64,000 bases of DNA from Planctomycetota bacterium. Its GTDB lineage: Bacteria > Planctomycetota > Phycisphaerae > Phycisphaerales > Phycisphaeraceae. Each line of letters opens with the position of its first letter. Within the stretch, counting starts at the first letter, position 1. The stretch spans positions 310,001 through 374,000 of the forward strand of contig JAIOPN010000014.1 in NCBI GenBank assembly GCA_021413865.1, read 5' to 3'. Shown here in pieces: positions 1 to 64,000 of the stretch. The translations under genes and the position numbers were made by a program. The notes under the pieces were generated by a model that saw only the letters and a program-made list of their open reading frames with translations, was not told the origin of the DNA and searched no databases.

Positions 1-292
1 CCTGATTGGTCGCTTGGAAGTCGAGGTTGATCTCGGGGCGTTTATCCGGCTCGACCCACGGGGTGGAACGCGCCGTCTTGCCTTTGCTCACCGCGGCGGC
101 GGGCTGGGTCGCCGGCGGCGCGGCCGTCGGCGCGGGAGCGGTGGCGGGTTTAGCAATCGCAACATCCTGCGGCGGTGGTGTTGGGCTCGACCCGCCCGTC
201 GTCACATGACTTTTCGACGTGTAGTCATCGCAACCCGCCAGCGACAGCACGCCGACCAGCACCAGCCCGACCCAGCGATCTGCACGAACCAT
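1..292 (-). CDS. Secreted lipoprotein, N-terminal part (runs off the window)
   Basis: The reverse strand opens with a type II signal peptide: MVRADR, a hydrophobic stretch, then the lipobox LAGC followed by DD, so the mature protein should be lipidated at that Cys. A Pro/Ala/Thr-rich linker follows and the reading frame is still open at base 1. Two in-frame ATGs exist at 298 and 292. An AGGAG sequence abuts the first and lies 6 nt before the second, so 292 is the better start. The function is unknown because the functional domain lies outside the window. It is divergent from the isomerase-like gene at 412. Confidence 0.6.
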   Translation of the reverse strand, partial: MVRADRWVGLVLVGVLSLAGCDDYTSKSHVTTGGSSPTPPPQDVAIAKPATAPAPTAAPPATQPAAAVSKGKTARSTPWVEPDKRPEINLDFQATNQ

Positions 293-411
293 GGTCATCT
301 CCTGAACCTTCCGGGGGACGGCATTGTAGGCGGAGCACACCATCGGGATCGGCTTGTCATCCCGCGCCCACGCCGCTAGCCTGTCCGCCTCACTCAAAAG
401 GGAGAACCGCC

Positions 412-1173
412 GTGGCATTACCGATCGCCCTGCAGCTCTACACCATCCGCGACGTGCTGGCCAAGGACTTCGAGGGCGGCCTCAAGGCCGTCGCCAAGAT
501 GGGCTACAAGTACGTCGAGTTCGCCGGCCTCTACGACCACAAGCCCGCCGACGTCCGCAAGATGATCGACGGCCTGGGCCTGACCGCCACCTCCTCGCAC
601 ACCGGCATCGACGGCATCGAAGCCGACCTCAAGGGCGTCATCGACGCCGCGAAAACCATCGGCTACCGCCACGTCGTCGTGCCCTACCTGCCCAACGAGT
701 TCTGGAGCCCCAAGGGTTACGCGCTGACCGCCAAGCGGTTCAACAAGGCGGGCAAGGCGCTCGCCAAGGCGGGCCTCTCCTTCGCGTACCACAACCACAG
801 CTTCGAGTTCCACCGCATGGCCGGCTGGGCGCGCGGGATGGACATCATCTACGACACCACCGACCGCAAGGCCGTCAACGCCGAGCTGGACGTCTTCTGG
901 GTGTGGCACGGCAACGACTGCCCGGTCACTTGGATGAAAAAACTCGCCAAGCGCGTCCCCCTGCTCCACATCAAGGACATGTCCGCCAAGCCGGACCGCT
1001 CCTTCACCGAGGTGGGCACGGGCATCGTGGACATCGAGTCGGTGGTCAAGGCCGCGCCGCGCGCCGGCGTCGAATACCTCATCATCGAGCAGGACGGCAA
1101 CTGGATCGACGGCGACCCGCTCAAGTCCGTCGCGCTCAGCCTCAAGAACCTCAAGCGCATCGTCGGCAAGTGA
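412..1173 (+). CDS. Sugar phosphate isomerase/epimerase (xylose isomerase-like TIM barrel)
   Basis: A 253-residue protein of the AP endonuclease 2 / xylose isomerase-like TIM-barrel superfamily. The N-terminus has LQLYTIRD, followed by alternating strand/helix units. Probable metal-site segments are YHNHSFEF in the middle, ELDVFWVW, LHIKDM and IIEQDG near the end, matching the usual Glu/His/Asp ligand pattern. The frame is open far upstream, but the start is placed at GTG 412 because AGGGAG lies 8 nt before it and homology-like sequence begins there. There is no signal peptide, so it is probably a cytoplasmic enzyme in sugar or inositol catabolism. The exact substrate cannot be read from the sequence. 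Confidence 0.85.
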   Translation: MALPIALQLYTIRDVLAKDFEGGLKAVAKMGYKYVEFAGLYDHKPADVRKMIDGLGLTATSSHTGIDGIEADLKGVIDAAKTIGYRHVVVPYLPNEFWSPKGYALTAKRFNKAGKALAKAGLSFAYHNHSFEFHRMAGWARGMDIIYDTTDRKAVNAELDVFWVWHGNDCPVTWMKKLAKRVPLLHIKDMSAKPDRSFTEVGTGIVDIESVVKAAPRAGVEYLIIEQDGNWIDGDPLKSVALSLKNLKRIVGK

Positions 1174-1202
1174 CGGCCGTGGGCTTCCCACGCCGCCTCC
1201 CC

Positions 1203-1208
1203 TACAAT
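1203..1208 (+). promoter_or_regulatory. -10 box TACAAT of a probable leaderless promoter for waaA
   Basis: TACAAT is followed by GCCCGCC and then ATG at 1216. No Shine-Dalgarno sequence is present. The 7-nt distance would put transcription start at or next to the A of the start codon. The in-frame ATG at 1207 lies inside the box and is therefore unlikely to be used. Confidence 0.5.
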
Positions 1209-1215
1209 GCCCGCC

Positions 1216-2487
1216 ATGTCACTGCTGTATGACATCGCCTACGCGATCGCGGCGGTGGCGTCGGCTCCGCTCTGGGGCTGGCGGCTCTGGCGGACCGGCA
1301 AGTGGCGCACCGACTGGGCGTCGCGCCTGGGCCGGTGCTCGCTCCCGTCCGACGACCGCCCCACCGTGCTCATCCACGCCGTCAGCGTCGGCGAGGTCAA
1401 CGCCTGTCGGCTCCTCGTGCGCCGCATCAGTGAGCGCTCGAACGGCCGCGTGCGCGTCGTCGTCTGCACCACCACCGACACGGGCACGGCCCGCGCGAAA
1501 CAACTCTTCGAGCCCGACCACGCCGTCGTGCGCTACCCGCTGGACTTCACGCGGTGCGTCCGCCGATTCCTCGACGCGGTGAGGCCCGGCATCGTCGCGC
1601 TGGCGGAGCTGGAGGTGTGGCCGAACTTCGTGCGCGAGTGCGGGCGGCGCGGCGTGCCGGTCTGTGTGGTCAACGGCAGGCTCAGCGCCCGGAGCTTCGG
1701 CCGATACAAGCTCGTGCGGCCGGTCCTGCGGCCGACCTTCGCCAAACTCGCCGCCGCCGCGGTGCAGACGCGGGAGTACGCCGACCGTTTTATCGCGCTG
1801 GGCGTCGATCCGGCGCGGGTCAGCGTGACCGACTCCATGAAGTGGGACACCGCCGATGTCGTCGAGGCGGACAAACTGCCCGGTGTTGATGAGCTTGCCC
1901 GCGCGTTGGGCATCGATCGCACCAAGCCCCTGATCGTCGCCGGCTCCACCGGGCCGGGCGAAGAAGCGCTCCTCCTCCGCACCTGCCCGGAATCGGCGCA
2001 GCTGCTCATCGCGCCGCGTAAGCCCGAACGGTTCCACGAGGTCGCGGCGCTTTCCGACACCTTCATCCGCCGCACCCGCTGCCCGGACGGCTCGACGCGT
2101 ACCCCCGACGGCTCACGCCTTTTCCTGCTCGACACCATCGGCGACCTCCGCAAGGCCTACGCGCTCGCCGACGTTGTGATCGTCGGCCGCAGCTTCCTGG
2201 GCCTCTACGGCTCGGACCCGATGGAGCCCGCCGCGCTGGCGCGCCCGCTCGTCATCGGCCCGCGCCACGCCGACTTCCGTGACGCCGTCGAAGCCCTCGT
2301 CGCCGGCGGGGGCATCGTCGTCACCGCCGAGCCCGGCGCCGAGGCCTCGCGCCTCCTCGGCGACCGCCCCCGCGCCGCCGAACTGGCCGCCAACGCCCGG
2401 CGCGTTATCCTTTCCCGTCGCGGCGCCACCGACCGCCACGCCGACCTGATCCTCGGATTGTTGAAAACCCCGGTAAACAGGCCCTGA
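1216..2487 (+). CDS. waaA: 3-deoxy-D-manno-octulosonic acid (Kdo) transferase
   Basis: A 423-residue GT30-family enzyme that adds Kdo to lipid A precursors at the inner membrane. It starts with a short N-terminal membrane-associated helix (LLYDIAYAIAAVASAPLWGW). The hallmark HAVSVGEVNA motif follows near residue 55, where the catalytic Glu lies. Later come AELEVWPNFV, VNGRLSARS, the nucleotide-binding VAGSTGPGEE and APRKPERF, and the GRSFLGLYGSDPMEPAA segment. Length is normal for the family. ATG 1216 is chosen over 1207 because a -10 box overlaps 1207. Its presence implies an LPS-bearing outer membrane. proB follows 28 bp downstream on the same strand. Confidence 0.93.
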   Translation: MSLLYDIAYAIAAVASAPLWGWRLWRTGKWRTDWASRLGRCSLPSDDRPTVLIHAVSVGEVNACRLLVRRISERSNGRVRVVVCTTTDTGTARAKQLFEPDHAVVRYPLDFTRCVRRFLDAVRPGIVALAELEVWPNFVRECGRRGVPVCVVNGRLSARSFGRYKLVRPVLRPTFAKLAAAAVQTREYADRFIALGVDPARVSVTDSMKWDTADVVEADKLPGVDELARALGIDRTKPLIVAGSTGPGEEALLLRTCPESAQLLIAPRKPERFHEVAALSDTFIRRTRCPDGSTRTPDGSRLFLLDTIGDLRKAYALADVVIVGRSFLGLYGSDPMEPAALARPLVIGPRHADFRDAVEALVAGGGIVVTAEPGAEASRLLGDRPRAAELAANARRVILSRRGATDRHADLILGLLKTPVNRP

Positions 2488-2515
2488 AACGCCGCACCAC
2501 CCGCAGGCAGACGCG

Positions 2516-3646
2516 ATGACCTCCACCGCACTACGACAGACCGCCCTCGCCCCGGCCCGACGCGTCGTCGTCAAGCTGGGCACGCAGCTCCTCACCGCCC
2601 AAGCGGGCGGGCTGGACACCGCCTTCATGAGCGACATGGCCGGGCAGATCGCCCGCCTGCGCGGGCGCGGCGTTGAGGTCACGCTCGTCTCCAGCGGCGC
2701 GATCGGCGCGGGCTGCGCGGAGCTCAACCTCAAGTCGCGGCCCAGGGACGTCGCCGAGCAGCAGGCCGTCGCCGCCGTCGGCCAGCGCCGCCTCATGACC
2801 CACTGGCACGAGGCCTTCGCGCAGCACGGCCTGCGCGTCGCCCAGCTCCTGCTCACCCGCAGCGACTTCGACGACCGCCCCCGCTTCCTCAACATCCGCA
2901 ACTGCGTCGGCCACCTGCACTCCATCGGCTGCGTCCCCATCGTCAACGAGAACGACACCGTCGCCGTCGAGGAGATCCGCTTCGGCGACAACGACCTGCT
3001 CGCCGCGCTGATGTGCAACGCCGTCCACGCCGACGCGCTGGTGATCCTCAGCGTGGTGGATGGGCTGCTCGACGCCGACGGTCAGCGGATCGACGTGGTC
3101 GAAAATGTCCGCAACGCGACCGCGCTGGACCGCAAGGAAAAGAGCAAGCTCGGCTCGGGCGGCATGACCACCAAGCTCGAGGCCGCGCGGCTCGTCACCG
3201 ACGCCGGCGAGGCCGCCGTCGTCGCCCACGGCCGGACCGCCGACGTGCTCAACCTCATCTTCACCGCCCAGCCCGTCGGCACCCTCTTCGCCCCCGCCGC
3301 ACGCAAGCTCGCCAGCCGCGACCGCTGGATCGGCATGACCGGCCGCCCCGCCGGCGTCATCACCGTCGATGAGGGGGCCTCCTCCGCCCTGCGCCAACGC
3401 GGCAAGTCGCTCCTGGCCAGCGGCATCAAAGAGGTCACCGGCCGCTTCGAGAGCGGCGCCATCGTGCTCATCCGCGACGCCGGCGGCAACGACGTCGCCC
3501 GCGGCCTGACCAACTACAGCGCCGAGGAGGCCCGGCTCATCATGGGCCGTAAGTCCTCGCAATTCGAGGGTATTCTCGGACGCACCGCCTTCGCCGAGGT
3601 CGTCCACCGCGACAACCTCGTGCTCCTCGCCCCCGCCGCCGGTTGA
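2516..3646 (+). CDS. proB: Glutamate 5-kinase
   Basis: A 376-residue cytoplasmic enzyme that phosphorylates L-glutamate in the first step of proline synthesis. The amino-acid kinase domain spans about residues 15-260. Visible motifs are VVKLGTQLLT at the start, SSGAIGAG for the phosphate-binding loop, NENDTVAVEEIRFGDNDLLAA for glutamate binding and KSKLGSGGMTTKLEAA. A C-terminal PUA domain (about residues 280-365, with GAIVLIRDAGGNDVARGLTN) gives the long ProB form. No proA lies nearby. The start ATG 2516 lies 28 bp after waaA, so the two could be co-transcribed. Confidence 0.95.
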   Translation: MTSTALRQTALAPARRVVVKLGTQLLTAQAGGLDTAFMSDMAGQIARLRGRGVEVTLVSSGAIGAGCAELNLKSRPRDVAEQQAVAAVGQRRLMTHWHEAFAQHGLRVAQLLLTRSDFDDRPRFLNIRNCVGHLHSIGCVPIVNENDTVAVEEIRFGDNDLLAALMCNAVHADALVILSVVDGLLDADGQRIDVVENVRNATALDRKEKSKLGSGGMTTKLEAARLVTDAGEAAVVAHGRTADVLNLIFTAQPVGTLFAPAARKLASRDRWIGMTGRPAGVITVDEGASSALRQRGKSLLASGIKEVTGRFESGAIVLIRDAGGNDVARGLTNYSAEEARLIMGRKSSQFEGILGRTAFAEVVHRDNLVLLAPAAG

Positions 3647-3647
3647 T

Positions 3648-3661
3648 GTTCTATATAGAAC
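3648..3661. promoter_or_regulatory. Perfect 14-bp palindrome GTTCTATATAGAAC
   Basis: A perfect AT-rich palindrome that starts 2 bp after the proB stop codon and ends 86 bp before the TPR operon start. It contains TATATA and could be a -10 element, an operator for the downstream genes, or both. No poly-T run follows, so it is not a typical terminator. Confidence 0.4.
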
Positions 3662-3747
3662 CGCCCCTCTAAACCGCGCCCCCGTTACAGCCGATACGAG
3701 CGTCATGGCCGTCATTGCGCGGCCCATCCGTCAGGGGTGATACGCCG

Positions 3748-4734
3748 ATGTCCGTGTTCCGCCAATTCCTCGATCGTTTCAGTGGGGCAACCCGCCGTGG
3801 CGATGACGGTGCGCTCACGCCGCCGCCGCCGCCGCCGCCCGGGCCCGAATCGGTCTCGCAGAAGCTGCGCCGGCTGGCGCAGTGGTGCACGACCGGCCGG
3901 CTCGCCGCAGCCGAGCTTGAACTCCACGAGTGGCACCGGCACGCGGACTGCCCCGCCGCCGCCTGCGTTCTGCTCGCCTCGCTGATGGCCCGCCGCGGCG
4001 GGGCCGAGGACGCCTGCCGCGTGCTCCACCGGTACGACCGCGTCCACGCCTCCGACGCCGACGTGAGCCGCTTGCTCGTCTGCACACTCGTCACACTTGA
4101 ACTGAGCGAGGCCGCGACGCGCCTCGTGCATCAGCTCCACCAGAAGCACGGCCACGACATGTCCATCGAACGTTGGCTCGAGGTCATGCAGGCGCCGGGC
4201 GTCAACGAGCTGCCCACCCACGCCGAGGCGCAGGTCCGCGACCTGGCGATGGAGCTGCAGCGTAAACCCGACGTGCTGCCCACGCTGCTGGCGGCGCAGA
4301 AGATCCAGACCACGGGCAACGACCTCTCGCTGCTGCGCCAGGCCGTCGAGCGCGCGGCGCGGGGCTGGCTCGCCGACGACCACCGCATGACCGAGGCCTG
4401 CCGCACGCTCGCCGAGCTGGCCGTGCTCGCCGGCGACGCCGACGACGCCCGCCGCTGGGCGCACCGCGGCCTGCGTATCAACCCGTACAACTCCTCCCTG
4501 GCGCTGGTGCTGTCGAAGATCACCGACGACATCGCCGTCGGCCCGCCCGCCGCGACCGTCCTGCAAGGGGCCGTTGCCGCCAACCCCCGCTACCACGACC
4601 TGCGCATCGCGCTGGTCCGCCGGCTCTTCACGCAGGGCGCCGCCGACGCGGCCCGCGCCCAGCTCGAAGACTGGATCGCCGACGACCCCGCCAACCCCCA
4701 CGCCCACAAGCTCGCCAAGGAGATCGCGGCGTGA
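3748..4734 (+). CDS. TPR-like repeat protein, first of a pair
   Basis: A 328-residue protein of unrecognised specific function. The first 30 residues are followed by a run of seven prolines, then helical repeats of TPR type. Examples are GRLAAAELELHEW, GGAEDACRVLHRYDRV, GDADDARRWAHRGLRINPYN and GAADAARAQLEDWIADDPANPHA. There is no signal peptide or membrane segment, so a cytoplasmic scaffold is likely. ATG 3748 is chosen over the in-frame TTG at 3715 because the latter would add only a poorly composed tail. Its stop codon overlaps the next gene by 4 bp (GTGA), so the two are translationally coupled. Confidence 0.75.
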   Translation: MSVFRQFLDRFSGATRRGDDGALTPPPPPPPGPESVSQKLRRLAQWCTTGRLAAAELELHEWHRHADCPAAACVLLASLMARRGGAEDACRVLHRYDRVHASDADVSRLLVCTLVTLELSEAATRLVHQLHQKHGHDMSIERWLEVMQAPGVNELPTHAEAQVRDLAMELQRKPDVLPTLLAAQKIQTTGNDLSLLRQAVERAARGWLADDHRMTEACRTLAELAVLAGDADDARRWAHRGLRINPYNSSLALVLSKITDDIAVGPPAATVLQGAVAANPRYHDLRIALVRRLFTQGAADAARAQLEDWIADDPANPHAHKLAKEIAA

Positions 4735-6002
4735 AGACCAACCCCCGCCAGGCCGCGCTCGTCCCCCTCGCCCAGGCGAAGACCGCCTTCGAGGCGGGCA
4801 TGCCCCGCGAGGCGCTCGACCGCCTGCGCGTAGCTCTGGCGGCCGACCCCTCTTCGCGCGAGGGCCGGCTGCTGCTGGCACGGGTCCACCTCTCGATGGA
4901 CGACCCCCGCGCCGCGATGCGCTCGCTCGACGCGCTCGACCTCTACGACCCGACGCGCCGCGACGAACCGGAGCGCCGCTTCCTCCGCCTTGAAGCGCTG
5001 GCCCGCGCCGGCATGGACGACATCGTCGTGCCCGCGCTGCGCAGCGCCGCCGAGGATTTCCCCGACGACCCGCGCCCGCACCGGCTGCTCGCCCAGGTGC
5101 AGCAGCGCTTGGGAAAAGTCGCCGACGCCGTGGTGACGCTGCGTCGCGTGCTCAAGCTCGAACCCTCCGACCGGGCGCTGCGCGTGACGCTGGCGAACCT
5201 CGAAGAAGCCAACGATCCCAACGCCGCGATCGACGCGCTCAAACCCGCCGCGCAGGACCAGGGCTCGCGCCGCTGGCTGGCGCGGCTGTATTACCGCGTG
5301 AACCGGCTGCGTGAGGCGACCGATCTGTACGACGCGCTGACCGGCCCGGAGATGGAGGACCCCTCGCTCTGGCGTGAGGCCGGGCGGGTTTACGCCGACC
5401 AAGGCGACATCCTCGCAGCGACGGCACGGCTGACCCGCGCCATCGACTCTTCACGCGGGACCGACACCGAATCGATGACGGAGCTCGCCCGCCTCTGCAT
5501 GCAGGGCGGCGACTTCACAACCGCCGGCCGGTGGTGGTGGCGGCTCACGCGGCGCGACGCGAAGGCGGACGCGGCGTGGGCGGGCCTGGCGGTCTGCGCC
5601 CTGGCGATGGGCCGCTGGACGCTCGCCCTGCGGGCACTGCGGCCTCTCTCGATCCAGACCAGCCGGAGCGAACGGCAGATTCTTTTGGCCAAGGCGTGGA
5701 TCAACGCGTCATCGGGTGTCGCCATCCGCCGCGCCGCCCAGCGCACCGAGCCCACGCTCACGGTCCATCACCAGGGCCACCTCGACCGCCTGCTGGCCGC
5801 GTCGGCGGGTGTATTCGAGCGCCACCTGGCGCAATTCCCCGAGCGCGCCGACTCCCACTATCACCTGGCCGTCTGCCGCAAGACCCTCGGCGACGACGCC
5901 GCCGCCGAACTGCAGCTCTGCGATGCGCTGGTGATCAACCCGCGCTACGAGGCGGCCAAACGGCTCTCGCACCAGATCAACGCGACGCGCCGCGCGGCGT
6001 GA
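4731..6002 (+). CDS. TPR repeat protein, second of a pair
   Basis: A 423-residue tetratricopeptide protein starting at GTG in a GTGA overlap with the preceding gene. It shows many TPR-like units: AKTAFEAGMPREALDRLRVALAADP, LAQVQQRLGKVADAVVTLRRVLKLEPSD, AGRVYADQGDILAATARLTRAI, and a last unit ending LCDALVINPRYEAA. There is no signal peptide. Its C-terminal repeats resemble those of the first gene (INPYN versus INPRY), so the pair may have arisen by duplication or act as a hetero-scaffold. The client is unknown. The convergent zinc-finger gene ends 7 bp downstream. Confidence 0.78.
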   Translation: MKTNPRQAALVPLAQAKTAFEAGMPREALDRLRVALAADPSSREGRLLLARVHLSMDDPRAAMRSLDALDLYDPTRRDEPERRFLRLEALARAGMDDIVVPALRSAAEDFPDDPRPHRLLAQVQQRLGKVADAVVTLRRVLKLEPSDRALRVTLANLEEANDPNAAIDALKPAAQDQGSRRWLARLYYRVNRLREATDLYDALTGPEMEDPSLWREAGRVYADQGDILAATARLTRAIDSSRGTDTESMTELARLCMQGGDFTTAGRWWWRLTRRDAKADAAWAGLAVCALAMGRWTLALRALRPLSIQTSRSERQILLAKAWINASSGVAIRRAAQRTEPTLTVHHQGHLDRLLAASAGVFERHLAQFPERADSHYHLAVCRKTLGDDAAAELQLCDALVINPRYEAAKRLSHQINATRRAA

Positions 6003-6008
6003 CAGCAT

Positions 6009-6335
6009 TCACTTCTTCTTCCGCTCCCACTTCCAATCCACGTCCGGGTCCTTGTGAAAGGCCCGCGCGGCCTGATGGATGCACTCCTCGCACGCGATCG
6101 CGTTCGGGTGTGACGGGTGGCTCCAGCGCGGCAGCGTGGCGGGGATGTTGTCGCGCAGGCAGAGCGGGCAGGAGTATTTCCCCTCCGCCGGCGCGGCCTG
6201 CACCACCGCGAGTTTGAGGCAGTCCAGGCAGATCACCGAGCCGTGGTGCCCCTCGATCATGGGTCTGACCTCGTCCCAGTCGGTGCCGCAGAAATCACAA
6301 CTGATCACGATGCCGCCGTCTTCGGTGCGTTGCAT
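6009..6335 (-). CDS. Small protein with stand-alone ClpX-type C4 zinc finger
   Basis: A 108-residue cytoplasmic protein with eight cysteines in four CxxC pairs (C13/C16, C36/C39, C56/C59, C82/C85). The first two pairs are spaced C-x2-C-x19-C-x2-C, exactly as in the zinc-binding domain of the ClpX in this window (C39/C42, C62/C65). The intervening sequence also matches (DEVRPMIEG against REVGPMVEG). A second C4 unit follows with a longer loop, then a basic tail ending WKWERKKK. There is no AAA+ domain. It may act as a ClpX adaptor, competitor or client-binding module, but that is inference. Start ATG 6335 lacks a clear Shine-Dalgarno sequence. Confidence 0.75.
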   Translation of the reverse strand: MQRTEDGGIVISCDFCGTDWDEVRPMIEGHHGSVICLDCLKLAVVQAAPAEGKYSCPLCLRDNIPATLPRWSHPSHPNAIACEECIHQAARAFHKDPDVDWKWERKKK

Positions 6336-6340
6336 AGGGG

Positions 6341-7669
6341 TTAGTTTTCTTCGTCGACGAGGATGAGGTGGATCTTGATGGCGAAGGGCCGATCGAACTC
6401 CTTGAGGCGCGAGCCGCCGGCGTGCCAGCGGTAGAGGCTGGCAAGGATCGGGCCGTCGATGTTCGGGTAGGTGCTGGACTTGGTGATCGTGGCCTCGATG
6501 ACGTCGCCGGTCTTGTTGTCGAAGACGACGCGGGCCTCGGGGTTGTTGGGGATGGAGCTGCTGAGCGCGACGGTGCTGAAGCGCGGGTGGACGGTTTTGA
6601 TTTCGAGCCCCTCGCCGGCGAGGACCCTTCCGGGGCGGACGTTCAGCGGCGTGTCGTTGAGGGCGACGGGGGCGGATTCGCGGTCGGACCTGGGCGCGCC
6701 GGTCGGCCTTGCTTTTTCAACCGCCTCGCCGCCGGCGCTGGCGGCCGGTGTGGCGGGCGTCGCCGGTGTCGCGGGGGTGGCGGGCTGGGCCGGCACGGCG
6801 GGGTGCGGCGGGGAATCGGACTTCTCGCCCTTCACCCCGGGCTTCTCGGCGACGGCGTCGCTCTTCTCGTTGGGCTTCTCCTCCGTGCTTGGCTGGGTCG
6901 CGCCGAGGGCGCCCGTGCCTTCACCGGGCCGGGCGGCGGCGAGCAGCTTGTCGCTCTGCGCGGCGAGGGCGAGCTGGCCCTGCGAAACGGGCTCGGCGGA
7001 GGGGAGATTCTGCGGCTGCTGCGTGCCGGCGAGCGGTTCGCTGCCGATGCCGGGCTGCGGCGGGGTTTGGGATTGGGCGGCGCGGCCCGCCTGCGGCGCG
7101 GGCAGGACCGCGGGGATAGCGGGCGTGGCGGGCTGCGCGGGGCGGGCGGGCTGGGCGGCGGTCGCCTGCTGTGCGATGGTGGCGCGGCCTGCGCCACGGG
7201 GCGGCGTGGGATCGGGCCGGAGCGGAGCGCCGGGCTGCGGCGTCACCGTGCTCTGCAACGCGGGCTGTTCGATCTCCCCCTTGGGCCCCATCAATTCCTG
7301 GAAGTCGTCGTAGCCGATCCACGCCAGCGAGGTGGACTTCGAGCCGTCCTGCCCGACGCGCATCTTCGGCGGCGCTGGCGGCGCGTTCGCTTTGGCCTGC
7401 GCCTGCCTGCGGCGCTCCTCGGCGAGCCGAGCTGCGTCCAGCGGGTTCTCTTTCGCGTGCTTCAGGTCGTCCGCCGACTGCGGGTCGCTCGCATCGCCGT
7501 GGCTCAGCCGCCACCGCTCGGCTTGCGATGCGTCGGCGGAGTGCATGATCGAGAACGGCACGATCAACGCATTGAAGAGCACCGCAAAAACCAGGCCCAC
7601 GGCGATGCGGACAACATCCTCATATCGGGTGTCGTCGATCGGGGCCGGGTTGAGCGGACGCGTGCTCAT
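6341..7669 (-). CDS. TonB-like energy transducer protein
   Basis: A 442-residue inner-membrane protein. A single membrane helix (about residues 20-42, VVRIAVGLVFAVLFNALIVPF) is followed by a very long Pro/Ala/Gln-rich periplasmic spacer with PATPATPATPA repeats. A C-terminal domain of about 90 residues (VALSSSIPNNPEARVVFDNKTGDVIEATITKSS, ending IKIHLILVDEEN) resembles the TonB C-terminal fold. The start overlaps the ExbD stop by 4 bp (ATGA), which supports a shared proton-motive-force transducer. No ExbB/TolQ gene is seen here. The family call rests on architecture and the ExbD partner, because the C-terminal motif is divergent. Confidence 0.7.
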   Translation of the reverse strand: MSTRPLNPAPIDDTRYEDVVRIAVGLVFAVLFNALIVPFSIMHSADASQAERWRLSHGDASDPQSADDLKHAKENPLDAARLAEERRRQAQAKANAPPAPPKMRVGQDGSKSTSLAWIGYDDFQELMGPKGEIEQPALQSTVTPQPGAPLRPDPTPPRGAGRATIAQQATAAQPARPAQPATPAIPAVLPAPQAGRAAQSQTPPQPGIGSEPLAGTQQPQNLPSAEPVSQGQLALAAQSDKLLAAARPGEGTGALGATQPSTEEKPNEKSDAVAEKPGVKGEKSDSPPHPAVPAQPATPATPATPATPAASAGGEAVEKARPTGAPRSDRESAPVALNDTPLNVRPGRVLAGEGLEIKTVHPRFSTVALSSSIPNNPEARVVFDNKTGDVIEATITKSSTYPNIDGPILASLYRWHAGGSRLKEFDRPFAIKIHLILVDEEN

Positions 7670-8112
7670 CGCAATGAGGCCGGCTCGGGGGCCTTGCCCT
7701 CCTGGTGCTGGCCGACGATGGCGAAATCGTCGATGCCCGCGGCGCGGATGCGTTCGATGAGGTTGATCAACAGCGGGCCGCGGTCGGAATTGCTCTGCGC
7801 CTCCATGGCGACGTAGAGCTTCGCGTGGTTGGGCGCGCCGGCGAGCGCCGCGAGCGCCGCGTCCAGCTCGGTGAACTGGATCGGCTTGCGGTTGAGGAAG
7901 AGCGCGCCGTTCTTGTCGATGGTGATCGCCTCAACCGCCTCGGGCTTGGCCTGCTTGCCGGTGGCGATGGTCGTCAGCCGAACCGGCAGCACGTCGGCGC
8001 GGATCATCATCACCATGCTGTAGATGAAAAACACCAGCAGCAGGAAGACGACGTCGATCATCGCGGTCATCTCGACGCGGGGGGCGTTCTCGGTTCGGCG
8101 GATGCGGCGCAT
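7666..8112 (-). CDS. exbD: ExbD/TolR biopolymer transport protein
   Basis: A 148-residue inner-membrane protein of the ExbD/TolR family. It has a short cytoplasmic N-terminus, then the family signature MTAMIDVVFLLLVFFIYSM with the conserved membrane Asp, then a periplasmic domain (VEAITIDKNGALFLNRKPI, and VAMEAQSNSDRGPLLINLIERI). ATG 8112 is preferred to GTG 8118 because TATAAT ends 6 nt before it, leaving no room for a leader. It is coupled to the TonB-like gene downstream. The usual ExbB/TolQ partner is not adjacent: the next gene upstream is the restriction enzyme. Confidence 0.9.
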   Translation of the reverse strand: MRRIRRTENAPRVEMTAMIDVVFLLLVFFIYSMVMMIRADVLPVRLTTIATGKQAKPEAVEAITIDKNGALFLNRKPIQFTELDAALAALAGAPNHAKLYVAMEAQSNSDRGPLLINLIERIRAAGIDDFAIVGQHQEGKAPEPASLR

Positions 8113-8118
8113 CTCCAC

Positions 8119-8124
8119 ATTATA
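8119..8124 (-). promoter_or_regulatory. -10 box TATAAT, leaderless promoter for exbD-tonB
   Basis: A consensus TATAAT on the reverse strand is followed by GTGGAG and ATG 8112. The spacing of 6 nt puts the predicted transcript start at the start codon. Confidence 0.55.
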
Positions 8125-8319
8125 CCGCCATTCCCGGCCTCCCGATCACGCGGCATGCGTGACAACGGCGCGACAACAGAGCGAGCAGAAGGTCATGGAG
8201 AACCAACCCCCACGACCCGTCGCGGACTCAGAAACTGGTTGTGACTTTACTGCCGGGTTAAGCGTCAATGGCGGGAACGGAGAGTTGCGATTCGCTCCAC
8301 GCAGCACTCCAAATGGCCG

Positions 8320-9459
8320 TCAAATTCCTTCATCATAAAACGACGTCAGAGCAGTGGCGAACCAAAATAACTCAACGTCATTAAAGTCCTTGCGGACCCA
8401 TTCCGGCAAGCTTTTCCGGGGAAACATCAGTTTTTTCAAACCCATGATTAGGGCTTGAATTCGACTGTTGATTTTTGTTTCTAGGTCTGCTTCCGCTACC
8501 ACCGTGGTAAGGGCATGCGCCAGTGCCAATAAGATTTCAAGAAAGACGAATTGCGTCGCCGAGGGCTGAGCCGGATCGCCGATCATCGACCAGAAATCCT
8601 TACCGACACGACGATACACACGGATCGTCCGGGTGGCGGCATCAATTAGGACGCCAGGTTTGTTATGTGGGTCTTCTTGCACAAATCCCTTTGTCAACAG
8701 TTTGACAAGGATTTGGTTTTCCTTGTTATTTGTTGTTTTGTCGGTGCCGTACGTCAGGCCGATGATAAGGTCCATTTCTTTGACTTTTGGATAGGTCTTC
8801 TTTGTCTGCTCGAACCATCTGAGGTGGTGTTTTGCGATAGCATCCGTCATTCCGGCGACCTGAGTGTCATTGATACAGTTCGGACCACTTTTGATGCTGG
8901 TCATATACCGCCTATCGGCAACCACACACGCCTTGTCGATTTCGCGCCAGACAGATTCCGTCCGCTGTGCTGCCTTCTCCTCCCGGGCCAGACCCCCCAG
9001 TGCCTTGGATTCCGTGCCCTTCTCTGGTGGATCTGTCCACATCTGAACTGTCGTCGGATTGAGCGGGTACTGACTTACAAAAGCTGCCTCGATAGACTTT
9101 CCAAACGAGGTTTCCAGACCCATATACAGCTTTGTGTTAAACAAAAAATCGGCGAATCTTTGAGCGTCCGCCAGGTCCATGATGTGCGCTGATGCGAGCA
9201 GCACATAAGGGTTACTGCGGTAGTCCTCCAATCCATTGCGCTTGTTGATCGCAGCGGGCAGATGTGTAGTTAAGTAACTAGAAAGCAAAGCGGATAACAC
9301 TTGAACACGCTTCTGATTCACTTGTTTGAAGTGTTCAACAACTTCCGTGGCGTCGAGTTTGTGCGACGACGACTTCAAAATGGAGTAGAAGGATCGACTG
9401 CTAATCTTCTCGTTGTGCGATACTCGGCTACTTTGCTTGGCCACTTCTTTATCTTTCAA
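8320..9459 (-). CDS. Type II restriction endonuclease, EcoO109I-like
   Basis: A protein of about 379 residues beside a C5 methyltransferase. It has RSNPY (about residues 82-86), then LETSFGKSIE, then EIDKACV followed 15 residues later by TSIKSGP, then GKDFWSMIGD. This order matches, from memory, EcoO109I and PmeII-type enzymes (NPF, GFGKLID, EIDHVI, SLKAGKW, GKEFWSWL). Asp175 and Lys190 would be core PD-(D/E)xK residues. The frame is open to 9564, but the coding sequence most likely starts at TTG 9459, which overlaps the methyltransferase stop (TTGA); GTG 9441 is an alternative. Base composition is clearly AT-richer than the surrounding genes, indicating transfer. If the family call is right, a GGNCC-type target is possible. 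Confidence 0.75.
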   Translation of the reverse strand: MKDKEVAKQSSRVSHNEKISSRSFYSILKSSSHKLDATEVVEHFKQVNQKRVQVLSALLSSYLTTHLPAAINKRNGLEDYRSNPYVLLASAHIMDLADAQRFADFLFNTKLYMGLETSFGKSIEAAFVSQYPLNPTTVQMWTDPPEKGTESKALGGLAREEKAAQRTESVWREIDKACVVADRRYMTSIKSGPNCINDTQVAGMTDAIAKHHLRWFEQTKKTYPKVKEMDLIIGLTYGTDKTTNNKENQILVKLLTKGFVQEDPHNKPGVLIDAATRTIRVYRRVGKDFWSMIGDPAQPSATQFVFLEILLALAHALTTVVAEADLETKINSRIQALIMGLKKLMFPRKSLPEWVRKDFNDVELFWFATALTSFYDEGI

Positions 9460-10820
9460 TGTTGCATGGATTTGATGCGCCGTTTCGTCTTCGGCTTGCT
9501 GTACTTGGCATGGCCATTTTCGTCGCCATCTTGCCAAACTACCGTTTTCCCATCCTTGAACCACTGACGGGTCCGGATATGAGATTGCACATAGATGATG
9601 CGGTATCGCTCAGCCGGTTCGGGCCATGTCTTCCATTTTTCCTTCGTCAATGAATCCACTGCTTCGGCGATCACGTTGCCAGCAATTTCACCTAGCCGCA
9701 CAGGAACAGCGTTCCCGACTTGAGCGTATTGTTGGGCAGTGGAACCGCATAATTCCCAGTCCTCGGGAAATTCCTGAATCAGCTTATACTCTCTAATACT
9801 CAACGCCCGCACAACACTGGGATGGCACAGACTTGTCCCAGCATGGTTAGGCATCGTAACCAGAGTAGGACAGGGAAGATCAAAGCTAAGTCGCCGCCAC
9901 CAACCCGATCTGCCGCCTTTGGCCTTCCAAACCTCACCCATAGACTCCTTCTGGACTTCCACCGACAGACTTCGCCAATTGGAACCGGGAGGAACCATCG
10001 CCAGATATTTCTTCTTTCTTTCACTGAAATCCATGACCACGGGGTTCTTTTCTTGTAGATGCCCAATGGCATCTCCGAGCGTTCGCCACGGCTGCATCGC
10101 TTTCGGAGCGGCGTCGAACAAGGTCGGGGTTTCACCCATTTCCGCGTTCGATGGTCCGTGGGTCGGATCGGGAAAGTTGACCACTGCGTTGTATCTGTTG
10201 CCGATGAATAGCGCGCGTTCCCGAAGTTGTGGTGCGCCATAGTTGACGGCGTTTACTTCAAAACAGTCCATCCGGTATGGCGTCCCAGCGATCGCTCCGA
10301 GGTCTTTGGCAAAGCGGCGGACCACAGAACCGGGTTCTTCGTCAGGTTCGTAGGGCTTCCCACCATGATCCGGGCGTTCCTTAATTGGCCGGTGACGAAT
10401 TGCCGCGGACAATAGCCCACGGACATTCTCCATCAAAAAAAATTTCGGGCGCATAACATCTACAAAACGAAGGAACTGCCAAAGTAACGTCCCTCGAATA
10501 TCCTGAATGGTTCCGCGACTCCCGGCAGTGCTGAAACTTTGGCAGGGTGGACCACCGCACAACAAGTCCAGATCACCAGGCTTCAACCCTACGGCCTCCA
10601 ACACTTTCAAGGGGTCCAAGTCGGTGATATCACCTTCATAAACTTGAAGGTTCTTGTTGGATAACCGGCCATGGTCCCGGTTTGATCGGATGGTGTCGCA
10701 GAACGCGTGCTCCTTTTCAACGCAGGCAAGATGTCTGAAACGGTCCGTGCGTTCTAAGCCAATATCGAGTCCCATTGCCCCGCTGAACAACGAAATGACT
10801 GTGAGTTTTTTCTTCGCCAT
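9456..10820 (-). CDS. DNA (cytosine-5-)-methyltransferase of a restriction-modification system
   Basis: A 454-residue C5 methyltransferase with all the main motifs in order. Motif I is ISLFSGAMGLDIGLE (SAM binding), motif IV is GGPPCQSFS with catalytic Cys93, motif VI is ENV (131-133), motif VIII is QLRERALFIG, and motif X is QVGNAVPV. A variable target-recognition region lies between VIII and IX. It protects host DNA from the restriction enzyme encoded directly downstream and overlapping by 4 bp. The composition is AT-rich compared with the flanks. A TATGAT box sits upstream at 10871-10866 with a poor -35. The last 40 residues are basic and probably specific to this subfamily. Confidence 0.93.
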   Translation of the reverse strand: MAKKKLTVISLFSGAMGLDIGLERTDRFRHLACVEKEHAFCDTIRSNRDHGRLSNKNLQVYEGDITDLDPLKVLEAVGLKPGDLDLLCGGPPCQSFSTAGSRGTIQDIRGTLLWQFLRFVDVMRPKFFLMENVRGLLSAAIRHRPIKERPDHGGKPYEPDEEPGSVVRRFAKDLGAIAGTPYRMDCFEVNAVNYGAPQLRERALFIGNRYNAVVNFPDPTHGPSNAEMGETPTLFDAAPKAMQPWRTLGDAIGHLQEKNPVVMDFSERKKKYLAMVPPGSNWRSLSVEVQKESMGEVWKAKGGRSGWWRRLSFDLPCPTLVTMPNHAGTSLCHPSVVRALSIREYKLIQEFPEDWELCGSTAQQYAQVGNAVPVRLGEIAGNVIAEAVDSLTKEKWKTWPEPAERYRIIYVQSHIRTRQWFKDGKTVVWQDGDENGHAKYSKPKTKRRIKSMQH

Positions 10821-10977
10821 GACAAGTCACTTTCTGGTGTCGTCCCCTTCCTGTCACTAGCCTGCATCATACCGATATGGAAGCAGATGAAAGATGATTG
10901 CCGCATCTCGATCTTTAGGGACAACAACCTGAAACACTCACGAACAGAATTTGCTTATTCAAGGCTCCCGCTGGCCC

Positions 10978-12069
10978 TTACTTCGCCTCGATCGTCGCCC
11001 ACGCCGCGAGAATCGCCTTCTCCGGCGTGTCGTTGACGATCGAGACCGCGCCCATCCTGTCGGGCAAGATCAAACGCACGAGGCCGGCGGCGACTTTTTT
11101 GTCCAGGCGCATGGCGTCCATGAGTTGAGAAACGGGGGGTAGATCGCTCGCGCGGGTGGGCAGGCCGATGCGGTCCAGCAGTTTAACGAGGCGGGCGGGC
11201 AGGTCGCCCGGGCAGCGGCCGGTGTCGGCGGCGAGGCGGGCGGCGGCAACCATGCCGAGCGAGACGGCCTCGCCGTGGTGGTAGTGGCCGTAGCCGCTCA
11301 GGGCCTCGATGGCGTGGGCGAAGGTGTGGCCGAAGTTCAGGTGGGCGCGCTCGCCGGTCTCTTTTTCGTCCGCCATCACGACGCTCGCCTTGATCTGCAC
11401 GTTCCAGCGGACAAGCTCGACCATCGTCGCTGAATCCAACCGCATAATGTTGTCGAGGTGGTCTTCGATCCAGGTGAAGAGTTTGGCGTCGCGGATGACG
11501 CCGTGCTTCACGCACTCCGCCAGACCGCAGCGCAGCTCGCGCGGGGGGAGCGTGGTGAGCGTGTCGGTGTCGATGGCGACCAGGTGGGGCTGGTGGAACG
11601 CGCCGACGAGGTTTTTGCCCTGCGGGAGGTTGACGCCGACCTTGCCGCCGACGGAGGCGTCCACCATGGCGAGGAGGGTGGTGGGGCACTGGATGAAGGG
11701 GACGCCGCGGAGGTAGGTGGCGGCGAGGAAGCCGACGGAGTCGCCGATGACGCCGCCGCCCAGGGCGAGGACGGGGCTCTTGCGTTCGAGGCGGTCGTTA
11801 ACGAGGGCGGGGTAGAGGGAGGCGACTGTGTCGAGGTTTTTGTGGTCCTCGCCGCCGGTGACGGCCTTGTGGGTGACGCGGAAGCCGGCGCGGGAGAGCG
11901 AAGCGGCGGCGCGGCGGCCATGCGTGGCGTCGATGACGGAGTCGGTGAAGAGGGCGCAGCTCGCGTGGGGGGCGGCGGATTTGACGGCGTCACCCAGGCG
12001 GTCGAGCAGGCCGGGCTCGATGCGGACCTCGTAGCGGTGGTGGGGCAGCGTGACGGCGACGACGGGCAT
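10978..12069 (-). CDS. aroB: 3-dehydroquinate synthase
   Basis: A 363-residue cytoplasmic enzyme of the shikimate pathway that converts DAHP to 3-dehydroquinate with NAD and a divalent metal. Visible motifs are VTGGEDHKNLDTV, the NAD-binding LALGGGVIGDSVGFLAATYLRGV, CPTTLLAMVDASVGGKVGVN, and LAECVKHGVI. The metal ligands lie in LNFGHTFAHAIE and HHGEAVSLGM. Length is normal. A GGAA sits just before ATG 12069, and a TAGAAT box lies about 25 nt upstream, so this gene has a short leader. It returns to high GC right beside the AT-rich restriction island. Confidence 0.95.
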   Translation of the reverse strand: MPVVAVTLPHHRYEVRIEPGLLDRLGDAVKSAAPHASCALFTDSVIDATHGRRAAASLSRAGFRVTHKAVTGGEDHKNLDTVASLYPALVNDRLERKSPVLALGGGVIGDSVGFLAATYLRGVPFIQCPTTLLAMVDASVGGKVGVNLPQGKNLVGAFHQPHLVAIDTDTLTTLPPRELRCGLAECVKHGVIRDAKLFTWIEDHLDNIMRLDSATMVELVRWNVQIKASVVMADEKETGERAHLNFGHTFAHAIEALSGYGHYHHGEAVSLGMVAAARLAADTGRCPGDLPARLVKLLDRIGLPTRASDLPPVSQLMDAMRLDKKVAAGLVRLILPDRMGAVSIVNDTPEKAILAAWATIEAK

Positions 12070-12118
12070 GGGGAATTCCGGGGGAGCGGGGATTCTAGCA
12101 CGGTGGGATGGCGAGAGT

Positions 12119-12213
12119 CTGGACGAGCCGCGACCGTAAGGGAGCGGTTCCGTGATGAGTGATGAACAGGAATCCCGGAGAAGACCACTTCCTTACGGTC
12201 GTGACTCGTCCAG
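12119..12213. repeat. Palindromic repeat family A, full copy
   Basis: The 30-nt left arm (12119-12148) begins CTGGACGAGCCGCGACCGTA. It is matched at 26 of 30 positions by the reverse complement of the right arm (12184-12213), with a 35-nt loop. A second full copy lies at 17986-18085 and a half-site at 48251-48280. Here it fills the space between aroB and the 3' end of the gene at 12216, so it may also act as a transcript-end hairpin. Confidence 0.8.
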
Positions 12214-12215
12214 AG

Positions 12216-13025
12216 TCACGGGTTCTCGTCGTTGGCGCGGCGGCGCTCGAGTTCGGCGAGGGCCTGGGTGGGGTCTTCGGGCAGGGCGGGTTGGACGAGT
12301 TCGGATTCCTCGGCGACGGCCTCGTCGGTGATGCGGCGGTCCTCGCGGCGTTGCCACAAATCGGAGAGGGGTTGGGTGGCGGCGCGCTTGCCGCGGGTGC
12401 GGATGAAGATGAAGACGACGCCGAGGATGAGGACGGAACCGAGGACGGCGAGGTAGGGCTTGGTGGAGCCCAGGTCGGGGCCTTCGTCCATGATGATCTT
12501 GGCGCTGTTGCCGACGAAGGTGAGGTAGCTGACGGGCTTGCCGTGGCGGTCGGTGTTGAGCCAGACTTTATAGAAGCGGCCGACGGTGCGGATTTTGGCG
12601 CCGGTGTAGTAGGGGTTTTTGACCGTCATCGGCGGGTTGACGAGGTTGATGACGACGACCTGGTCGGTTTTGCGGTCGGTGATGAGGACCCACTGCTGGA
12701 GCTTGCCGGACCAGGGACCGGGGCGTGCGAGGGTGCCGAACTTGTCGCCCTCCAATAAAGGGCGGCCGGCGAACTCGCCTTCGAGGAGGAAAAACTGGCC
12801 GCGGAAGGCCTCGGGGGTTTTTTCGATGGCGGCCAGGTCGGGGACCATCGCGCCGGCTTCTTCGCCGGGGGTCCAGGTCTGGGCGTTTTCGAGCAGGGGG
12901 TAGAGCGCGGCCTCGTCGAAGACCGGCTGGCCATCCTTGGCGGTGGCGAGCTGCCGCCGCTGAGCGTCGGTCAGCGGCGGCACGGAAAGGATCAGGAGGA
13001 GGATGGCGGGGATCAGCGGGGGCAT
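12216..13025 (-). CDS. Hypothetical secreted/membrane protein with one C-terminal transmembrane helix
   Basis: A 269-residue protein that is not recognised. It starts with a hydrophobic signal-like segment (MPPLIPAILLLILSVPPLTDA). An extracytoplasmic domain follows, with QQWVLITDRKTDQVVVINLVNPP and GRFYKVWLNTDRHGKPVSYLTFVG. One clear transmembrane helix is at about 190-207 (YLAVLGSVLILGVVFIFI), then a basic, charged cytoplasmic tail (RTRGKR... LERRRANDENP). The middle domain resembles a small beta-barrel or OB-like fold, but this is not firm. A leaderless-type promoter precedes ATG 13025. Confidence 0.7.
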   Translation of the reverse strand: MPPLIPAILLLILSVPPLTDAQRRQLATAKDGQPVFDEAALYPLLENAQTWTPGEEAGAMVPDLAAIEKTPEAFRGQFFLLEGEFAGRPLLEGDKFGTLARPGPWSGKLQQWVLITDRKTDQVVVINLVNPPMTVKNPYYTGAKIRTVGRFYKVWLNTDRHGKPVSYLTFVGNSAKIIMDEGPDLGSTKPYLAVLGSVLILGVVFIFIRTRGKRAATQPLSDLWQRREDRRITDEAVAEESELVQPALPEDPTQALAELERRRANDENP

Positions 13026-13031
13026 TTTTGG

Positions 13032-13037
13032 ATTGTA
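13032..13037 (-). promoter_or_regulatory. -10 box TACAAT, leaderless promoter
   Basis: TACAAT on the reverse strand is followed by CCAAAA (6 nt) and ATG 13025. There is no Shine-Dalgarno sequence. Confidence 0.5.
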
Positions 13038-13052
13038 GTCATTAGGGAAAGA

Positions 13053-13084
13053 AGTCCAGAGTCCGGGGTCCAGAGTCCAGAGTC
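13053..13084. repeat. Inverted partner of the 7-bp tandem repeat
   Basis: This short block is built from CCAGAGT units, the reverse complement of the CTCTGGA-type units at 13157-13237. The two blocks can pair to form a large stem. The block contains one imperfect unit (CCGGGGT). Confidence 0.7.
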
Positions 13085-13156
13085 GAAGAGAAAGAGAAGG
13101 CGGGAAGCCCGCCCCGTTCGGGGCGGCGCTAAACGGAGAGCGCGGCGGTGGTCTTT

Positions 13157-13237
13157 GACTCTGGACTCTGGACTCTGGACTCTGGACTCTGGACTCTGGA
13201 CTCTGGACTCTGGACTCTGGACTCTGGACTCTGGACT
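13157..13237. repeat. Tandem 7-bp repeat (GACTCTG), about 11 copies
   Basis: About eleven perfect heptamers in a row lie 58 bp upstream of the guaA start. Such an array is prone to slipped-strand copy-number change. It lies between divergent genes and just upstream of a TATGAT box at about 13251, so its length could alter promoter spacing or the transcript leader. Confidence 0.9.
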
Positions 13238-13294
13238 TTCCTTTATCCGGTATGATCGGCGTTTCGCCGCGATGTCCCTGTTCGGATCAGACGC

Positions 13295-14911
13295 ATGACC
13301 ACCGTTCCCGGTTCCCCCGGTTCCGTTGCCCCGTCGAAATTACCCGCGGGGGTTGAGCTGCCCGTCGGGTTCACGGGCGATGTCGTGCCGATCCTGGACT
13401 TCGGGTCGCAGTACGTGCAGCTCATCGCACGCCGGGTGCGCGAGGCGGGCGTGTTCAGCGTGCTGGTGGCCCCGGACATCTCGATCGACCAACTGCGGGC
13501 GCTCAAGCCCAAGGGGATCATTCTGTCGGGCGGGCCGGCGAGTGTTTACGAAAAGGGGGCGCCGACGTGCGACCCGCGGCTCTTTGAACTGGGCGTGCCG
13601 GTGCTGGGGATTTGCTACGGGATGCAGATCGGGTGCCACCTGCTGGGCGCGAAGGTGCTGCCCGCCGACTCGCGCGAGTTCGGCCGGGCGCAAATCAAGA
13701 TCACCGATCGGTCAGACCTGCTGGCGGGCGTGCCCGAGCACACGACGGTCTGGATGAGCCACGGCGACCAGGTGCAGCACCTGTCGGAGCACTTCGTGCC
13801 GCTGGCGACCACGCCCACCTGCCCCAACGCGGCGGTACGGCACAAGACGCGGCCGTTCTACGGCGTGCAGTTCCACCCGGAGGTCACGCACACGCCCCAC
13901 GGGTTCGACATCCTCTCCAACTTCCTGCTCCGCGTCTGTGGGTGCGACGGCTCCTGGCGGATGAGCGATTACCTGGAGGCGCAGACCGCGGCGCTGCGGG
14001 AAAAGATCGGCAACTCGCGCGTCATCTGCGGGCTCTCCGGCGGCGTGGATTCGTCGGTCGTGGCCGCGCTGCTCGCACGGGCGATCGGGCGGCAGCTCAC
14101 GTGCATCTTCGTGGACAACGGCCTGCTGCGCAAGGGGGAACGCGAGTTCGTCGAGTCCACGTTCCGCGGGCACTTCAACATCGACCTGCGCGTCGTGGAT
14201 GCGAGCGCCGAGTTTCTGGGTGATCTAAAGGACATCGCGGACCCGCAGGAAAAACGCAGGCGGATCGGGCACCGGTTCATCGACGTCTTCAAGCGCGCGT
14301 CGGCGGACCTGCCCGACGCGCGGTTCCTGGCGCAGGGGACGCTCTACCCGGACGTGATCGAGTCCGGCCACGGGCACGCGGGGACGGCGGCGAACATCAA
14401 GCTGCACCACAACGTCGGCGGGCTGCCGGCGGAACTGGGCTTCGAGCTGGTCGAGCCGCTGCGCTCGCTCTTCAAGGACGAGGTGCGGAAGCTCGGCGAG
14501 GTGCTGGGGCTGCCGGAGAAGATGGTGTGGCGGCACCCGTTCCCCGGGCCTGGTCTGGCGGTGCGCGTCCTCGGGGCGGTGTCACGGGCGAACCTGGACC
14601 TGCTGCGCGAGGCGGACGAGATTTTGCTGGAGGAGATCGAGATCAACAACCTGTACCGCAAGACCTCGCAGGTCTTCGCGGTGCTGCTGCCGGTGCGGGC
14701 CGTGGGCGTGATGGGGGACGGAAGGACATACGACCAGGTGATCGCCATCCGCGCGGTGGAGACGCAGGACTTCATGACGGCGGACTGGGCGCACCTGCCC
14801 TACGAGGTGCTGGCGACGATCAGCAACCGGATCATCAACGAGGTGCGCGGTGTGAACCGCGTGGTGTACGACATCTCGAGCAAGCCGCCGGCGACGATTG
14901 AGTGGGAGTGA
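13295..14911 (+). CDS. guaA: GMP synthase (glutamine-hydrolysing)
   Basis: A 538-residue two-domain cytoplasmic enzyme that aminates XMP to GMP. The class I glutamine amidotransferase domain spans about 30-215, with [26 protein letters not shown] (nucleophile Cys) and [10 protein letters not shown] (catalytic His and Glu). The ATP-pyrophosphatase domain follows with the P-loop [10 protein letters not shown]. The dimerisation domain ends PPATIEWE, the usual GuaA C-terminus. About 25 extra residues precede the family's normal start, so a later start cannot be excluded, but no better start codon with a Shine-Dalgarno sequence is visible. Confidence 0.96.
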
Positions 14912-14923
14912 GCCGGCGCGCGT

Positions 14924-15973
14924 TTAGCGCCCCGCGTCCCCCTGTTTGATCTCGAACGTGCCCTGATCTTTGAGATCGCTTTTGAATCCGTCCCCGCCGA
15001 GCCAGACGCGGGAGGGTTTATCGCCGCGCAGGTAGGCGTCCCAGAAGGCGGTGGATGAATCGAGGATCAGGGCGTGGTAGGCGGCGTCGTGCGAGCCGTC
15101 GCCGCGCCGGCGGGTCACGCCGGAGAAGACCATGTGGTCGCCGTCCTTGAACGTGAGCAGGTACTGGTCCGCCAGGTGCATGTGGTCGAAGGGGACGCGG
15201 CGGTTCTCGGCCAATGTGGTGCCGATGATGCTCATGTCTTTGGTGCCGGTCATGTGGAAACAGGGGACGGTGATCGGGCCGTATGACTCGGCAAAATTGC
15301 CGCGTCGCGCGGGGACGGGGGAGCTCATGGCGATGGCGGCCTTGACCCGCTTGTCGCCGAGCGATTTCTGGTTGCCGCCGGGGAGCGTGAAGACCTGGCC
15401 GGCGACGGCCAGTGTGGTGTAGGCCCCGAAGGAGTGGCCCGCGACGCCGATGCGCTCGGCGTCGATAAGTCCGTGCAGCGGGGACTTTTCGTCGCCGTTC
15501 AGCCGCAGCGCCTGGTCGATGGCGAAGCTCACGTCGAGGGGGCGGTTGATGATGTTGCCCGGGTCGATGGCGGCGCGGCGCATGGAGTCCATCGGGGCGG
15601 GGTTGTTGCGCCAGACGGCGTCGTCGCTGCCGATGTGCTGGACGTGGACGCAGATGTAGCCGTGCTCCGCCCAGTGCCGGCCGAGGTATTCGTAGCCTTC
15701 GCGCGTGCCGCCCAGGCCGTGGGAGAAAATGATCAACGGTGCGGGCGTCTTGGGGGTGAGGTCGGCGGGGTAGTAGATTTTCACGGGGACGGCGCGGCGG
15801 CGCGCAGCGTCGGTCCAGTCGGCCTCGAGGGTGGAGACTTTATGCGTGCCGGGGGCGAGCGCAACGGGGTCTTTGGCTTTGACGCTGTCAGCGGAGCGGG
15901 CGGGGGCGCAGATGAAAAGTGACAGGGCGCAGAAGAGAAGGAGGAAACGGATGGAGTGCGGGTGTGGGGTCAT
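14924..15973 (-). CDS. Secreted alpha/beta hydrolase (dienelactone/PAF-acetylhydrolase-like)
   Basis: A 349-residue protein with an N-terminal signal peptide (IRFLLLFCALSLFICAPARSADS). The alpha/beta-hydrolase core has oxyanion segment PLIIFSHGLGGTREGYEYLG, nucleophile elbow GVAGHSFGAYTT (Ser), a probable acid in HMTGTKDMS and catalytic His in FKDGDHMVFSG. It is probably periplasmic, acting on an ester substrate that cannot be named. ATG 15973 is chosen because the signal peptide begins there. The frame itself is open to 16069. It converges with guaA, the two stops being about 12 bp apart. Confidence 0.82.
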   Translation of the reverse strand: MTPHPHSIRFLLLFCALSLFICAPARSADSVKAKDPVALAPGTHKVSTLEADWTDAARRRAVPVKIYYPADLTPKTPAPLIIFSHGLGGTREGYEYLGRHWAEHGYICVHVQHIGSDDAVWRNNPAPMDSMRRAAIDPGNIINRPLDVSFAIDQALRLNGDEKSPLHGLIDAERIGVAGHSFGAYTTLAVAGQVFTLPGGNQKSLGDKRVKAAIAMSSPVPARRGNFAESYGPITVPCFHMTGTKDMSIIGTTLAENRRVPFDHMHLADQYLLTFKDGDHMVFSGVTRRRGDGSHDAAYHALILDSSTAFWDAYLRGDKPSRVWLGGDGFKSDLKDQGTFEIKQGDAGR

Positions 15974-16106
15974 GGCACAGGAGTAACGGAGGAAGGCGGA
16001 GGGGAATTGCGTGGGGGGCGGAACTTGTTCTCTTTCGAGGGTCGCGGCCTTCAGGACCAAGCGCTGCACACAGGACGATCATGCGTCCTGTTGAGCTGGC
16101 CAAACC

Positions 16107-16820
16107 TTATTTGGTCCCACCATGGCTGCGGAGCAGTGCGGCCATGTCTGTAAAATATCTTGTCTCAGCCACTGCCAGCGGAGTCAAGCCATCCGTGTCC
16201 TTGGCGTTCACATCTGCCCCCTTGGCAATCAATAGTTCGGCAGTCTCCTTGGCGTTCCCCTTGGCGGCCATATGCAGCGGCGTCACGCCTCCCGTGAACC
16301 CTAGGACGCTTACCTTGTTCTTCGCGTTTACATCCGCTCCCTTGGCGATCAACAGCTCGGCGATCTCCTTGGCGTTCCTAAAGGCGGCCATGTGCAGCGG
16401 CGTCATGCTGCCCTTTGTCTTGGCGTTGACATCCGCCCTGTTGGCAATCAGCAGTTTGGCAACGTCCTTTGCATTCTGAGCAGCGGCCTCGGATAGCGGC
16501 GTCTCGCCGTCCCAAGTCTTGGCGTTTACATCCGCCCCCTTGGCGATCAGCAGGTCAGCGACGTCCTTGGCGTTACGCAAAGCGGCGTTGCCCAGCGGAG
16601 TCCGGCCGCACCAGTCCTTGACGTTCACATCCATCCCCTTGCCAATCAGCAGTTCAGCCTCCTCCTTGGCGTTCGCGTAAGCGGCCATGTGCAACGGGCT
16701 TACACCCTTGGGGTACTCCTGGCTTCGCAGGACGTTCCACGTAATCACAGCCACTACAGCTACTGCCATCGCGGCTAAGGCTATGACGAGTTTTCGCTTC
16801 ACAAATAGGCTCGCGGGCAA
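16107..16820 (-). CDS. Membrane-anchored ankyrin repeat protein
   Basis: A 237-residue protein with a basic N-terminus, one transmembrane helix (LVIALAAMAVAVVAVITW, about 11-28), then about six ankyrin repeats. Each repeat carries the motif NAKE/D-(V/I/T)AELLIAKGADVNAK preceded by TPLHMAA or a variant. The repeats lie outside the cytoplasm if the helix is an uncleaved anchor. They are highly similar to each other, which suggests recent internal duplication. It is a binding scaffold of unknown partner. The start is a TTG at 16820, and GTG 16799 is an alternative. Neither has a clear Shine-Dalgarno sequence. Confidence 0.8.
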   Translation of the reverse strand: MPASLFVKRKLVIALAAMAVAVVAVITWNVLRSQEYPKGVSPLHMAAYANAKEEAELLIGKGMDVNVKDWCGRTPLGNAALRNAKDVADLLIAKGADVNAKTWDGETPLSEAAAQNAKDVAKLLIANRADVNAKTKGSMTPLHMAAFRNAKEIAELLIAKGADVNAKNKVSVLGFTGGVTPLHMAAKGNAKETAELLIAKGADVNAKDTDGLTPLAVAETRYFTDMAALLRSHGGTK

Positions 16821-16863
16821 ACACTACCGCGGGTTAAGTCCGTGATGATCTACGCACGGCGCC

Positions 16864-17886
16864 TCAAGCCAGCGCGGCGGCCGCGTAGGTGCTGGGCATC
16901 GGCTCGCCCTGCTTCTTCCAGTGGGCGACGATGGCGTCGGCCTTGCCGGCGGAGTTGAGCATCTGGAGCTTACGGCGGACCATGCCGATGATCGCCTCGC
17001 GGGCCGGGCCCAGGTAGTTGCGGGGGTCGAACTCGGCGGGCTTGGTGGCGAAGACCTCACGGATCTTGGCGGTCATCGCCAGGCGGAGGTCGGTGTCGAT
17101 GTTCACCTTGCACACGCCGTACTTGCGGACGGCCATGGCGATCTGGTCTTCGGGGACGCCCTTGGCGTTGGGCATCGCCCCGCCGTACTTGTTCACCAGG
17201 TCGATGAACTCCTGCGGCACGCTCGACGAGCCATGCATCACCAGCGGCAGGCCCGGGCAGGTCTTCATGATCTGCTCGATACGGTCGAAGGCGAGCTTGG
17301 CCTCGTGCTTGAACTTGAAGGCGCCGTGGCTGGTGCCGATGGCGACCGCCAGCGAGTCGATGCCGGTCCGCTGGGCGAAGTCCGCCGCCTGCACCGGGTC
17401 GGTGAGGAACTTCTCGACGTTCTTCTCGTACTCGTGCGCGTCCATGCCCACGACGTCTTCCTCGATGCCGCCGAGCATGCCCAGCTCCGCCTCGACGACC
17501 ACGCCCGAGGCGTGCGCGACCTTCACCGCGTCGGCGGTGAGGTGGACGTTCTCCTCATAAGGGTGGTGCGAGCCGTCGATCATCACGCTGGTGTAACCGT
17601 CGGCGATGCAGGTCTTGATGAGGTCGATGGTGTCGCCGTGGTCGCAGTGGATGGCGACGGGCACGTCGGGGTAGAGCTCGACGCAAGCGTCGATGATGTG
17701 TTTGAGCATCTTGATGTTGGCGTACTTGCGCGCCCCCTTGGAGATCTGCAGGATGCAGGGGGACTTCTCGGCGGCGCAGGCCTCGATGATGGACTGGGTG
17801 ATCTCCATGTTGTTGACGTTGAACGCCCCGACGCCGAAGCCGCCGGTGTAGGCGAGGTCGAACATGGGCTTGGTGGTCATAAGCAT
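16864..17886 (-). CDS. fba: Fructose-bisphosphate aldolase, class II
   Basis: A 340-residue zinc-dependent aldolase that cleaves fructose-1,6-bisphosphate into DHAP and glyceraldehyde-3-phosphate. Motifs: GVGAFNVNNMEITQSI at the start, VAIHCDHGD (zinc His and catalytic Asp), MIDGSHHPYEENV, VEAELGMLGG (Glu), GTSHGAFKF (His), LVMHGSSSVPQEF (His) and VNIDTDLR. The frame is open to 18129, but ATG 17886 has AAGGAG 7 nt upstream and matches the family start. A TTACAAT box about 70 nt upstream is a plausible promoter. Most of the reverse-complement open frames here are shadows of this gene. Confidence 0.95.
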   Translation of the reverse strand: MLMTTKPMFDLAYTGGFGVGAFNVNNMEITQSIIEACAAEKSPCILQISKGARKYANIKMLKHIIDACVELYPDVPVAIHCDHGDTIDLIKTCIADGYTSVMIDGSHHPYEENVHLTADAVKVAHASGVVVEAELGMLGGIEEDVVGMDAHEYEKNVEKFLTDPVQAADFAQRTGIDSLAVAIGTSHGAFKFKHEAKLAFDRIEQIMKTCPGLPLVMHGSSSVPQEFIDLVNKYGGAMPNAKGVPEDQIAMAVRKYGVCKVNIDTDLRLAMTAKIREVFATKPAEFDPRNYLGPAREAIIGMVRRKLQMLNSAGKADAIVAHWKKQGEPMPSTYAAAALA

Positions 17887-17985
17887 GGCGTGGCTCCTTG
17901 ATCGTGATCGTGGGGGCTGGATCAGGCGGGAGGCTGAAAAGACGGGGTATTGTAACACATTGTGGCGTCGGAGTCCCGTGCGGCT

Positions 17986-18085
17986 CCGGACGAGCCGCGA
18001 CCGTGAGGGAGCGGTTTGTGACGGGTGTGATTCCTGGAGAAGGCTCCGGATGAAGACCACTCCCTTACGGTCGTGGCTCGTCCAG
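17986..18085. repeat. Palindromic repeat family A, second full copy
   Basis: Arms at 17986-18015 and 18056-18085 match each other at 26 of 30 positions and match the copy at 12119-12213. The 40-nt loop differs in sequence but shares a GGAGAAG motif. It lies between the divergent fba and desaturase genes. Confidence 0.8.
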
Positions 18086-18337
18086 AAACGGCTCGTCAAG
18101 AAGTCGCTCTCGGCGCGGTGGGTCCCCATCCGATATTAGTGAATGGCGCGGTGAACCCGCGTGCGGCTGAGGCGTACCAAGTGGACCTGACAACAGGACC
18201 GCACAGATAGTGTTCGCTTCGGGGGCGGGCGCGGGGTATCATGAAGGTATCCGCGGGATCTCGCCCGGCACCTCCGATACGGGGACGTAAATCGGTTGGA
18301 CTGATGGGGGTTGGCTCGGGGTCAGGACGACGACTGG

Positions 18338-19453
18338 ATGCGTGAATCCAAGCAACTGCTTCGTGCGACCAAACGGTTCGCACGCGAGAACCGTTTGACC
18401 AGTTGGTGGCATCTCTGGTCCACGCTATTCATTTTCTCCGCTCTGATCACCATCGCCTGCATCCCCGAGGTCTTCATGGCGGTGCGGGTCGCCGCGAGCG
18501 TGCTCTCCGGGCTGGTGCTGGTGCGGCTGTTCATCATCTACCACGACTACCAGCACGGCACGATCCTTAAGAGGTCGCCCCTGGCCAACGCCGTGATGAC
18601 GGTGTACGGCCTGCTGACGCTCAACCCGCCGAGCATCTGGAACCGCTCCCACAACCACCACCACAAGAACAACGCCAAGATCTACGGTGCCGACATCGGC
18701 TCGTACCCCGTGATGACCGTCGAGGCCTACATCGCCGCCTCGCCGCGCGACCGGCTCATGTACCGCGTCGCGCGGCACCCCCTGACCATCGCGATGGGTT
18801 ACGCCACCATCTTCCTCTACGGCATGTGCATCCGCTCGCTCTTCGTGAACCCACGGCTGCACATCGATTCGGCGTTCGCCATCGTCGCGCACATCGCCAC
18901 CATCTACGTCGCGCTGCATTTCGGCGGCGTGGACGTGCTGATCCTCTCGGTGATCATCCCCTCGATCATCGCGGCCGCGATCGGGGCGTACTTCTTCTAC
19001 GCCCAGCACAACTACCCGGGCGTGAAGCTCCGCAGCCGTGCCGAGTGGGACTACACCTTCGCGGCGCTGGAGTCGTCGAGCTACCTGCGCGGCAGCAAAC
19101 TCATGCACTGGTTCAGCGGTAACATCGGCTATCACCACGTCCACCACCTGAACTTCCACATCCCCTTCTACCGCCTGCCCGAGGCGATGGCGGCGATCCC
19201 CGAGCTGCAGGACCCCGGCACCACGTCGCTCCGTGCCCGCGATGTGGCCGCCTGCCTGCGGCTCAAGCTGTGGGACACGACCAAGCACCAGCTCGTGGGC
19301 TTCGAGGGGATCGGCAAGCACCCCAAGCCGGCCGCCAAGGCCGCGGCGACGCCGGTTCCCGAGGTTTTCGCGGAGGCCCCTTCCCCCGCCGCTCCGGCTA
19401 CTTCCATTCCCAACGCGGCCGCGCCGAAAACGTCGCCCGCGTCTGTGGCATAA
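18338..19453 (+). CDS. Membrane fatty acid desaturase
   Basis: A 371-residue integral membrane di-iron enzyme. The three histidine boxes are present in order: HDYQHG (box 1), HNHHHK (box 2) and HHVHH (box 3). Membrane segments lie before box 1 and between boxes 2 and 3 (TLFIFSALITIACIPEVF, AFAIVAHIATIYVALHF, LSVIIPSIIAAAIGAYFF). It probably introduces double bonds into acyl chains of membrane lipids. The C-terminal 50 residues are Ala/Pro-rich and low-complexity. ATG 18338 is chosen. The upstream in-frame TTG 18311 adds nine residues and has no better ribosome binding site. argJ follows 9 bp later with its own -10 box. Confidence 0.9.
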   Translation: MRESKQLLRATKRFARENRLTSWWHLWSTLFIFSALITIACIPEVFMAVRVAASVLSGLVLVRLFIIYHDYQHGTILKRSPLANAVMTVYGLLTLNPPSIWNRSHNHHHKNNAKIYGADIGSYPVMTVEAYIAASPRDRLMYRVARHPLTIAMGYATIFLYGMCIRSLFVNPRLHIDSAFAIVAHIATIYVALHFGGVDVLILSVIIPSIIAAAIGAYFFYAQHNYPGVKLRSRAEWDYTFAALESSSYLRGSKLMHWFSGNIGYHHVHHLNFHIPFYRLPEAMAAIPELQDPGTTSLRARDVAACLRLKLWDTTKHQLVGFEGIGKHPKPAAKAAATPVPEVFAEAPSPAAPATSIPNAAAPKTSPASVA

Positions 19454-19454
19454 T
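19449..19454 (+). promoter_or_regulatory. -10 box CATAAT, leaderless promoter for argJ
   Basis: CATAAT overlaps the end of the desaturase gene and is followed by 8 nt (CCCCCGCC) and ATG 19463. There is no Shine-Dalgarno sequence. Confidence 0.45.
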
Positions 19455-19462
19455 CCCCCGCC

Positions 19463-20701
19463 ATGAAGCGTAAGCCATCCTCCGCGTCGGGCCCAGGCAT
19501 CACCTGGCCCAGGGGTTTTTCCGCCGGCGGGTCCACCTGCGGCATCAAGGCGTCAGGCAAGCCCGATCTGGCGATGATCGTCGCCGACGCGCCCTGCGCC
19601 GCGGCGGGCATGTTCACGAAGAACAAGATGCCCGGTGCGCCGGTCATCGTCGGCAAGAAGCACATCCGCTCGGGCGTGGCGCGGGCGATCGTCGCCAACT
19701 CGGGCTGCTCCAACGTCTGCACCGGGGAGCGCGGCATCCGCGACGCGATCGAGATGTGCAAGCTCGTGTCGAAGCACGCGGGCGGCGTGCCGATCGACCC
19801 GCACGAGGTGCTGCCCTGCTCGACGGGCGTGATCGGGCGCTACCTGCCGATGGAGAAAATCCGCGCGGGCATCGCGGCGCTTTCGCCGGCGCTGGGCCGT
19901 GGTGAGGCCTTCGACGCGGCGGCGGCGCGGGCGATTATGACCACGGACCTCGTACCCAAGTGGGCCTCGCGGTCGGTGAAGATCGGCGGCAAGACGGTGC
20001 GGCTGGCGGGCATCGCCAAGGGCTCGGGCATGATCCAGCCCAACATGGCGACCATGTTCGCCTTCATCACGACCGACGCGGCGATCGGATCGGCGGCGCT
20101 CAAGGCGGCGCTCAGGGCGGCGGTGGAGGCGAGCTTCAACCGGCTGAGCATCGACCACGACACGAGCACGAGCGACACGGTGCTGGTCTTGGCCAGCGGA
20201 GGAGCGGGGAATAAAAGAATTGAAGACGCTAAGCCGCGAGCGGCGTTTCAGGAAGCACTCACGGGGTTGTGCCACGACCTGGCGTACCAGATCGTGAAGG
20301 ACGGCGAGGGGGCGACGAAGGTTTTCCGTGTCGCCGTGCGCGGGGCGAAATCGCAGAAGGACGCAGACAAGGTGGGTTACACCATCACGGGCAGCCCGCT
20401 CATCAAGTGCGCGGTGCATGGCGGGGACGCGAACTGGGGCAGGCTCGTCGCGGCGGTCGGGCGGAGCGGCGCGGCGGTTCGGCCGGACCGGCTGACGATC
20501 CATATTGGTGGGGTCTGCGTCGGCAGGGACGGCAAGGCGCTCGTCCACCCGCCCGCCCGGCAGAAAAAACTCGACGCCCTGATGAAGGCCCGCGAGATCA
20601 CCTTCACGCTGGACCTGGGCATGGGCGAGGCCCGGACCGAGTGGTTAGGCTGCGACCTGTCGAAGGAATATGTCTCAATCAATGCTGATTACACGACTTG
20701 A
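19463..20701 (+). CDS. argJ: Bifunctional glutamate N-acetyltransferase / amino-acid acetyltransferase
   Basis: A 412-residue Ntn-type enzyme of arginine biosynthesis. It transfers the acetyl group from N-acetylornithine to glutamate and may also use acetyl-CoA. The autoprocessing site is KGSGMIQPNMATMFAF, with the nucleophile Thr197 (MAT|M) splitting the alpha and beta chains. Also visible are ANSGCSNVCTG, HDTSTSDTVL, VKDGEGATK, and ANWGRLVAAVGRSG. It ends EYVSINADYTT, as usual. Oddly, a copy of palindromic repeat C (20223-20244) lies in frame in the loop GNKRIEDAKPRAAF, just after the conserved LASGGAG. Confidence 0.95.
   Translation: MKRKPSSASGPGITWPRGFSAGGSTCGIKASGKPDLAMIVADAPCAAAGMFTKNKMPGAPVIVGKKHIRSGVARAIVANSGCSNVCTGERGIRDAIEMCKLVSKHAGGVPIDPHEVLPCSTGVIGRYLPMEKIRAGIAALSPALGRGEAFDAAAARAIMTTDLVPKWASRSVKIGGKTVRLAGIAKGSGMIQPNMATMFAFITTDAAIGSAALKAALRAAVEASFNRLSIDHDTSTSDTVLVLASGGAGNKRIEDAKPRAAFQEALTGLCHDLAYQIVKDGEGATKVFRVAVRGAKSQKDADKVGYTITGSPLIKCAVHGGDANWGRLVAAVGRSGAAVRPDRLTIHIGGVCVGRDGKALVHPPARQKKLDALMKAREITFTLDLGMGEARTEWLGCDLSKEYVSINADYTT
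20223..20244. repeat. Repeat family C copy inside argJ
   Basis: It begins AAGACGCTAAGCCGCGAGCG and ends GC. The same 22-mer is found at 60644-60665, and a shortened inverted copy at 63091-63108. Here it is translated, in frame, as part of an ArgJ surface loop. Confidence 0.75.
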
Positions 20702-20767
20702 GTTGCACGGGTATTTCTTTGATTTTGGTAGTCTCTTCTCACCCGTGGCCACCGATTCAAATGCGGA

Positions 20768-20797
20768 TTGACAAGGCAAAACGGGCCTTGGTAGATT
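20768..20797 (+). promoter_or_regulatory. Sigma-70-like promoter for the PEP-CTERM metalloprotease
   Basis: TTGACA (20768-20773) and TAGATT (20792-20797) are separated by 18 bp. The leader would be about 120 nt long and ends in a strong AAAGGAGGAGG ribosome binding site. The surrounding 220 bp are AT-richer than average and hold no gene. Confidence 0.45.
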
Positions 20798-20923
20798 ATT
20801 TGGCGAAGGGGAGTTCATTTCTGTTGTGCTCCCGACAACAAGCCGTGACGCTTGATTCAGTGAATCCAAGGGGCGTCGCCGATCGCGCGGCCGTGGTGGT
20901 GTTTGGGTCGTAAAGGAGGAGGC

Positions 20924-22771
20924 ATGTCGATGTATCCATTTGAAATCAAGGGAACGGTTCGGCGTGGCGTGGCGGTGCGTGCCGGCTTGGCCGGCGCGGT
21001 GCTGATCCTGGGCGGCGTGGCCGCGCCCTCGGCGCTGGGCTACGGGTACTACCAGTTCGGCAATGGGCGCGCGGACTTCACCAACCGCTACGACGCGCCG
21101 GGCACGCTCTGGGCGGGCCAGGCCAACGCGACCTATTTCAGCTTCGGCAGCGCGTGGGACTTCTCCGCCGCCGACCGCGGGCAGGCGAACTTCCCGGCGT
21201 TCCTCTCCACCGCCAACGTCAACACCGCGCTCAACTCCGCCGCCTCCGAGTGGGAGAAGTGGATCAACATCACGGTCAACAACAACACCGTGGCCAACGG
21301 CACGGGTGCGGGGAACATCCGCCTGGTGTTCGACACGGCCGGCACCTTCGCCTACGCGCTGGGCTACCAGCACACCGGCGCGGCGCAGACGTGGGCGGAG
21401 ATCCACTTCCCCGCCACCGCCTCGGGCGGCACACCCTGGAACGCGACCAACTTCGAGTGGACCCTGCGGCACGAGATGGGCCACGTCCTGGGTTTGGACG
21501 ACTTGTACCCCTACGTCCCCGAGACGCGCACCAACCTGCCTGAGGACTTCGTGGACCACACGGTCCCGCCGACCACCAACCCGCAGCGCGAGTACGCCAG
21601 CCTGCAAGACAACCTGATGTTCCAGATCAACCAGGGCAACAACTACGCCAACGCGCCGATCACGACGATCGACAACGATGAGATCGCCGGCGTCGCATGG
21701 CTCTGGGGCTCGAAGTACAACCAGATCGTCACCGGCGAGTTGGGCGCCTTCGACGCGGCCGCCCGCCGGGGCTCGACGCCCCACCACGGCGACCAGGGCG
21801 GCGCACAGAACAAGACCTGGGACTACCGCGTCTCCTTCTCCAGCGACAGCAGCACGAGCAAGCCCTACGTGGACCTGGACTTCGCCGGCTACCAGAGCTT
21901 CGTCGCCACGTCATACCCCGGCGTGACGGTCAACGAGAGCGCCAGCCCGCTGGGCGGCAACTACCACCGCTTCACCGTGGACCAGGCGGGCTTCAACGGC
22001 AACCTGGTCCTGAGCGTCACCAGCAGCTTCAGCGCCGAGCGGCGGATCTTCGCTTACGTCAACGGCGGCGGCCGGACCGACAACTTCGTGCTCCCCGTCA
22101 ACCTCCAGGGCCTGACCTTCAACGGCGCCAACGACTGGGCCGTCCCCTTCGGGCCCATGGGCAACGCCCCCATGCAGGACTTCGGCGACGCGCCCGACAG
22201 CTACAAGACCCTGCTCGCCTCCAACGGCCCTCGCTACACCGAGGGCACCTCCCAGCACTTCGGCTCGCGCTTCGACGTCGAACCCGACGGTCAGCCCACC
22301 AGGGCCGCCAACGGCGACGATGCCAACCTCTGGGGCTACGGCGGCGTGGACGACGAGGACGGCGTGTTCTTCGGCACCGACTCCGTCACCATCTCCTTCT
22401 ACACCGACCGCATCAACCCCGAGTGGTTCAGCATCCGCGGCTGGTGGGACCTCAACAACAACGGCCAGTTCGACCACGCCACCGAGCTCTTCGTGGACAA
22501 CGAGTTCCAGAGCTCCGGCCCGGGTGATTACAGCTTCCTCTTCGACAACCTGGGCTTCGACCCCCACGACTACTACAGCCGGTTCCGCCTGACCTGGCTG
22601 GACAATGTTGCTGGCGGCCTGTTCCTGGGCACCGACATCCTTCCCTTCGGCGAGTACCTCAACGCCGACGGCGTCTCCCACGGCGAGGTCGAGGACTACG
22701 TCCCCGAGCCCGCCAGCCTCTCGCTGCTGGCGCTCGGTTCGCTCATCCTGGCCCGGCGCAACCGGAAATAA
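20924..22771 (+). CDS. PEP-CTERM-sorted metzincin-like metalloprotease with GEVED-type domain
   Basis: A 615-residue exported protein. A signal peptide of about 46 residues (ending PSALGYG) leads into a matrixin-like catalytic region. It carries the zinc motif HEMGHVLGLDD (His183, Glu184, His187, Asp193), HExxHxxGxxD type, followed by a beta-rich region. A GEVED-type domain starts FGDAPDSY and contains DDEDGVFFG, DLNNNGQFD and GEVEDYVP. The C-terminus is a PEP-CTERM sorting signal: VPEPASL, a hydrophobic helix and RRNRK. Exosortase processing and surface display are therefore expected. ATG 20924 has AAAGGAGGAGG just upstream. The protease call rests on the zinc motif only. Confidence 0.85.
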   Translation: MSMYPFEIKGTVRRGVAVRAGLAGAVLILGGVAAPSALGYGYYQFGNGRADFTNRYDAPGTLWAGQANATYFSFGSAWDFSAADRGQANFPAFLSTANVNTALNSAASEWEKWINITVNNNTVANGTGAGNIRLVFDTAGTFAYALGYQHTGAAQTWAEIHFPATASGGTPWNATNFEWTLRHEMGHVLGLDDLYPYVPETRTNLPEDFVDHTVPPTTNPQREYASLQDNLMFQINQGNNYANAPITTIDNDEIAGVAWLWGSKYNQIVTGELGAFDAAARRGSTPHHGDQGGAQNKTWDYRVSFSSDSSTSKPYVDLDFAGYQSFVATSYPGVTVNESASPLGGNYHRFTVDQAGFNGNLVLSVTSSFSAERRIFAYVNGGGRTDNFVLPVNLQGLTFNGANDWAVPFGPMGNAPMQDFGDAPDSYKTLLASNGPRYTEGTSQHFGSRFDVEPDGQPTRAANGDDANLWGYGGVDDEDGVFFGTDSVTISFYTDRINPEWFSIRGWWDLNNNGQFDHATELFVDNEFQSSGPGDYSFLFDNLGFDPHDYYSRFRLTWLDNVAGGLFLGTDILPFGEYLNADGVSHGEVEDYVPEPASLSLLALGSLILARRNRK

Positions 22772-22791
22772 GCCGCCGCGGCCATCGCGTA

Positions 22792-22818
22792 GGGAGCGGA
22801 CCGCAACGCACCGCTCCC
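22792..22818. terminator. Hairpin after the PEP-CTERM gene
   Basis: GGGAGCGG and CCGCTCCC (8-bp stem) lie 21 bp after the stop codon. There is no T-run, so termination efficiency is uncertain. Confidence 0.4.
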
Positions 22819-22940
22819 ATCACCGGCCCGCTAAAACAAGCACGCGCGCCCGACCCTCCCCGCAAAATGTCCGGCGGTATTGGTGCTTTGTGCTGCGTTC
22901 CACGCACCCTGCGCCGAATCGCTGCAAATGACGCGACGGA

Positions 22941-25181
22941 TCAGCGCGGCGCGGGCGGCGGCTTGTCGGCATCCGGCGCGGGCCCGCCGCTCCACTGCTC
23001 CAGCGTCTTGCCCGTCTGCTTCAGGATCATCTGGCGTGCCGTTTCGATGGGCAACTGCTGGGTGTGATTGTCGTTGAACACCACCCCGATCATCTTCAGC
23101 CCCGGCGTATGGAGTTTTTCAAAAATCACGATCTGGTTCGTGTCGTTGGTGTCTTTCAGGCCGGTGACGTAGGCGTACGAAGAGTGGGCGCTGAGCCAGG
23201 CGCTCTGCTCCTTGACGGGGCGGGTGGCGAAATCGGCGGGGAGCTTGTTGGCCGTGTCCAGGGGCGAGATGAAGTACGAGGGGGCGACAAAATTGCCTTC
23301 ATGGAGCGTGCCCAGGTCCGGCGGGAAGTTTTCCTTGTTCCCCTGCGCCCAGATGACGCAGCCCTGGTGCAGGCCACGCATCTGGGTCATGCTCTGCATC
23401 TGCCGCGCGGTGCTGCGGGCGGCGCCCAGCGCGGGCATGAGGATGCCCAGCGCCATGGGGCCGGCTGCGCTGGAGAGGCTGGCCTGGGGGTTGAAGATGT
23501 CGGCACCGGGGAATGGGGAGAGCGACGCGGTGTGGTACCCCGCCTCGTCGGTCCAGCCCAGCGAGCCGGAGGGCGAGAGGAACGGCTGGATCGCCACGTA
23601 GGGTGGGAGCATGGCGGCGATGTTGCCGCCCGTGCCCGGGGCGATGGCGCCGATCATCTGCGTCGCCATCAGCATCATCTGGTACGCCTGCGCGCTGGTC
23701 TGCGGGAGGTCGGCGTAGCTGAGGCTGTTGGCCTTGTGCCCGCCGAGGCGTTTCTGGATGTCCTGGAACTTGGGGTTGTCGAGGATGGAGCCCGGCTGCA
23801 TGGAACGGTAGGCCGTCGCCGCGAGCACGCCCTGCGGCGAGACCGAAACGACCAGCCGCCCGCCGTGCACCGCCACCGCCGGCGAGAACATCGGGAACGC
23901 CAGGTAGTGGATCGTCACGCCCTCCTGAACCGAGGTCTGGACCTGGAACCGCGGCCCGGAACCGCCGGCGCCCAGCCGTTGGGTGGCCTTAGTGTTGATC
24001 ACGTCGCGCATCGCCGTCAGCACGCGCTCCACGCGCGCCGGGTCGCGCAGCTTGTTCTGGACCACCAGGCCCAGCCCCTGAGGACCGGCGATCGTCGGGT
24101 CGGAATAGACCAGCCACTCCGAACCCAGCGAGCCGATCAGGTCCTTCTCCAGGTCAAAGCCGATCTCATTGCTCGCCTCTTGCAACCCCTTGTCAAAATC
24201 GGCCCGGCCCCGGGCATCGCCGGCGGCGACGATCTTGCGGACGTCGGCCATCAACCTGGTGGGGTCGAAGGAGGAGGCGTAAAAGGCTGTCGCGTTCCTG
24301 GGCACGAGCTTGAGCGTCTCGTCCGTCAGCGGCGCGGCGTCGAGCATCGCCAGGAGCCCCGGCCGCGGCGCGGGCGCGCCGATCAGCATCGACGTCGCCC
24401 ATTCCTTGCCTTGGTACACGCCGGTCCACAGGTAAGACCCCAGCCCGTGCACGCCGACCAGACGGCTGTATTTCTGCCACTGCGCCGCGGCTTCCGCCTC
24501 GTGCGGGGCACCCTGCGTCGCCTCACGGGCGGTGGCCGTGTCGATCATGGAAATGAGACGCGCCGCGTCGATGAAGACCACGGCGTCGGGGTTGGCGTGC
24601 CCGTGCTTCACGGCGCCGCGGAACGCCTCCGAGGCGGAGAGGGGGTTCTTCAACACCACGCCCAGGTCGAGCGCGGGCTTCCCCTCGTTGTCCACGTCGA
24701 GGACCGTGACGCCGTCGGCGGTCGAATAGACCGCGAAATTCTCCCGCCCCGCGTGCATGCGTGACCGCGAGTTCGTCAGCGTTTCCAGCAGCTTCGGCCC
24801 GTCGGCGCCGGCCCGCAGCATCAGCGTGACGTGGAGGTGCGGCTCCTTCGCCTCGGGCCGGTCCTCCAGTTGCAGCGACATCGCGAACGGGTACTTCCAC
24901 ACCTGCGAGCCGGCGTCGCGCAGGAGCGCGAGCGCCTGCTTCGTTTCTTCGTCACCCGATTCGGAGGCCGTGTCGATCATGGACCCGATCAACTCCGGCA
25001 GCTTCGTCGCCTCGACGAACCCCTTGAAGTTCGAGCCCTCGTAACCCTTGCCCGTCGCGCCGGACCAGCCGACGTACGCCACCGCATCGGCGGGCACGCG
25101 GTCCACCAGCGGCTGCGCAAGCCCGACCCGCGCGAACGCCGCCGCCGACAACGCCGCGAGTGTGATCCATGCGCGATTCAT
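22941..25181 (-). CDS. Large secreted protein with DUF3352-like body and pseudopilin-like C-terminal region
   Basis: A 746-residue protein with an N-terminal signal peptide (ITLAALSAAAFARVGLAQ). The body starts VDRVPADAVAYVGW, a pattern typical of planctomycete DUF3352-like proteins, with repeated IDAARL, LVPRNATAFYASSFDP and LRDPARVERVLTAMRD elements. From about residue 585 the sequence changes to ALGILMPALGAARSTARQ, then MRGLHQGCVIWAQGNKENFPPDL. This resembles the start and first motif of type II secretion/DUF1559 pseudopilins, normally found at a protein's N-terminus. It ends in a Pro-rich tail. Function is unknown. GGAG lies 7 nt before ATG 25181. Confidence 0.78.
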   Translation of the reverse strand: MNRAWITLAALSAAAFARVGLAQPLVDRVPADAVAYVGWSGATGKGYEGSNFKGFVEATKLPELIGSMIDTASESGDEETKQALALLRDAGSQVWKYPFAMSLQLEDRPEAKEPHLHVTLMLRAGADGPKLLETLTNSRSRMHAGRENFAVYSTADGVTVLDVDNEGKPALDLGVVLKNPLSASEAFRGAVKHGHANPDAVVFIDAARLISMIDTATAREATQGAPHEAEAAAQWQKYSRLVGVHGLGSYLWTGVYQGKEWATSMLIGAPAPRPGLLAMLDAAPLTDETLKLVPRNATAFYASSFDPTRLMADVRKIVAAGDARGRADFDKGLQEASNEIGFDLEKDLIGSLGSEWLVYSDPTIAGPQGLGLVVQNKLRDPARVERVLTAMRDVINTKATQRLGAGGSGPRFQVQTSVQEGVTIHYLAFPMFSPAVAVHGGRLVVSVSPQGVLAATAYRSMQPGSILDNPKFQDIQKRLGGHKANSLSYADLPQTSAQAYQMMLMATQMIGAIAPGTGGNIAAMLPPYVAIQPFLSPSGSLGWTDEAGYHTASLSPFPGADIFNPQASLSSAAGPMALGILMPALGAARSTARQMQSMTQMRGLHQGCVIWAQGNKENFPPDLGTLHEGNFVAPSYFISPLDTANKLPADFATRPVKEQSAWLSAHSSYAYVTGLKDTNDTNQIVIFEKLHTPGLKMIGVVFNDNHTQQLPIETARQMILKQTGKTLEQWSGGPAPDADKPPPAPR

Positions 25182-25320
25182 GTGCAGCTCCGATGAGAGA
25201 AGGGGCCCCGAATCAATGTTTCGTCACAACCATGATATCACCCCGGGAAGCAAATCCCCGGCGGCATGTCCCCGCGCAAGGATATTGCTAACCTGCCGCA
25301 ACCCTCTCGTGAGTGCCGCC

Positions 25321-26613
25321 ATGCTTGCAGGAACCGCCGCCGCCGACATCACCCCGACACGCAGCCACCTTCTGCAGGGCCACGGGCGCGGCACGCTCTC
25401 CAAGAGCGTGCTCTTCCCGCTGGGCGCACGCGCCGCCGTCTTCCGTGAGGGCGGCGTCACGCTGGCAATCATCGCGCTGGACGTGATCGGCGTGTCGCTG
25501 GACTTCACGCGCCGCGTCCGCGCGGAGATTCAAAAGGCAACCTCCATCCCGGCCGACCACGTGCTGATCTGCGCCAGCCACACGCACTGCGCCCCCGGGA
25601 CGCTGGCGGCGCTGGGCATCATCCCCGACGGGGACTGGATGCAGCGCGTCGCGGAGGCGTCGGTGCACTGCGTGACCGAGGCGGCCGGACACCTGGAGCC
25701 TGTGACGCTGGGCCTGGGGTGCGGCGCGGCGAGTTTCAACATCAACCGCCGCCCGCTCGCGGGCGGGACGGGCATGATGCTCAACTACGGCGGCGTGGTG
25801 GACCGGCGGGCGCGGGTGCTGCGCGTCCAGAGGGGCGACGGCACGACGCTGACGACGCTGTTCCACTACTCCTGCCACCCGACGAGCAAGGCCGGCACCG
25901 AGGCGCTGGTCTCGCCGGACTACCCTGGCGTGGCGCGCGACGCGATCGAGAGCGAGCTGGGCGGCACGGCGCTCTTCGTGCCCGGCTGCTTCGGCAACAT
26001 CCGGCCGAACATCACCGGCGCCAACGGCGGCTTCGCGTCGGCGACGAAAGAGCAGCTCGAAGCCTGCGGCCGCGAACTCGCACAAGCGGTCTGCCGGGCG
26101 TCGCGCTGGGTTCAACCGCGTGAAATGAATGAATTGTGGTGCCGCGCCGCGGGCGTAAAACTCGCCTTCGGGCCGGGCAAGGACCGCAAAGAGGTCGAGG
26201 CCGCCGCCCGTGGGAGCGACGACGACGCGATGAAGCCCTGGGCGAAGCAGACGCTCGCGCTCATGGAGAAAAACGCGATGCCCGCGCACCTCGACAGCCA
26301 GGTGCAGCTCCTGCGCATCGGGCCGATCGTGATCTACGCCATCGGCGGAGAGCCGGTGCAGGAGATCGGCCACGCCGTCGAGAAGGCGCTCGCGCCGATG
26401 CTCAACGCCGACGACGTCTGGTCGGTCGGCTACAGCAACGACATGGTGGGCTACCTCGTGACCGAGCGGCAGCGCGTCGAGGGCGGCTACGAGCCGTCGG
26501 CGTACGTCTGGTTCGACCAGCCGATGCCGTTCCATGAAGAGGAAGCGACGCTCGTCGCCGCGGCGGTGAAACTGGCGTCCACCCCCTCTCCCTCCGGGAG
26601 AGGGCCGGGGTGA
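25321..26613 (+). CDS. Neutral/alkaline ceramidase-like hydrolase
   Basis: A 430-residue protein similar to the N-terminal domain of neutral/alkaline non-lysosomal ceramidases. It starts AGTAAADITP, then LLQGHGRG, ALDVIGVSLDF, the metal-site motif ICASHTHCAPG, FNINRRPL, FHYSCHP with catalytic-region His, and GCFGNIRPNI. No signal peptide is visible, unlike secreted ceramidases, so the substrate may be intracellular or a different amide. The last codons (PSPSGRGPG) come from an intergenic palindromic repeat that contains the stop codon. GTG 25309 is an alternative start. Confidence 0.8.
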   Translation: MLAGTAAADITPTRSHLLQGHGRGTLSKSVLFPLGARAAVFREGGVTLAIIALDVIGVSLDFTRRVRAEIQKATSIPADHVLICASHTHCAPGTLAALGIIPDGDWMQRVAEASVHCVTEAAGHLEPVTLGLGCGAASFNINRRPLAGGTGMMLNYGGVVDRRARVLRVQRGDGTTLTTLFHYSCHPTSKAGTEALVSPDYPGVARDAIESELGGTALFVPGCFGNIRPNITGANGGFASATKEQLEACGRELAQAVCRASRWVQPREMNELWCRAAGVKLAFGPGKDRKEVEAAARGSDDDAMKPWAKQTLALMEKNAMPAHLDSQVQLLRIGPIVIYAIGGEPVQEIGHAVEKALAPMLNADDVWSVGYSNDMVGYLVTERQRVEGGYEPSAYVWFDQPMPFHEEEATLVAAAVKLASTPSPSGRGPG

Positions 26614-26719
26614 GGGGATCACCGGCCGGTTGGGTCGTGCGAGCACGCGGGCCCCTTCCGGCTGAAGGTCCCCTCACCCGTCGGCGAAGACGCCGACACC
26701 CTCTCCAGGGGGAGAGGGG
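26582..26719. repeat. Palindromic repeat family F (CCCTCTCCC...GGGAGAGGG)
   Basis: This intergenic element starts with a hairpin at 26584-26604 (CCCTCTCC, loop, GGAGAGGG) and ends with a related CTCTCCAGGGGGAGAGG hairpin; the inner arms TGAGGGGA and TCCCCTCA also pair. It spans the end of the ceramidase-like gene and the gap to the convergent helicase gene. A related fragment lies at about 63116-63141. Confidence 0.65.
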
Positions 26720-26737
26720 AACTCGATGCGGGCACGA

Positions 26738-28099
26738 TCAGCGCTTGGAGCGGAAGCGCGAGCCGATGTTGCGCTTGGGCGGCGCACTGGGGACGACGCC
26801 GTCGGGGAAGCGGCGGGCGAGCTCCTCGGCGGAGATGCCGTCCATCGTGGTGGTGGCGACGCGGGCGTTGTTGGCGGCGGCCAGGGCGGTGGCGGTGTCG
26901 GGGCGCGCGCCGACGGGGCCGGGGCGGCGTGAAACCTGGGCGTCGGCGGGGACGGGCCCGGGCTTGAAGTCGGGGTATTCCATCTTCTCGATCTCGACGC
27001 CGGTGAGCTTCTCGATCTCGGTGAGCAGCGTGCCCTGGTCGGAGGTGACGAACGCCCAGGCGATGCCGCGGCGGCCGGCGCGGGCGGTGCGGCCGATGCG
27101 GTGGACGTAAACGTCCGGGTCCTCGGGCAGGTCGTAGTTGATGACGTGCGTGATGTGCTCCACGTCGATGCCGCGCGACGCCAGGTCGGAGGCGACCAGC
27201 ACGTCGAGCTTGCCGGCACGCATGGATTCCATGACGCGGACGCGCTTGTTCTGCGCCAGGTCGCCGTGGATCTCGTGGGCGTTGAGCCCCTTGTCGGCCA
27301 GGTACGTCGCCACGCGGTGGACCGTCGCCTTGGTGCGGCAGAACACGATCGTCGTCTCGGGCTTCTCGTGGCGGAGCAGGTGGAGCAGGAGCGAACGCTT
27401 GTCCCACGGCTCGACCGAGAGGTACTTCTGATCGACCAGCGCAACGGTTAGCGCGCCGGAGGCGGTGGTGATCTTCTCGGCGTCGGGCTTCATGAAGGAG
27501 CGCGCCAGCCGCTCGATCTCGCCGCTGATGGTGGCGGAGCAGAAGATGGTCTGGTGCTCGTGGTCGATGCTCTTAAGGATGCGGCGGATGTCGTCGCGGA
27601 AGCCGATGTCGAGCATGCGGTCCACTTCGTCGAGGACGGCCCAGCGGACGTTGTGGAAGTGGAGCTGCCCGCGGCCCTCCATGTCCATCACGCGGCCGGG
27701 CGTGCCGACGATGATGTGGCCGCTGTTCTTGAGCGAGCGGGCCTGGTGTTGCATGGACTCGCCGCCGATGATGCAGGTGGCGCGGATCGCGGTGTGCTTG
27801 CCCAGCTCGTTGATCTCGGCGGCGACCTGCACGGCCAGCTCGCGGGTGGGGACGAGGATCAGCGCCTGCATCTGGACGGCCGGGTCGCACAGGTGGAGCA
27901 GCGGCAGGCCGAACGCCGCGGTCTTGCCCGTGCCGGTCTTGGCCTGGCCGATGACGTCGCGGCCGGTGAGGATGATGGGCAGCAGCTTGGCCTGGATGTC
28001 GGTGGGGTGGATGAAACCCGCCTCCTCGACGCCGCGCAGCACTTCTGTCTTCATGCCCAGGGAGGCGAAGGTGGAGGACGTATCAAAAATATCGCTCAT
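26738..28099 (-). CDS. DEAD-box ATP-dependent RNA helicase (DEVD variant)
   Basis: A 453-residue cytoplasmic RNA helicase. Motifs in order: FASLGM and Q-motif PTDIQAKLLP, Walker A AKTGTGKT, PTRELAVQV, GTPGRV, motif II DEVD (Ala replaced by Val), SATI, VFCRTK, ASDLASRGID and HRIGRTARAG. The basic tail ends NIGSRFRSKR and is probably RNA-binding. The family is RhlE/DbpA-like and likely acts in ribosome assembly or mRNA turnover. The frame is open to 28252, but ATG 28099 is the conserved start, with GGAAAAACC just before it. A hairpin at 28109-28124 sits right upstream of that ribosome binding site. Confidence 0.92.
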   Translation of the reverse strand: MSDIFDTSSTFASLGMKTEVLRGVEEAGFIHPTDIQAKLLPIILTGRDVIGQAKTGTGKTAAFGLPLLHLCDPAVQMQALILVPTRELAVQVAAEINELGKHTAIRATCIIGGESMQHQARSLKNSGHIIVGTPGRVMDMEGRGQLHFHNVRWAVLDEVDRMLDIGFRDDIRRILKSIDHEHQTIFCSATISGEIERLARSFMKPDAEKITTASGALTVALVDQKYLSVEPWDKRSLLLHLLRHEKPETTIVFCRTKATVHRVATYLADKGLNAHEIHGDLAQNKRVRVMESMRAGKLDVLVASDLASRGIDVEHITHVINYDLPEDPDVYVHRIGRTARAGRRGIAWAFVTSDQGTLLTEIEKLTGVEIEKMEYPDFKPGPVPADAQVSRRPGPVGARPDTATALAAANNARVATTTMDGISAEELARRFPDGVVPSAPPKRNIGSRFRSKR

Positions 28100-28108
28100 G
28101 GTTTTTCC

Positions 28109-28124
28109 GCCCACGGGGGTGGGC
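28109..28124. promoter_or_regulatory. Leader hairpin upstream of the helicase ribosome binding site
   Basis: A perfect 6-bp stem, GCCCAC with GTGGGC, lies 9 bp upstream of the helicase start codon and immediately precedes the GGAAAA element. A second small hairpin (CCCTG, TTTT, CAGGG) lies farther upstream at about 28144-28159. Together they could form a structured leader that controls translation. Confidence 0.4.
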
Positions 28125-28371
28125 GCTCGATTGCAACGGCGAAAGCCCTGAAAACAGGGTTCGTATCGCCGGGGCGAGTCGATTGGACGCGGGGGTACTG
28201 AGTGGGAAGGGCCTGGTGCTGAAGGCGGTCCGCAGCACAGGGCTCTTATCACTCAGAACCCCCGACGGCTCAATGCCCGCGGGGTTCATGGGTTGCGCCG
28301 CCTGAGGAACAGGCCGTCACGCACCCCGAGTTCGAGTATCTTAGGCCGTTGTCAGGGATGACACAAACGCG

Positions 28372-29625
28372 ATGCCCACCGCCCCGACAAGCTGGCTGGA
28401 GATCAGGCTCGACCGACTCGAGCAAAACCTCGCGGCGTTCCGCGCGGTCCTGTCGCACGGTCGCGCCCCGGGCCGGGTGCCCAGGCTCTGCGCCGTCGTG
28501 AAGGCGGACGCGTACGGGCTGGGCATGGAGCCGATCGCGCGCCGCCTGGTGCAGCGCGGCGTGGACATGCTGGCGGTCTTCTCCCCCACCCAGGCCGAGC
28601 GCCTCGCCGCCCTCTCGCTGGACTGCCCCATCCTCGTGCTCATGCGGATGACCGAGGTCTCGCGCAACGACCCTCTCTACCGCTACGCCCTGACCGGCAA
28701 GCTCCACCTGACCATCCACGACCGGCCGCAGCTGCTCGAGCTCAACAAGCTCGGCCAGATGCAGGCCATGCAGGTCCACGTCCAGCTCTACCTCGACACG
28801 GGCATGTCGCGCGGCGGCCTGCGGCCCGACCAGCTCGCGGACCTGCTCGACGAGATGCCCGCCCTGCGGCATGTGAAGCTCACCGGCGTTTACACGCACC
28901 CCTCCAGCGCCGACACCGACCCGCAGCTCACCGCGGCGCAGATGGGCATCATGGACCGCGTGCTCCACGAGCGCCGCGACCGCCTGCCGCGCGACATGAT
29001 GGTCCACCTGGCCAACACGCACGCCACGCTGCGCGACCCGCGCCTGCACCGCTCGATGGTGCGCGTCGGGCTCGGGCTGTTCGGCTACGGCGCGGAAGAC
29101 CTCACGCCCGCCCCCGCGCCGGCCGTGTCGGAGAGCGGCGAGACCCTGCCCGCGTCATCACCCGCCGCGCCGCACGCCGACGCCCCCGCGCTCCAGCCCG
29201 TGCTGCGCTGGCTCAGCCGCATCATCCACGTCACCCACCAGCCCGCCGGGGCGCGCGTGGGCTACGGCGGGACGCACACGCTCACGCGCGACAGCGTGCT
29301 GGGGCTTGTCCCCGTCGGTTTCGCCGACGGCTACCCGCGCGCCCTGAGCAACAGGGGCGTCGTCGCGCTGCCGGGCATGGGGCCGAGCGACTCGACCGCG
29401 ATCGCGCCGATCCTGGGCCGGGTGAACATGGACCAGATCGTCATCGACCTGACCAACATCGCGGCGTTCGCCGGCGACGAGGCGGTCCCCGGCGTGGTCG
29501 TGGAACTCATCAGCGACCGCCCGGGCTCGCCCTGCGGCGTCCACGCGCTGGCGAAGCTCGCGGACACGAGCGCCTACGAAATCCTCTGCAGGCTTCAGGC
29601 GCACCTGCCGCGCCGCTACCTCTGA
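28372..29625 (+). CDS. alr: Alanine racemase
   Basis: A 417-residue PLP enzyme that makes D-alanine for peptidoglycan. The PLP-binding Lys44 sits in VVKADAYGLG, and the catalytic Tyr298 in VGYGGTHTL. Also visible are YLDTGMSRGG, GVYTHPSSAD, VRVGLGLFGYG, PVGFADGYPRAL and GRVNMDQI. A 25-residue Ala/Pro-rich insertion after FGYGAEDL is longer than usual. The start at 28372 has only a distant AGGGA. The last 10 bp overlap the end of the convergent gene at 29616. Its presence fits a peptidoglycan-containing planctomycete. Confidence 0.93.
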   Translation: MPTAPTSWLEIRLDRLEQNLAAFRAVLSHGRAPGRVPRLCAVVKADAYGLGMEPIARRLVQRGVDMLAVFSPTQAERLAALSLDCPILVLMRMTEVSRNDPLYRYALTGKLHLTIHDRPQLLELNKLGQMQAMQVHVQLYLDTGMSRGGLRPDQLADLLDEMPALRHVKLTGVYTHPSSADTDPQLTAAQMGIMDRVLHERRDRLPRDMMVHLANTHATLRDPRLHRSMVRVGLGLFGYGAEDLTPAPAPAVSESGETLPASSPAAPHADAPALQPVLRWLSRIIHVTHQPAGARVGYGGTHTLTRDSVLGLVPVGFADGYPRALSNRGVVALPGMGPSDSTAIAPILGRVNMDQIVIDLTNIAAFAGDEAVPGVVVELISDRPGSPCGVHALAKLADTSAYEILCRLQAHLPRRYL

Positions 29626-30989
29626 CGCATCTGGACGCGGGCGTTCTTGATCTGGCCCAGCATCACGTCGCACTCGGCCTTGAGCCGCTCGAGGCCCATG
29701 GGGAAATCCTGCGCCATCGTCATCTTCATGTAATCGTATTTCTCCACCATCTTTTCGAGCCTCGTGATGGCGGCCTTGATCTGATTGACGCTCGACTCGG
29801 TCGCGGTGAGCTGCGTGCCGCTCGCCTGCCGCACGTTGCTGATGCCCGTCTTGATCTGCTTCACGATGGCCTGGTACGCCTTTTTGTTAGCGGCGATCTC
29901 GTCGGTGTGGCTCTTGAACGCATTGCGGGCCGCGGGGCCCAGGTCCGTCCACCCGGCCAGGCCCAGGGTCTTGCCGAGGTCCTCGTAGCCGGCGACCGTG
30001 CCGTCGATCGCGCCGCAGTCGATCGCCTCGCCCGGGGTGAGCGACAGGAGTTTATGTTCCGGCTTGAACATCTTGGGTTGCACGCCGAACCGCGATGATT
30101 CCGAGCGGAACTCGTGCGGGCTGCCCTTGAGGATGACCGGCTTGCCCGCCTTGTCCCTGGCGAGCGAGAGGACCACGTCCGGGTCCATCATCCCCTCGAC
30201 GATCAGCGGGTTGCGCCCGGCGAACTCGCAGCCGGTGCGCGCCTTGGCACGGATCGCGGAGGAGAATTTTTCCGCGACCGCGTCGATCATGCCCGGGCCC
30301 ATCTGGATCACCAGCGCCGCGCCCATCGCCGAGCCGTGCGTCATATAGACCTGCTTGATGCACATGCTCAGGATCGCCGCCGCGGAATACGCCTCGCCCT
30401 TCACGACCACCACCAGCGGGATCGCCTCCGTGCCCTGCCAATCCACGACCAGGTCGATCATCTTGAACAGCTCGGCCACCAGACCGCCTCCGCTGTTCAC
30501 CTCCAGGATGATCACGCTCGGGTTCTGCTTCTTGGCGACTTCGAGGCAGCGGGCGGTGACGTCGCCCATGATCTCGACGCCGAACTCCCCCTGGAGGGGC
30601 ACGACGATGTAGGTCGGCGTCTCAGGGTGTACCGGCGGCTTGGCGGCCCAGGACGTTTCACCCATGGTGGACGCGGGCTTGACCGGGGCAGCTACCGCGG
30701 CCCCGGCGGGCTTCGGGGCCGGGGCAGGGGCCGGCGCCGGAGCGACCGCGTCGAGGGTGATCTCCTCCACCGTGCCGCGATCAAATGTCTTGCGCGTGAC
30801 GTTCGGCGGAACGCCCTCGTCGAGGACGACGACGTACTCGTCCTGCGACGCGACCTTCCCCTTGTGCACCGACCCGTCGGTCAGGCGCACCTGGTCCGCC
30901 ATCACGGCCCACGCGGGGAGGAACAGGGCAATCACGAACGCAGCCGCCATCCATCGGATCGGCGGCCACACGCTCAACGCCTTTTTCAT
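29616..30989 (-). CDS. NfeD-type ClpP-fold membrane-associated serine protease homologue
   Basis: A 457-residue exported protein. A signal peptide or anchor (MAAAFVIALFLPAWAVMADQ) is followed by a small beta domain (VRLTDGSVHKGKVASQDEYVVVLDE), an Ala/Pro linker (about 80-110), then a ClpP/crotonase-fold domain. The latter has ILEVNSGGGLVAEL, KGEAYSAAAILSMCIKQVYMTHGSAMGAA (candidate catalytic Ser in YSAAA) and GLVVAAE-like GEAIDCGAIDGTV. A C-terminal coiled-coil region of about 110 residues follows. The NfeD C-terminal membrane/OB part is absent. It likely acts in membrane protein quality control. Start has GAGG 8 nt upstream. Confidence 0.75.
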   Translation of the reverse strand: MKKALSVWPPIRWMAAAFVIALFLPAWAVMADQVRLTDGSVHKGKVASQDEYVVVLDEGVPPNVTRKTFDRGTVEEITLDAVAPAPAPAPAPKPAGAAVAAPVKPASTMGETSWAAKPPVHPETPTYIVVPLQGEFGVEIMGDVTARCLEVAKKQNPSVIILEVNSGGGLVAELFKMIDLVVDWQGTEAIPLVVVVKGEAYSAAAILSMCIKQVYMTHGSAMGAALVIQMGPGMIDAVAEKFSSAIRAKARTGCEFAGRNPLIVEGMMDPDVVLSLARDKAGKPVILKGSPHEFRSESSRFGVQPKMFKPEHKLLSLTPGEAIDCGAIDGTVAGYEDLGKTLGLAGWTDLGPAARNAFKSHTDEIAANKKAYQAIVKQIKTGISNVRQASGTQLTATESSVNQIKAAITRLEKMVEKYDYMKMTMAQDFPMGLERLKAECDVMLGQIKNARVQMRQR

Positions 30990-31057
30990 GTTACGGCCTC
31001 ACGCGGAATGAAAGGACCCCCAGCGGGCTCCCACCATCCTAGCATGGCGCAGGCCGA

Positions 31058-31894
31058 TCAGACCGGCGTCGGCACGAGCGACGGCGCGGCGCGGCCGGCG
31101 GCTTTCGGGGCCGCGCCGCCAAACCCGTGCAGCATCTCCACGTGGCTGATGTCGGCGATCGACTCGACCACCATGTCCGGGCGGTAGGCGTAGCGCGACA
31201 GGTCGGCGTGGCGCGTCCCGCCGCTGAGCACGAGGATCGTCTTGAAGCCCAGTTGCACACCGCCGAGGATGTCGGTCTCCATGGTGTCGCCGATGACGAT
31301 CGTCTGGTCGGTGGTGAGCCCGAGCTCCTTCCGCGCGGCGCGGAGCATGACCGGGCTGGGCTTGCCGACACTGAACGCCTTCACGCCCGCGGCGGTCTCG
31401 AGCATGGCGGCGATCGCGCCGCAGCCCGGGCGCGTGCCGGCCTGCGTCGGGCAATTCGGGTCCATGTTGGTGGCGATGAGCTTCGCCCCGCCCAGGATCA
31501 TGCCCAGCGCCGCTTCGACCATCTCGAAGTTGAGCGTGCGCCCCTCGCCGACGACGACGTAGTCCGGCTCCTTGTCCACGATCGAGTAGCCGTTGTTGTG
31601 CAGCGCGGTGTGCAGCCCGCCCTCGCCGATGACGTAGGCGGTGCCGTTGGGCTTCTGGCTCGCCAGGTAGCGCGCCGTCGCCATCGCGCAGGCGAAGACG
31701 TGCTCCTCCTCGACCTCGATGCCCAGGCGCTGCAGCTTGGTGGCGATGTCGCGGCGCGAGCGCTGGCTGTTGTTGGTCAGGAAGCGGAAGGGGATGTTGT
31801 CCGCCCGCAGGCTGTGGATGAAGCTGTCGGCGCCGGCGATGAGCTGGCTGCCGCGGTAGATCACGCCGTCCATGTCAATCAGATAACCGTACAA
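31058..31894 (-). CDS. HAD-superfamily class IIA phosphatase (NagD-like)
   Basis: A 278-residue cytoplasmic phosphatase. Motif I is LIDMDGVIYRG (DxDG), motif II is LTNNSQRSRRD, the Lys motif is ELGLTTDQT region with KPSPVML, and motif IV is GDTMETDILGG. A C2-type cap lies between. The start is taken as TTG 31894 because GAGGTG lies 6 nt before it and the family sequence starts at YGYLIDMDG; the frame is open to 31978 but that part has no resemblance. Substrate is unknown (NagD acts on nucleotides, others on glycolytic side products). A Pro/Ala-rich tail ends the protein. Confidence 0.87.
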   Translation of the reverse strand: MYGYLIDMDGVIYRGSQLIAGADSFIHSLRADNIPFRFLTNNSQRSRRDIATKLQRLGIEVEEEHVFACAMATARYLASQKPNGTAYVIGEGGLHTALHNNGYSIVDKEPDYVVVGEGRTLNFEMVEAALGMILGGAKLIATNMDPNCPTQAGTRPGCGAIAAMLETAAGVKAFSVGKPSPVMLRAARKELGLTTDQTIVIGDTMETDILGGVQLGFKTILVLSGGTRHADLSRYAYRPDMVVESIADISHVEMLHGFGGAAPKAAGRAAPSLVPTPV

Positions 31895-32182
31895 GTCGCA
31901 CCTCGTTGTTCGTGGGCCGGGTTTTCGGAAAACGCGCTCTGGGTAGGAAACAGCGCATGAGCGCTCACCACTGCTCAATGCAACAGCGGTGCCAAACCCG
32001 GGTGAAACAACCGTTCAAACGCTCCACCACTTTCCAAAGCGCTTGCCCGTGCGCGCGGACCGCGCATCTCACGACGCACGCGCCGCGCTTACGCGCAGGC
32101 AGATTTTGCGCGGCGGATGGTTGTGCGGTGTGGGGGATTTGAATCGTGTTAGCCGTCGGGCGCGCCCGATGGCTAACGAGCG
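31895..32182. other. Longest gene-free stretch (288 bp)
   Basis: No supported gene is seen. It holds the 5' region of the NagD-like gene and, at its right end, a 30-nt palindrome next to the ketosynthase stop codon. The composition is slightly AT-richer near 32120-32150. No -35/-10 pair was convincing. Confidence 0.5.
32148..32177. terminator. Near-perfect 30-nt palindrome after the ketosynthase gene
   Basis: GTTAGCC and GGCTAAC flank a GC-rich palindromic core (TCGGGCGCGCCCGA), with only one mismatched base pair overall. It lies 5 bp after the stop codon of the gene at 32183 and could end that transcript or belong to an interspersed repeat family. No T-run is present. Confidence 0.5.
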
Positions 32183-33469
32183 TCACATCTTCTTGATGAT
32201 GATCGTGTCGTTCTGCCCACCAAACCCGAACGAGTTGGACAAGCAAACGTCCACCTTCGTCTTCCGCGCCGCGTTGGGGACGTAATCCAGATCGCACGCG
32301 GGGTCGGGCGTCTTGAGATTGATCGTCGGCGGGACCGTCTGGTCGCGCAGCGCCAGGACGCAGGTGATGAGTTCGACCGCGCCGGCGGCGGCGATGAGGT
32401 GGCCGAGCATCGACTTGACGCTGCTCATGGGGACGGACTTGGCGTGGTCGCCGAAGACGGTGCGGACGGCGCCGGTCTCGGTGGAATCGTTTTCCTTGGT
32501 GCCCGTGCCGTGGGCGGAGATGTAGTGGATGTCGGCGGGCGTCAGGCCCGCGTCCGCCAGGGCCAGGCGCATGGAGCCGACGGCGCCGTGGCCGTCCTCC
32601 GGGATGTCGGTGATGCGGTAGGCGTCGGCGGTCGAGCCATAGCCGACGATCTCGGCCAGGATCGGCGCGTTGCGCGCCCTGGCGTGTTCGAGGGTCTCGA
32701 TGATGAGCATGCCCGCCCCCTCGCCCAGCACGAAGCCGTCGCGGTCCACGGAGAAGGGCCGGCTGGCGGTGAGGCAGGAGTCATTGCGGCGGGAGAGCGC
32801 GGTGAGGCGGTTGAAACCCGTGACGCCGAAGGGGTGGATCATGGTGTGGGCGCCGCCGGTGATCATCACGTCGGCGTCGCCGCGGCGGAGGACCTCGGTC
32901 GCCTCGCCGATCGCCTGGGTCGAGGCGGCGCAGGCGGTCAGGCAGTTGTACGCCGGGCCCTCGGCGCCGAACTCCAGCGCCAGGTGCGTCAGCGGCATGT
33001 TGGGCTCCTGCTCGGTCTCACGCATGGCGTTCATGCGCTTCGAGGCGATGGCGGCCCACCTAACCGAGTCGGTCTTGCGCTGCTCGTTGTCCCACGAGCC
33101 CAGGTTCGCGGCGATGTAATTCCCGAAATCCAGCGAACCCTCGCCCGAGCCCAGGTAGATGCCCATGCGCTCGGGGTTGAGGCCGGCGAACTTGTCCAGG
33201 CCCGCGGAGGTCCACGCCTGCGACGCCGCCCCCAGCGCGAAGGCGGTGTTGAGGCCGACGCCCTCGTGCAGCGCGGGCTTCTTCACGAAGCGTGTGTAGT
33301 CGTAGTCCTTCACCTCGGCGGAGAAGGTAGTGGGGAACGTGGTGGCGTCGAAGTGCGTGGTCTTGGCGATGCCGCACTCCCCGCGCAGGAGCCGGGACCA
33401 GACGGACTCGATCGAGTGGCCCAGGGGGGTGACCCAGCCGATGCCCGTGATGACGACGCGTGTTTTCAT
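32183..33469 (-). CDS. Beta-ketoacyl-ACP synthase (active, FabF-like)
   Basis: A 428-residue condensing enzyme that extends an acyl chain with malonyl-ACP. The full Cys-His-His triad is present: Cys180 in LTACAAST, His320 in ISAHGTGT and His357 in SMLGHLIAAAGA, with Lys352 also conserved. The start (VVITGIGWVTPLGHS) and end (SNSFGFGGQND) match FabF. It is the last gene of a four-gene minus-strand group that also encodes a ketosynthase without catalytic residues. This suggests a specialised chain-elongating complex rather than housekeeping FabF. It has its own leaderless-type promoter. No ACP gene is adjacent. Confidence 0.92.
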   Translation of the reverse strand: MKTRVVITGIGWVTPLGHSIESVWSRLLRGECGIAKTTHFDATTFPTTFSAEVKDYDYTRFVKKPALHEGVGLNTAFALGAASQAWTSAGLDKFAGLNPERMGIYLGSGEGSLDFGNYIAANLGSWDNEQRKTDSVRWAAIASKRMNAMRETEQEPNMPLTHLALEFGAEGPAYNCLTACAASTQAIGEATEVLRRGDADVMITGGAHTMIHPFGVTGFNRLTALSRRNDSCLTASRPFSVDRDGFVLGEGAGMLIIETLEHARARNAPILAEIVGYGSTADAYRITDIPEDGHGAVGSMRLALADAGLTPADIHYISAHGTGTKENDSTETGAVRTVFGDHAKSVPMSSVKSMLGHLIAAAGAVELITCVLALRDQTVPPTINLKTPDPACDLDYVPNAARKTKVDVCLSNSFGFGGQNDTIIIKKM

Positions 33470-33475
33470 GGCGTG

Positions 33476-33481
33476 ATTCTA
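33476..33481 (-). promoter_or_regulatory. -10 box TAGAAT, leaderless promoter for the active ketosynthase
   Basis: TAGAAT is followed by CACGCC (6 nt) and ATG 33469. It sits 5 bp after the stop of the upstream oxidoreductase gene, so the ketosynthase may be transcribed alone as well as with the operon. Confidence 0.5.
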
Positions 33482-33485
33482 TCCC

Positions 33486-34475
33486 TTACAGCGCCGACCA
33501 GTCGAAAACCGCCGCGGGGTGCGAGAGCGTCTGGTGGAGCAGCCCCTGGTAAATGGGCTGCGGGTCGCGCGGCGGGACGGCCAGGTAGAGCCCATCGACG
33601 CGCACACGCCCCTCGGCGAGCCAGCGCATCGCGGCCGCGAAGCTGCCGAGCATGCTCCCCATGCGGAACTCCGCCGGCTCGATCGGCACCTCCCACTCCC
33701 AGCCCGAACGCAGCGTCGCGTAGCGGTGGAAGACGGCGTGCAAAATGTCGAACGCGCTCAGGTCGGTCCGCTTCTTCCACGGCACGCCGATCATCACCAC
33801 CTCGCCGCGCTTGGCGACGAGCTTCAAACCATCCAGCACCGCCTGCTCGTGGCCGGAGCACTCGGCGTGCAGCGATATCTTCTTCGCCAGCGGGTCGGTG
33901 GGCGGGACGTTGGCGACAACGCTCTTCAGGCCGAGTTTCGACGCGAGCTGGCGGCGCGACTCCACGGGGTCGGCCGCGGTGACGCTGTAGCCGCAGGACT
34001 GGAAAATCTGCGCCGCGAGGTTGCCCACGGGCCCCAGGCCGGTGACCAGCACGTTGGCGGGCGGCCGGGCAAGAGTGGTGGTGAGCGTGGACATGCTCAC
34101 GCCCATGAGCCGCGAGAAGACGGCCACGCGCGGGTCCAATCCGTCCGGCATCTTCACGGCGTAGGTCACCGGGACCCGCTGCCAGGAGCGGTGCGGCCCC
34201 ATCGTGAAGACGCGGTCGCCGGGCTTGACGGCCGTGACCTCCGCGCCGGCCCGCTGGACCTCGAAGATGCAGGCGTAGCCCGGGTACGCGGGGAAATTCG
34301 CGCCCAGGTACTGCCAGTTCAATTCCGTGCCGGGGCTGGTGAGCGAGGCGAGCGTCGGGCCCTCGACCTCGTTGGCGGCCAGCGGCGCGGGGTCTCCGGG
34401 CAGCTCGACCAGCTCGGCGCGCTGAGCGGCGGTGAAGGCGACGGCGCGGATCGTCGTGGATGTTGCGGTGGTCAT
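33486..34475 (-). CDS. MDR-family alcohol dehydrogenase-like oxidoreductase
   Basis: A 329-residue medium-chain dehydrogenase/reductase. The GroES-like N-terminal half has SLTSPGTELNWQYLG and YPGYACIFEVQRAGAEVTAVKPGDRVF; the Rossmann half has VLVTGLGPVGNLAAQI. The classical zinc-ligand Cys/His set is not evident; the TSPGTE motif resembles BchC-type members. The NAD(P)-dependent reaction and substrate are unknown. AAGGAG lies 10 nt upstream, and its ATG overlaps the stop of the upstream isomerase-like gene (ATGA). The neighbours suggest a role in the same ketosynthase pathway, by inference. Confidence 0.85.
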   Translation of the reverse strand: MTTATSTTIRAVAFTAAQRAELVELPGDPAPLAANEVEGPTLASLTSPGTELNWQYLGANFPAYPGYACIFEVQRAGAEVTAVKPGDRVFTMGPHRSWQRVPVTYAVKMPDGLDPRVAVFSRLMGVSMSTLTTTLARPPANVLVTGLGPVGNLAAQIFQSCGYSVTAADPVESRRQLASKLGLKSVVANVPPTDPLAKKISLHAECSGHEQAVLDGLKLVAKRGEVVMIGVPWKKRTDLSAFDILHAVFHRYATLRSGWEWEVPIEPAEFRMGSMLGSFAAAMRWLAEGRVRVDGLYLAVPPRDPQPIYQGLLHQTLSHPAAVFDWSAL

Positions 34476-35314
34476 CGGATCGTTACTCCTTCGCGCGCGG
34501 CGACGGCGCGGACGTGGTCCGCCGCGGCGCGGTACTCGGATTCCTCGGGCGGCAGGTGTTCGAGCATCAGCGGCGTGTCGGGGTCGAGCCTGCCGAGCTC
34601 GCGCAAAAAGGCCGCGTAATCCAGCACACCCGTGCCCGGCCGGCACTCGTCCAGGTGAACGGTGAGCTTGGGGTGCAGGACGATGTCCTTGCCGTGGCAG
34701 CTCTTGATGTACGGCCCGAGCTTGGCGAAACAGTCGCGGATGAAGCCGCCGGTGTCGTAGGCACGCGACGGGCAGTTCACCATGTTCACCGGATCAAGAT
34801 GGACGGCCACCCGCGTGCGGTCGATCGCCTTGAGCAGACGCAGGTAGGCGTCGGGCGAGTCGGGCCATATCCAGGGCATGGTCTCGAGTGTGTAGAACGT
34901 GCGCGTCGGCTTCACGGCATCGACGATCTCACGCACGCACTGCACGATCATGTCGAACGTCGCCTCGGTGAGGTTTTCCGGGTGCGGGCCGTCCCACTTG
35001 GCGGGGTTGCGCGAGCCGACGATGTTCACGCAGCTCCGCGCGCCCAGCTCATCGGCGATGGCGAGACGCTTCTTGCAGATCGCCAGGCCGGCGGTGCGCT
35101 TCTCGTTGTCCGGCGAGATCGGGTTGGACCACGCGCCGACCTCGGCGATGAGCAGGTTGTGCTTCGCCGCCGTCTCACGGTATGCACGGACCACGTCCGG
35201 CGCGGCGGCGTCGAGGTTCGGTGCGTAAGCGGCGGAGTAGCCCTGGCGGAGGTGGGACTGCACCCACGCCTCGGGGTCGGCCGGTTTGTCGAGGACGGGA
35301 CCACCTAGTCGCAT
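34472..35314 (-). CDS. Sugar phosphate isomerase/epimerase (TIM barrel)
   Basis: A 280-residue AP endonuclease 2-like TIM barrel. Candidate metal-site segments are EVGAWSNP, FYTLETMPW (Glu), VHLDPVN (His/Asp), SCHGKDI (His) and MLEHLP (Glu). GAGG lies 8 nt before ATG 35314. Its stop overlaps the next gene by 4 bp (ATGA), so it is coupled to the MDR oxidoreductase. An isomerase plus a dehydrogenase often act on sugars or cyclitols. Whether that links to the flanking ketosynthases or is a separate catabolic pair is open. Confidence 0.85.
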   Translation of the reverse strand: MRLGGPVLDKPADPEAWVQSHLRQGYSAAYAPNLDAAAPDVVRAYRETAAKHNLLIAEVGAWSNPISPDNEKRTAGLAICKKRLAIADELGARSCVNIVGSRNPAKWDGPHPENLTEATFDMIVQCVREIVDAVKPTRTFYTLETMPWIWPDSPDAYLRLLKAIDRTRVAVHLDPVNMVNCPSRAYDTGGFIRDCFAKLGPYIKSCHGKDIVLHPKLTVHLDECRPGTGVLDYAAFLRELGRLDPDTPLMLEHLPPEESEYRAAADHVRAVAAREGVTIR

Positions 35315-35349
35315 GCGATTACCTCAATCAATGATGGCGATCATCCCGC

Positions 35350-36702
35350 TCACGCCCTGCCCAGCACCATCGCCGCGTTCTGCCCGCCGATGCTGGTGCT
35401 GAAGGTGAGCACGTGGCGCAGCGCGGCCTGCCGCGCCGGGGCCGTCGCCGCGTTCAGGCCGGGGAGCGGGTCGTCGCAGTTGATGACCGGCGGGATCGTC
35501 TGCTCGGCCAGCGCCTTGGCGGCGACGGCGGTGTCGATACCGCCCGCCCCCGCGCCGCAACTGCCCAGATAAGGCTTGGTGGAGACGAGCGGGATTTTCG
35601 CCAGCGCATCGCCGAAGACGGTGCGCATCGCGTTGGCCTCGGCGGCGTCGTTCTCGGCGAAGCCCGCGCCGATGGGGATGATCAGGTCGATCGCGTCGGG
35701 CGTGAGCTTCGCGTCGCGGAGCGCCGCCTTGATCGCCAGCGCGATGCCCCGACCGGCGGGGTCGGGCCGGAGGCTGCGCGACTCGGGGTGGATCGTCTGC
35801 GAGGCGCCGAAGCCCAGCACACGGGCGTAGGCCCTCGCGCCCCCGCGGCGCTTGAAGCCCTCGAGTGATTCCAGGACCACGATGCCGCCGCCCTCGCCGA
35901 TGACGCTGCCGGCGGCGGAGCGCGAGAAGGGGCGCACGGCCGAGGCGGGGTCGCCGTCGGGCGGGTTGGCGATGGTGTTGAGCCGGCCGGTGATGATCTG
36001 GCGGAGGAAGGCCATCGGGTTGAACTTGCTCTCCGCGCCGCCGCAGAAGCAGGCGTCGGCGGAGCCGCGCTGGATGACGCGGAACGACTCGCCGATCGAC
36101 AGGCCGCTCGACGCCTCGCCGCAGGTAATCGTGTTCGACGGGCCCTGCGCGTCGTGGATGATGGTGACGTGGCAGGCGAGCATGTTGGGCAGGTACTTGA
36201 GCAGCCAGAGCGGCGTGAGCTGCGTGATGCCCTCGGAGCCCCACTTGTGCATGTCGAGCCCGCCGGTGGCCTCGGCCCCCGATTCGGCGCGGGAGGAGGC
36301 GAGGGCGAAGGTCAGCTCATCAAGCTCGGCGGCGATGAGCCCCGCGCCGATGTGCGCGCCGACCCGCGCGGGGGGATACGACGTGGCGACCGTGGAACCC
36401 TCGGCGGCCGTACCCTTGGTCACCAGCCCGGCGTCACGCGCCGCCTGGTCCGCCGCCGCCACCGCGATCTCGATGTCCCGGGCCATGACCTTCACGGCCT
36501 TGCGGTAGCTCTTGGGGACGTAGCTGCTGACCTTGAGGTCGCGCACCTCGGCGCCGATGCGGCTGGTGAAACCCGCGGGATCGAACGCGGCGATCGGCGC
36601 GATAGCACTCCTGCCCGCGAGAAGGGCCGACCACGTGGCGTCGATGCCGACGCCCAGGGCGGTGATGGGGCCGAGGCCGGTGATAACCACGTCGCGCTGC
36701 AT
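35350..36702 (-). CDS. Catalytically inactive ketosynthase (chain-length-factor-like)
   Basis: A 450-residue thiolase-fold ketosynthase homologue. It keeps the fold signatures (VVITGLGPITALGVG at the start, FSTSIGGQNAAMV at the end) and the conserved Lys of TKPYLG. Gap-free alignment with the active enzyme at 32183 shows all three catalytic residues replaced. Cys180 corresponds to Glu196 (TCGEASSG), His320 to Ile344 (IPIGAGFAEND) and His357 to Ser381 (YLGSCGAG). Loss of the Cys, with an acidic or amide replacement, is what chain-length factors (KS-beta) of type II polyketide synthases show. It probably dimerises with the active KS. AAGGGAA precedes ATG 36702, and TACACT lies about 25 nt upstream. 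Confidence 0.85.
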   Translation of the reverse strand: MQRDVVITGLGPITALGVGIDATWSALLAGRSAIAPIAAFDPAGFTSRIGAEVRDLKVSSYVPKSYRKAVKVMARDIEIAVAAADQAARDAGLVTKGTAAEGSTVATSYPPARVGAHIGAGLIAAELDELTFALASSRAESGAEATGGLDMHKWGSEGITQLTPLWLLKYLPNMLACHVTIIHDAQGPSNTITCGEASSGLSIGESFRVIQRGSADACFCGGAESKFNPMAFLRQIITGRLNTIANPPDGDPASAVRPFSRSAAGSVIGEGGGIVVLESLEGFKRRGGARAYARVLGFGASQTIHPESRSLRPDPAGRGIALAIKAALRDAKLTPDAIDLIIPIGAGFAENDAAEANAMRTVFGDALAKIPLVSTKPYLGSCGAGAGGIDTAVAAKALAEQTIPPVINCDDPLPGLNAATAPARQAALRHVLTFSTSIGGQNAAMVLGRA

Positions 36703-36757
36703 GCGTGTTCCCTTGCGTGAGCCGTAAGTGTACGCGGAAGAATCGAGGTTTGCGGCA

Positions 36758-37834
36758 TCAGTCCTGCAGGATCACCACGTCGCGCGGGTCCACCGCCAGT
36801 TGCAGCATCGGCTGTTCGCCGACGGGTTGGCGCGGGTTGAGCTCAAAGACCTTGATCCGCGTGTCGTCGGCGAGGCTGAACTGATGCTGCGCCATCTCGC
36901 CCAGGAACATGGTCTCGCCACGGCGGGCGGAAAACACGTTGCCCGTCGGCCCGGTCGCCGCGTTACGCAGGATGTGGATCGTCTCGGGCCGGATGGAGCA
37001 GGTGACGTTCCCGCCGTGCGGCAGGCTCTCCGGGAATGCGGTGGATCGCAATTTGCCCAGCGGGGTTTCGAGCAGGGCCGCGCCGTCGTCACGCCCCACG
37101 ACCTGCGCGGTGATGAAATTCGTCTCACCCAGGAAGTCGGCGACGAAGCGGCTGTTGGGGCGGTCGTAGAGGGCGCGGGGGTCGCCGGTCTGGACGACCT
37201 TGCCCTCGCGGAGCACGGCCATCCCGTCCGCCATCGAGAGCGCTTCCTTCTGGTCGTGCGTGACGTAAACGGCGGTGATGTTCGCCTGCTTGCAGACCTG
37301 GCGGATCTGCGATCGCATCTCGAGGCGGAGCTTGGCGTCGAGGTTGGAGAGCGGCTCGTCGAGCAGGAGGAGCGTCGGCTCGATGACCAGGGCGCGGGCG
37401 AGGGCGACGCGCTGCTGCTGGCCGCCGGAGAGCTCGTTGGTCTTGCGCTGGGCGTAGGGGGTCATCTGCACGTTCGCCAGCGCGGCGTCCACGCGTTTGC
37501 GGATGTCGTCGCCGGAGACCTTGCGGACGCGCAGGCCGAAGGCGACGTTCTCGAAGACCGTCATGTGCGGCCAGAGGGCGTAGCTCTGGAAGACCATGCC
37601 GCAGTTGCGCTGATTGGCGGGCAGGCGCGTGACGTCGAAGTCACCGAAGCGGATGGAGCCCGAGTCGGGATCGGTGAAGCCCGCGAGCATGCGCAGGAGC
37701 GTGGTCTTGCCGCAGCCCGACGGCCCCAGCAGGAAGAAGAGCGAGCCGGCGGGGACCTCGAGGTCGATGCGATCGACCGCGACGGTCTTGCCGAACTTCT
37801 TGCAGAGGTCGCGGATGACGATGCGTGTGCTCAT
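36758..37834 (-). CDS. ABC transporter ATP-binding protein (MalK/PotA/FbpC type)
   Basis: A 358-residue cytoplasmic ATPase subunit. Walker A is GPSGCGKTT, the Q-loop is VFQSYALWPHMTVFENV, the signature is LSGGQQQR, Walker B is LLLLDEPLSNLDAK, and the H-loop is VTHDQKEA. The C-terminal TOBE-type regulatory domain (about 240-358) includes GNVTCSIRPETI. This is the class that energises uptake of sugars, polyamines or iron with separate permeases and a binding protein, but none of these genes is adjacent, so the substrate is unknown. ATG 37834 is chosen over a GTG four codons upstream, and no Shine-Dalgarno sequence is clear. Confidence 0.9.
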   Translation of the reverse strand: MSTRIVIRDLCKKFGKTVAVDRIDLEVPAGSLFFLLGPSGCGKTTLLRMLAGFTDPDSGSIRFGDFDVTRLPANQRNCGMVFQSYALWPHMTVFENVAFGLRVRKVSGDDIRKRVDAALANVQMTPYAQRKTNELSGGQQQRVALARALVIEPTLLLLDEPLSNLDAKLRLEMRSQIRQVCKQANITAVYVTHDQKEALSMADGMAVLREGKVVQTGDPRALYDRPNSRFVADFLGETNFITAQVVGRDDGAALLETPLGKLRSTAFPESLPHGGNVTCSIRPETIHILRNAATGPTGNVFSARRGETMFLGEMAQHQFSLADDTRIKVFELNPRQPVGEQPMLQLAVDPRDVVILQD

Positions 37835-37884
37835 GGCGGTCTGCACCGATTAGCGGTCGCCCCGCAGGGGCACTCTTCTCTTTC

Positions 37885-39459
37885 TCATTCCACCGGGCGC
37901 ATCAGCGGGAACAGGATCACGTCGCGGATCGACCGTGAGTTGGTCATGAGCATGACGAGCCGGTCGATGCCCACGCCCAGGCCGCCCGCGGGGGGCATGC
38001 CGACGCGCAGGGCGTCGACGAAGTCCATGTCCATCTTGGCCATCGACTCCTCTTCCTTCTGGCCGGCGAGCTGCTGCTGGAAGTTGGCGAGCTGCGTGTC
38101 CGGGTCGTTCAGCTCCGTGTAGGCGTTGGCGAGCTCCATGCCGGCGACGTAGAGCTCGAACCGCTCGGCGACCGCGGGGTTGTCCGCCTTCCGCTTGGTC
38201 AGCGGGCAGATCGCAGCGGGGTAGTCGATCACGAACGTCGGCCGGGACGGGTCGAGCTTCGGCTCCACCGTGTGCTCCCAGACCTCGCTCAGCAGCACGT
38301 CGTGGTCCTTCGCCGCCGCGTTCTCGATGTGCAGCGACCTGGCCAGCGCGAGCAGGCGGTCGTGGTCGGATGACGCAAAACCGTTGACGGCCTCGAAGAC
38401 CTCGTGGTACTTCACGCGCGGGAAGGGGAGCGTGTAGTCGATGGTCAGGTCGCCGAAGGGCAGCGTGGCCGCGCCGACGACCTCCATCGCGACGGCGTGG
38501 ATGAGCCGTTCGGTGATGGCCATCATGGCGTGGTAATCGCCGAAGGCCTGGTAGAGCTCGAGCATGGTGAACTCGGGGTTGTGCCGCTGGCTGAGCCCCT
38601 CGTTGCGGAAGTTGCGGTTGATCTCGAAGACGCGCGGGATGCCGCCCACGAGCAGCCGCTTGAGGTAGAGCTCGGGGGCGATGCGGAGGAAGAGCCCGAT
38701 GTCCAGCGCGTTGTGGTGCGTGGTGAACGGCCGTGCCGCCGCGCCGCCGGCGACGGGCTGCATCATCGGCGTCTCGACCTCGATGAACCCCGCGCCCAGG
38801 TCCGCGGGCGGCGTGGTCAGAAAATCACGGATGCGCTTGACGATCCGGCTCCGCTTCACGAATGTCGCCATCACGTCGGGGTTGACGTAGAGATCGACGT
38901 ACCGCTTGCGGTAGCGCAGCTCCGGGTCCTGCAGGCCGTGCCATTTCTCGGGCGGCGGGGCGAGGGACTTGGTGGCGATGGTGAAGGCGGGGACGCCGGG
39001 CTCGGCACCTTTGGCGGTTTCCGCCCAGACCGTGATCTCGCCGGTCTTGGTCGTGCCCAGCCGGCCGTAGGCGACGGCGATGTCGCCCAGGTCGGCGATC
39101 TTGGCGAGCTTGATGGACTTCTCGTCCACGGCCTTGGCGCTGACGCCGACCTGGATATCGCCGGTGTGGTCGCGCAGCGTCAGGAAGACGAGCTTGCCGA
39201 TGTCGCGGTGCAGGACGATGCGGCCGGCGACGCGGACGAGCGGGCGCTGGTCGGCGGCGGCGGCGAAGCCCGGCGCCTTGGTGGCGGCGTCGGCGTTGGC
39301 GTCGAACAGCCCGCGTGCGTCGGCGAGGGTGACCAGGCCGTCGATGCGCTGGCCGAAGGGGTCGATGCCGAACTCCTCGGTCAGACGATGGAGCTTCTTG
39401 CGGCGGTCGGCGATCGGGTCGCCGGCGTGGGGGGCGGGTTGGTTTTGTTCGTCGGCCAT
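37885..39459 (-). CDS. lysS: Lysyl-tRNA synthetase, class II
   Basis: A 524-residue class II synthetase. The N-terminal OB-fold anticodon-binding domain includes VRVAGRIVLHRDIGKLVFLTLRDHTGDIQV. Class II motif 1 is in FIEVETPMMQPVAGGAAARPF, motif 2 is RVFEINRNFRNEGLSQRHNPEFTMLE, and motif 3 is GLGVGIDRLVMLMTNSRSIRDVILFP. The frame extends to 39537, but ATG 39459 is the family-like start. The 5' leader contains TTATATA and a palindrome at 39474-39489. It is divergent from tig. Confidence 0.96.
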   Translation of the reverse strand: MADEQNQPAPHAGDPIADRRKKLHRLTEEFGIDPFGQRIDGLVTLADARGLFDANADAATKAPGFAAAADQRPLVRVAGRIVLHRDIGKLVFLTLRDHTGDIQVGVSAKAVDEKSIKLAKIADLGDIAVAYGRLGTTKTGEITVWAETAKGAEPGVPAFTIATKSLAPPPEKWHGLQDPELRYRKRYVDLYVNPDVMATFVKRSRIVKRIRDFLTTPPADLGAGFIEVETPMMQPVAGGAAARPFTTHHNALDIGLFLRIAPELYLKRLLVGGIPRVFEINRNFRNEGLSQRHNPEFTMLELYQAFGDYHAMMAITERLIHAVAMEVVGAATLPFGDLTIDYTLPFPRVKYHEVFEAVNGFASSDHDRLLALARSLHIENAAAKDHDVLLSEVWEHTVEPKLDPSRPTFVIDYPAAICPLTKRKADNPAVAERFELYVAGMELANAYTELNDPDTQLANFQQQLAGQKEEESMAKMDMDFVDALRVGMPPAGGLGVGIDRLVMLMTNSRSIRDVILFPLMRPVE

Positions 39460-39473
39460 CGCTTTTCCAGGGA

Positions 39474-39489
39474 CCGGGATCAATCCCGG
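39474..39489. promoter_or_regulatory. Palindrome in the lysS leader
   Basis: CCGGGAT and ATCCCGG (perfect 7-bp arms, 2-nt spacer) lie 15 bp upstream of the lysS start and just downstream of a TATATA-like -10. It could be a regulator site or a leader hairpin. Confidence 0.4.
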
Positions 39490-39717
39490 GACCATATATA
39501 AGGAGGCACATCGTAGCCGCACGCGTCGCGCGGGCAAACGATAGGGTTGACCCGGGCGGCATATCCGGGCATAATCGCCCTTCCCCCCGAGATACCGGCG
39601 ACGCCGCGTGAGCGTCGCCAGGCGTGGGTCGGAGGGGCCGGGCCGAGATTAAAGCGGCCGGAATCCCCCCACGATCAACAACCTGCAACGACGAATCACT
39701 CCCCAAAGAGGTGTCAT

Positions 39718-41298
39718 ATGGTCCGTAAACAAGGCCCGCGCTCGGAAGATCAGGCTATCTCCAACCAGAAGAAGGCCTCCGACGCGCAGAAGTCGCACGA
39801 CACCCACCACTCCCACGACCACGGCGCGGCCGACCCCAAGCACAAGGCCCGCGTCACCAAGGACGCCGCCACCGCCAAGACCGAGACCGTGGTCCATGAG
39901 CACGCCCACGAGCACGCCCCCACCGCCGCCGCCGGTGCACCGGAGCGCGGCGAGCAGAAGGTGACCATCGAGGACATCGGCCCGGCGCGCAAGCGTCTGA
40001 CCATCGAGGTCCCCGCCGAACGGATCACCAAGAAGATCGAGGGCAACTACGGCAAGCTGCGCGACGACGCCGTGCTGCCCGGCTTCCGCCGCGGCCGCGC
40101 GCCGCAGAGGCTTCTGGAGAAAAGATTCGCGACGTCGATCCGCGACGAGGTGCGTGGCCAGTTGATCACCGAGAGCTACACCCAGGCCGTCGAGGATGAG
40201 AAGCTGGACGTGATCGGCGACCCGGACGTGAAGGACGCCGACAAGCTCAAGCTCCCCGAGACCGGCGCGTTCACCTACCAGGTCGAGGTCGAGGTCTCGC
40301 CGAAGGTGGAGTTGCCGCCGCTGGAGGGGATCGAGGTCAAGAAGCCGGCCAAGGGGGTGACGGACGCGGACATCGACACGGAGGTGGATCGTCTCCGCAC
40401 GCAGCACGGGCAGATGAAGGACGTGCCCGGCGCGGTGGTGGAGGCCAAGGACTTCGTTCAGGCGGACGTGAAAATCCTGCCCCAGGGCGCCGACGCAGCC
40501 GCCGAGCCGCTGCACCACGAGGCCGCGACCTACATCTTCGTCACCGGCGAGGACCAGAAGTTCAAGGGCCAGGTGCTGGGCATCGTCGTGGACGACCTGG
40601 GCAAGCTGCTCATCGGCAAGAAGGCCGGCGACGCGGTCACCATCACCACGACCGGCCCGGCGACCCACGAGAACGAGAAGATCAAGGGCCAGCCGATCAC
40701 CATCGCCATCCGCCTCGACAAGGTCGAGCGCGTCACGGCGGCGCCGGTCGAAGACCTGGTCAAGGGGCTGGGCCTGGAGACCGTCGTCGAGATGCGCGAG
40801 CGCATCCAGAAGATGCTCGACTCGCGCCGCCAGCGCGAGCAGCAGACGGCGATGCACCGCCAGGTCTGCGACCACCTCCTGGCCAAGGTTGACCTGACCC
40901 TGCCCAAGGGGCTGACCGGCCGGCAGACCGAGCGGCTCCTCCACCGCCGCGCGATGGAGCTGGCCTACCAAGGCATGGCCAACGAAGAGGTCAAGCAGAA
41001 GATCGCCGAGATGCGCGCCTCCAGCGAGGAAGAGGCGGGCAAGCAGCTCAAGCTCTTCTTCATCCTCGACCAGGCCGCCAAGCTGCTCGAGGTCGAGGTG
41101 AGCGAAGCCGAGATCAACGGCCGGATCGCCATGCTCGCCATGCAGGAGGGCCGCCGCCCCGAGAAGCTGCGTCAGCAGCTCCAGCGCAACGGCGAGATCG
41201 AGCACCTCTACCTCCAGGTCCGCGAGCAGAAAACGCTGGACAAGGTGCTGGAAAAAGCCAAGATCGTTGACGTGGACGAGGCTCCCGCCAAGGCCTGA
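39718..41298 (+). CDS. tig: Trigger factor with a His-rich N-terminal extension
   Basis: A 526-residue ribosome-associated chaperone. The conserved N domain starts only at about residue 80 (KVTIEDIGPARKRLTIEVPAERI) and has the signature GFRRGRAP (122-129) for ribosome docking. A PPIase-like domain and a long helical C-terminal substrate-binding domain follow. The first 78 residues are an extra hydrophilic segment with HDTHHSHDHG and HEHAHEHAPT, not found in ordinary trigger factors. This could bind metal or act as a sensor. ATG 39718 has AGAGGTG 6 nt upstream, which supports translation of the extension. No clpP follows, unlike the common tig-clpP-clpX order. Confidence 0.93.
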   Translation: MVRKQGPRSEDQAISNQKKASDAQKSHDTHHSHDHGAADPKHKARVTKDAATAKTETVVHEHAHEHAPTAAAGAPERGEQKVTIEDIGPARKRLTIEVPAERITKKIEGNYGKLRDDAVLPGFRRGRAPQRLLEKRFATSIRDEVRGQLITESYTQAVEDEKLDVIGDPDVKDADKLKLPETGAFTYQVEVEVSPKVELPPLEGIEVKKPAKGVTDADIDTEVDRLRTQHGQMKDVPGAVVEAKDFVQADVKILPQGADAAAEPLHHEAATYIFVTGEDQKFKGQVLGIVVDDLGKLLIGKKAGDAVTITTTGPATHENEKIKGQPITIAIRLDKVERVTAAPVEDLVKGLGLETVVEMRERIQKMLDSRRQREQQTAMHRQVCDHLLAKVDLTLPKGLTGRQTERLLHRRAMELAYQGMANEEVKQKIAEMRASSEEEAGKQLKLFFILDQAAKLLEVEVSEAEINGRIAMLAMQEGRRPEKLRQQLQRNGEIEHLYLQVREQKTLDKVLEKAKIVDVDEAPAKA

Positions 41299-41312
41299 TC
41301 CGAGGTCGCCCT

Positions 41313-41756
41313 ATGTTCGCCACGCTGCAATGGATGCGGGTGGGGATGCCGTCACCCCCGGTGGTGGTGGCGCAGGCGCTGGACGACCAGACCATGCTCG
41401 CGGGGTGGAAGTGGCTGCTGGCGTTCCTCGCCGGCCTGGCCGTGACGTTCCTCCTGTTCATCGTCGTCGTGAAGCTGGCCCGGCGGACGCTCGAGCTCGA
41501 CGAGGAGAACATCAGCGCACCCGACAGCGTCCTGTCGCTCACCGAGCTGCGCCGCCTGCGCGACGCCGGCGAGCTGACGCAGGAGCAGTACGAAAAACTG
41601 CGCGACAAGTTTGCCGCCATCGGCGAGCGCAAGCTGACCAAACCCAAGGGCGCGCCCAGGCCCGAGCCGCCGCCGCCCGCCGACGACGCAACCGGCCCGG
41701 CCGGGGATTCCGATAACGCCCCCGGCGATGGACCGGACGATAACCCGCCCGCATGA
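41313..41756 (+). CDS. Small membrane protein with SHOCT-like C-terminal helix
   Basis: A 147-residue protein. One strong transmembrane segment (about 33-53, LLAFLAGLAVTFLLFIVVVKLA) is followed by a short cytoplasmic region with LTELRRLRDAGELTQEQYEKLRDKF. That pattern is typical of SHOCT-like (short C-terminal domain) helices. A Pro/Asp-rich disordered tail ends the protein. It starts 14 bp after tig on the same strand and ends 264 bp before clpX, the place where clpP often lies. The role is unknown. Confidence 0.72.
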   Translation: MFATLQWMRVGMPSPPVVVAQALDDQTMLAGWKWLLAFLAGLAVTFLLFIVVVKLARRTLELDEENISAPDSVLSLTELRRLRDAGELTQEQYEKLRDKFAAIGERKLTKPKGAPRPEPPPPADDATGPAGDSDNAPGDGPDDNPPA

Positions 41757-42020
41757 TGCGTCCCCTCCAATCGCGGCCAAAGACCGGAAACAAGCGAACA
41801 GGCGGGCGTGAAACGTTCTCACCGGACACGTCGAGAACGGGCAAAAGTGAGATAAGATGAGTGTGCCGCGCCTGCGCGGCGAGGGAGATGATTTGCGCCG
41901 CGGCGTGCATCGCATTAAGGCGCCCCCGCGGATGGACGATCAAGCCATAGCGACAGGGACTTTCGGAGCGGGATCGCGAACCAGGCCTATGTGCCGGGAG
42001 TGTGTGTTCTGGACGACAAT

Positions 42021-43367
<1,347 letters not shown>

Positions 43368-43532
43368 AGGACCGGTCCGGGTGACGCCGCGTCATCGGCC
43401 GCCGGGCGTCCGGACACGCGTTCGGGCGTATGACACCCGCGCGTGCGCGGGCTACGATGTGGGTATCCATCAATGCCCGCATACGGCAGCACCCCACCGC
43501 CCCTCGACGCCGAACACCCGGAAGCCCAAGGC

Positions 43533-45800
43533 ATGACCACGCGACGCATCTCTCGCATCTCCCTGCTCTCGGCACTGCTCCTGCTCACGCTGGTCATCGC
43601 GCCGTCGCGGCCCGCGGCCCGCGCCGATTCGGGCTCGTCGGTCGCCGACGACCTGACGCGCCTGGCGGAACACGGCACGTTCGACCAGGTGCTCGCCCGG
43701 CTCAAGGACTCGCCGGACCTGACCAACGCCAACGGCGTGCCGGCGCTCATCAAGGACATCGAGTCCTACGAGACCGCCCGCGCCGCCCAGGCGCAGGTCC
43801 GCCGCAAGGACTTCGACAAGGTCGTCGCCCGCATGAACCGCCAGGCCCAGGCCGGCCGGCTCGAGGACGCCGTCTTCTCCGCCGTCGAGGCCTCCACCCT
43901 GGCCGACAGCAGCGTGGAGTTCCGCAAGGACCCGCCCGTCGTGGACCTGATCAAGAAGACCGAGGCCGCCGCCACCGCCGCGCAAAAGCAGGGCGACTGG
44001 GTCGAGGCCCTGAACATCTACCGCGCCCTGGACCTGCTGTTCGACGATTACGCGACCTATCACGTCCTGGCCAAACAGGCGTCACTTCACGTGCGCGTGC
44101 TGCGCATCTACGCCCCCGACCACCTCGAAACGCTGCTCAAGAAGCGCGCCGCCCGGCTCAAGAAGGACCGCGCCGCCGACGCCCTCATCGAGAAAGACAA
44201 GGACGAGGAGGCCAAGCCGGCCGCCCCCAGCAAACTGAAAAAGAAGCTCGACCGCGACGAGCAGGACGTCCACGTGGACAAGGAACCCTGGCAGGAGCGG
44301 CTCAAGGACGTCGATCCCACGATGCTGCGGACCACCCTGGCGCAGGCCTCGCGCAAGCACCTGACCAACCGCGGCTACGCCGGCCTGCTGCGCGGGGCCC
44401 TGGATTCCCTGACCGTCCTGATCGACTCGCCCGAGGTGGCCGAATCGTTCCCCGGGCTCAAGGACCCCAAGCGCGTGCAGGGCTTCCGCGACGCCATCGC
44501 CACCGCCCGCGCCGACGTGGACCGCAACGCCGCCGACCTCAACTACCTCGACGCCGCCGGCATCATCGACCAGGTCATCGCCGCCAGCGCCAAGACCGTC
44601 GAGCTGCCCGAGGCCGTCATCGTCTATGAGATGACCGACGGCGCGGTGGACACGCTCGACGAGTTCTCCGCGATCATCTGGCCGCACGAGACCGAGGCCT
44701 TCGGCCGGAACTTCAAGGGCAAGTTCTACGGCGTGGGCATCCAGATCTCCGAGTTCGCCGAGCCCGAGACCGGCAAGCAGCGCCTCATGGTGGTCTCGCC
44801 CATCAAGGACGGCCCGGCGATCAAGGCGGGCATCCGCGCGGGCGACATCATCGCCGCTGTGGACGGCGTGGAGACCGCCGGCTGGTCCCTCGACAAGGCC
44901 GTCGCCACGATCACGGGAGAAAAGGGCACCGACGTCATGCTCGGCATCGAGCGCCGCGGCGCCCCGGACCGCCTCCCCTTCAAGCTCGTCCGCGACGAGG
45001 TCAAGATCGAGTCCATCAAGGGCTGGAGCCTGAGCAAAACCGGCGGCTGGGACTACTACATCGACCCGACGCTCCGCATCGGCTACGTCAGGCTGTCGCA
45101 GTTCATCCCGCAGTCCGCCGACGACCTGGACGCCGCCATCAACCAGATGGAGAAGGCCGGCGGCGTCAACGCCCTGATCCTCGACCTGCGCTTCAACCCC
45201 GGCGGCCTGCTCGCCTCGGCGGTCGAGGTCGTCAACCGCTTCGTCCGCGAGGGGCCGATCGTCTCCACCGTCGGGCCCGACGACTCCAAGAACTCTGAAT
45301 ACCGCGCCCGCCCCGACCGCGCCCACGCCACGTTCCCCGTCGTCGTGCTGGTGAACCAGGGCTCCGCCTCCGCCTCCGAGATCGTCAGCGGCGCGCTGCA
45401 GGACTACAGCCGGGCGCTCATCGTCGGCAGCCGGTCCTTCGGCAAGTTCTCCGTCCAGGACGTCTTCCCCATCGAGTCGGGCAAGGCGTACCTCAAGCTC
45501 ACCACGCAGCACTACAAGCTCCCCTCGGGCCGCAGCCGGCACCGCGACCCGGGCGTGGAGGCCTGGGGCATCGAGCCCGACCTCGTCGTGAAGATGACCG
45601 ACAAGCAGGTCCTTGAGGCCCTGGAGGTGCGGCAGTCCGCCGACGTGATCCGCAACGCCGACGCACCGGTGGACCCGCAGAACCCCGTCCACCAGGCGTC
45701 CGAACTGCTCGATAAATCACTCGACCCCCAGCTCCAGGCGGCGCTGCTCGTCCTCAAGACGCGCCTCGTCGCCTCCGGCGCCACCGTCGCGCAGAAGTAA
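43533..45800 (+). CDS. S41-family C-terminal processing protease (CtpA-like)
   Basis: A 755-residue exported serine protease. The signal peptide is MTTRRISRISLLSALLLLTLVIAPSRPAARA. A long helical N-terminal region (about 35-400) precedes a PDZ domain (about 410-510, KFYGVGIQISE, SPIKDGPAIKAGIRAGDIIAAVDG). The S41 peptidase domain has ALILDLRFNPGGLLASAVEV, the catalytic Ser in NQGSASASEIVSG and catalytic Lys in GSRSFGKFSVQ. It cleaves C-terminal regions of periplasmic proteins. The N-terminal helical region is much longer than in standard CtpA and may be a regulatory lid. ATG 43533 is selected by the signal peptide; the frame extends upstream. Confidence 0.92.
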   Translation: MTTRRISRISLLSALLLLTLVIAPSRPAARADSGSSVADDLTRLAEHGTFDQVLARLKDSPDLTNANGVPALIKDIESYETARAAQAQVRRKDFDKVVARMNRQAQAGRLEDAVFSAVEASTLADSSVEFRKDPPVVDLIKKTEAAATAAQKQGDWVEALNIYRALDLLFDDYATYHVLAKQASLHVRVLRIYAPDHLETLLKKRAARLKKDRAADALIEKDKDEEAKPAAPSKLKKKLDRDEQDVHVDKEPWQERLKDVDPTMLRTTLAQASRKHLTNRGYAGLLRGALDSLTVLIDSPEVAESFPGLKDPKRVQGFRDAIATARADVDRNAADLNYLDAAGIIDQVIAASAKTVELPEAVIVYEMTDGAVDTLDEFSAIIWPHETEAFGRNFKGKFYGVGIQISEFAEPETGKQRLMVVSPIKDGPAIKAGIRAGDIIAAVDGVETAGWSLDKAVATITGEKGTDVMLGIERRGAPDRLPFKLVRDEVKIESIKGWSLSKTGGWDYYIDPTLRIGYVRLSQFIPQSADDLDAAINQMEKAGGVNALILDLRFNPGGLLASAVEVVNRFVREGPIVSTVGPDDSKNSEYRARPDRAHATFPVVVLVNQGSASASEIVSGALQDYSRALIVGSRSFGKFSVQDVFPIESGKAYLKLTTQHYKLPSGRSRHRDPGVEAWGIEPDLVVKMTDKQVLEALEVRQSADVIRNADAPVDPQNPVHQASELLDKSLDPQLQAALLVLKTRLVASGATVAQK

Positions 45801-45811
45801 CCCGCATTCAT

Positions 45812-45923
45812 CCCATAGTCCCCGGCTCGGCCGGGGGGTTCTTGTGCGATCACCGGGATGCGGTGCGTCCAAAGTTATCGCTGATCGCCCGCGGAACCCC
45901 CCGGCCGAGCCGGGGGCTATGGG
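45812..45923. repeat. Palindromic repeat family B, left copy
   Basis: The outer arms are CCCATAGtCCCCGGCTCGGC and its near-reverse complement ending GGGGGCTATGGG. Inside, GGGGGGTTC pairs with GAACCCCCC and GATCACCGG is partly inverted. A second copy at 46606-46718 flanks the other side of plsY. Together they bracket a single gene. Confidence 0.8.
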
Positions 45924-45934
45924 CAGAACCCGCT

Positions 45935-46588
45935 CTAATGCTTCCGCCCGATCTTGCTCTCCGTCCCCGCCATCAGCCGTGAGATATTGGTGCGGTGACG
46001 CAGCACCACCAGCAGCGCCAGCGCCGAGCAGACGACCAGGAACGGCACGCGGTCGCCCAGCCGCGGCGCGGTGAAGTGGCTGTGGATCACCACCAGCACC
46101 GGCAGCACGACGGCCGCGGCGATGCTCGCCAGGCTCACATATCTAAGCGCCAGCGCGAACGCGACCCAGACCACCGCCGCGCCCAGGCCCGGCAGCGTGA
46201 GGATCGGCCAATACCCGAGCAATACCCCCAGGCTCGTGGCCACCCCCTTGCCCCCCTTGAACCCCAGCCAGACCGGGAAGACGTGCCCCACCACCGCCGC
46301 CACGCCGAGCGACAGCCATATCCACGCCTCGGTAGGCGACAGCTTCACGTTGCCGGCGTAACCCAGCACCACCCCGCCCGCCAGCACCGGGATGAACCCC
46401 TTGAGCACGTCCAGCACGAAACAGAGGACGCCCCACCTGCGGCCCAGCACCCGCCCCACATTCGTCGCCCCGACGTTCCCGCTGCCCGCCTTGCGCACGT
46501 CCACCCCGCGCGCCAGCCCGATCAGCAGCGCGAACGGGATCGACCCGCAGAGGTAGGCCGCCACAACCAGCATCAGGACCGTCCGCAT
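45935..46588 (-). CDS. plsY: Glycerol-3-phosphate acyltransferase PlsY
   Basis: A 217-residue integral membrane protein of phospholipid synthesis. It transfers acyl from acyl-phosphate to glycerol-3-phosphate. The motifs SGNVGATN (motif 1), GFKGGKGVAT (motif 2) and a C-terminal HRTNISRLMAGTESKIG (motif 3) are all present, with about five membrane helices. ATG 46588 is preferred to the ATG at 46597, which lies in the -10 box. The gene is bracketed by two copies of palindromic repeat B. Confidence 0.95.
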   Translation of the reverse strand: MRTVLMLVVAAYLCGSIPFALLIGLARGVDVRKAGSGNVGATNVGRVLGRRWGVLCFVLDVLKGFIPVLAGGVVLGYAGNVKLSPTEAWIWLSLGVAAVVGHVFPVWLGFKGGKGVATSLGVLLGYWPILTLPGLGAAVVWVAFALALRYVSLASIAAAVVLPVLVVIHSHFTAPRLGDRVPFLVVCSALALLVVLRHRTNISRLMAGTESKIGRKH

Positions 46589-46595
46589 GGCCGGC

Positions 46596-46601
46596 ATCTT
46601 A
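46596..46601 (-). promoter_or_regulatory. -10 box TAAGAT, leaderless promoter for plsY
   Basis: TAAGAT is followed by GCCGGCC (7 nt) and ATG 46588, the same layout as waaA (TACAAT-GCCCGCC-ATG). Confidence 0.5.
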
Positions 46602-46605
46602 CACA

Positions 46606-46718
46606 CCCATAGCCCCCGGCTCCGCCGGGGGGTTCTTGTTTGGATCACCGCACGCGCGACACATGTGCGATGTCCGGTGATCGCCCGCGGAACCCCCCGG
46701 CGGAGCCGGGGCTACGGG
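46606..46718. repeat. Palindromic repeat family B, right copy
   Basis: It starts CCCATAGCCCCCGGCTCCGC and ends GAGCCGGGGCTACGGG. Internal GGATCACCG pairs with CGGTGATC. It is highly similar in outer arms to 45812-45923. It lies between plsY and the GbsR-type gene promoter. Confidence 0.8.
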
Positions 46719-46730
46719 ACGGACCCCCTA

Positions 46731-46758
46731 TTGACACCATACCTGATATGACGATAAT
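46731..46758 (+). promoter_or_regulatory. Promoter TTGACA-16-GATAAT of the GbsR-type regulator gene
   Basis: A perfect -35 TTGACA (46731-46736), a 16-bp spacer and GATAAT (46753-46758). It is the best sigma-70-type promoter in the window. The operator-like palindrome starts within its -10. Confidence 0.6.
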
Positions 46759-46776
46759 TTCTGTAGTGACAGAAAT
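46757..46776. promoter_or_regulatory. Operator-like perfect palindrome ATTTCTGT-AGTG-ACAGAAAT
   Basis: Two perfect 8-bp inverted arms and a 4-bp spacer overlap the end of the -10 box and the expected transcription start. Binding there would block the promoter. The gene directly downstream encodes a winged-helix MarR/GbsR-type repressor, which makes autorepression likely. Confidence 0.65.
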
Positions 46777-46789
46777 GGGAGTAATCCAC

Positions 46790-47317
46790 ATGACCCTCTC
46801 GCCCGTCGCCCGCAAGTTCGTGCTGCACTGGGGCGAGATGGGCGCGCGCTGGGGGATCAACCGCACGGTCGCCCAGGTGCACGCCCTGCTCTACATCTCC
46901 CCCCGCCCGCTCAACGCCGAGGAGATCGTCACCGAGCTCGAGGTCGCCCGGTCCAACGTCAGCACCAGCCTGCGCGAGCTGCAGTCCTGGGGCATCGTGA
47001 AGGTGGTGCACGTGCTGGGCGACCGGCGCGACCACTTCGAGTCGATGAAGGACGCCTGGGAGATGTTCCGCGTGGTGCTGGACGAGCGGAAGAGGCGGGA
47101 GATCGACCCTACGCTGGCGCTGCTGCGCGACTGCATCGCCGAGGCCGAGCGCGGCGGCGCCGCCGAGCGGCACACGCGCGACCGCCTGGCGGGGCTGCTG
47201 GATTTCTTCGAGACCATGGCCCACTGGTACGCCCAGGTCCGCGCCCTGCCGACGCAGGCGATGATGCGGTTCGTGCGGCTGGGCGGCCGCGTGCGCAAGC
47301 TCCTAGGCATCGCCTGA
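46790..47317 (+). CDS. GbsR/MarR-family transcriptional regulator
   Basis: A 175-residue winged-helix DNA-binding protein. The start FVLHWGEMGARWGINRTVAQVHALLYIS and the HTH NAEEIVTELEVARSNVSTSLRELQSWGIV match the GbsR branch of MarR-like repressors. The C-terminal helices (WEMFRVVLDERKRREIDPT) would form the dimer and ligand region. Start ATG 46790 has GGGAG 8 nt upstream; ATG 46775 would lie in the palindrome. It precedes a DUF2071 gene by 26 bp, which it probably controls. Confidence 0.87.
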   Translation: MTLSPVARKFVLHWGEMGARWGINRTVAQVHALLYISPRPLNAEEIVTELEVARSNVSTSLRELQSWGIVKVVHVLGDRRDHFESMKDAWEMFRVVLDERKRREIDPTLALLRDCIAEAERGGAAERHTRDRLAGLLDFFETMAHWYAQVRALPTQAMMRFVRLGGRVRKLLGIA

Positions 47318-47343
47318 ACCCGACCTTCCGATGGGAACTCGCC

Positions 47344-48210
47344 ATGACCACCCAACCACTCGTCACGCCCGGCCCGCTCACATCCCCCGCGCCCCCGGTG
47401 TCGCTCAGCGACGCCGCGCGCAACCGCATCGAGTTCGCCGAGGGCGGGCCGGTCCTGCTCTCCGACTGGACCGGCGCCGTGTTCCTGCACTACCGCGTCG
47501 ATCCCGACGCTTTGCGCCCGCACGTGCCGTTCGAGCTCGACACGCGTGACGGCTGGGCGTACGTGAGCCTCGTCGCCTTCCGTTTCGAGCAGTGCCGGGT
47601 CTGCATCGCCGACCGCGTGATCCGCTGGGCCGGCGCCCCCTTCTCGGGCCACGCGTTCCTCAACCTCCGCACCTACGTCACCGAGCGCGGCGAGCCGGGC
47701 ATTTACTTTCTCAGCGAGTGGCTGAACAACCCGCTGAGCGTCGCGCTGGGGCCGCGGATGTTCGGCCTGCCCTACCACTGGGGGACGATCCACGAGCGCC
47801 ACCGCCCGCGCGAGGGCCGGCTCGCCGCCGATGTCCGCCCCGTCCTGGGCCAAGGCGCGTTCAACTACGAAGCGGTGTTCGATCCCGACGGCCAGCGCGC
47901 CCCGGCCGCGCCGGGCTCGCTCGACGAGTTCGTGGTCGAGCGCTACTCCGCCTACACGATGGAGCGTTCTATCCGCCGCCGGTTCCGCATCTGGCACCGG
48001 CCATGGGAACTCACACCGGCCCAGGCCGAGGTGACCGATCACTCGCTTCTGGCGCTCCACCCGACGCACCGGCAGTGGTTCGCCTACGCGGAGCTGACGG
48101 CGGCCCACTATTCGCCCGGCGTGCGCGACGTCTGGATCGGCCGGCCCATGTGCATCAACGGCCCGGCCTGCGGCGTGGGCTGGCCGGTGCCGAACGAGCC
48201 GCGCACGTAA
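47344..48210 (+). CDS. YqjF-like DUF2071 family protein
   Basis: A 288-residue cytoplasmic protein of the DUF2071 family: VLLSDWTGAVFLHYRVDPDALRPHVPFELDTRDGWAYVSLVAF near the start, NLRTYV, FLSEWLNNPLS, FGLPYHWG, and FVVERYSAYTMERSIRRRFRIWHRPWEL. The family (Bacillus YqjF) has an acetoacetate-decarboxylase-like fold, and its biochemical role is unknown. A GGGAA lies 9 nt before the ATG. It is likely in one operon with the regulator upstream. Confidence 0.85.
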   Translation: MTTQPLVTPGPLTSPAPPVSLSDAARNRIEFAEGGPVLLSDWTGAVFLHYRVDPDALRPHVPFELDTRDGWAYVSLVAFRFEQCRVCIADRVIRWAGAPFSGHAFLNLRTYVTERGEPGIYFLSEWLNNPLSVALGPRMFGLPYHWGTIHERHRPREGRLAADVRPVLGQGAFNYEAVFDPDGQRAPAAPGSLDEFVVERYSAYTMERSIRRRFRIWHRPWELTPAQAEVTDHSLLALHPTHRQWFAYAELTAAHYSPGVRDVWIGRPMCINGPACGVGWPVPNEPRT

Positions 48211-48250
48211 GTAAGCGGTCTTTGGTCTTATCTTTTTCGCGATGACCCAA

Positions 48251-48280
48251 ACCGCTCCCTCACGGTCGCGGCTCGTCCAG
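48251..48280 (-). repeat. Repeat family A, solitary half-site
   Basis: The reverse complement reads CTGGACGAGCCGCGACCGTG and ten further matching bases. Only one arm is present, unlike the two full copies at 12119 and 17986. Confidence 0.75.
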
Positions 48281-48353
48281 ATGCTACGCTTGGGGTAATT
48301 CCACTCTAAAATCAGAGCGCGGTTCCGCCGATTGAGTCTGAGAGGAGATCGTC

Positions 48354-48803
48354 ATGCTTTACATTTTTTGCCAGTGCGGCCACCGGTCGGCGCGACCGGA
48401 CGAGAGCGCCGGCAGGTCACTGCCCTGCGACGGCTGCGGGCGGATCGTCACCACGCTGCTGGCCGATCAGTGTAAGGCCGACGGCAGCCTCGATTCGCGT
48501 ATCGCCTTCTCCGCCAAGCTCACCATCCTCCAGGGCCCGGGCCGCATCGGCGAACAAATCCTCATCACCGGCCCGGGGGCGATCGACATCGGCAAGACCC
48601 ACGACAAGCGCCTCGTCCTGACCGGCGCGGGCGTCTCGCGGACGCACGCCCAACTCCTCTGCGAGGCCAACCTCTGGCGCATCGAGGACCTCAACAGCCA
48701 CAACGGCACGAAGGTCAACGGCGCGAAGGTGCAGACCCGCATCCTGAAAGACGGCGACAAATTGGGGATCGGGGAATACGAGATCGTGTTCAACACGATG
48801 TGA
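48354..48803 (+). CDS. Zinc-ribbon plus FHA domain protein
   Basis: A 149-residue cytoplasmic protein. The N-terminal part has C6-x-C8 and C25-x2-C28 (FCQCGHRSARPDES, LPCDGCGR), a probable small zinc ribbon. The FHA domain runs from about residue 60 to the end, with ISGPGAIDIGKTHDKRL-like start, VSRTHAQL and DLNSHNGTKVNG, the typical phosphothreonine-binding loops. GAGAGGAG lies 7 nt before the ATG. It probably reads a Ser/Thr-kinase signal, but no kinase is nearby. Confidence 0.87.
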   Translation: MLYIFCQCGHRSARPDESAGRSLPCDGCGRIVTTLLADQCKADGSLDSRIAFSAKLTILQGPGRIGEQILITGPGAIDIGKTHDKRLVLTGAGVSRTHAQLLCEANLWRIEDLNSHNGTKVNGAKVQTRILKDGDKLGIGEYEIVFNTM

Positions 48804-48821
48804 GTTGATCTGGTCTGATCT

Positions 48822-48920
48822 GGTGGGGCAGGCGTCCCGCCTGTCGCTTCGTCTTGGATGTTCCACTTGAATTCAACCCGGCCTCGGAAGGCCGGCGGCA
48901 GGCGGGACGCCTGCCCCACC
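48822..48920. repeat. Palindromic repeat family D
   Basis: Perfect 22-nt inverted arms (48822-48843 and 48899-48920), starting GGTGGGGCAGGCGTCCCGCC. The loop carries a second hairpin (GGCC..GGCC). It lies between the ends of two convergent genes and may act as a bidirectional terminator. Confidence 0.8.
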
Positions 48921-48934
48921 GATCAAAAATAAAA

Positions 48935-50032
48935 TCAGAGCATCGGCGGCGGGAGCACGGGAGGCACGGGGCGGAGCGTCTCGCGTTCGATGGCCCGCCA
49001 GACCGTTTCAAAATCGATGCGCGAGATGAGCGTGGTGTCGCCGCGGTTGCGGCGGAACTTCGCCGGGACGCCGTGCTCCGTGCCCGGGGCGCGGATGACG
49101 CAGGTGTCGCGCTTGTAGGGGCCGACCTCGGCCGGGTCGGTAGGGCCGAACACGGTGATGAGAGGCCGGTTGAAGCCCACGGCGATGTGGAGCGGCGCCG
49201 AGTCGTTGCAGACGAGCAGGCGGGTGCGTTCGAGGATGGCCATCATCTGGCCCACGGTGGTGGTCGGGGAGATGACGCGGTTGTCGTGGCGGAGCGCGTC
49301 GAGCAGGGGCTGGAGCTGCGCCTCTTCGTCGGGCGCGGCCAGGATGATGCCGAACTTCCCGGCGCGGCCGGTGTCGAGCAGGCGGAAGACAACCTGGGCG
49401 AAGCGGTCGATCGGCCAGCACTTGCTGCGCCACCGCGCTGTGGGGGCGATCACGAAATAGCCCGAGTCCTGCACGCCGTAACGCGTCAGCAGCGAGTCCA
49501 CCCAGAGCCGGTCGGTCTCGGCGGTGTAGAGCCGCATCTCGCGCACGGGCGGGATGCCCTCGGCCTCGACCAGCGCGAGCATGCGGTCCACCGTGTGGCG
49601 CACGTCTTTCTTGATGCGGTGGCGGCGGTTGTAGTGGAGCCACGCCAGCTCGCGCGCGTCGGAGAAGCCGATGCGCCTGCGCGCCCCCGTGAGACGCGTG
49701 ATCCAGCCGGAGCGCGACAGGCCCTGCAGGTCGAAGACCATGTCGTAGTGCGTCCTGCGGACCTCTTTGAGCCAGAGCCTTGCCTGGTTGGCGGCGGCGG
49801 GGTTGCGCCACATGGCGCCGAAGCGCCTGCGCGGAAAGAGGACCACGCCCGTGAGGTCGGGGTGGTACCAGATGACGTCGGAGTAGCTGTCCTGGACAAG
49901 CCAGTCGATGCGTGAGTTGGGATAGGCCCGGCGGATGGAGACCAGCGCGGGGACAGTGCGAGCCACGTCGCCCAGCGCGGAGGGGCGAACGATGAGAATG
50001 TTGGGCGCGTCGGTACGGACGGGCTCGGCCAT
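48935..50032 (-). CDS. Glycosyltransferase family 9 (heptosyltransferase-like)
   Basis: A 365-residue GT9 family enzyme. The start is ILIVRPSALGDVARTVPALVSIRRAYP with the acceptor-side GDV motif. The nucleotide-sugar side has IAPTARWRSKCWPIDRFAQV and LVCNDSAPLHIAVGFNRPLITVFGPTDPAEVGPY. It likely adds heptose or a related sugar to the LPS inner core, which fits waaA. The frame extends upstream to 50401, but that stretch is low-complexity shadow of the next gene. A leaderless-type -10 precedes ATG 50032. Confidence 0.92.
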   Translation of the reverse strand: MAEPVRTDAPNILIVRPSALGDVARTVPALVSIRRAYPNSRIDWLVQDSYSDVIWYHPDLTGVVLFPRRRFGAMWRNPAAANQARLWLKEVRRTHYDMVFDLQGLSRSGWITRLTGARRRIGFSDARELAWLHYNRRHRIKKDVRHTVDRMLALVEAEGIPPVREMRLYTAETDRLWVDSLLTRYGVQDSGYFVIAPTARWRSKCWPIDRFAQVVFRLLDTGRAGKFGIILAAPDEEAQLQPLLDALRHDNRVISPTTTVGQMMAILERTRLLVCNDSAPLHIAVGFNRPLITVFGPTDPAEVGPYKRDTCVIRAPGTEHGVPAKFRRNRGDTTLISRIDFETVWRAIERETLRPVPPVLPPPML

Positions 50033-50040
50033 CGTGGGCA

Positions 50041-50046
50041 ATGATA
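50041..50046 (-). promoter_or_regulatory. -10 box TATCAT, leaderless promoter for the GT9 gene
   Basis: TATCAT, preceded by a second TTATCAT, is followed by TGCCCACG (8 nt) and ATG 50032. There is no Shine-Dalgarno sequence. Confidence 0.45.
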
Positions 50047-50057
50047 AATGATAACGG

Positions 50058-50423
50058 TCAGGCCTGGACGTCGAGGTGGCGGTAAAGCGGCGCGTCACCT
50101 TCGATCGGGGCCGTCGCGTTGGTCTGGGGTTGGGTTGCGGGGGTGGTGGGGTCTTCGGGTTGGGGGTGCGGGCCGCGGCGTCCGCGCTCGCGCGCGTCCT
50201 GGCTGGGGGATTGATGCTCGGGGAGCTGGCCGTCGATGTGGAGCTGGGCGGGCGACTCGAACTCGCTCTCGTCCAGGCCGCGCATGTGCGCCTCGACCAG
50301 TTCCCGCATGCGGTGGATGTCGCGCGATTGGTTGCCCGCGCGGTCGGTCTGGCGGGCGACGGACTGCGACTGCAGCCCGACCTGGGCCACCCCCGCGGCA
50401 ATGCTTGTACCCAACACGCTCAT
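50058..50423 (-). CDS. Small hypothetical protein
   Basis: A 121-residue protein that is not recognised. The N-terminal 50 residues (GTSIAAGVAQVGLQSQSVARQTDRAG, then RMRELVEAHMRGLDESEF) look helical and Gln/Arg-rich. The rest is Pro/Thr/Gln-rich and probably disordered, ending RHLDVQA. No signal peptide or membrane segment is seen. Opposite-strand open frames exist here but are less protein-like in composition. No good Shine-Dalgarno sequence was found. It lies 25 bp upstream of the GT9 start. Confidence 0.55.
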   Translation of the reverse strand: MSVLGTSIAAGVAQVGLQSQSVARQTDRAGNQSRDIHRMRELVEAHMRGLDESEFESPAQLHIDGQLPEHQSPSQDARERGRRGPHPQPEDPTTPATQPQTNATAPIEGDAPLYRHLDVQA

Positions 50424-50519
50424 GACAGAAACCCCGTGGGCGCATGAACGGCCCGCTAGCCTTTAACATCGGCTACATCGCGGGAAAGCTTGAGGGTCGG
50501 GCGGGGGTCGGGGCGGGGG

Positions 50520-51686
50520 TCAGCGCAGCCATTCGTCGCGGTGTTTGGCGATGAAATCGTCGTCCACCAGGTGCGGGTAGGCCCTGCAGACACGGGTGAT
50601 TTCGTCCGCCTGGCCGGGGGAGAGCTGCTCGTCGGGGTTCAGGCACCAGGTGCCCTCGAGCAGGCCCTGGCGGCGGAGCACCTCGTGTATGCCGGGGATG
50701 CAGCCGTGGAAGTGGTGCGCCGGGTCGAAGATCGCCGCGTTCATGTCGGTGACCTGGCGGTTGAGGAGCATCATGTCGTAGGGGATGCCGCCGTTGATCC
50801 CCGCGTTCGCCGCGGCCGTCGAGGTGTTGGCCCAGTGGCATTTCTCCAGAAGCTCGACCGCGCATTTCGTCCAGCACGCCCAGTGGCCCAGCAGGCCGCC
50901 GACGATGCGCTGGGTGATGCGCTTGCCGTTGACGTCGAAGACCCAGTCGCCCACGAGGTCGCAGACGATGTTGTCGTCGTTGCCGGTATAAAGCGCGATG
51001 CCCCCGGCGACCCCGCCGGACTCCACGGTTTTCAGCCCGCCCGCGCCGCCCGCGTGCTTGGAATGCAGCGCCAGGGCGCGGCCGGCCTCGGCGACGGCAC
51101 GCACCACGTCGATCGTCTGGTACCGGTTGAACGGCGCCATCTTGATCGCCACCACGTTCTCGATCTCCGCGAACCTGCGCCAGAAGCTGGCCGGCAAAAT
51201 CCGCCCCCCCACGCTCGGCTGGAGGTAGAAGCCCACGATCGGGACGTGCTTCGACACCTCGCGGCAGTGCGCGATCAGCTCGTCGTCGCTCGCCTTGGCC
51301 ATCGCGCCCAGCGAGAGCAGGCCCACGTCGTAGCCCAGCTCGATGAGCTGCTGCGCCTCGGCGACGGCCTGTTTGGTCTGACCGACAACACCGCCGACCT
51401 TCACCAGCGTCTTGCCGCTCTTCTGCTCGTGGCGCTTGAGCTCTTCGATCGCCAGCGAGAGCACGGGGCGGAGCAGGCCGTGCTGCGGCAGGCGGATCTC
51501 GAACTGCGTCGAGTGCACCGCCACGGCCAGACCGCCCGAGCCGGCGGCCAGGTAGTACCGCGCCAGGGCGCGCTCGCGGCGCTCGTCGAACTTACGCTGG
51601 GCGTTGAGCGCCAGGGGCAGCGCGGGGATGCAGACGCCCCTGCGGAGCGGCGCGAGCACGGAAGCGGGAGGCATCGGGGTGGTCAT
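50520..51686 (-). CDS. Dihydrodipicolinate synthase (DapA) family aldolase
   Basis: A 388-residue class I aldolase-family TIM barrel. It has GSGGLAVAVHSTQ near the start, the Tyr of VGFYLQPSVGG (Tyr154) and the Schiff-base Lys182 in VVAIKMAPFN. It is about 90 residues longer than DapA, and the canonical GTTGE motif is replaced by GSGGLAV. It is therefore more likely a pyruvate-lyase or dehydratase of sugar or keto-acid catabolism than true DapA. The adjacent epimerase gene (51750) is on the same strand, 63 bp away. Confidence 0.82.
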   Translation of the reverse strand: MTTPMPPASVLAPLRRGVCIPALPLALNAQRKFDERRERALARYYLAAGSGGLAVAVHSTQFEIRLPQHGLLRPVLSLAIEELKRHEQKSGKTLVKVGGVVGQTKQAVAEAQQLIELGYDVGLLSLGAMAKASDDELIAHCREVSKHVPIVGFYLQPSVGGRILPASFWRRFAEIENVVAIKMAPFNRYQTIDVVRAVAEAGRALALHSKHAGGAGGLKTVESGGVAGGIALYTGNDDNIVCDLVGDWVFDVNGKRITQRIVGGLLGHWACWTKCAVELLEKCHWANTSTAAANAGINGGIPYDMMLLNRQVTDMNAAIFDPAHHFHGCIPGIHEVLRRQGLLEGTWCLNPDEQLSPGQADEITRVCRAYPHLVDDDFIAKHRDEWLR

Positions 51687-51749
51687 GGGAGTATTGGCTT
51701 GGGGAGATCGGGGGTTAAAGTCGTGCGGGTCCGCGGGCGGCTGCGTTCG

Positions 51750-52769
51750 TCAGAACTTGCCGTCGCGTGCCTCAAAGTGGGTGGGTTTGCCCATGGTTTC
51801 GCCGCCGGCGACGATCCATTTGGCGACGCGGTCGATCATCTGATCGACGGTGGTCTTGGGCGGGCCGAAGGTCTCCCAACAGAAGCTGGAGTTGCTCAGC
51901 AGCGCGGTCTTGGCGGGCCGGCCGGTGACTTTGAGCTTCTGCCCCAGCGCCTTGGCAAGCCGCGTGGCGACGTCGCGGACGGGGAGGATTTCCGGCCCGG
52001 CGAGGTTGAGGATGGCCGGCGGCGTGTTGGATATCTCAAAAGAGCGGAGGGTGACGCGGTTGCAGTCGCCCTGCCAGAGGATGTTGACGTAGCCCTGGCT
52101 CAGGTCGATCTCCTCGCCGGCGAGGATGCGGTTGGCCAGGTCCACCAGCACGCCGTATCGCGGCTCGTTGGCGTAGTTGAGGCGGATGATCGTCACCGGC
52201 GTCCCCAGCGAGCGGGAGTAATACTCGAAGATGCGTTCACGGCCGAGCACGCTCATCGCGTACTCGCCGATCGGCCCGACCGGGTGGTCTTCCTTCGGGC
52301 CGCCGGACTCGACGGTCGTGAAGGGGTACACGTTGCCGCTGGAGTAAACAGCGATACGGCTCTTGGCCCAGCGCCGCGCGACGACGCCGGGGACGACCGT
52401 GTTGAGCAGCCATGTGGTCGCCGGGCCGTCCGCCGTGCCGAACTTCTGCCCCGCCAGGTAAACCACGTCGGTAGCATCGGGCAGCTTGGCGACCGCGGCG
52501 GCGTCCTGCAGGTCGCAGGGGATGGTCGTGATGCCGTCGGCTTCCAGCACCTCACGCGACTTGGGCGAGGTGAATCGTGACACGGCGATCACCTTGTTCT
52601 TCTTACCGCCGTCGGCGAAGGCGCGTTTGGCCATCAACGCCAGCCCGTGGCCGATCTTGCCGCCCGCGCCCAGCAGGAGCAGGTCGCCGCGCATCGCCCA
52701 GAGGGTGCGGATGACCCCCTCGTCGGGCTCGGAGATGTCCATCAACACCTGTCGTTCGTCGGGTTTCAT
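51750..52769 (-). CDS. NAD-dependent epimerase/dehydratase family protein
   Basis: A 339-residue extended-SDR protein. The dinucleotide motif is LLLLGAGGKIGHGLAL, followed by VIAVSRF, CDLQDAAAVAKLPDATDVVYLAG and VYSSGNVYPF. The active-site region reads YAMSVLGRERIFEYY, where the usual Tyr-x3-Lys lacks the Lys (Val in its place). Such SDRs may be inactive or use another residue. The start is ATG 52769 behind a leaderless-type promoter; the frame extends to 52841. Confidence 0.87.
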   Translation of the reverse strand: MKPDERQVLMDISEPDEGVIRTLWAMRGDLLLLGAGGKIGHGLALMAKRAFADGGKKNKVIAVSRFTSPKSREVLEADGITTIPCDLQDAAAVAKLPDATDVVYLAGQKFGTADGPATTWLLNTVVPGVVARRWAKSRIAVYSSGNVYPFTTVESGGPKEDHPVGPIGEYAMSVLGRERIFEYYSRSLGTPVTIIRLNYANEPRYGVLVDLANRILAGEEIDLSQGYVNILWQGDCNRVTLRSFEISNTPPAILNLAGPEILPVRDVATRLAKALGQKLKVTGRPAKTALLSNSSFCWETFGPPKTTVDQMIDRVAKWIVAGGETMGKPTHFEARDGKF

Positions 52770-52778
52770 AGACGGGAC

Positions 52779-52784
52779 ATTGTA
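52779..52784 (-). promoter_or_regulatory. -10 box TACAAT, leaderless promoter for the epimerase gene
   Basis: TACAAT is followed by GTCCCGTCT (9 nt) and ATG 52769. No Shine-Dalgarno sequence is seen. Confidence 0.45.
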
Positions 52785-52859
52785 AGGGGAGGCCTCCCCG
52801 TGCGCAAGTTCATCGGCCCGCGCGGCGCAAAACCCGAACACTTGCCGAACATGTCCATC

Positions 52860-53849
52860 TCATCTCTTTGGCCTCACCCCCGGCATCAGCCGCAGCGTGC
52901 CCCAACTATCCCGCTCATCCGGGCGCTGGCCCGCGCGGGCCGTGCCGTGGGACCACCACGACTCGTGGTGGATATTGGCGAACATCCCCTCCCCATCCTC
53001 CATCCGGTCCAGGTCCTGCACCGCGATGTTGAGCCCGACGCCCGCCTCGCTCCTGCCGTCGTACCACACCCCCGGCGAGAGCTCGATGCAGGGATTGAAC
53101 CGCACCGCCCACTCGATCACGTATCCGGTCTTGTCCGCCTTGATGCGCACGACGGCCCGCTGCGCCCCGTCCACGATCCAGCGCTGGTACGCCGCCCACG
53201 CGGCCGGCACCGTGCGCGGCTCCCCCTCGAGCAGGCCCGGCACGCCGACGCCGCCGAGCCGCGACTTGTGCGTGCTGCAGACCATCTGCCACGACCGGCC
53301 CGTGCCCGACGCGCCTTGTGCGCTGATCGGGTCGGAGGCGTTGATGAGCAGCTCGACCCCGTCGCCGAACCAGGGGAAGCCGTCGGGCGTCAACTCGTGG
53401 GCGCGGGGGAAACCGGTCGGCAGCCAGCGCTCGACCGTGTGGCCGTAGAGGACGTCGTCTGTGACGTCGAAGGCGAAGTAGAGGTGCGAGCCGTCGTGCT
53501 TGACGAAGCCGCGCAGCGAGAGGTCGCGGTCGTCGATGACGGGTTTGAACTGGTGGAACCAGCCGCGCACCCCGGTGATGGGCGTCGCGTCGTCCCACTC
53601 GCCGGGCGCAAGCGTGCCGTCGAGCGTGGGGGTGGCTCCGCGATAGGCCGTGATCGTCGGTCGGAGCCAGGCGGGTTGGTGTTCGGGCGTGTCGATCCGG
53701 CCAATGTATGCGGGCCGGCGAGCGACGAAAAGACCGGCGGATTTCTGGTAGCGGGGCGATTTGAAATGGGTAGCTGGGGCTAAGGTCTTCCGCAGCCCCG
53801 GCGAGGGGCTCACGAAGAGCCGGGGCATCGAAGACTCTGCCCCAGCCAC
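52860..53849 (-). CDS. CBM9-like carbohydrate-binding protein
   Basis: A protein of up to 329 residues that resembles the carbohydrate-binding family 9-like fold: AYRGATPTLDGTLAPGEWDDA, LYFAFDVTDDVL, GDGVELLINAS, YVIEWAVRFN and GLNIAVQDLD. No signal peptide is seen. The start is uncertain: the GTG at 53849 and the ATG at 53828 both lie inside a 110-bp palindromic repeat, and no good later start codon exists before the domain. Either the repeat supplies the N-terminus or an unusual start is used. It may be a domain of a larger sugar-processing system, as the beta-helix lipoprotein at 57171 also carries this fold. Confidence 0.72.
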   Translation of the reverse strand: MAGAESSMPRLFVSPSPGLRKTLAPATHFKSPRYQKSAGLFVARRPAYIGRIDTPEHQPAWLRPTITAYRGATPTLDGTLAPGEWDDATPITGVRGWFHQFKPVIDDRDLSLRGFVKHDGSHLYFAFDVTDDVLYGHTVERWLPTGFPRAHELTPDGFPWFGDGVELLINASDPISAQGASGTGRSWQMVCSTHKSRLGGVGVPGLLEGEPRTVPAAWAAYQRWIVDGAQRAVVRIKADKTGYVIEWAVRFNPCIELSPGVWYDGRSEAGVGLNIAVQDLDRMEDGEGMFANIHHESWWSHGTARAGQRPDERDSWGTLRLMPGVRPKR

Positions 53850-53866
53850 CCTGATATTTCAAATCG
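53757..53866. repeat. Palindromic repeat family E
   Basis: The outer arms CGATTTGAAAT (53757-53767) and ATTTCAAATCG (53856-53866) are perfect 11-bp inverted repeats. Inner arms (GCTGGGGC...GTCTTC and GAAGAC...GCCCCAGC) and CCCCGGC/GCCGGGG pair as well. The element looks like a miniature inverted-repeat element with an AT-rich end. It overlaps the 5' end of the CBM9-like gene. Confidence 0.75.
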
Positions 53867-53883
53867 ACCCACTACCCGGTTTC

Positions 53884-55608
53884 TTACGCCCGCCCTTCGG
53901 CTCTGGCCGCTTCCGCCCGCGATTCTTCATCTTCGACCGCCTCGGCCCGTGCGGGATCGACAAGGTCGCGTTGCAGGGTGAAGAAGAACGCGGCCCCCTC
54001 GCCCAATCGGCTCTCGACCCGGATGTGGCCGCCGTAGCCCTCGACGATCGTCTTGCAGCCCGCCAGCCCCACGCCGCGCCCGGCGACCTGGTGCGTCCCC
54101 GAGTGCAGCGCCCGCTTGTAGAGCTGGAAGATGTTGGGCAGGTCTTTCTCGGCGATCCCCCGGCCGGTGTCCTGCACGCAGAAGGTGTAGAACTCCTCGT
54201 CCTCCACGCACGACACCTCGATGCGCCGCACTTTGGCGTCGAGCATGTATTTCACGGCGTTGTCGAGCAGGTTCTGGAAGAGCTGCCGGGCGCGGTTCTT
54301 GTCCACGACGATGGTGGGCAGGCCGGTCGTCACCTCGACGGCGATCTCCTGTTTCTCCAGGTCGAACGCCAGGGTCTCGCGGATCTGGCGGATCAGCGCT
54401 TCCAAATCCACGGCCTGGCGCCGGCCCGGCGTGGTGCGCAGACGCGACAGGTCCAGCAAATCACGGATCAGGTCGGTCTGCGACTTCACGTTGGCGTTGA
54501 TGCGCTCGAGCTTGTTCAGCGCGTCGTCCGCCAGCACGTTGCGGTACTTGAGCAGCAGCATGTTCGCCATGCCCGAGATGTTCCGCAGCGGGGCGTTGAG
54601 GTCGTGGCTGACGGTGCGGAGGAACTCGTTCTTGTCGCGGATCTCGGTCTCGAGGCGGGCCTTGGCGTCTTCCAGTTCGGCGGTGCGATCGGCGACCTTG
54701 CTCTCCAGGTCGGCGTTGGTCCTCTGCAGCTCGCGGCGGGTGGTGTGCAGCCGCTTGGCCATGCGGTTGAACGCCCCGGCGAGGATGCTGATCTCGTCCC
54801 CCGATCGCGCATCGACGGGCGGCGGCTCCTCGCCGGCGGCGAGCTGCATGGTGGCCTCGTTCAGCCGACGCAGCGGCGACGTCCACCGCCTCACCGCCAG
54901 GATCACCACGGGCAGCATCACCCCCACCACCGCCAGCATCACCAGCGCCACCGTCAGCCGCACCCGCGCCACCGTCGCGGCGAGCGACGGCTCCCACAGG
55001 CCCACGATCAGGTAGCCCTCGAGCGTCCGGCCGTCCGCGGTCGCGACGCCGCGGTCCCGCGCATCGCCCGTGATCGGCGGGTTCCAGATCGGCACGCGGA
55101 AGGCGACCAGCTCACCGCTCTCGCCCAGCACGATCGGGCTGTCGAACGTGTGGCCGGCGGCCGTGCCGGTTGTGAGCCAGAGGTTGTAGAGCGACCAGGC
55201 CTTGTTGCTGACGACACGCAGCGAGAGCGGTTGGGTCACCCTGTCTTCGAGCAGGACGAAGCCCAAGCGGGGGTCGAGGCTCAGGGTGTCGAAGGTGCGG
55301 GCCGAGTCACGCCCCTGGCCCGACATGACGTGCCCCGCCAGCGCGGCGGCGGTGGTCTGGCCCATCAGACGGGCGTTGCGGGCGTGGTTGTCGGAGAGCG
55401 CCTGCCGCGCGATCGCGTCGAGCGCCACGGCGCAGACCGCCGCCGGCAGCATGACCAGCATCAGCGCCCAGGCCACCAGGCGGTGCGTGGCGCTCTGCCT
55501 GGGCCGGGTCAGTTCCGCGACCTCGGCAAGGTCCACGGTCGCCTGCGCCTCGGCCGGATCCTCCGCGCCAAACCGCGCCTGATTGATTTCTTCCGCCTCC
55601 CGCACCAT
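53884..55608 (-). CDS. Sensor histidine kinase (orphan)
   Basis: A 574-residue membrane kinase. TM1 is at about 43-65 and TM2 at about 217-239, with a periplasmic sensor domain of about 150 residues between them. A HAMP domain (about 240-292) and coiled coil lead to the phosphoacceptor His335 in VSHDLNAPLRNI. The ATPase has the N-box FQNLLDNAVKYML, G1 DTGRGI, and GRGVGLAGCKTIVEGYGG. No response regulator lies beside it. An Ala/Glu-rich C-terminal tail ends the protein. The start ATG 55608 has a short upstream AGGGA sequence. Confidence 0.93.
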   Translation of the reverse strand: MVREAEEINQARFGAEDPAEAQATVDLAEVAELTRPRQSATHRLVAWALMLVMLPAAVCAVALDAIARQALSDNHARNARLMGQTTAAALAGHVMSGQGRDSARTFDTLSLDPRLGFVLLEDRVTQPLSLRVVSNKAWSLYNLWLTTGTAAGHTFDSPIVLGESGELVAFRVPIWNPPITGDARDRGVATADGRTLEGYLIVGLWEPSLAATVARVRLTVALVMLAVVGVMLPVVILAVRRWTSPLRRLNEATMQLAAGEEPPPVDARSGDEISILAGAFNRMAKRLHTTRRELQRTNADLESKVADRTAELEDAKARLETEIRDKNEFLRTVSHDLNAPLRNISGMANMLLLKYRNVLADDALNKLERINANVKSQTDLIRDLLDLSRLRTTPGRRQAVDLEALIRQIRETLAFDLEKQEIAVEVTTGLPTIVVDKNRARQLFQNLLDNAVKYMLDAKVRRIEVSCVEDEEFYTFCVQDTGRGIAEKDLPNIFQLYKRALHSGTHQVAGRGVGLAGCKTIVEGYGGHIRVESRLGEGAAFFFTLQRDLVDPARAEAVEDEESRAEAARAEGRA

Positions 55609-55712
55609 GCGCGTCCCTCCAATTCGGGAACATCGGCAGGATCACGGGGGCGGATTAGGGGCAGCCGGTCCGGTATCCCAGGAAAACAGCGGGGATATCC
55701 CCGTGAATTCCG

Positions 55713-55814
55713 GCCACGCCCGATCCCTGAGTCCGCGAAGGGTCGGGGTCTTTGGAGATCGCCGCAAAGAATACGGACCCCGACGCTTCGGAAGACCTCA
55801 GCATCGGGCGTGGC
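55713..55814. repeat. Palindromic repeat family G
   Basis: Outer arms GCCACGCCCGAT and ATCGGGCGTGGC (with TGAG/CTCA inside), inner arms GTCGGGGTC and GACCCCGAC, then TCTTTG and CAAAGA. About 102 bp in all. It lies in the 221-bp gap between the histidine kinase and the outer-membrane protein gene. Confidence 0.7.
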
Positions 55815-55829
55815 GGCGAAAGCAAACCC

Positions 55830-56966
55830 TCAGAACCCAAAAACCAGGGCGCCGAAAAACTTCATGTCGGCGTTGGGGGTGCTGTCCGAGGTCTCGGACT
55901 GGTACTCGAGCTTGACGCCCATCCTCAGGGTCAGGCGCTGCACACGGTCGAGCAGGTAGCTCCAGTCGGCGGTGGTGGTGGAGCGGTTGTCCGTCGGATC
56001 GAGCAGGTCGGGGTAGAACGCGGATGAGGCTGCCAGCTTCTGACGATCGGAGAGCCTCCAGAGGAACTCCCCGCCGATCAGCCCCTCGGGGACGATCTCC
56101 TCGTGGTCCGAGCCGAACTCCTTGGAGGCGCCGCCGCCGCCGCGGATGCGCAGGTCGAAGCTCGGGGTCTGGATGAGCTGATACCCCGGCCCGGTGGCGC
56201 CGGCGATGCGGTGGTCCCAGTCGGCGAACTCGTTGAAGTCGTAGGTGCCCTCGACGAACCAGTACCAGGGGGTGCCGACGAAGAGCCAGTCCTCCTGATC
56301 GCGGGCGCTCAGGTCGTTGCGCGTGGTCGTGTTCAGGCTGGTGGCCAGGTAGTAGGTGGCGTCGAAGTGGGAGCGGGTGTCAGTGGTCTTGCGGTCCGTG
56401 ATGAAGCCGACGCGGGCGGTCGATGTGTCGGATTTGCCCTGCGTGCCGCTGAAGCCGAACTCGAACTGGGATTTGAAGCCCTGGCTGCGGAGGTATTGCA
56501 GGGGCCAGGGGAGCTTCCCGCCGAACAGGCCGGTGTCCTGGATGAGCGAGTCGAGCGGGTCGTTGGGCCCGTGCAGCGGCTCGTTGAGCGTGGGGGCGAT
56601 GAGCGGTGCGCGCACCGCGCCGGTCGCCGGCGCGGTGGTGGCCGGCGTCGCGGGGGGCGGCGCGGTGGATGCGCCGGGGCGCGGGTCGGCCACCACCACG
56701 TCGCGCGGGATCGCCCGGGGCGGGTACTCCTCCAGCACCTCGCGCGGCGTGATGATCACCGAGTGGACCTGATCGTTGGGGATGATGATCCTCCCGAGCA
56801 CCGCGTGCTCGAGCACGAGACGCTCGCCCGTGCGGTCCAGCACCGTGCCGCGCAGCACGTCGCCGTTGTTGAGCTCGACCTGGTCGGCGAGCGCGGGGCT
56901 CACGGTCAGCAGCGCCAGCAGCGCGGCGAGGCGGAGGAATAGGGTTATCTCTGGGCGGGGTCGCAT
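55830..56966 (-). CDS. Outer-membrane protein, DUF481/YdiY-like
   Basis: A 378-residue exported protein. The signal peptide is MRPRPEITLFLRLAALLALLTVSPALA. A small beta domain (DQVELNNGDVLRGTVLDRTGERLVLEHAVLGRIIIPNDQV) resembles the N-terminal unit of the ClpP-fold protein at 29616. A Pro/Ala linker follows, then a beta-barrel-like domain with alternating hydrophobic strands from about residue 165 (FGFSGTQGKSDTSTARVGFITDRKT) to the C-terminal FGALVFGF (terminal Phe). It is similar to the salt-induced outer membrane protein family. ATG 56987 is an alternative start. TACAAT lies 97 nt upstream of ATG 56966. Confidence 0.8.
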   Translation of the reverse strand: MRPRPEITLFLRLAALLALLTVSPALADQVELNNGDVLRGTVLDRTGERLVLEHAVLGRIIIPNDQVHSVIITPREVLEEYPPRAIPRDVVVADPRPGASTAPPPATPATTAPATGAVRAPLIAPTLNEPLHGPNDPLDSLIQDTGLFGGKLPWPLQYLRSQGFKSQFEFGFSGTQGKSDTSTARVGFITDRKTTDTRSHFDATYYLATSLNTTTRNDLSARDQEDWLFVGTPWYWFVEGTYDFNEFADWDHRIAGATGPGYQLIQTPSFDLRIRGGGGASKEFGSDHEEIVPEGLIGGEFLWRLSDRQKLAASSAFYPDLLDPTDNRSTTTADWSYLLDRVQRLTLRMGVKLEYQSETSDSTPNADMKFFGALVFGF

Positions 56967-57170
56967 GGGCACGCGTTCGGTGAGCATGTCTTGGCAGCGC
57001 GCGTGCCGCGGACGGTTTTTCGCGCTGGGCGGGGGCATCGGGGTCGCGCCCGGTACGGCGGGATTGTATCCCATCAGGCCCCAAACGGCTTGGCATGCCC
57101 CCCCGCCGTGTTGAGCGGCGGCGGGCTTGGCGTTACAAGGCGGGCACGCCCGAAGGCGAGAGATTCATCG

Positions 57171-60100
57171 ATGCGGCCACAGTTGACCCCCATCACCCAT
57201 CTCCTTCTGCCCCTCCTCACGAGCCTCCTCATGAGCTGTGCCCACCCCTCCCCGTCGTCATCCGACCCACGCCCGCACGCCTGGCGGTCCGACGCCCTCC
57301 CCGCGCCGGGCCTGACGCTCCACGTCTCCACCGCCGGCGACGACCGCTGGTCCGGCCAATCACCGCAACCCAACGCGCAGCGCACCGACGGCCCGCTCGC
57401 CTCCATCGACGCCGCGCGCGACCGCATCCGCGCCCTGCGGAAATCCCACGGCCTGCCCGAGGGCGGCATCCTCGTCGCCATCCAGCCCGGCGACTACCCG
57501 CGAACCACCACCCTCGAGTTCACCGCCGACGACTCGGGCACGGTCCGCTCACCGATCGTTTACGCCGGCGCATCCCGCGAGCGCGGCAACGCCCGCATCA
57601 TCGGCGGCAAGACCGTTACCGGATGGAAACCCGTCACCGACCGCGCCGTACTCGACAGGCTCCAGCCAGGCGTGCGCGGCCGCGTGGTGGTCTGCGACCT
57701 CCGCGCCAACGGCGTCACCGACTTCGGCGGCCTCTCCCCACGCGGCCACCGGCCGCGCGACAACGCACGGCTCCCCCTCGAACTCTTCTACAAAAACCAG
57801 CCCCTCCAATGGGCGCGCTGGCCCAACACCACCCCCGCGCCCAACGATGGCTTCGCGGTCAGCACGGCCAGGGGGACCGCCCTCACCTGCGACAACCCGC
57901 CCTTCTCCCGCTGGAAAGGCCCCAACCCCGACGCCGTCGCCATGGGCTACTGGGGCAGCGAGTGGAGCTTCAACACCCAGGCCATCACCTCCTTCGATCC
58001 CGACGGCAGGCACATCCACATCGAGAGCAACGCCGGCGTCGGCGACCGCTTCTTCGTCATCAATATCCTCGAAGAGCTCGATACGCCGGGCGAATACCTG
58101 CTCGACCGTGCCCACGGCCTGATCTATTTCCTCCCCCCCGAGCCGGTCCGTGATGGCGACACCTCCGTGACGCTTCTCGCCGGCCCGCTGGTGCGGCTGC
58201 ACAACGCCGAGAACATCACCTTCGAGCGCCTCGGCTTCGAGCTGACGCGCGGCCGGGGCGTGCAGATCGAGGGCGGGCGCTGCGTCGCGCTGGCGGGCTG
58301 CGTGGTCCGCGGCATCGGCACCGAGGGCGTTTACCTCGACCGCGGTGCCGACCACGTGATCCTTTCCTGCGACATCAGCCACACCGGCGAGGCGGGCGTG
58401 TACTGCAACGTCGGCGACCGCGTCAACCTCATCCCCGCCAACATCACCATCCACAACAACCACTTCTTCAACACCGCCCGCGTCTCTCGGGTTTACTGCG
58501 GCGCGGTCGGCGGGGCCTATGGCGGGTACATGGGCGTCACCATCTCCAACAACCTCATCCACGACATGGACCACACCGCGATCTTCTTCTGGGGCAACGA
58601 CATCCGCATCGAACGCAACGAAATCTACAACGTCGTCCTCCAGAGCGACGACGCCGGCGCCGTTTACACCGGCCGCGACTTCACCTTCCAGGGCAACACC
58701 TTCGTCAACAACTACCTGCACCACACCGGCTCCTCCGGGCGACACGACGTTTACGGCACCATGGGCCTCTACCACGACGACGGCGCGGGCGGCACGCTCA
58801 TCGAGGGCAACATCTTCCAGCATGTCTCCAAGCCCGTCTTCGCCGGCGGCGGCATCAACACCGTGGCGCGGAACAATATCCTCGTGGACTGCTCGCCCGC
58901 CTACTGGATCGACGAGCGCTGCATCTCGGGCAACAACATCGGGGCCGACACCATGGTCGGCGGTTTCATGCGCGAACGCTTCGACGCCGTGCATGCCGAC
59001 TCACCGCAATGGATCAAGCGGTACCCCTCCATGGCCATCATCGCGCGGAACTACCGCGACGGGAAAGGCACCCCGCCGCTCAACAACGCGTTCCGGCAGA
59101 ACATCGTCTGGCGCAGCCCCGAGAAGTGGATGATCTCCCCCTGGGTCGCGATGCCCGACAAATCCATCCTCGACATCGGCGACAACCTCGTCGCCGTCGA
59201 TCCTCGCTTCGTGAACGAGGGGTGGTCCGACTTCCGCCTCCGCCCCGACTCGCCCGCGCTGGCGGCGGGGTTCACCCCGATCGATCCCAAGACGATCGGG
59301 CTGCAACACGACGCCTACCGCCCCGCCATCGAGCGCGTCGAGTCACGCCTCGATCTCACGCACCCGTTCGTCGTCACCGGCGCGGGGGCGACCGGGCGCG
59401 TCCGCCTCACGCTGCGGAACACCGGCGACACCGCCGTGCGCGGCGGGGAATTCCTCTCCGCCAAGGGCGTCGTCCGCGTGGAGGCCGCGGGGTTCATGGA
59501 TGGCCGGCCGGGCGGGGGCGTGCAGGCGGTCGGCGGGCTGGCGATCGGCGCGGGGCGGATGTCGCTCCAGGCCGCGCCGCCGAAGATTGCGTCAGTGGAG
59601 GGGGGCGGGGAATGGACGTTCGACGTGAAGCCCGGCCAAACGGTCGAGCGCGAGTTCACCGTCACGATCGCCCCCGGCTCGACGCGGGATTTTGACCTGC
59701 TGCAGATCGACACGCGCGGCAAGGTCGCGCGCCCGGCGCGGCTGCGTGTGCCGTTCATCTACCCGCTGGGCACAACGCTTGAAATGGTGCGGGCGCTCTC
59801 CGGCGACGCCGGTGCGCCGCCCGGCCTGGTGCGGCTGACCATCAAGAACACCGGTGACAGCACGGCACGCGATACCATCCGGGTCGCCGCGCGACCGACG
59901 CCCTGGGTCACGCTCTCCGGCGCGGAAACGACGATCGCCGCAAACCCCGCGGCGCATACGGGCACAGCGGTGGAATACAAATTGACCCTGACGCCCGACG
60001 TGCCGATGGGCGCGCCGCTCGTGGAGATGACCGCCGAGGGCGTCGCCACGGCCAAAACGCTCCTGAGTCTGCCGATCACGCGGAGCATCCCCGCACTGCC

Positions 60101-60653
60101 CGCCGACACCGCACCCGGGGCGCTCGCGGCGATCCTCGCCGATGAACGGCCGTACCCTGTCTTCGCCGATTGGTCGAAGCAGCGCGAGCCGGGCCAATCA
60201 CCCTTCGCCGAGCTGCGCCTCGGCCTCGCGGGGGACCACCTCGCCGTGTTCTTCCGCGTGAAGGACACGAAGGTCGTCACCACCGACATGCTCTGGACCG
60301 GCTCGTGCATCGAGGTGTTCGGCGCGGCGGCGCACGGCCAACCGATCGGGCAGGTCTTCCTCCTCCCCGCCGCCGACGGCAAGCCCGCGACGGGCCATTT
60401 CCAGGACGGGCCCGAGGCACGGCTCGCGCCGGAAATAAAGATCGTCTCCAAACCCATCGACGGCGGCTACGAGTTGGCCGCGTTGATCCCGCTGAAACTG
60501 CTCGCGGTGACAGCCGGCAACCAATTCACCTTCGAGGCGGCGGTGACGACGGCCTCGGAAAAGGGCGAGCCCGGGGCGCGGCGCGGGGTCGTCTTCGGCA
60601 GCACGAAGGCCTACGCGGAGAACGGGCAGTACGGGACGGTGATAAGACGCTAA
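57171..60653 (+). CDS. Large beta-helix lipoprotein with C-terminal CBM9-like domain
   Basis: A 1160-residue exported lipoprotein. The signal peptide ends with lipobox LLMSC. Residues about 45-720 form a right-handed parallel beta-helix, with LHVSTAGDDRWSG (a typical start), ITFERLGFELTRGRGVQIEGG, SCDISHTGEAGVYC, ITIHNNHFFNTARV, ISNNLIHDMDHTAIFFWG and NEIYNVVLQSDDAG. Several Ig-like domains follow (NTGDTAVRGGE, LTIKNTGDSTARDT). The last 180 residues fit a CBM9-like domain (FADWSKQ, LAVFFRVKDTKV, YELAALIPLK). It is likely a polysaccharide lyase or hydrolase on the cell surface, with an unknown sugar. ATG 57171 fits the signal peptide. Confidence 0.85.
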   Translation: MRPQLTPITHLLLPLLTSLLMSCAHPSPSSSDPRPHAWRSDALPAPGLTLHVSTAGDDRWSGQSPQPNAQRTDGPLASIDAARDRIRALRKSHGLPEGGILVAIQPGDYPRTTTLEFTADDSGTVRSPIVYAGASRERGNARIIGGKTVTGWKPVTDRAVLDRLQPGVRGRVVVCDLRANGVTDFGGLSPRGHRPRDNARLPLELFYKNQPLQWARWPNTTPAPNDGFAVSTARGTALTCDNPPFSRWKGPNPDAVAMGYWGSEWSFNTQAITSFDPDGRHIHIESNAGVGDRFFVINILEELDTPGEYLLDRAHGLIYFLPPEPVRDGDTSVTLLAGPLVRLHNAENITFERLGFELTRGRGVQIEGGRCVALAGCVVRGIGTEGVYLDRGADHVILSCDISHTGEAGVYCNVGDRVNLIPANITIHNNHFFNTARVSRVYCGAVGGAYGGYMGVTISNNLIHDMDHTAIFFWGNDIRIERNEIYNVVLQSDDAGAVYTGRDFTFQGNTFVNNYLHHTGSSGRHDVYGTMGLYHDDGAGGTLIEGNIFQHVSKPVFAGGGINTVARNNILVDCSPAYWIDERCISGNNIGADTMVGGFMRERFDAVHADSPQWIKRYPSMAIIARNYRDGKGTPPLNNAFRQNIVWRSPEKWMISPWVAMPDKSILDIGDNLVAVDPRFVNEGWSDFRLRPDSPALAAGFTPIDPKTIGLQHDAYRPAIERVESRLDLTHPFVVTGAGATGRVRLTLRNTGDTAVRGGEFLSAKGVVRVEAAGFMDGRPGGGVQAVGGLAIGAGRMSLQAAPPKIASVEGGGEWTFDVKPGQTVEREFTVTIAPGSTRDFDLLQIDTRGKVARPARLRVPFIYPLGTTLEMVRALSGDAGAPPGLVRLTIKNTGDSTARDTIRVAARPTPWVTLSGAETTIAANPAAHTGTAVEYKLTLTPDVPMGAPLVEMTAEGVATAKTLLSLPITRSIPALPADTAPGALAAILADERPYPVFADWSKQREPGQSPFAELRLGLAGDHLAVFFRVKDTKVVTTDMLWTGSCIEVFGAAAHGQPIGQVFLLPAADGKPATGHFQDGPEARLAPEIKIVSKPIDGGYELAALIPLKLLAVTAGNQFTFEAAVTTASEKGEPGARRGVVFGSTKAYAENGQYGTVIRR

Positions 60654-60665
60654 GCCGCGAGCGGC
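60644..60665. repeat. Repeat family C, copy at the end of the beta-helix gene
   Basis: This 22-mer matches the copy at 20223-20244 and includes the stop codon of the beta-helix gene. Confidence 0.75.
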
Positions 60666-60667
60666 TT
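60652..60667. terminator. Bidirectional terminator-like hairpin
   Basis: AAGCCGC, GA, GCGGCTT: a perfect 7-bp stem at the junction of two convergent genes. TTTAT follows on the + strand. It is made by the family C repeat. Confidence 0.55.
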
Positions 60668-61632
60668 TATCGCCGCGGGTTCGGTGGGTTGTTGATCGGC
60701 GTGAGCGGGCGTTCGCCGCGCAGGGCGGCGGCGACGTTGCGGGCGCTGAGCAGGCGGGCCTGCTGCCGGCTCTCGCGGGTGGCGCCGCCCACGTGCGGTG
60801 TAAGCGTGACGTTCTCCATCTTCATCAGGGCCGGGTGGACGCTTGGCTCGTTCTCGAACACGTCCAGCCCCGCTGACGAAAGGTGCCCGCTCTCCAGCGC
60901 CGCGACCAACGCCGGCTCATCGACCACCCGGCCGCGCGCCATATTGACCAGCACCGCCCCTTGCTTCATCTGCGCCAGCCGCCGCGCGTCGATCATGTGG
61001 AACGTCTCTTTCGTCAACGGCGTGTGCAGGGAGACGTAGTCCGACTCGGCGAGCAGCACGCCCAGGTCGGCGCGGTAGGCCGGGTCGGCGACGGGCGAGC
61101 GGCGGTGGAAGATCACGCGCATGCCGAACGACTCGGCGCGTTTGCGGACCGCGCGGCCGATCGCGCCGTAGCCGACCAGCCCCAGCGTCTTGCCCGAGAG
61201 CAGCGTGCCCTCCCAGCGGTTGGGGCGGAACTCGACCCACTCGCCGCGGCGGATGAAGCGGTCGCCCTTGGCGATGTGGCGCGACGCCGAGAGGATCAGC
61301 GCCAGGGCGCAGTCGGCGGTGGCGTCGGTGTAGGTGTCGGGGGTGTTGGTCGCCCAGACGCCGTACTTCTCCATCAGCGGGCCGTCGAGGTTGTCGGTGC
61401 CGATGGCGGCGTTGGCGATGATGCGCAGGCGCGGGGCGGCGTCGAGCAGCTCGGGGTCCACCTTCAGCTCGGCGTAGCAGATGATGCCGTCGAGGGTGGG
61501 CGCGAGGCGGAGCACCTCGTCGCGCGGGGTGAAGGTGCCGTCGTCCGGGCCGTAGGTGATCCGCGCCAAACCGCGCAGCGGCTCGAGCTGGTCTTCGGCG
61601 ACGCGGTTGACCATGAGTACGTGGAACGTCAT
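60667..61632 (-). CDS. D-isomer-specific 2-hydroxyacid dehydrogenase
   Basis: A 321-residue NAD-dependent dehydrogenase acting on 2-keto acids such as glyoxylate or hydroxypyruvate. The NAD motif is GLVGYGAIGRAV, the substrate Arg lies in NMARGRVVDEPALVAAL, the Glu in LDVFENEPSVHP and the catalytic His in LTPHVGGAT. Also typical is NAAIGTDNLDGPLMEKYGVWATNTP. The gene starts about 15 bp after the upstream PP2C gene ends. GTG 61650, in a GTGA overlap with it, is an alternative start. Confidence 0.92.
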   Translation of the reverse strand: MTFHVLMVNRVAEDQLEPLRGLARITYGPDDGTFTPRDEVLRLAPTLDGIICYAELKVDPELLDAAPRLRIIANAAIGTDNLDGPLMEKYGVWATNTPDTYTDATADCALALILSASRHIAKGDRFIRRGEWVEFRPNRWEGTLLSGKTLGLVGYGAIGRAVRKRAESFGMRVIFHRRSPVADPAYRADLGVLLAESDYVSLHTPLTKETFHMIDARRLAQMKQGAVLVNMARGRVVDEPALVAALESGHLSSAGLDVFENEPSVHPALMKMENVTLTPHVGGATRESRQQARLLSARNVAAALRGERPLTPINNPPNPRR

Positions 61633-61646
61633 GAGGCGGGACGGTA

Positions 61647-62924
61647 TCACACCGTGCGCTTCACGACCACCGCCGTGACGTCGTCGCGCTGGGGCGCGCC
61701 GTCGGCGTGGAGCTGAAGGGCGGCGAGCACGGCGTCGAGCACCTGCTGCGCCGAGCCGTCGCGGTGGGCGTAAACCACGTCATTCACGCGCTGGGTGCCC
61801 ATCTCCTCGCCGCCGGGGTTCTGGTACTCGTAGATGCCGTCGGTGAGGAGCGCGACGATGTCGCCGGGGGCGAGGCGGAGGATGGCCGCTTCGTCCATGG
61901 GTGGGTCAGACATGATGCCCAGCGGGAGGGTGGTCGCGGGGTGGAAGTCGCAGAGGCCGGCGGCGGCGCGGAAGTGGAGGATCGGCCCCTGGCCGGCGGC
62001 GTGGTATTCGAGGCTGTGGGTGGTCAGGTCGAGCCTGCCGAGGAAAGCGGTGACGAACCGGCCGGACTCGAGGTCTTCGGTGAGCTGCTCGTTGATGTGT
62101 TTCGCGGCGGCGTTGATGCCCGCCCCAAGGCGGACACCGATACGGAGCATGGCCCGGACCTGGGTGACGGAGAGCGCCGGCCCGATGCCGTGGCCGGTGG
62201 CGTCGGCCAGGAGCAGGAGCAGGCCGGGCGTTTTCTCGGCGCTGCCGTGGAGGTGGATCAGGTCGTAGATGTCCCCGCCGGTCTCGTCCGCCGGCTTGCC
62301 GTAGGTCGCCAGGTCGTACCCCTTGATGACGGGCAGCGACTTGGGCAGCACGGCCATCTGGATCTGCTTGGCAAGAGCGAGGTCGCGTTCGAGCTTGAGC
62401 TTGACCATGCGTTCGTCGAGCAGGCGGACGCGCTGGATGGCGACGGCGGCCTGGCCGGCGAGCGCCTCGGCGATGCGCTGGTCCGCCGACGCGGCGCAGT
62501 CGCGCGCGGGGTTGAGCAGTTGCATCACGCCGACCAGCTCGTCGTCCAGGCCGATGAGCGGCACGGTGATGAGCGAGCGGGTTCGGAAGCCAGTCTTGCG
62601 GTCCACCTCGGGGTTGAAGCGCGGGTCCTTGTAGCAGTCGGGGACGGCGATGGTGGCGCGGTCGCGGGCGCACTGGCCGGCGATGCCGCGGTCGATGCTG
62701 AAGCGGATCTCCTGCGCCCCGGTGGCGACCTTGGAGAAAAGCTCGCGCGTGGCGGGGTCGTAGAGGAAGACGCTGCCGCGCTCGGCGGCGAGGATCTCAC
62801 GGCCGGCGTCGATGATCTGCGTGAGCAGCTCGGTCAGCTCGAAGGGCCCGGCGAGCCGGCGCGAGACGTCCAGGACGCCCAACATCGCGGCCACGTCCAG
62901 GGCATGGTTATCGCCACGGCTCAT
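61647..62924 (-). CDS. GAF-domain PP2C (SpoIIE/RsbU-type) serine phosphatase
   Basis: A 425-residue signalling phosphatase. The GAF domain (about 25-170) has EILAAERGSVFLYDPAT, IRFSIDRGIAGQCA and LITVPLIGLDDELVGVMQLLN. A coiled linker leads to the PP2C-type domain, with ALAKQIQMAVLPKSLP, the metal-site DETGGDIYDLI and LADATGHGIGPAL. The C-terminal DDVTAVVVKR is conserved. It typically dephosphorylates an anti-sigma antagonist, but none is nearby. ATG 62924 is chosen behind a CATACT box; the frame extends to 62999. Confidence 0.92.
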   Translation of the reverse strand: MSRGDNHALDVAAMLGVLDVSRRLAGPFELTELLTQIIDAGREILAAERGSVFLYDPATRELFSKVATGAQEIRFSIDRGIAGQCARDRATIAVPDCYKDPRFNPEVDRKTGFRTRSLITVPLIGLDDELVGVMQLLNPARDCAASADQRIAEALAGQAAVAIQRVRLLDERMVKLKLERDLALAKQIQMAVLPKSLPVIKGYDLATYGKPADETGGDIYDLIHLHGSAEKTPGLLLLLADATGHGIGPALSVTQVRAMLRIGVRLGAGINAAAKHINEQLTEDLESGRFVTAFLGRLDLTTHSLEYHAAGQGPILHFRAAAGLCDFHPATTLPLGIMSDPPMDEAAILRLAPGDIVALLTDGIYEYQNPGGEEMGTQRVNDVVYAHRDGSAQQVLDAVLAALQLHADGAPQRDDVTAVVVKRTV

Positions 62925-62930
62925 GCGGCC

Positions 62931-62936
62931 AGTATG
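62931..62936 (-). promoter_or_regulatory. -10 box CATACT, leaderless promoter for the PP2C gene
   Basis: CATACT is followed by GGCCGC (6 nt) and ATG 62924. It is the weakest of the leaderless examples. Confidence 0.35.
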
Positions 62937-63090
62937 GCTGCACGGGAGCGGACGGTCAATGAATTGCGGCAAATAGGGTCGGCGTGATTTCCACCCCATG
63001 CAATGCAGATATCGGGAACAGGGGTGTGTGCGTTTTTCTCGATGGTCCCGTGGGGTGAAGCCGGGGAAAGATCGTGTGTGACCCGGGCCG

Positions 63091-63108
63091 CGCGCGGCTT
63101 AGCGTCTT
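63091..63108 (-). repeat. Repeat family C, shortened inverted copy
   Basis: The reverse strand reads AAGACGCTAAGCCGCGCG, matching the first 15 bases of the other two copies. It is in the 227-bp gap between the PP2C gene and the last gene. Confidence 0.6.
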
Positions 63109-63151
63109 GCTCCATCACTCTCTCCCGGGGGGAGAGGGGTCTCACCGTTGC

Positions 63152-64000
63152 TCACCAAACAACCTTCCCCGTCACCACGTAGTGCGTCCCCTGCGGCACG
63201 GTGGAGCGGTACGCCTGCGCGATGACGATGCCGGTGACACCCGCGCGGGCCGGGTGCGGCGCGTCGTCCACGCGCTCGAAGTCGTGCAGCAGGCCGACCA
63301 CGTCGCCCTTCTTCACCTTAGCGCCGCAGGGAATCAACGGCTCGTAGTGCCCCGTGAACGGGGCGACCGTGAAGCAGGCGCGGTCCACCATCTCGACGCG
63401 GTGCTGCGTCTTCGCGGCGTGATGGCCGATCGGTTTGATCCTGCCCTTCAACTGGCCCAGGTGGATCGCCGCCGCCAGCACGCCCTGCCGGCCGTACTTC
63501 ACGCCGTCGATGTCCACCGCCTCGCCCCAGCCCAGCTCGGTGCCGACCGTGATCTTGCCGAGCCGCTCGGCCTCACTGGGGAGCAGCCCGGGCGTCACGT
63601 TCTGATACGTGATCACCAGCGGCGTGCCGAACCAGCGGGCCGTGTCCTCGATCACCTTGCTCTGCTCCGGGTCGTCGATGGGGTGGAAGCTCGAGCACTG
63701 CGCGAAGCGGTAGTTGGGACCGCCCGAGTGCAAGTCGATGACGATATGCACGCGCGGCCAGATGTACTCGCGCACGAAACGCGCGATGCGGTGCGTGATG
63801 CCGTTGAGCGACGTGGTCGTGCCCGCGCCGTCTACGAAAGCGCGGTTCAGGTTCACGTCGTCGTCCCTGACGCTGCTGCGCGTGCCGGACTTGAACGCGG
63901 AGGCGTTGAGCACCGGCACGAGGATGATCCGGCCGACCACGTCCTTGAGGTCGATCTCCTTGAGCAGGTGCTTGATCACCACCGGGCCCTCGTACTCGTT
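63152..64000 (-). CDS. Succinylglutamate desuccinylase/aspartoacylase family protein (N-terminus beyond the window)
   Basis: A zinc hydrolase of the AspA/AstE (M14) family, 282 residues visible. The first visible residues NEYEGPVVIKHLL carry the conserved Glu zinc ligand; the preceding His ligand would lie outside the window. Next is VPVLNASAFKSGTRSS (substrate Arg region), DVNLNRAF and VIDLHSGGPNYRF with the second zinc His. The C-terminal beta domain (FTVAPFTGHYEPLIPCGAKVKKGDVVG) resembles a lipoyl-like barrel. It likely cleaves an N-acyl amino acid, substrate unknown. The frame is open at base 64000. Confidence 0.88.
   Translation of the reverse strand, partial: NEYEGPVVIKHLLKEIDLKDVVGRIILVPVLNASAFKSGTRSSVRDDDVNLNRAFVDGAGTTTSLNGITHRIARFVREYIWPRVHIVIDLHSGGPNYRFAQCSSFHPIDDPEQSKVIEDTARWFGTPLVITYQNVTPGLLPSEAERLGKITVGTELGWGEAVDIDGVKYGRQGVLAAAIHLGQLKGRIKPIGHHAAKTQHRVEMVDRACFTVAPFTGHYEPLIPCGAKVKKGDVVGLLHDFERVDDAPHPARAGVTGIVIAQAYRSTVPQGTHYVVTGKVVW

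Follow-up and report, generated by a model that had tools for sequence, protein, structure and literature searches.

Type II polyketide synthases (PKS) have long posed the question of how a ketosynthase without catalytic activity could turn into a subunit that the system cannot do without. A locus of a Phycisphaerales bacterium raises this question in the phylum Planctomycetota. In the stretch of 64,000 nucleotides that we analysed (the window), a protein with a ketosynthase (KS) fold but without the catalytic triad, here called KSB, is encoded close to KSA, a FabF-type ketosynthase. What does KSB do, and where did it come from? Our analysis indicates that KSB is likely a non-catalytic subunit, similar to a chain-length factor (CLF), of an obligate KSA–KSB heterodimer, which would serve a second chain-building system whose product is probably an acyl chain for the cell envelope. 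The features of the window are listed in Table 1.

Table 1. Features of the KSB–KSA locus, with positions in the window.
Feature	Position	Strand	Remarks
KSB, ketosynthase-fold protein without catalytic triad	35350..36702	-	450 aa
PLWLLKYLPNM, KSB residues 164-174, presumed dimer-interface / partner-pocket segment	36181..36213	-	
Glu196 codon, nucleophile (Cys) position of KSB	36115..36117	-	alignment, DNA check
Ile344 codon, first catalytic His position of KSB	35671..35673	-	alignment, DNA check
Ser381 codon, second catalytic His position of KSB	35560..35562	-	alignment, DNA check
AP_endonuc_2 / xylose-isomerase-like TIM barrel, between KSB and KSA	34472..35314	-	absent there in nearest relatives
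Zinc-type dehydrogenase (MDR), between KSB and KSA	33486..34475	-	homologue in 1 of 15 related genomes
KSA, FabF-type active ketosynthase (C180, H320, H357), presumed KSB partner	32183..33469	-	428 aa
RETEQEPNMP, acidic counterpart segment in KSA	32993..33022	-	

An earlier sequence-only reading had proposed a ketosynthase homologue at this position with all three catalytic residues replaced. We confirmed the open reading frame on the minus strand; translation of the plus strand yields an unrelated frame that is interrupted by a stop. KSB matched both the N-terminal (1.5e-28) and the C-terminal (4.1e-19) ketoacyl-synthase domains of Pfam. The replacement of Cys180, His320 and His357 of KSA by Glu196, Ile344 and Ser381 of KSB was confirmed on the DNA, and the active FabF site (Cys-His-His-Lys-Phe) is absent from KSB, in which the Phe position is Ile as well. 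The alignment of the two proteins had been described as gap-free, which is wrong for the full length: the two proteins, of 450 and 428 residues, start with an offset of 16 residues, and this increases to 24. Likewise, the conserved Lys is present in KSB of the window (Lys376), but it is not a feature of the family, as only 40 of 110 homologues have it. Against the NCBIfam fabF model KSB scored 258.6 bits, with a cut-off of 493.75. A fold search against the PDB returned ketosynthases exclusively, with FabF on top and KS-CLF entries slightly below, and did not separate CLF from FabF for KSB.

KSB orthologues were found in all 41 related genomes searched, in a few of them as pieces at contig ends. 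They contained no internal stops, shared about 45-70% identity across genera and had long invariant blocks. Of 110 aligned copies, 103 have Glu at the nucleophile position, 6 have Asp and 1 has Gln; none has Cys. Variation among these copies extended to the two His positions, to the Lys and to the gating Phe, and in Phycisphaerales the His positions drifted to Phe, Leu, Asn, Asp, Ile and others. Every KSA copy whose sequence covers these positions had C-H-K-H-F (alignment of 101 rows, one of which is the genome's own housekeeping FabF). Since the orthologues are free of stops in all 41 genomes, the nucleophile position is E, D or Q throughout and the KSA site is intact, the sequences indicate that catalysis is lost in KSB, yet the protein is retained. 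In some Planctomycetia, the loss is less complete than in Phycisphaerae. KSB homologues of Planctomycetia (class names were assigned from named contigs and kinship labels) often keep the first His, the Lys and even the second His (D/E-H-K-H), and some have lost the Cys and the gating Phe and nothing else (D-H-K-H).

The conservation of the two proteins is swapped. The catalytic loops had a conservation of 0.55-0.63 in KSB versus 0.87-0.98 in KSA, whereas KSB was the more conserved protein at FabF positions 127-163 (0.87 versus 0.68) and 60-85 (0.80 versus 0.59), as numbered on the E. coli FabF sequence, which gives the same columns as the window genome's own FabF. The first of these regions includes the segment FabF 130-142, which we take to lie near the dimer axis and the partner's pocket in ketosynthases. 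It holds the nearly invariant KSB signature PLWLLKYLPNM, about 20-30 residues ahead of the nucleophile site. At FabF 133-138 KSB reads W (110/110), L/M, any residue, K (110/110), Y/F and L (110/110). KSA reads E-x-E-Q-E at the same positions, within the consensus (R)ExEQEPNM, with E134 in 99, E136 in 98 and E138 in 95 of the 101 rows. As far as the sequences can tell, unlike charges in the same segment, Lys in KSB and Glu in KSA, are what a hetero pair rather than a homo pair would want. In the ApeO-ApeC pair, both subunits are reported to line the cavity, with His138 (ApeO) and Glu142 (ApeC) at its end (PMC8358021). An AlphaFold2 model of the KSB monomer gave a good KS fold (pLDDT 87.7, pTM 0.88), in which residues 164-170 (PLWLLKY) were among the few segments with a pLDDT below 50. 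This low value would fit an element that is ordered by a partner.

KSA was located downstream of KSB within the same stretch at 99 of 109 loci, so that an intact KS accompanies KSB there as it does in the window, where two genes lie between them. The sequence-only reading had seen a dead and an active ketosynthase outside any classical polyketide cluster. The pairing holds, but the pair is not a lone one. In several other lineages it belongs to an operon with the order hotdog dehydratase 1 (FabZ-like1), in some cases FabG, an acyl carrier protein (ACP) of about 135 residues, hotdog dehydratase 2 (FabZ-like2), KSB and KSA. The five-gene operon was contiguous, and hence includes the cognate ACP, at eight loci (L043, L056, L079, L108, L163, L165, L166, L175). 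The flanks of the operon differ among lineages, with seryl-tRNA synthetase and competence genes at L165 and L166 and a DUF362 ferredoxin-like gene at L163; therefore, the operon itself is the unit. In the genome of the window, dehydratase 1, ACP and dehydratase 2 are on another contig, C59 (L123 6728-8276, minus strand), apart from KSB and KSA. Their translations contain the hotdog His/Glu motifs and the ACP Ser. The operon ACP was present in 38 of the 41 related genomes. Near the dehydratase-ACP-dehydratase operon on C59 we also noted a phytanoyl-dioxygenase-like gene, and an XcyI-type restriction endonuclease together with a DNA methylase (L123:12216-14508).

The pair is not everywhere linked. 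No KSA adjoined KSB in two stretches from the order-level family f2, and the KSB homologues of Planctomycetia are not beside KSA; both Planctomycetia genomes in which we looked for a KSA operon (L176, L177) had one, unlinked to KSB. The genome of the window also has a housekeeping FabH-FabD-FabG-AcpP-FabF cluster on contig C38; KSA is therefore not its sole elongation enzyme. We considered whether KSB and KSA are themselves a housekeeping FabF pair, and rejected this because of the cluster on C38, the FabF of which groups apart in the trees.

The MDR and TIM-barrel genes look unrelated to KSB and KSA, between which they form a sugar-metabolism-like two-gene unit with very short gaps (33486-35314, minus strand). 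The MDR was considered as an enoyl reductase by comparison with a rhizobial cluster, but membership of either gene in the pathway is unsupported, given their distribution among relatives (Table 1). They are probably an insertion and stand outside the five-gene system. At 37 loci a gene separates KSB from KSA; of its copies, the two that were scanned (L100:9456-10175, L061:9435-9929) encode PD-(D/E)XK nuclease-like proteins (PDDEXK_3).

A comparable pair exists in another lineage of the phylum. Anammox-type genomes encode pairs of a live KS and a dead KS with V/F-N-K-E (L221:6202-8730, L223:5257-7862, L227:5535-8083), and chains B and C of PDB entries 9s5h and 9s5i are close matches to the L221 pair from end to end. 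Like KSA and KSB, these are a live and a dead planctomycete KS; the anammox pair lies next to a FabZ-like gene and was solved in one entry. We found no publication on 9s5h in our literature search. The anammox dead KS differs in belonging to a separate lineage that groups with the KS/CLF-like pair of L235, in having Val or Phe at the nucleophile position, and in following the live gene. By analogy, the anammox complex may serve as a precedent within the phylum for pairing of KSA and KSB.

The swapped conservation, the interface signature, the poorly ordered model segment and the anammox precedent together argue for an obligate heterodimer in which KSB would shape the pocket of KSA; we infer the physical heterodimer, the shaping of the pocket and the control of chain length from these patterns. 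In the proposed mechanism, KSA would perform the Claisen condensation and KSB would form the other half of the dimer. Trp166 of KSB and its neighbours would reach across the interface into the acyl pocket of KSA, and KSB would thereby influence substrate choice or final chain length in the manner of a chain-length factor. The pair would work with the dedicated 135-residue ACP and the two hotdog dehydratases, such that the five genes would make up a second FAS-II/PKS-II-like synthase beside the housekeeping FAS. That every one of the 41 relatives has KSB speaks for a core pathway of the lipid type and not for a polyketide cluster of secondary metabolism. LpxC was found in 40 of the 41 related genomes. 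Given the near-universal presence of the system in this LpxC-bearing background, our best guess for the product is an envelope acyl chain that is long or special in some other way.

Other roles for KSB were weighed against the same evidence. Loss of three catalytic residues might in principle indicate a decaying pseudogene or an artefact of sequencing or assembly, but the data refute this reading, to which we assign practically no probability: stop-free orthologues occur in 41 genomes, they share 45-70% identity between genera and have invariant blocks, and all 110 copies carry E, D or Q in place of the nucleophile. The non-random occupation of the Cys position, nearly always by E, D or Q, would also suit a KSQ-like decarboxylase or priming subunit, in which the acidic or amide residue helps to convert malonyl-ACP into acetyl-ACP starters, and so would the first His, Lys and even second His kept in many Planctomycetia homologues. 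Ketosynthase decarboxylation requires two His residues, however, and in KSQ-type malonyl decarboxylases Gln replaces Cys while both His are retained. In KSB of the window Glu takes the place of Cys, Ile that of the first His and Ser that of the second; both His positions drift in the Phycisphaerales copies, and the catalytic loops of KSB are relaxed, which makes this role unlikely.

The same low probability applies to a role apart from KSA, in which KSB would be a homodimeric protein that binds or senses acyl-ACP or acts as a scaffold and merely shares the operon. Such a role would explain why the family persists without adjacency in Planctomycetia and family f2; the Planctomycetia homologues that are unlinked to KSA, some with both His, could indeed have another job. 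It fits poorly with a nearby KSA at 99 of 109 loci and with opposite charges at the same interface segment, and the two Planctomycetia genomes examined do have their unlinked KSA operon. Finally, the strong retention of Glu might reflect other active-site chemistry, or an entry point for a preformed acyl unit into fatty-acid synthesis, a role suggested in 2009 for unusual FabF paralogues in anammox planctomycetes (PMC2649909). We consider this very unlikely, as KSB retains no candidate for a nucleophile or general base and its His, Lys and gating-Phe positions all vary.

The reading as a chain-length-factor-like partner is thus preferred, and a dead partner as proposed from sequence alone is the best explanation, with support from the operon, the conservation and the interface signature, although KSB does not group with actinobacterial CLFs in the best trees. 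With the CLFs of type II PKS (KS-beta; actinorhodin CLF 1tqy_B and those of Streptomyces plasmids L129, L229-L231 and L233 were compared) it shares a ketosynthase fold with the catalytic Cys replaced, an adjoining live KS and an ACP partner, the latter encoded on the other contig in the genome of the window. CLFs have Gln or a close variant at the nucleophile position. Those compared had Gln, Gly or His there, Asp at the first and Arg at the second His position (QDKR-type), and the Streptomyces CLFs read S-E/D-Q-A-G-G-type, whereas KSB has Glu with other drift and Gln in only 1 of 110 copies. Furthermore, KSB comes first in its operon and CLF second, and unlike type II PKS CLFs, KSB is near-universal among relatives and has dehydratases in its unit. 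KSB would hence work like a CLF, but we do not file it as one, because it lacks the Gln motif and the trees do not place it firmly. Two Streptomyces plasmids carry tandem KSs (L234:2507-5486, L128:4001-6611). In the second KS of each, Ala replaces Cys (A-H/D-K-H), and a PLFFVEGLP segment resembles the KSB signature, and in L234 a dehydratase gene lies between the KSs.

Other systems resemble the whole unit. The highly reducing and aryl-polyene pairs Iga11-Iga12 and ApeO-ApeC, and AmcF-AmcG, likewise combine a KS and a dead partner with an ACP and a ketoreductase or dehydratase to make reduced chains (PMC8358021, PMC10698177), but the known examples belong to secondary-metabolite clusters, and ApeC retains a single thiolase-fold domain whereas KSB retains both Pfam halves. 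The rhizobial acpXL-fabZXL-fabF2XL-fabF1XL cluster also has a dedicated ACP, a dehydratase and two tandem FabF-type genes, next to an additional dehydrogenase and acyltransferase; we liken it to the KSB system as a functional analogue, and a fabF2XL mutant loses the very-long-chain acyl group of lipid A (PMC11901934).

A dead FabF paralogue in planctomycetes has been known since 2009. Rattray et al. (2009) reported Asp (RB3714) and Glu (RB4527) in place of Cys163 in Rhodopirellula baltica as well as further odd FabFs of Kuenenia (Kuste3606, Kuste3348, Kuste2805), which they read as recruiting products from outside FAS (PMC2649909). RB4527 (Glu163, His298, Lys328, Asn333) has the pattern of several Planctomycetia KSB homologues (EHKN-type). 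Their account contains no partner role, operon of this kind, interface signature or intact sister (PMC2649909), and a survey of KS-CLF pairs in 2023 listed planctomycetes among the phyla that have them (PMC10132072). Neither the operon, contiguous or split, nor the interface signature, the intact sister or the near-universal occurrence in relatives turned up in the literature searched. New here are the breadth of the family, the operon, the signature and the sister.

That sister emerged from trees of 77 and 84 sequences (LG+F+R5). The KSB homologues of Phycisphaerae and Planctomycetia formed one group, and their sister was the first KS of the operons of family f19 (L156, L157, L180), with SH-aLRT/UFBoot support of 99.3/100 and 99.5/97. 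A phylogeny of KS-alpha, KS-beta and FabF had been suggested as a check on the CLF reading; the best trees set KSB apart from housekeeping FabF and grouped it with planctomycete KSs and not with actinobacterial CLFs. Monophyly of KSB with actinobacterial CLFs was not rejected by AU tests (p 0.14-0.47); an origin of KSB independent of these CLFs is thus favoured by the trees, not proven. Membership of KSB in the family of the anammox dead KSs was unsupported by the tree and borderline in the AU test (p 0.049 and 0.09 for the smaller and the larger set, respectively).

The f19 operons contain two catalytically intact tandem KSs after dehydratase-ACP-dehydratase (L156:7071-9862, L157:8683-11331, L180:7642-10322). 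The first occupies the slot of KSB after dehydratase 2, has an intact C-H-K-H-F and carries PLWLLKHLPNM; the second is without the acidic EQE motif of other KSA. An AU test did not reject a grouping of the first KS with KSA (p 0.16), whereas a recent local duplication was rejected as its source (p 0.014). Because f19 keeps an intact sister in the same operon slot, specialisation as a partner probably preceded the loss of catalysis, as judged from these sequences. The simplest order runs from tandem active KSs through specialisation of the interface and loss of the Cys to erosion of the remaining site. It is conceivable, though we hold it only tentatively, that planctomycetes evolved a CLF-type subunit of their own, separately from actinobacteria, in a core five-gene lipid system of which ancestral, intermediate and final states are still extant. 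Catalysis would then have been lost stepwise, with the Cys alone gone in some Planctomycetia and everything in Phycisphaerales.

Live, half-eroded and dead forms thus occur within one phylum, and the live and dead ones share an operon slot. This opens the sequence of events to experiments in which subunits are reconstituted and exchanged. Phycisphaerales have unusual envelopes and few genetic tools, and the locus exposes in them a near-universal, uncharacterised second fatty-acyl synthase.
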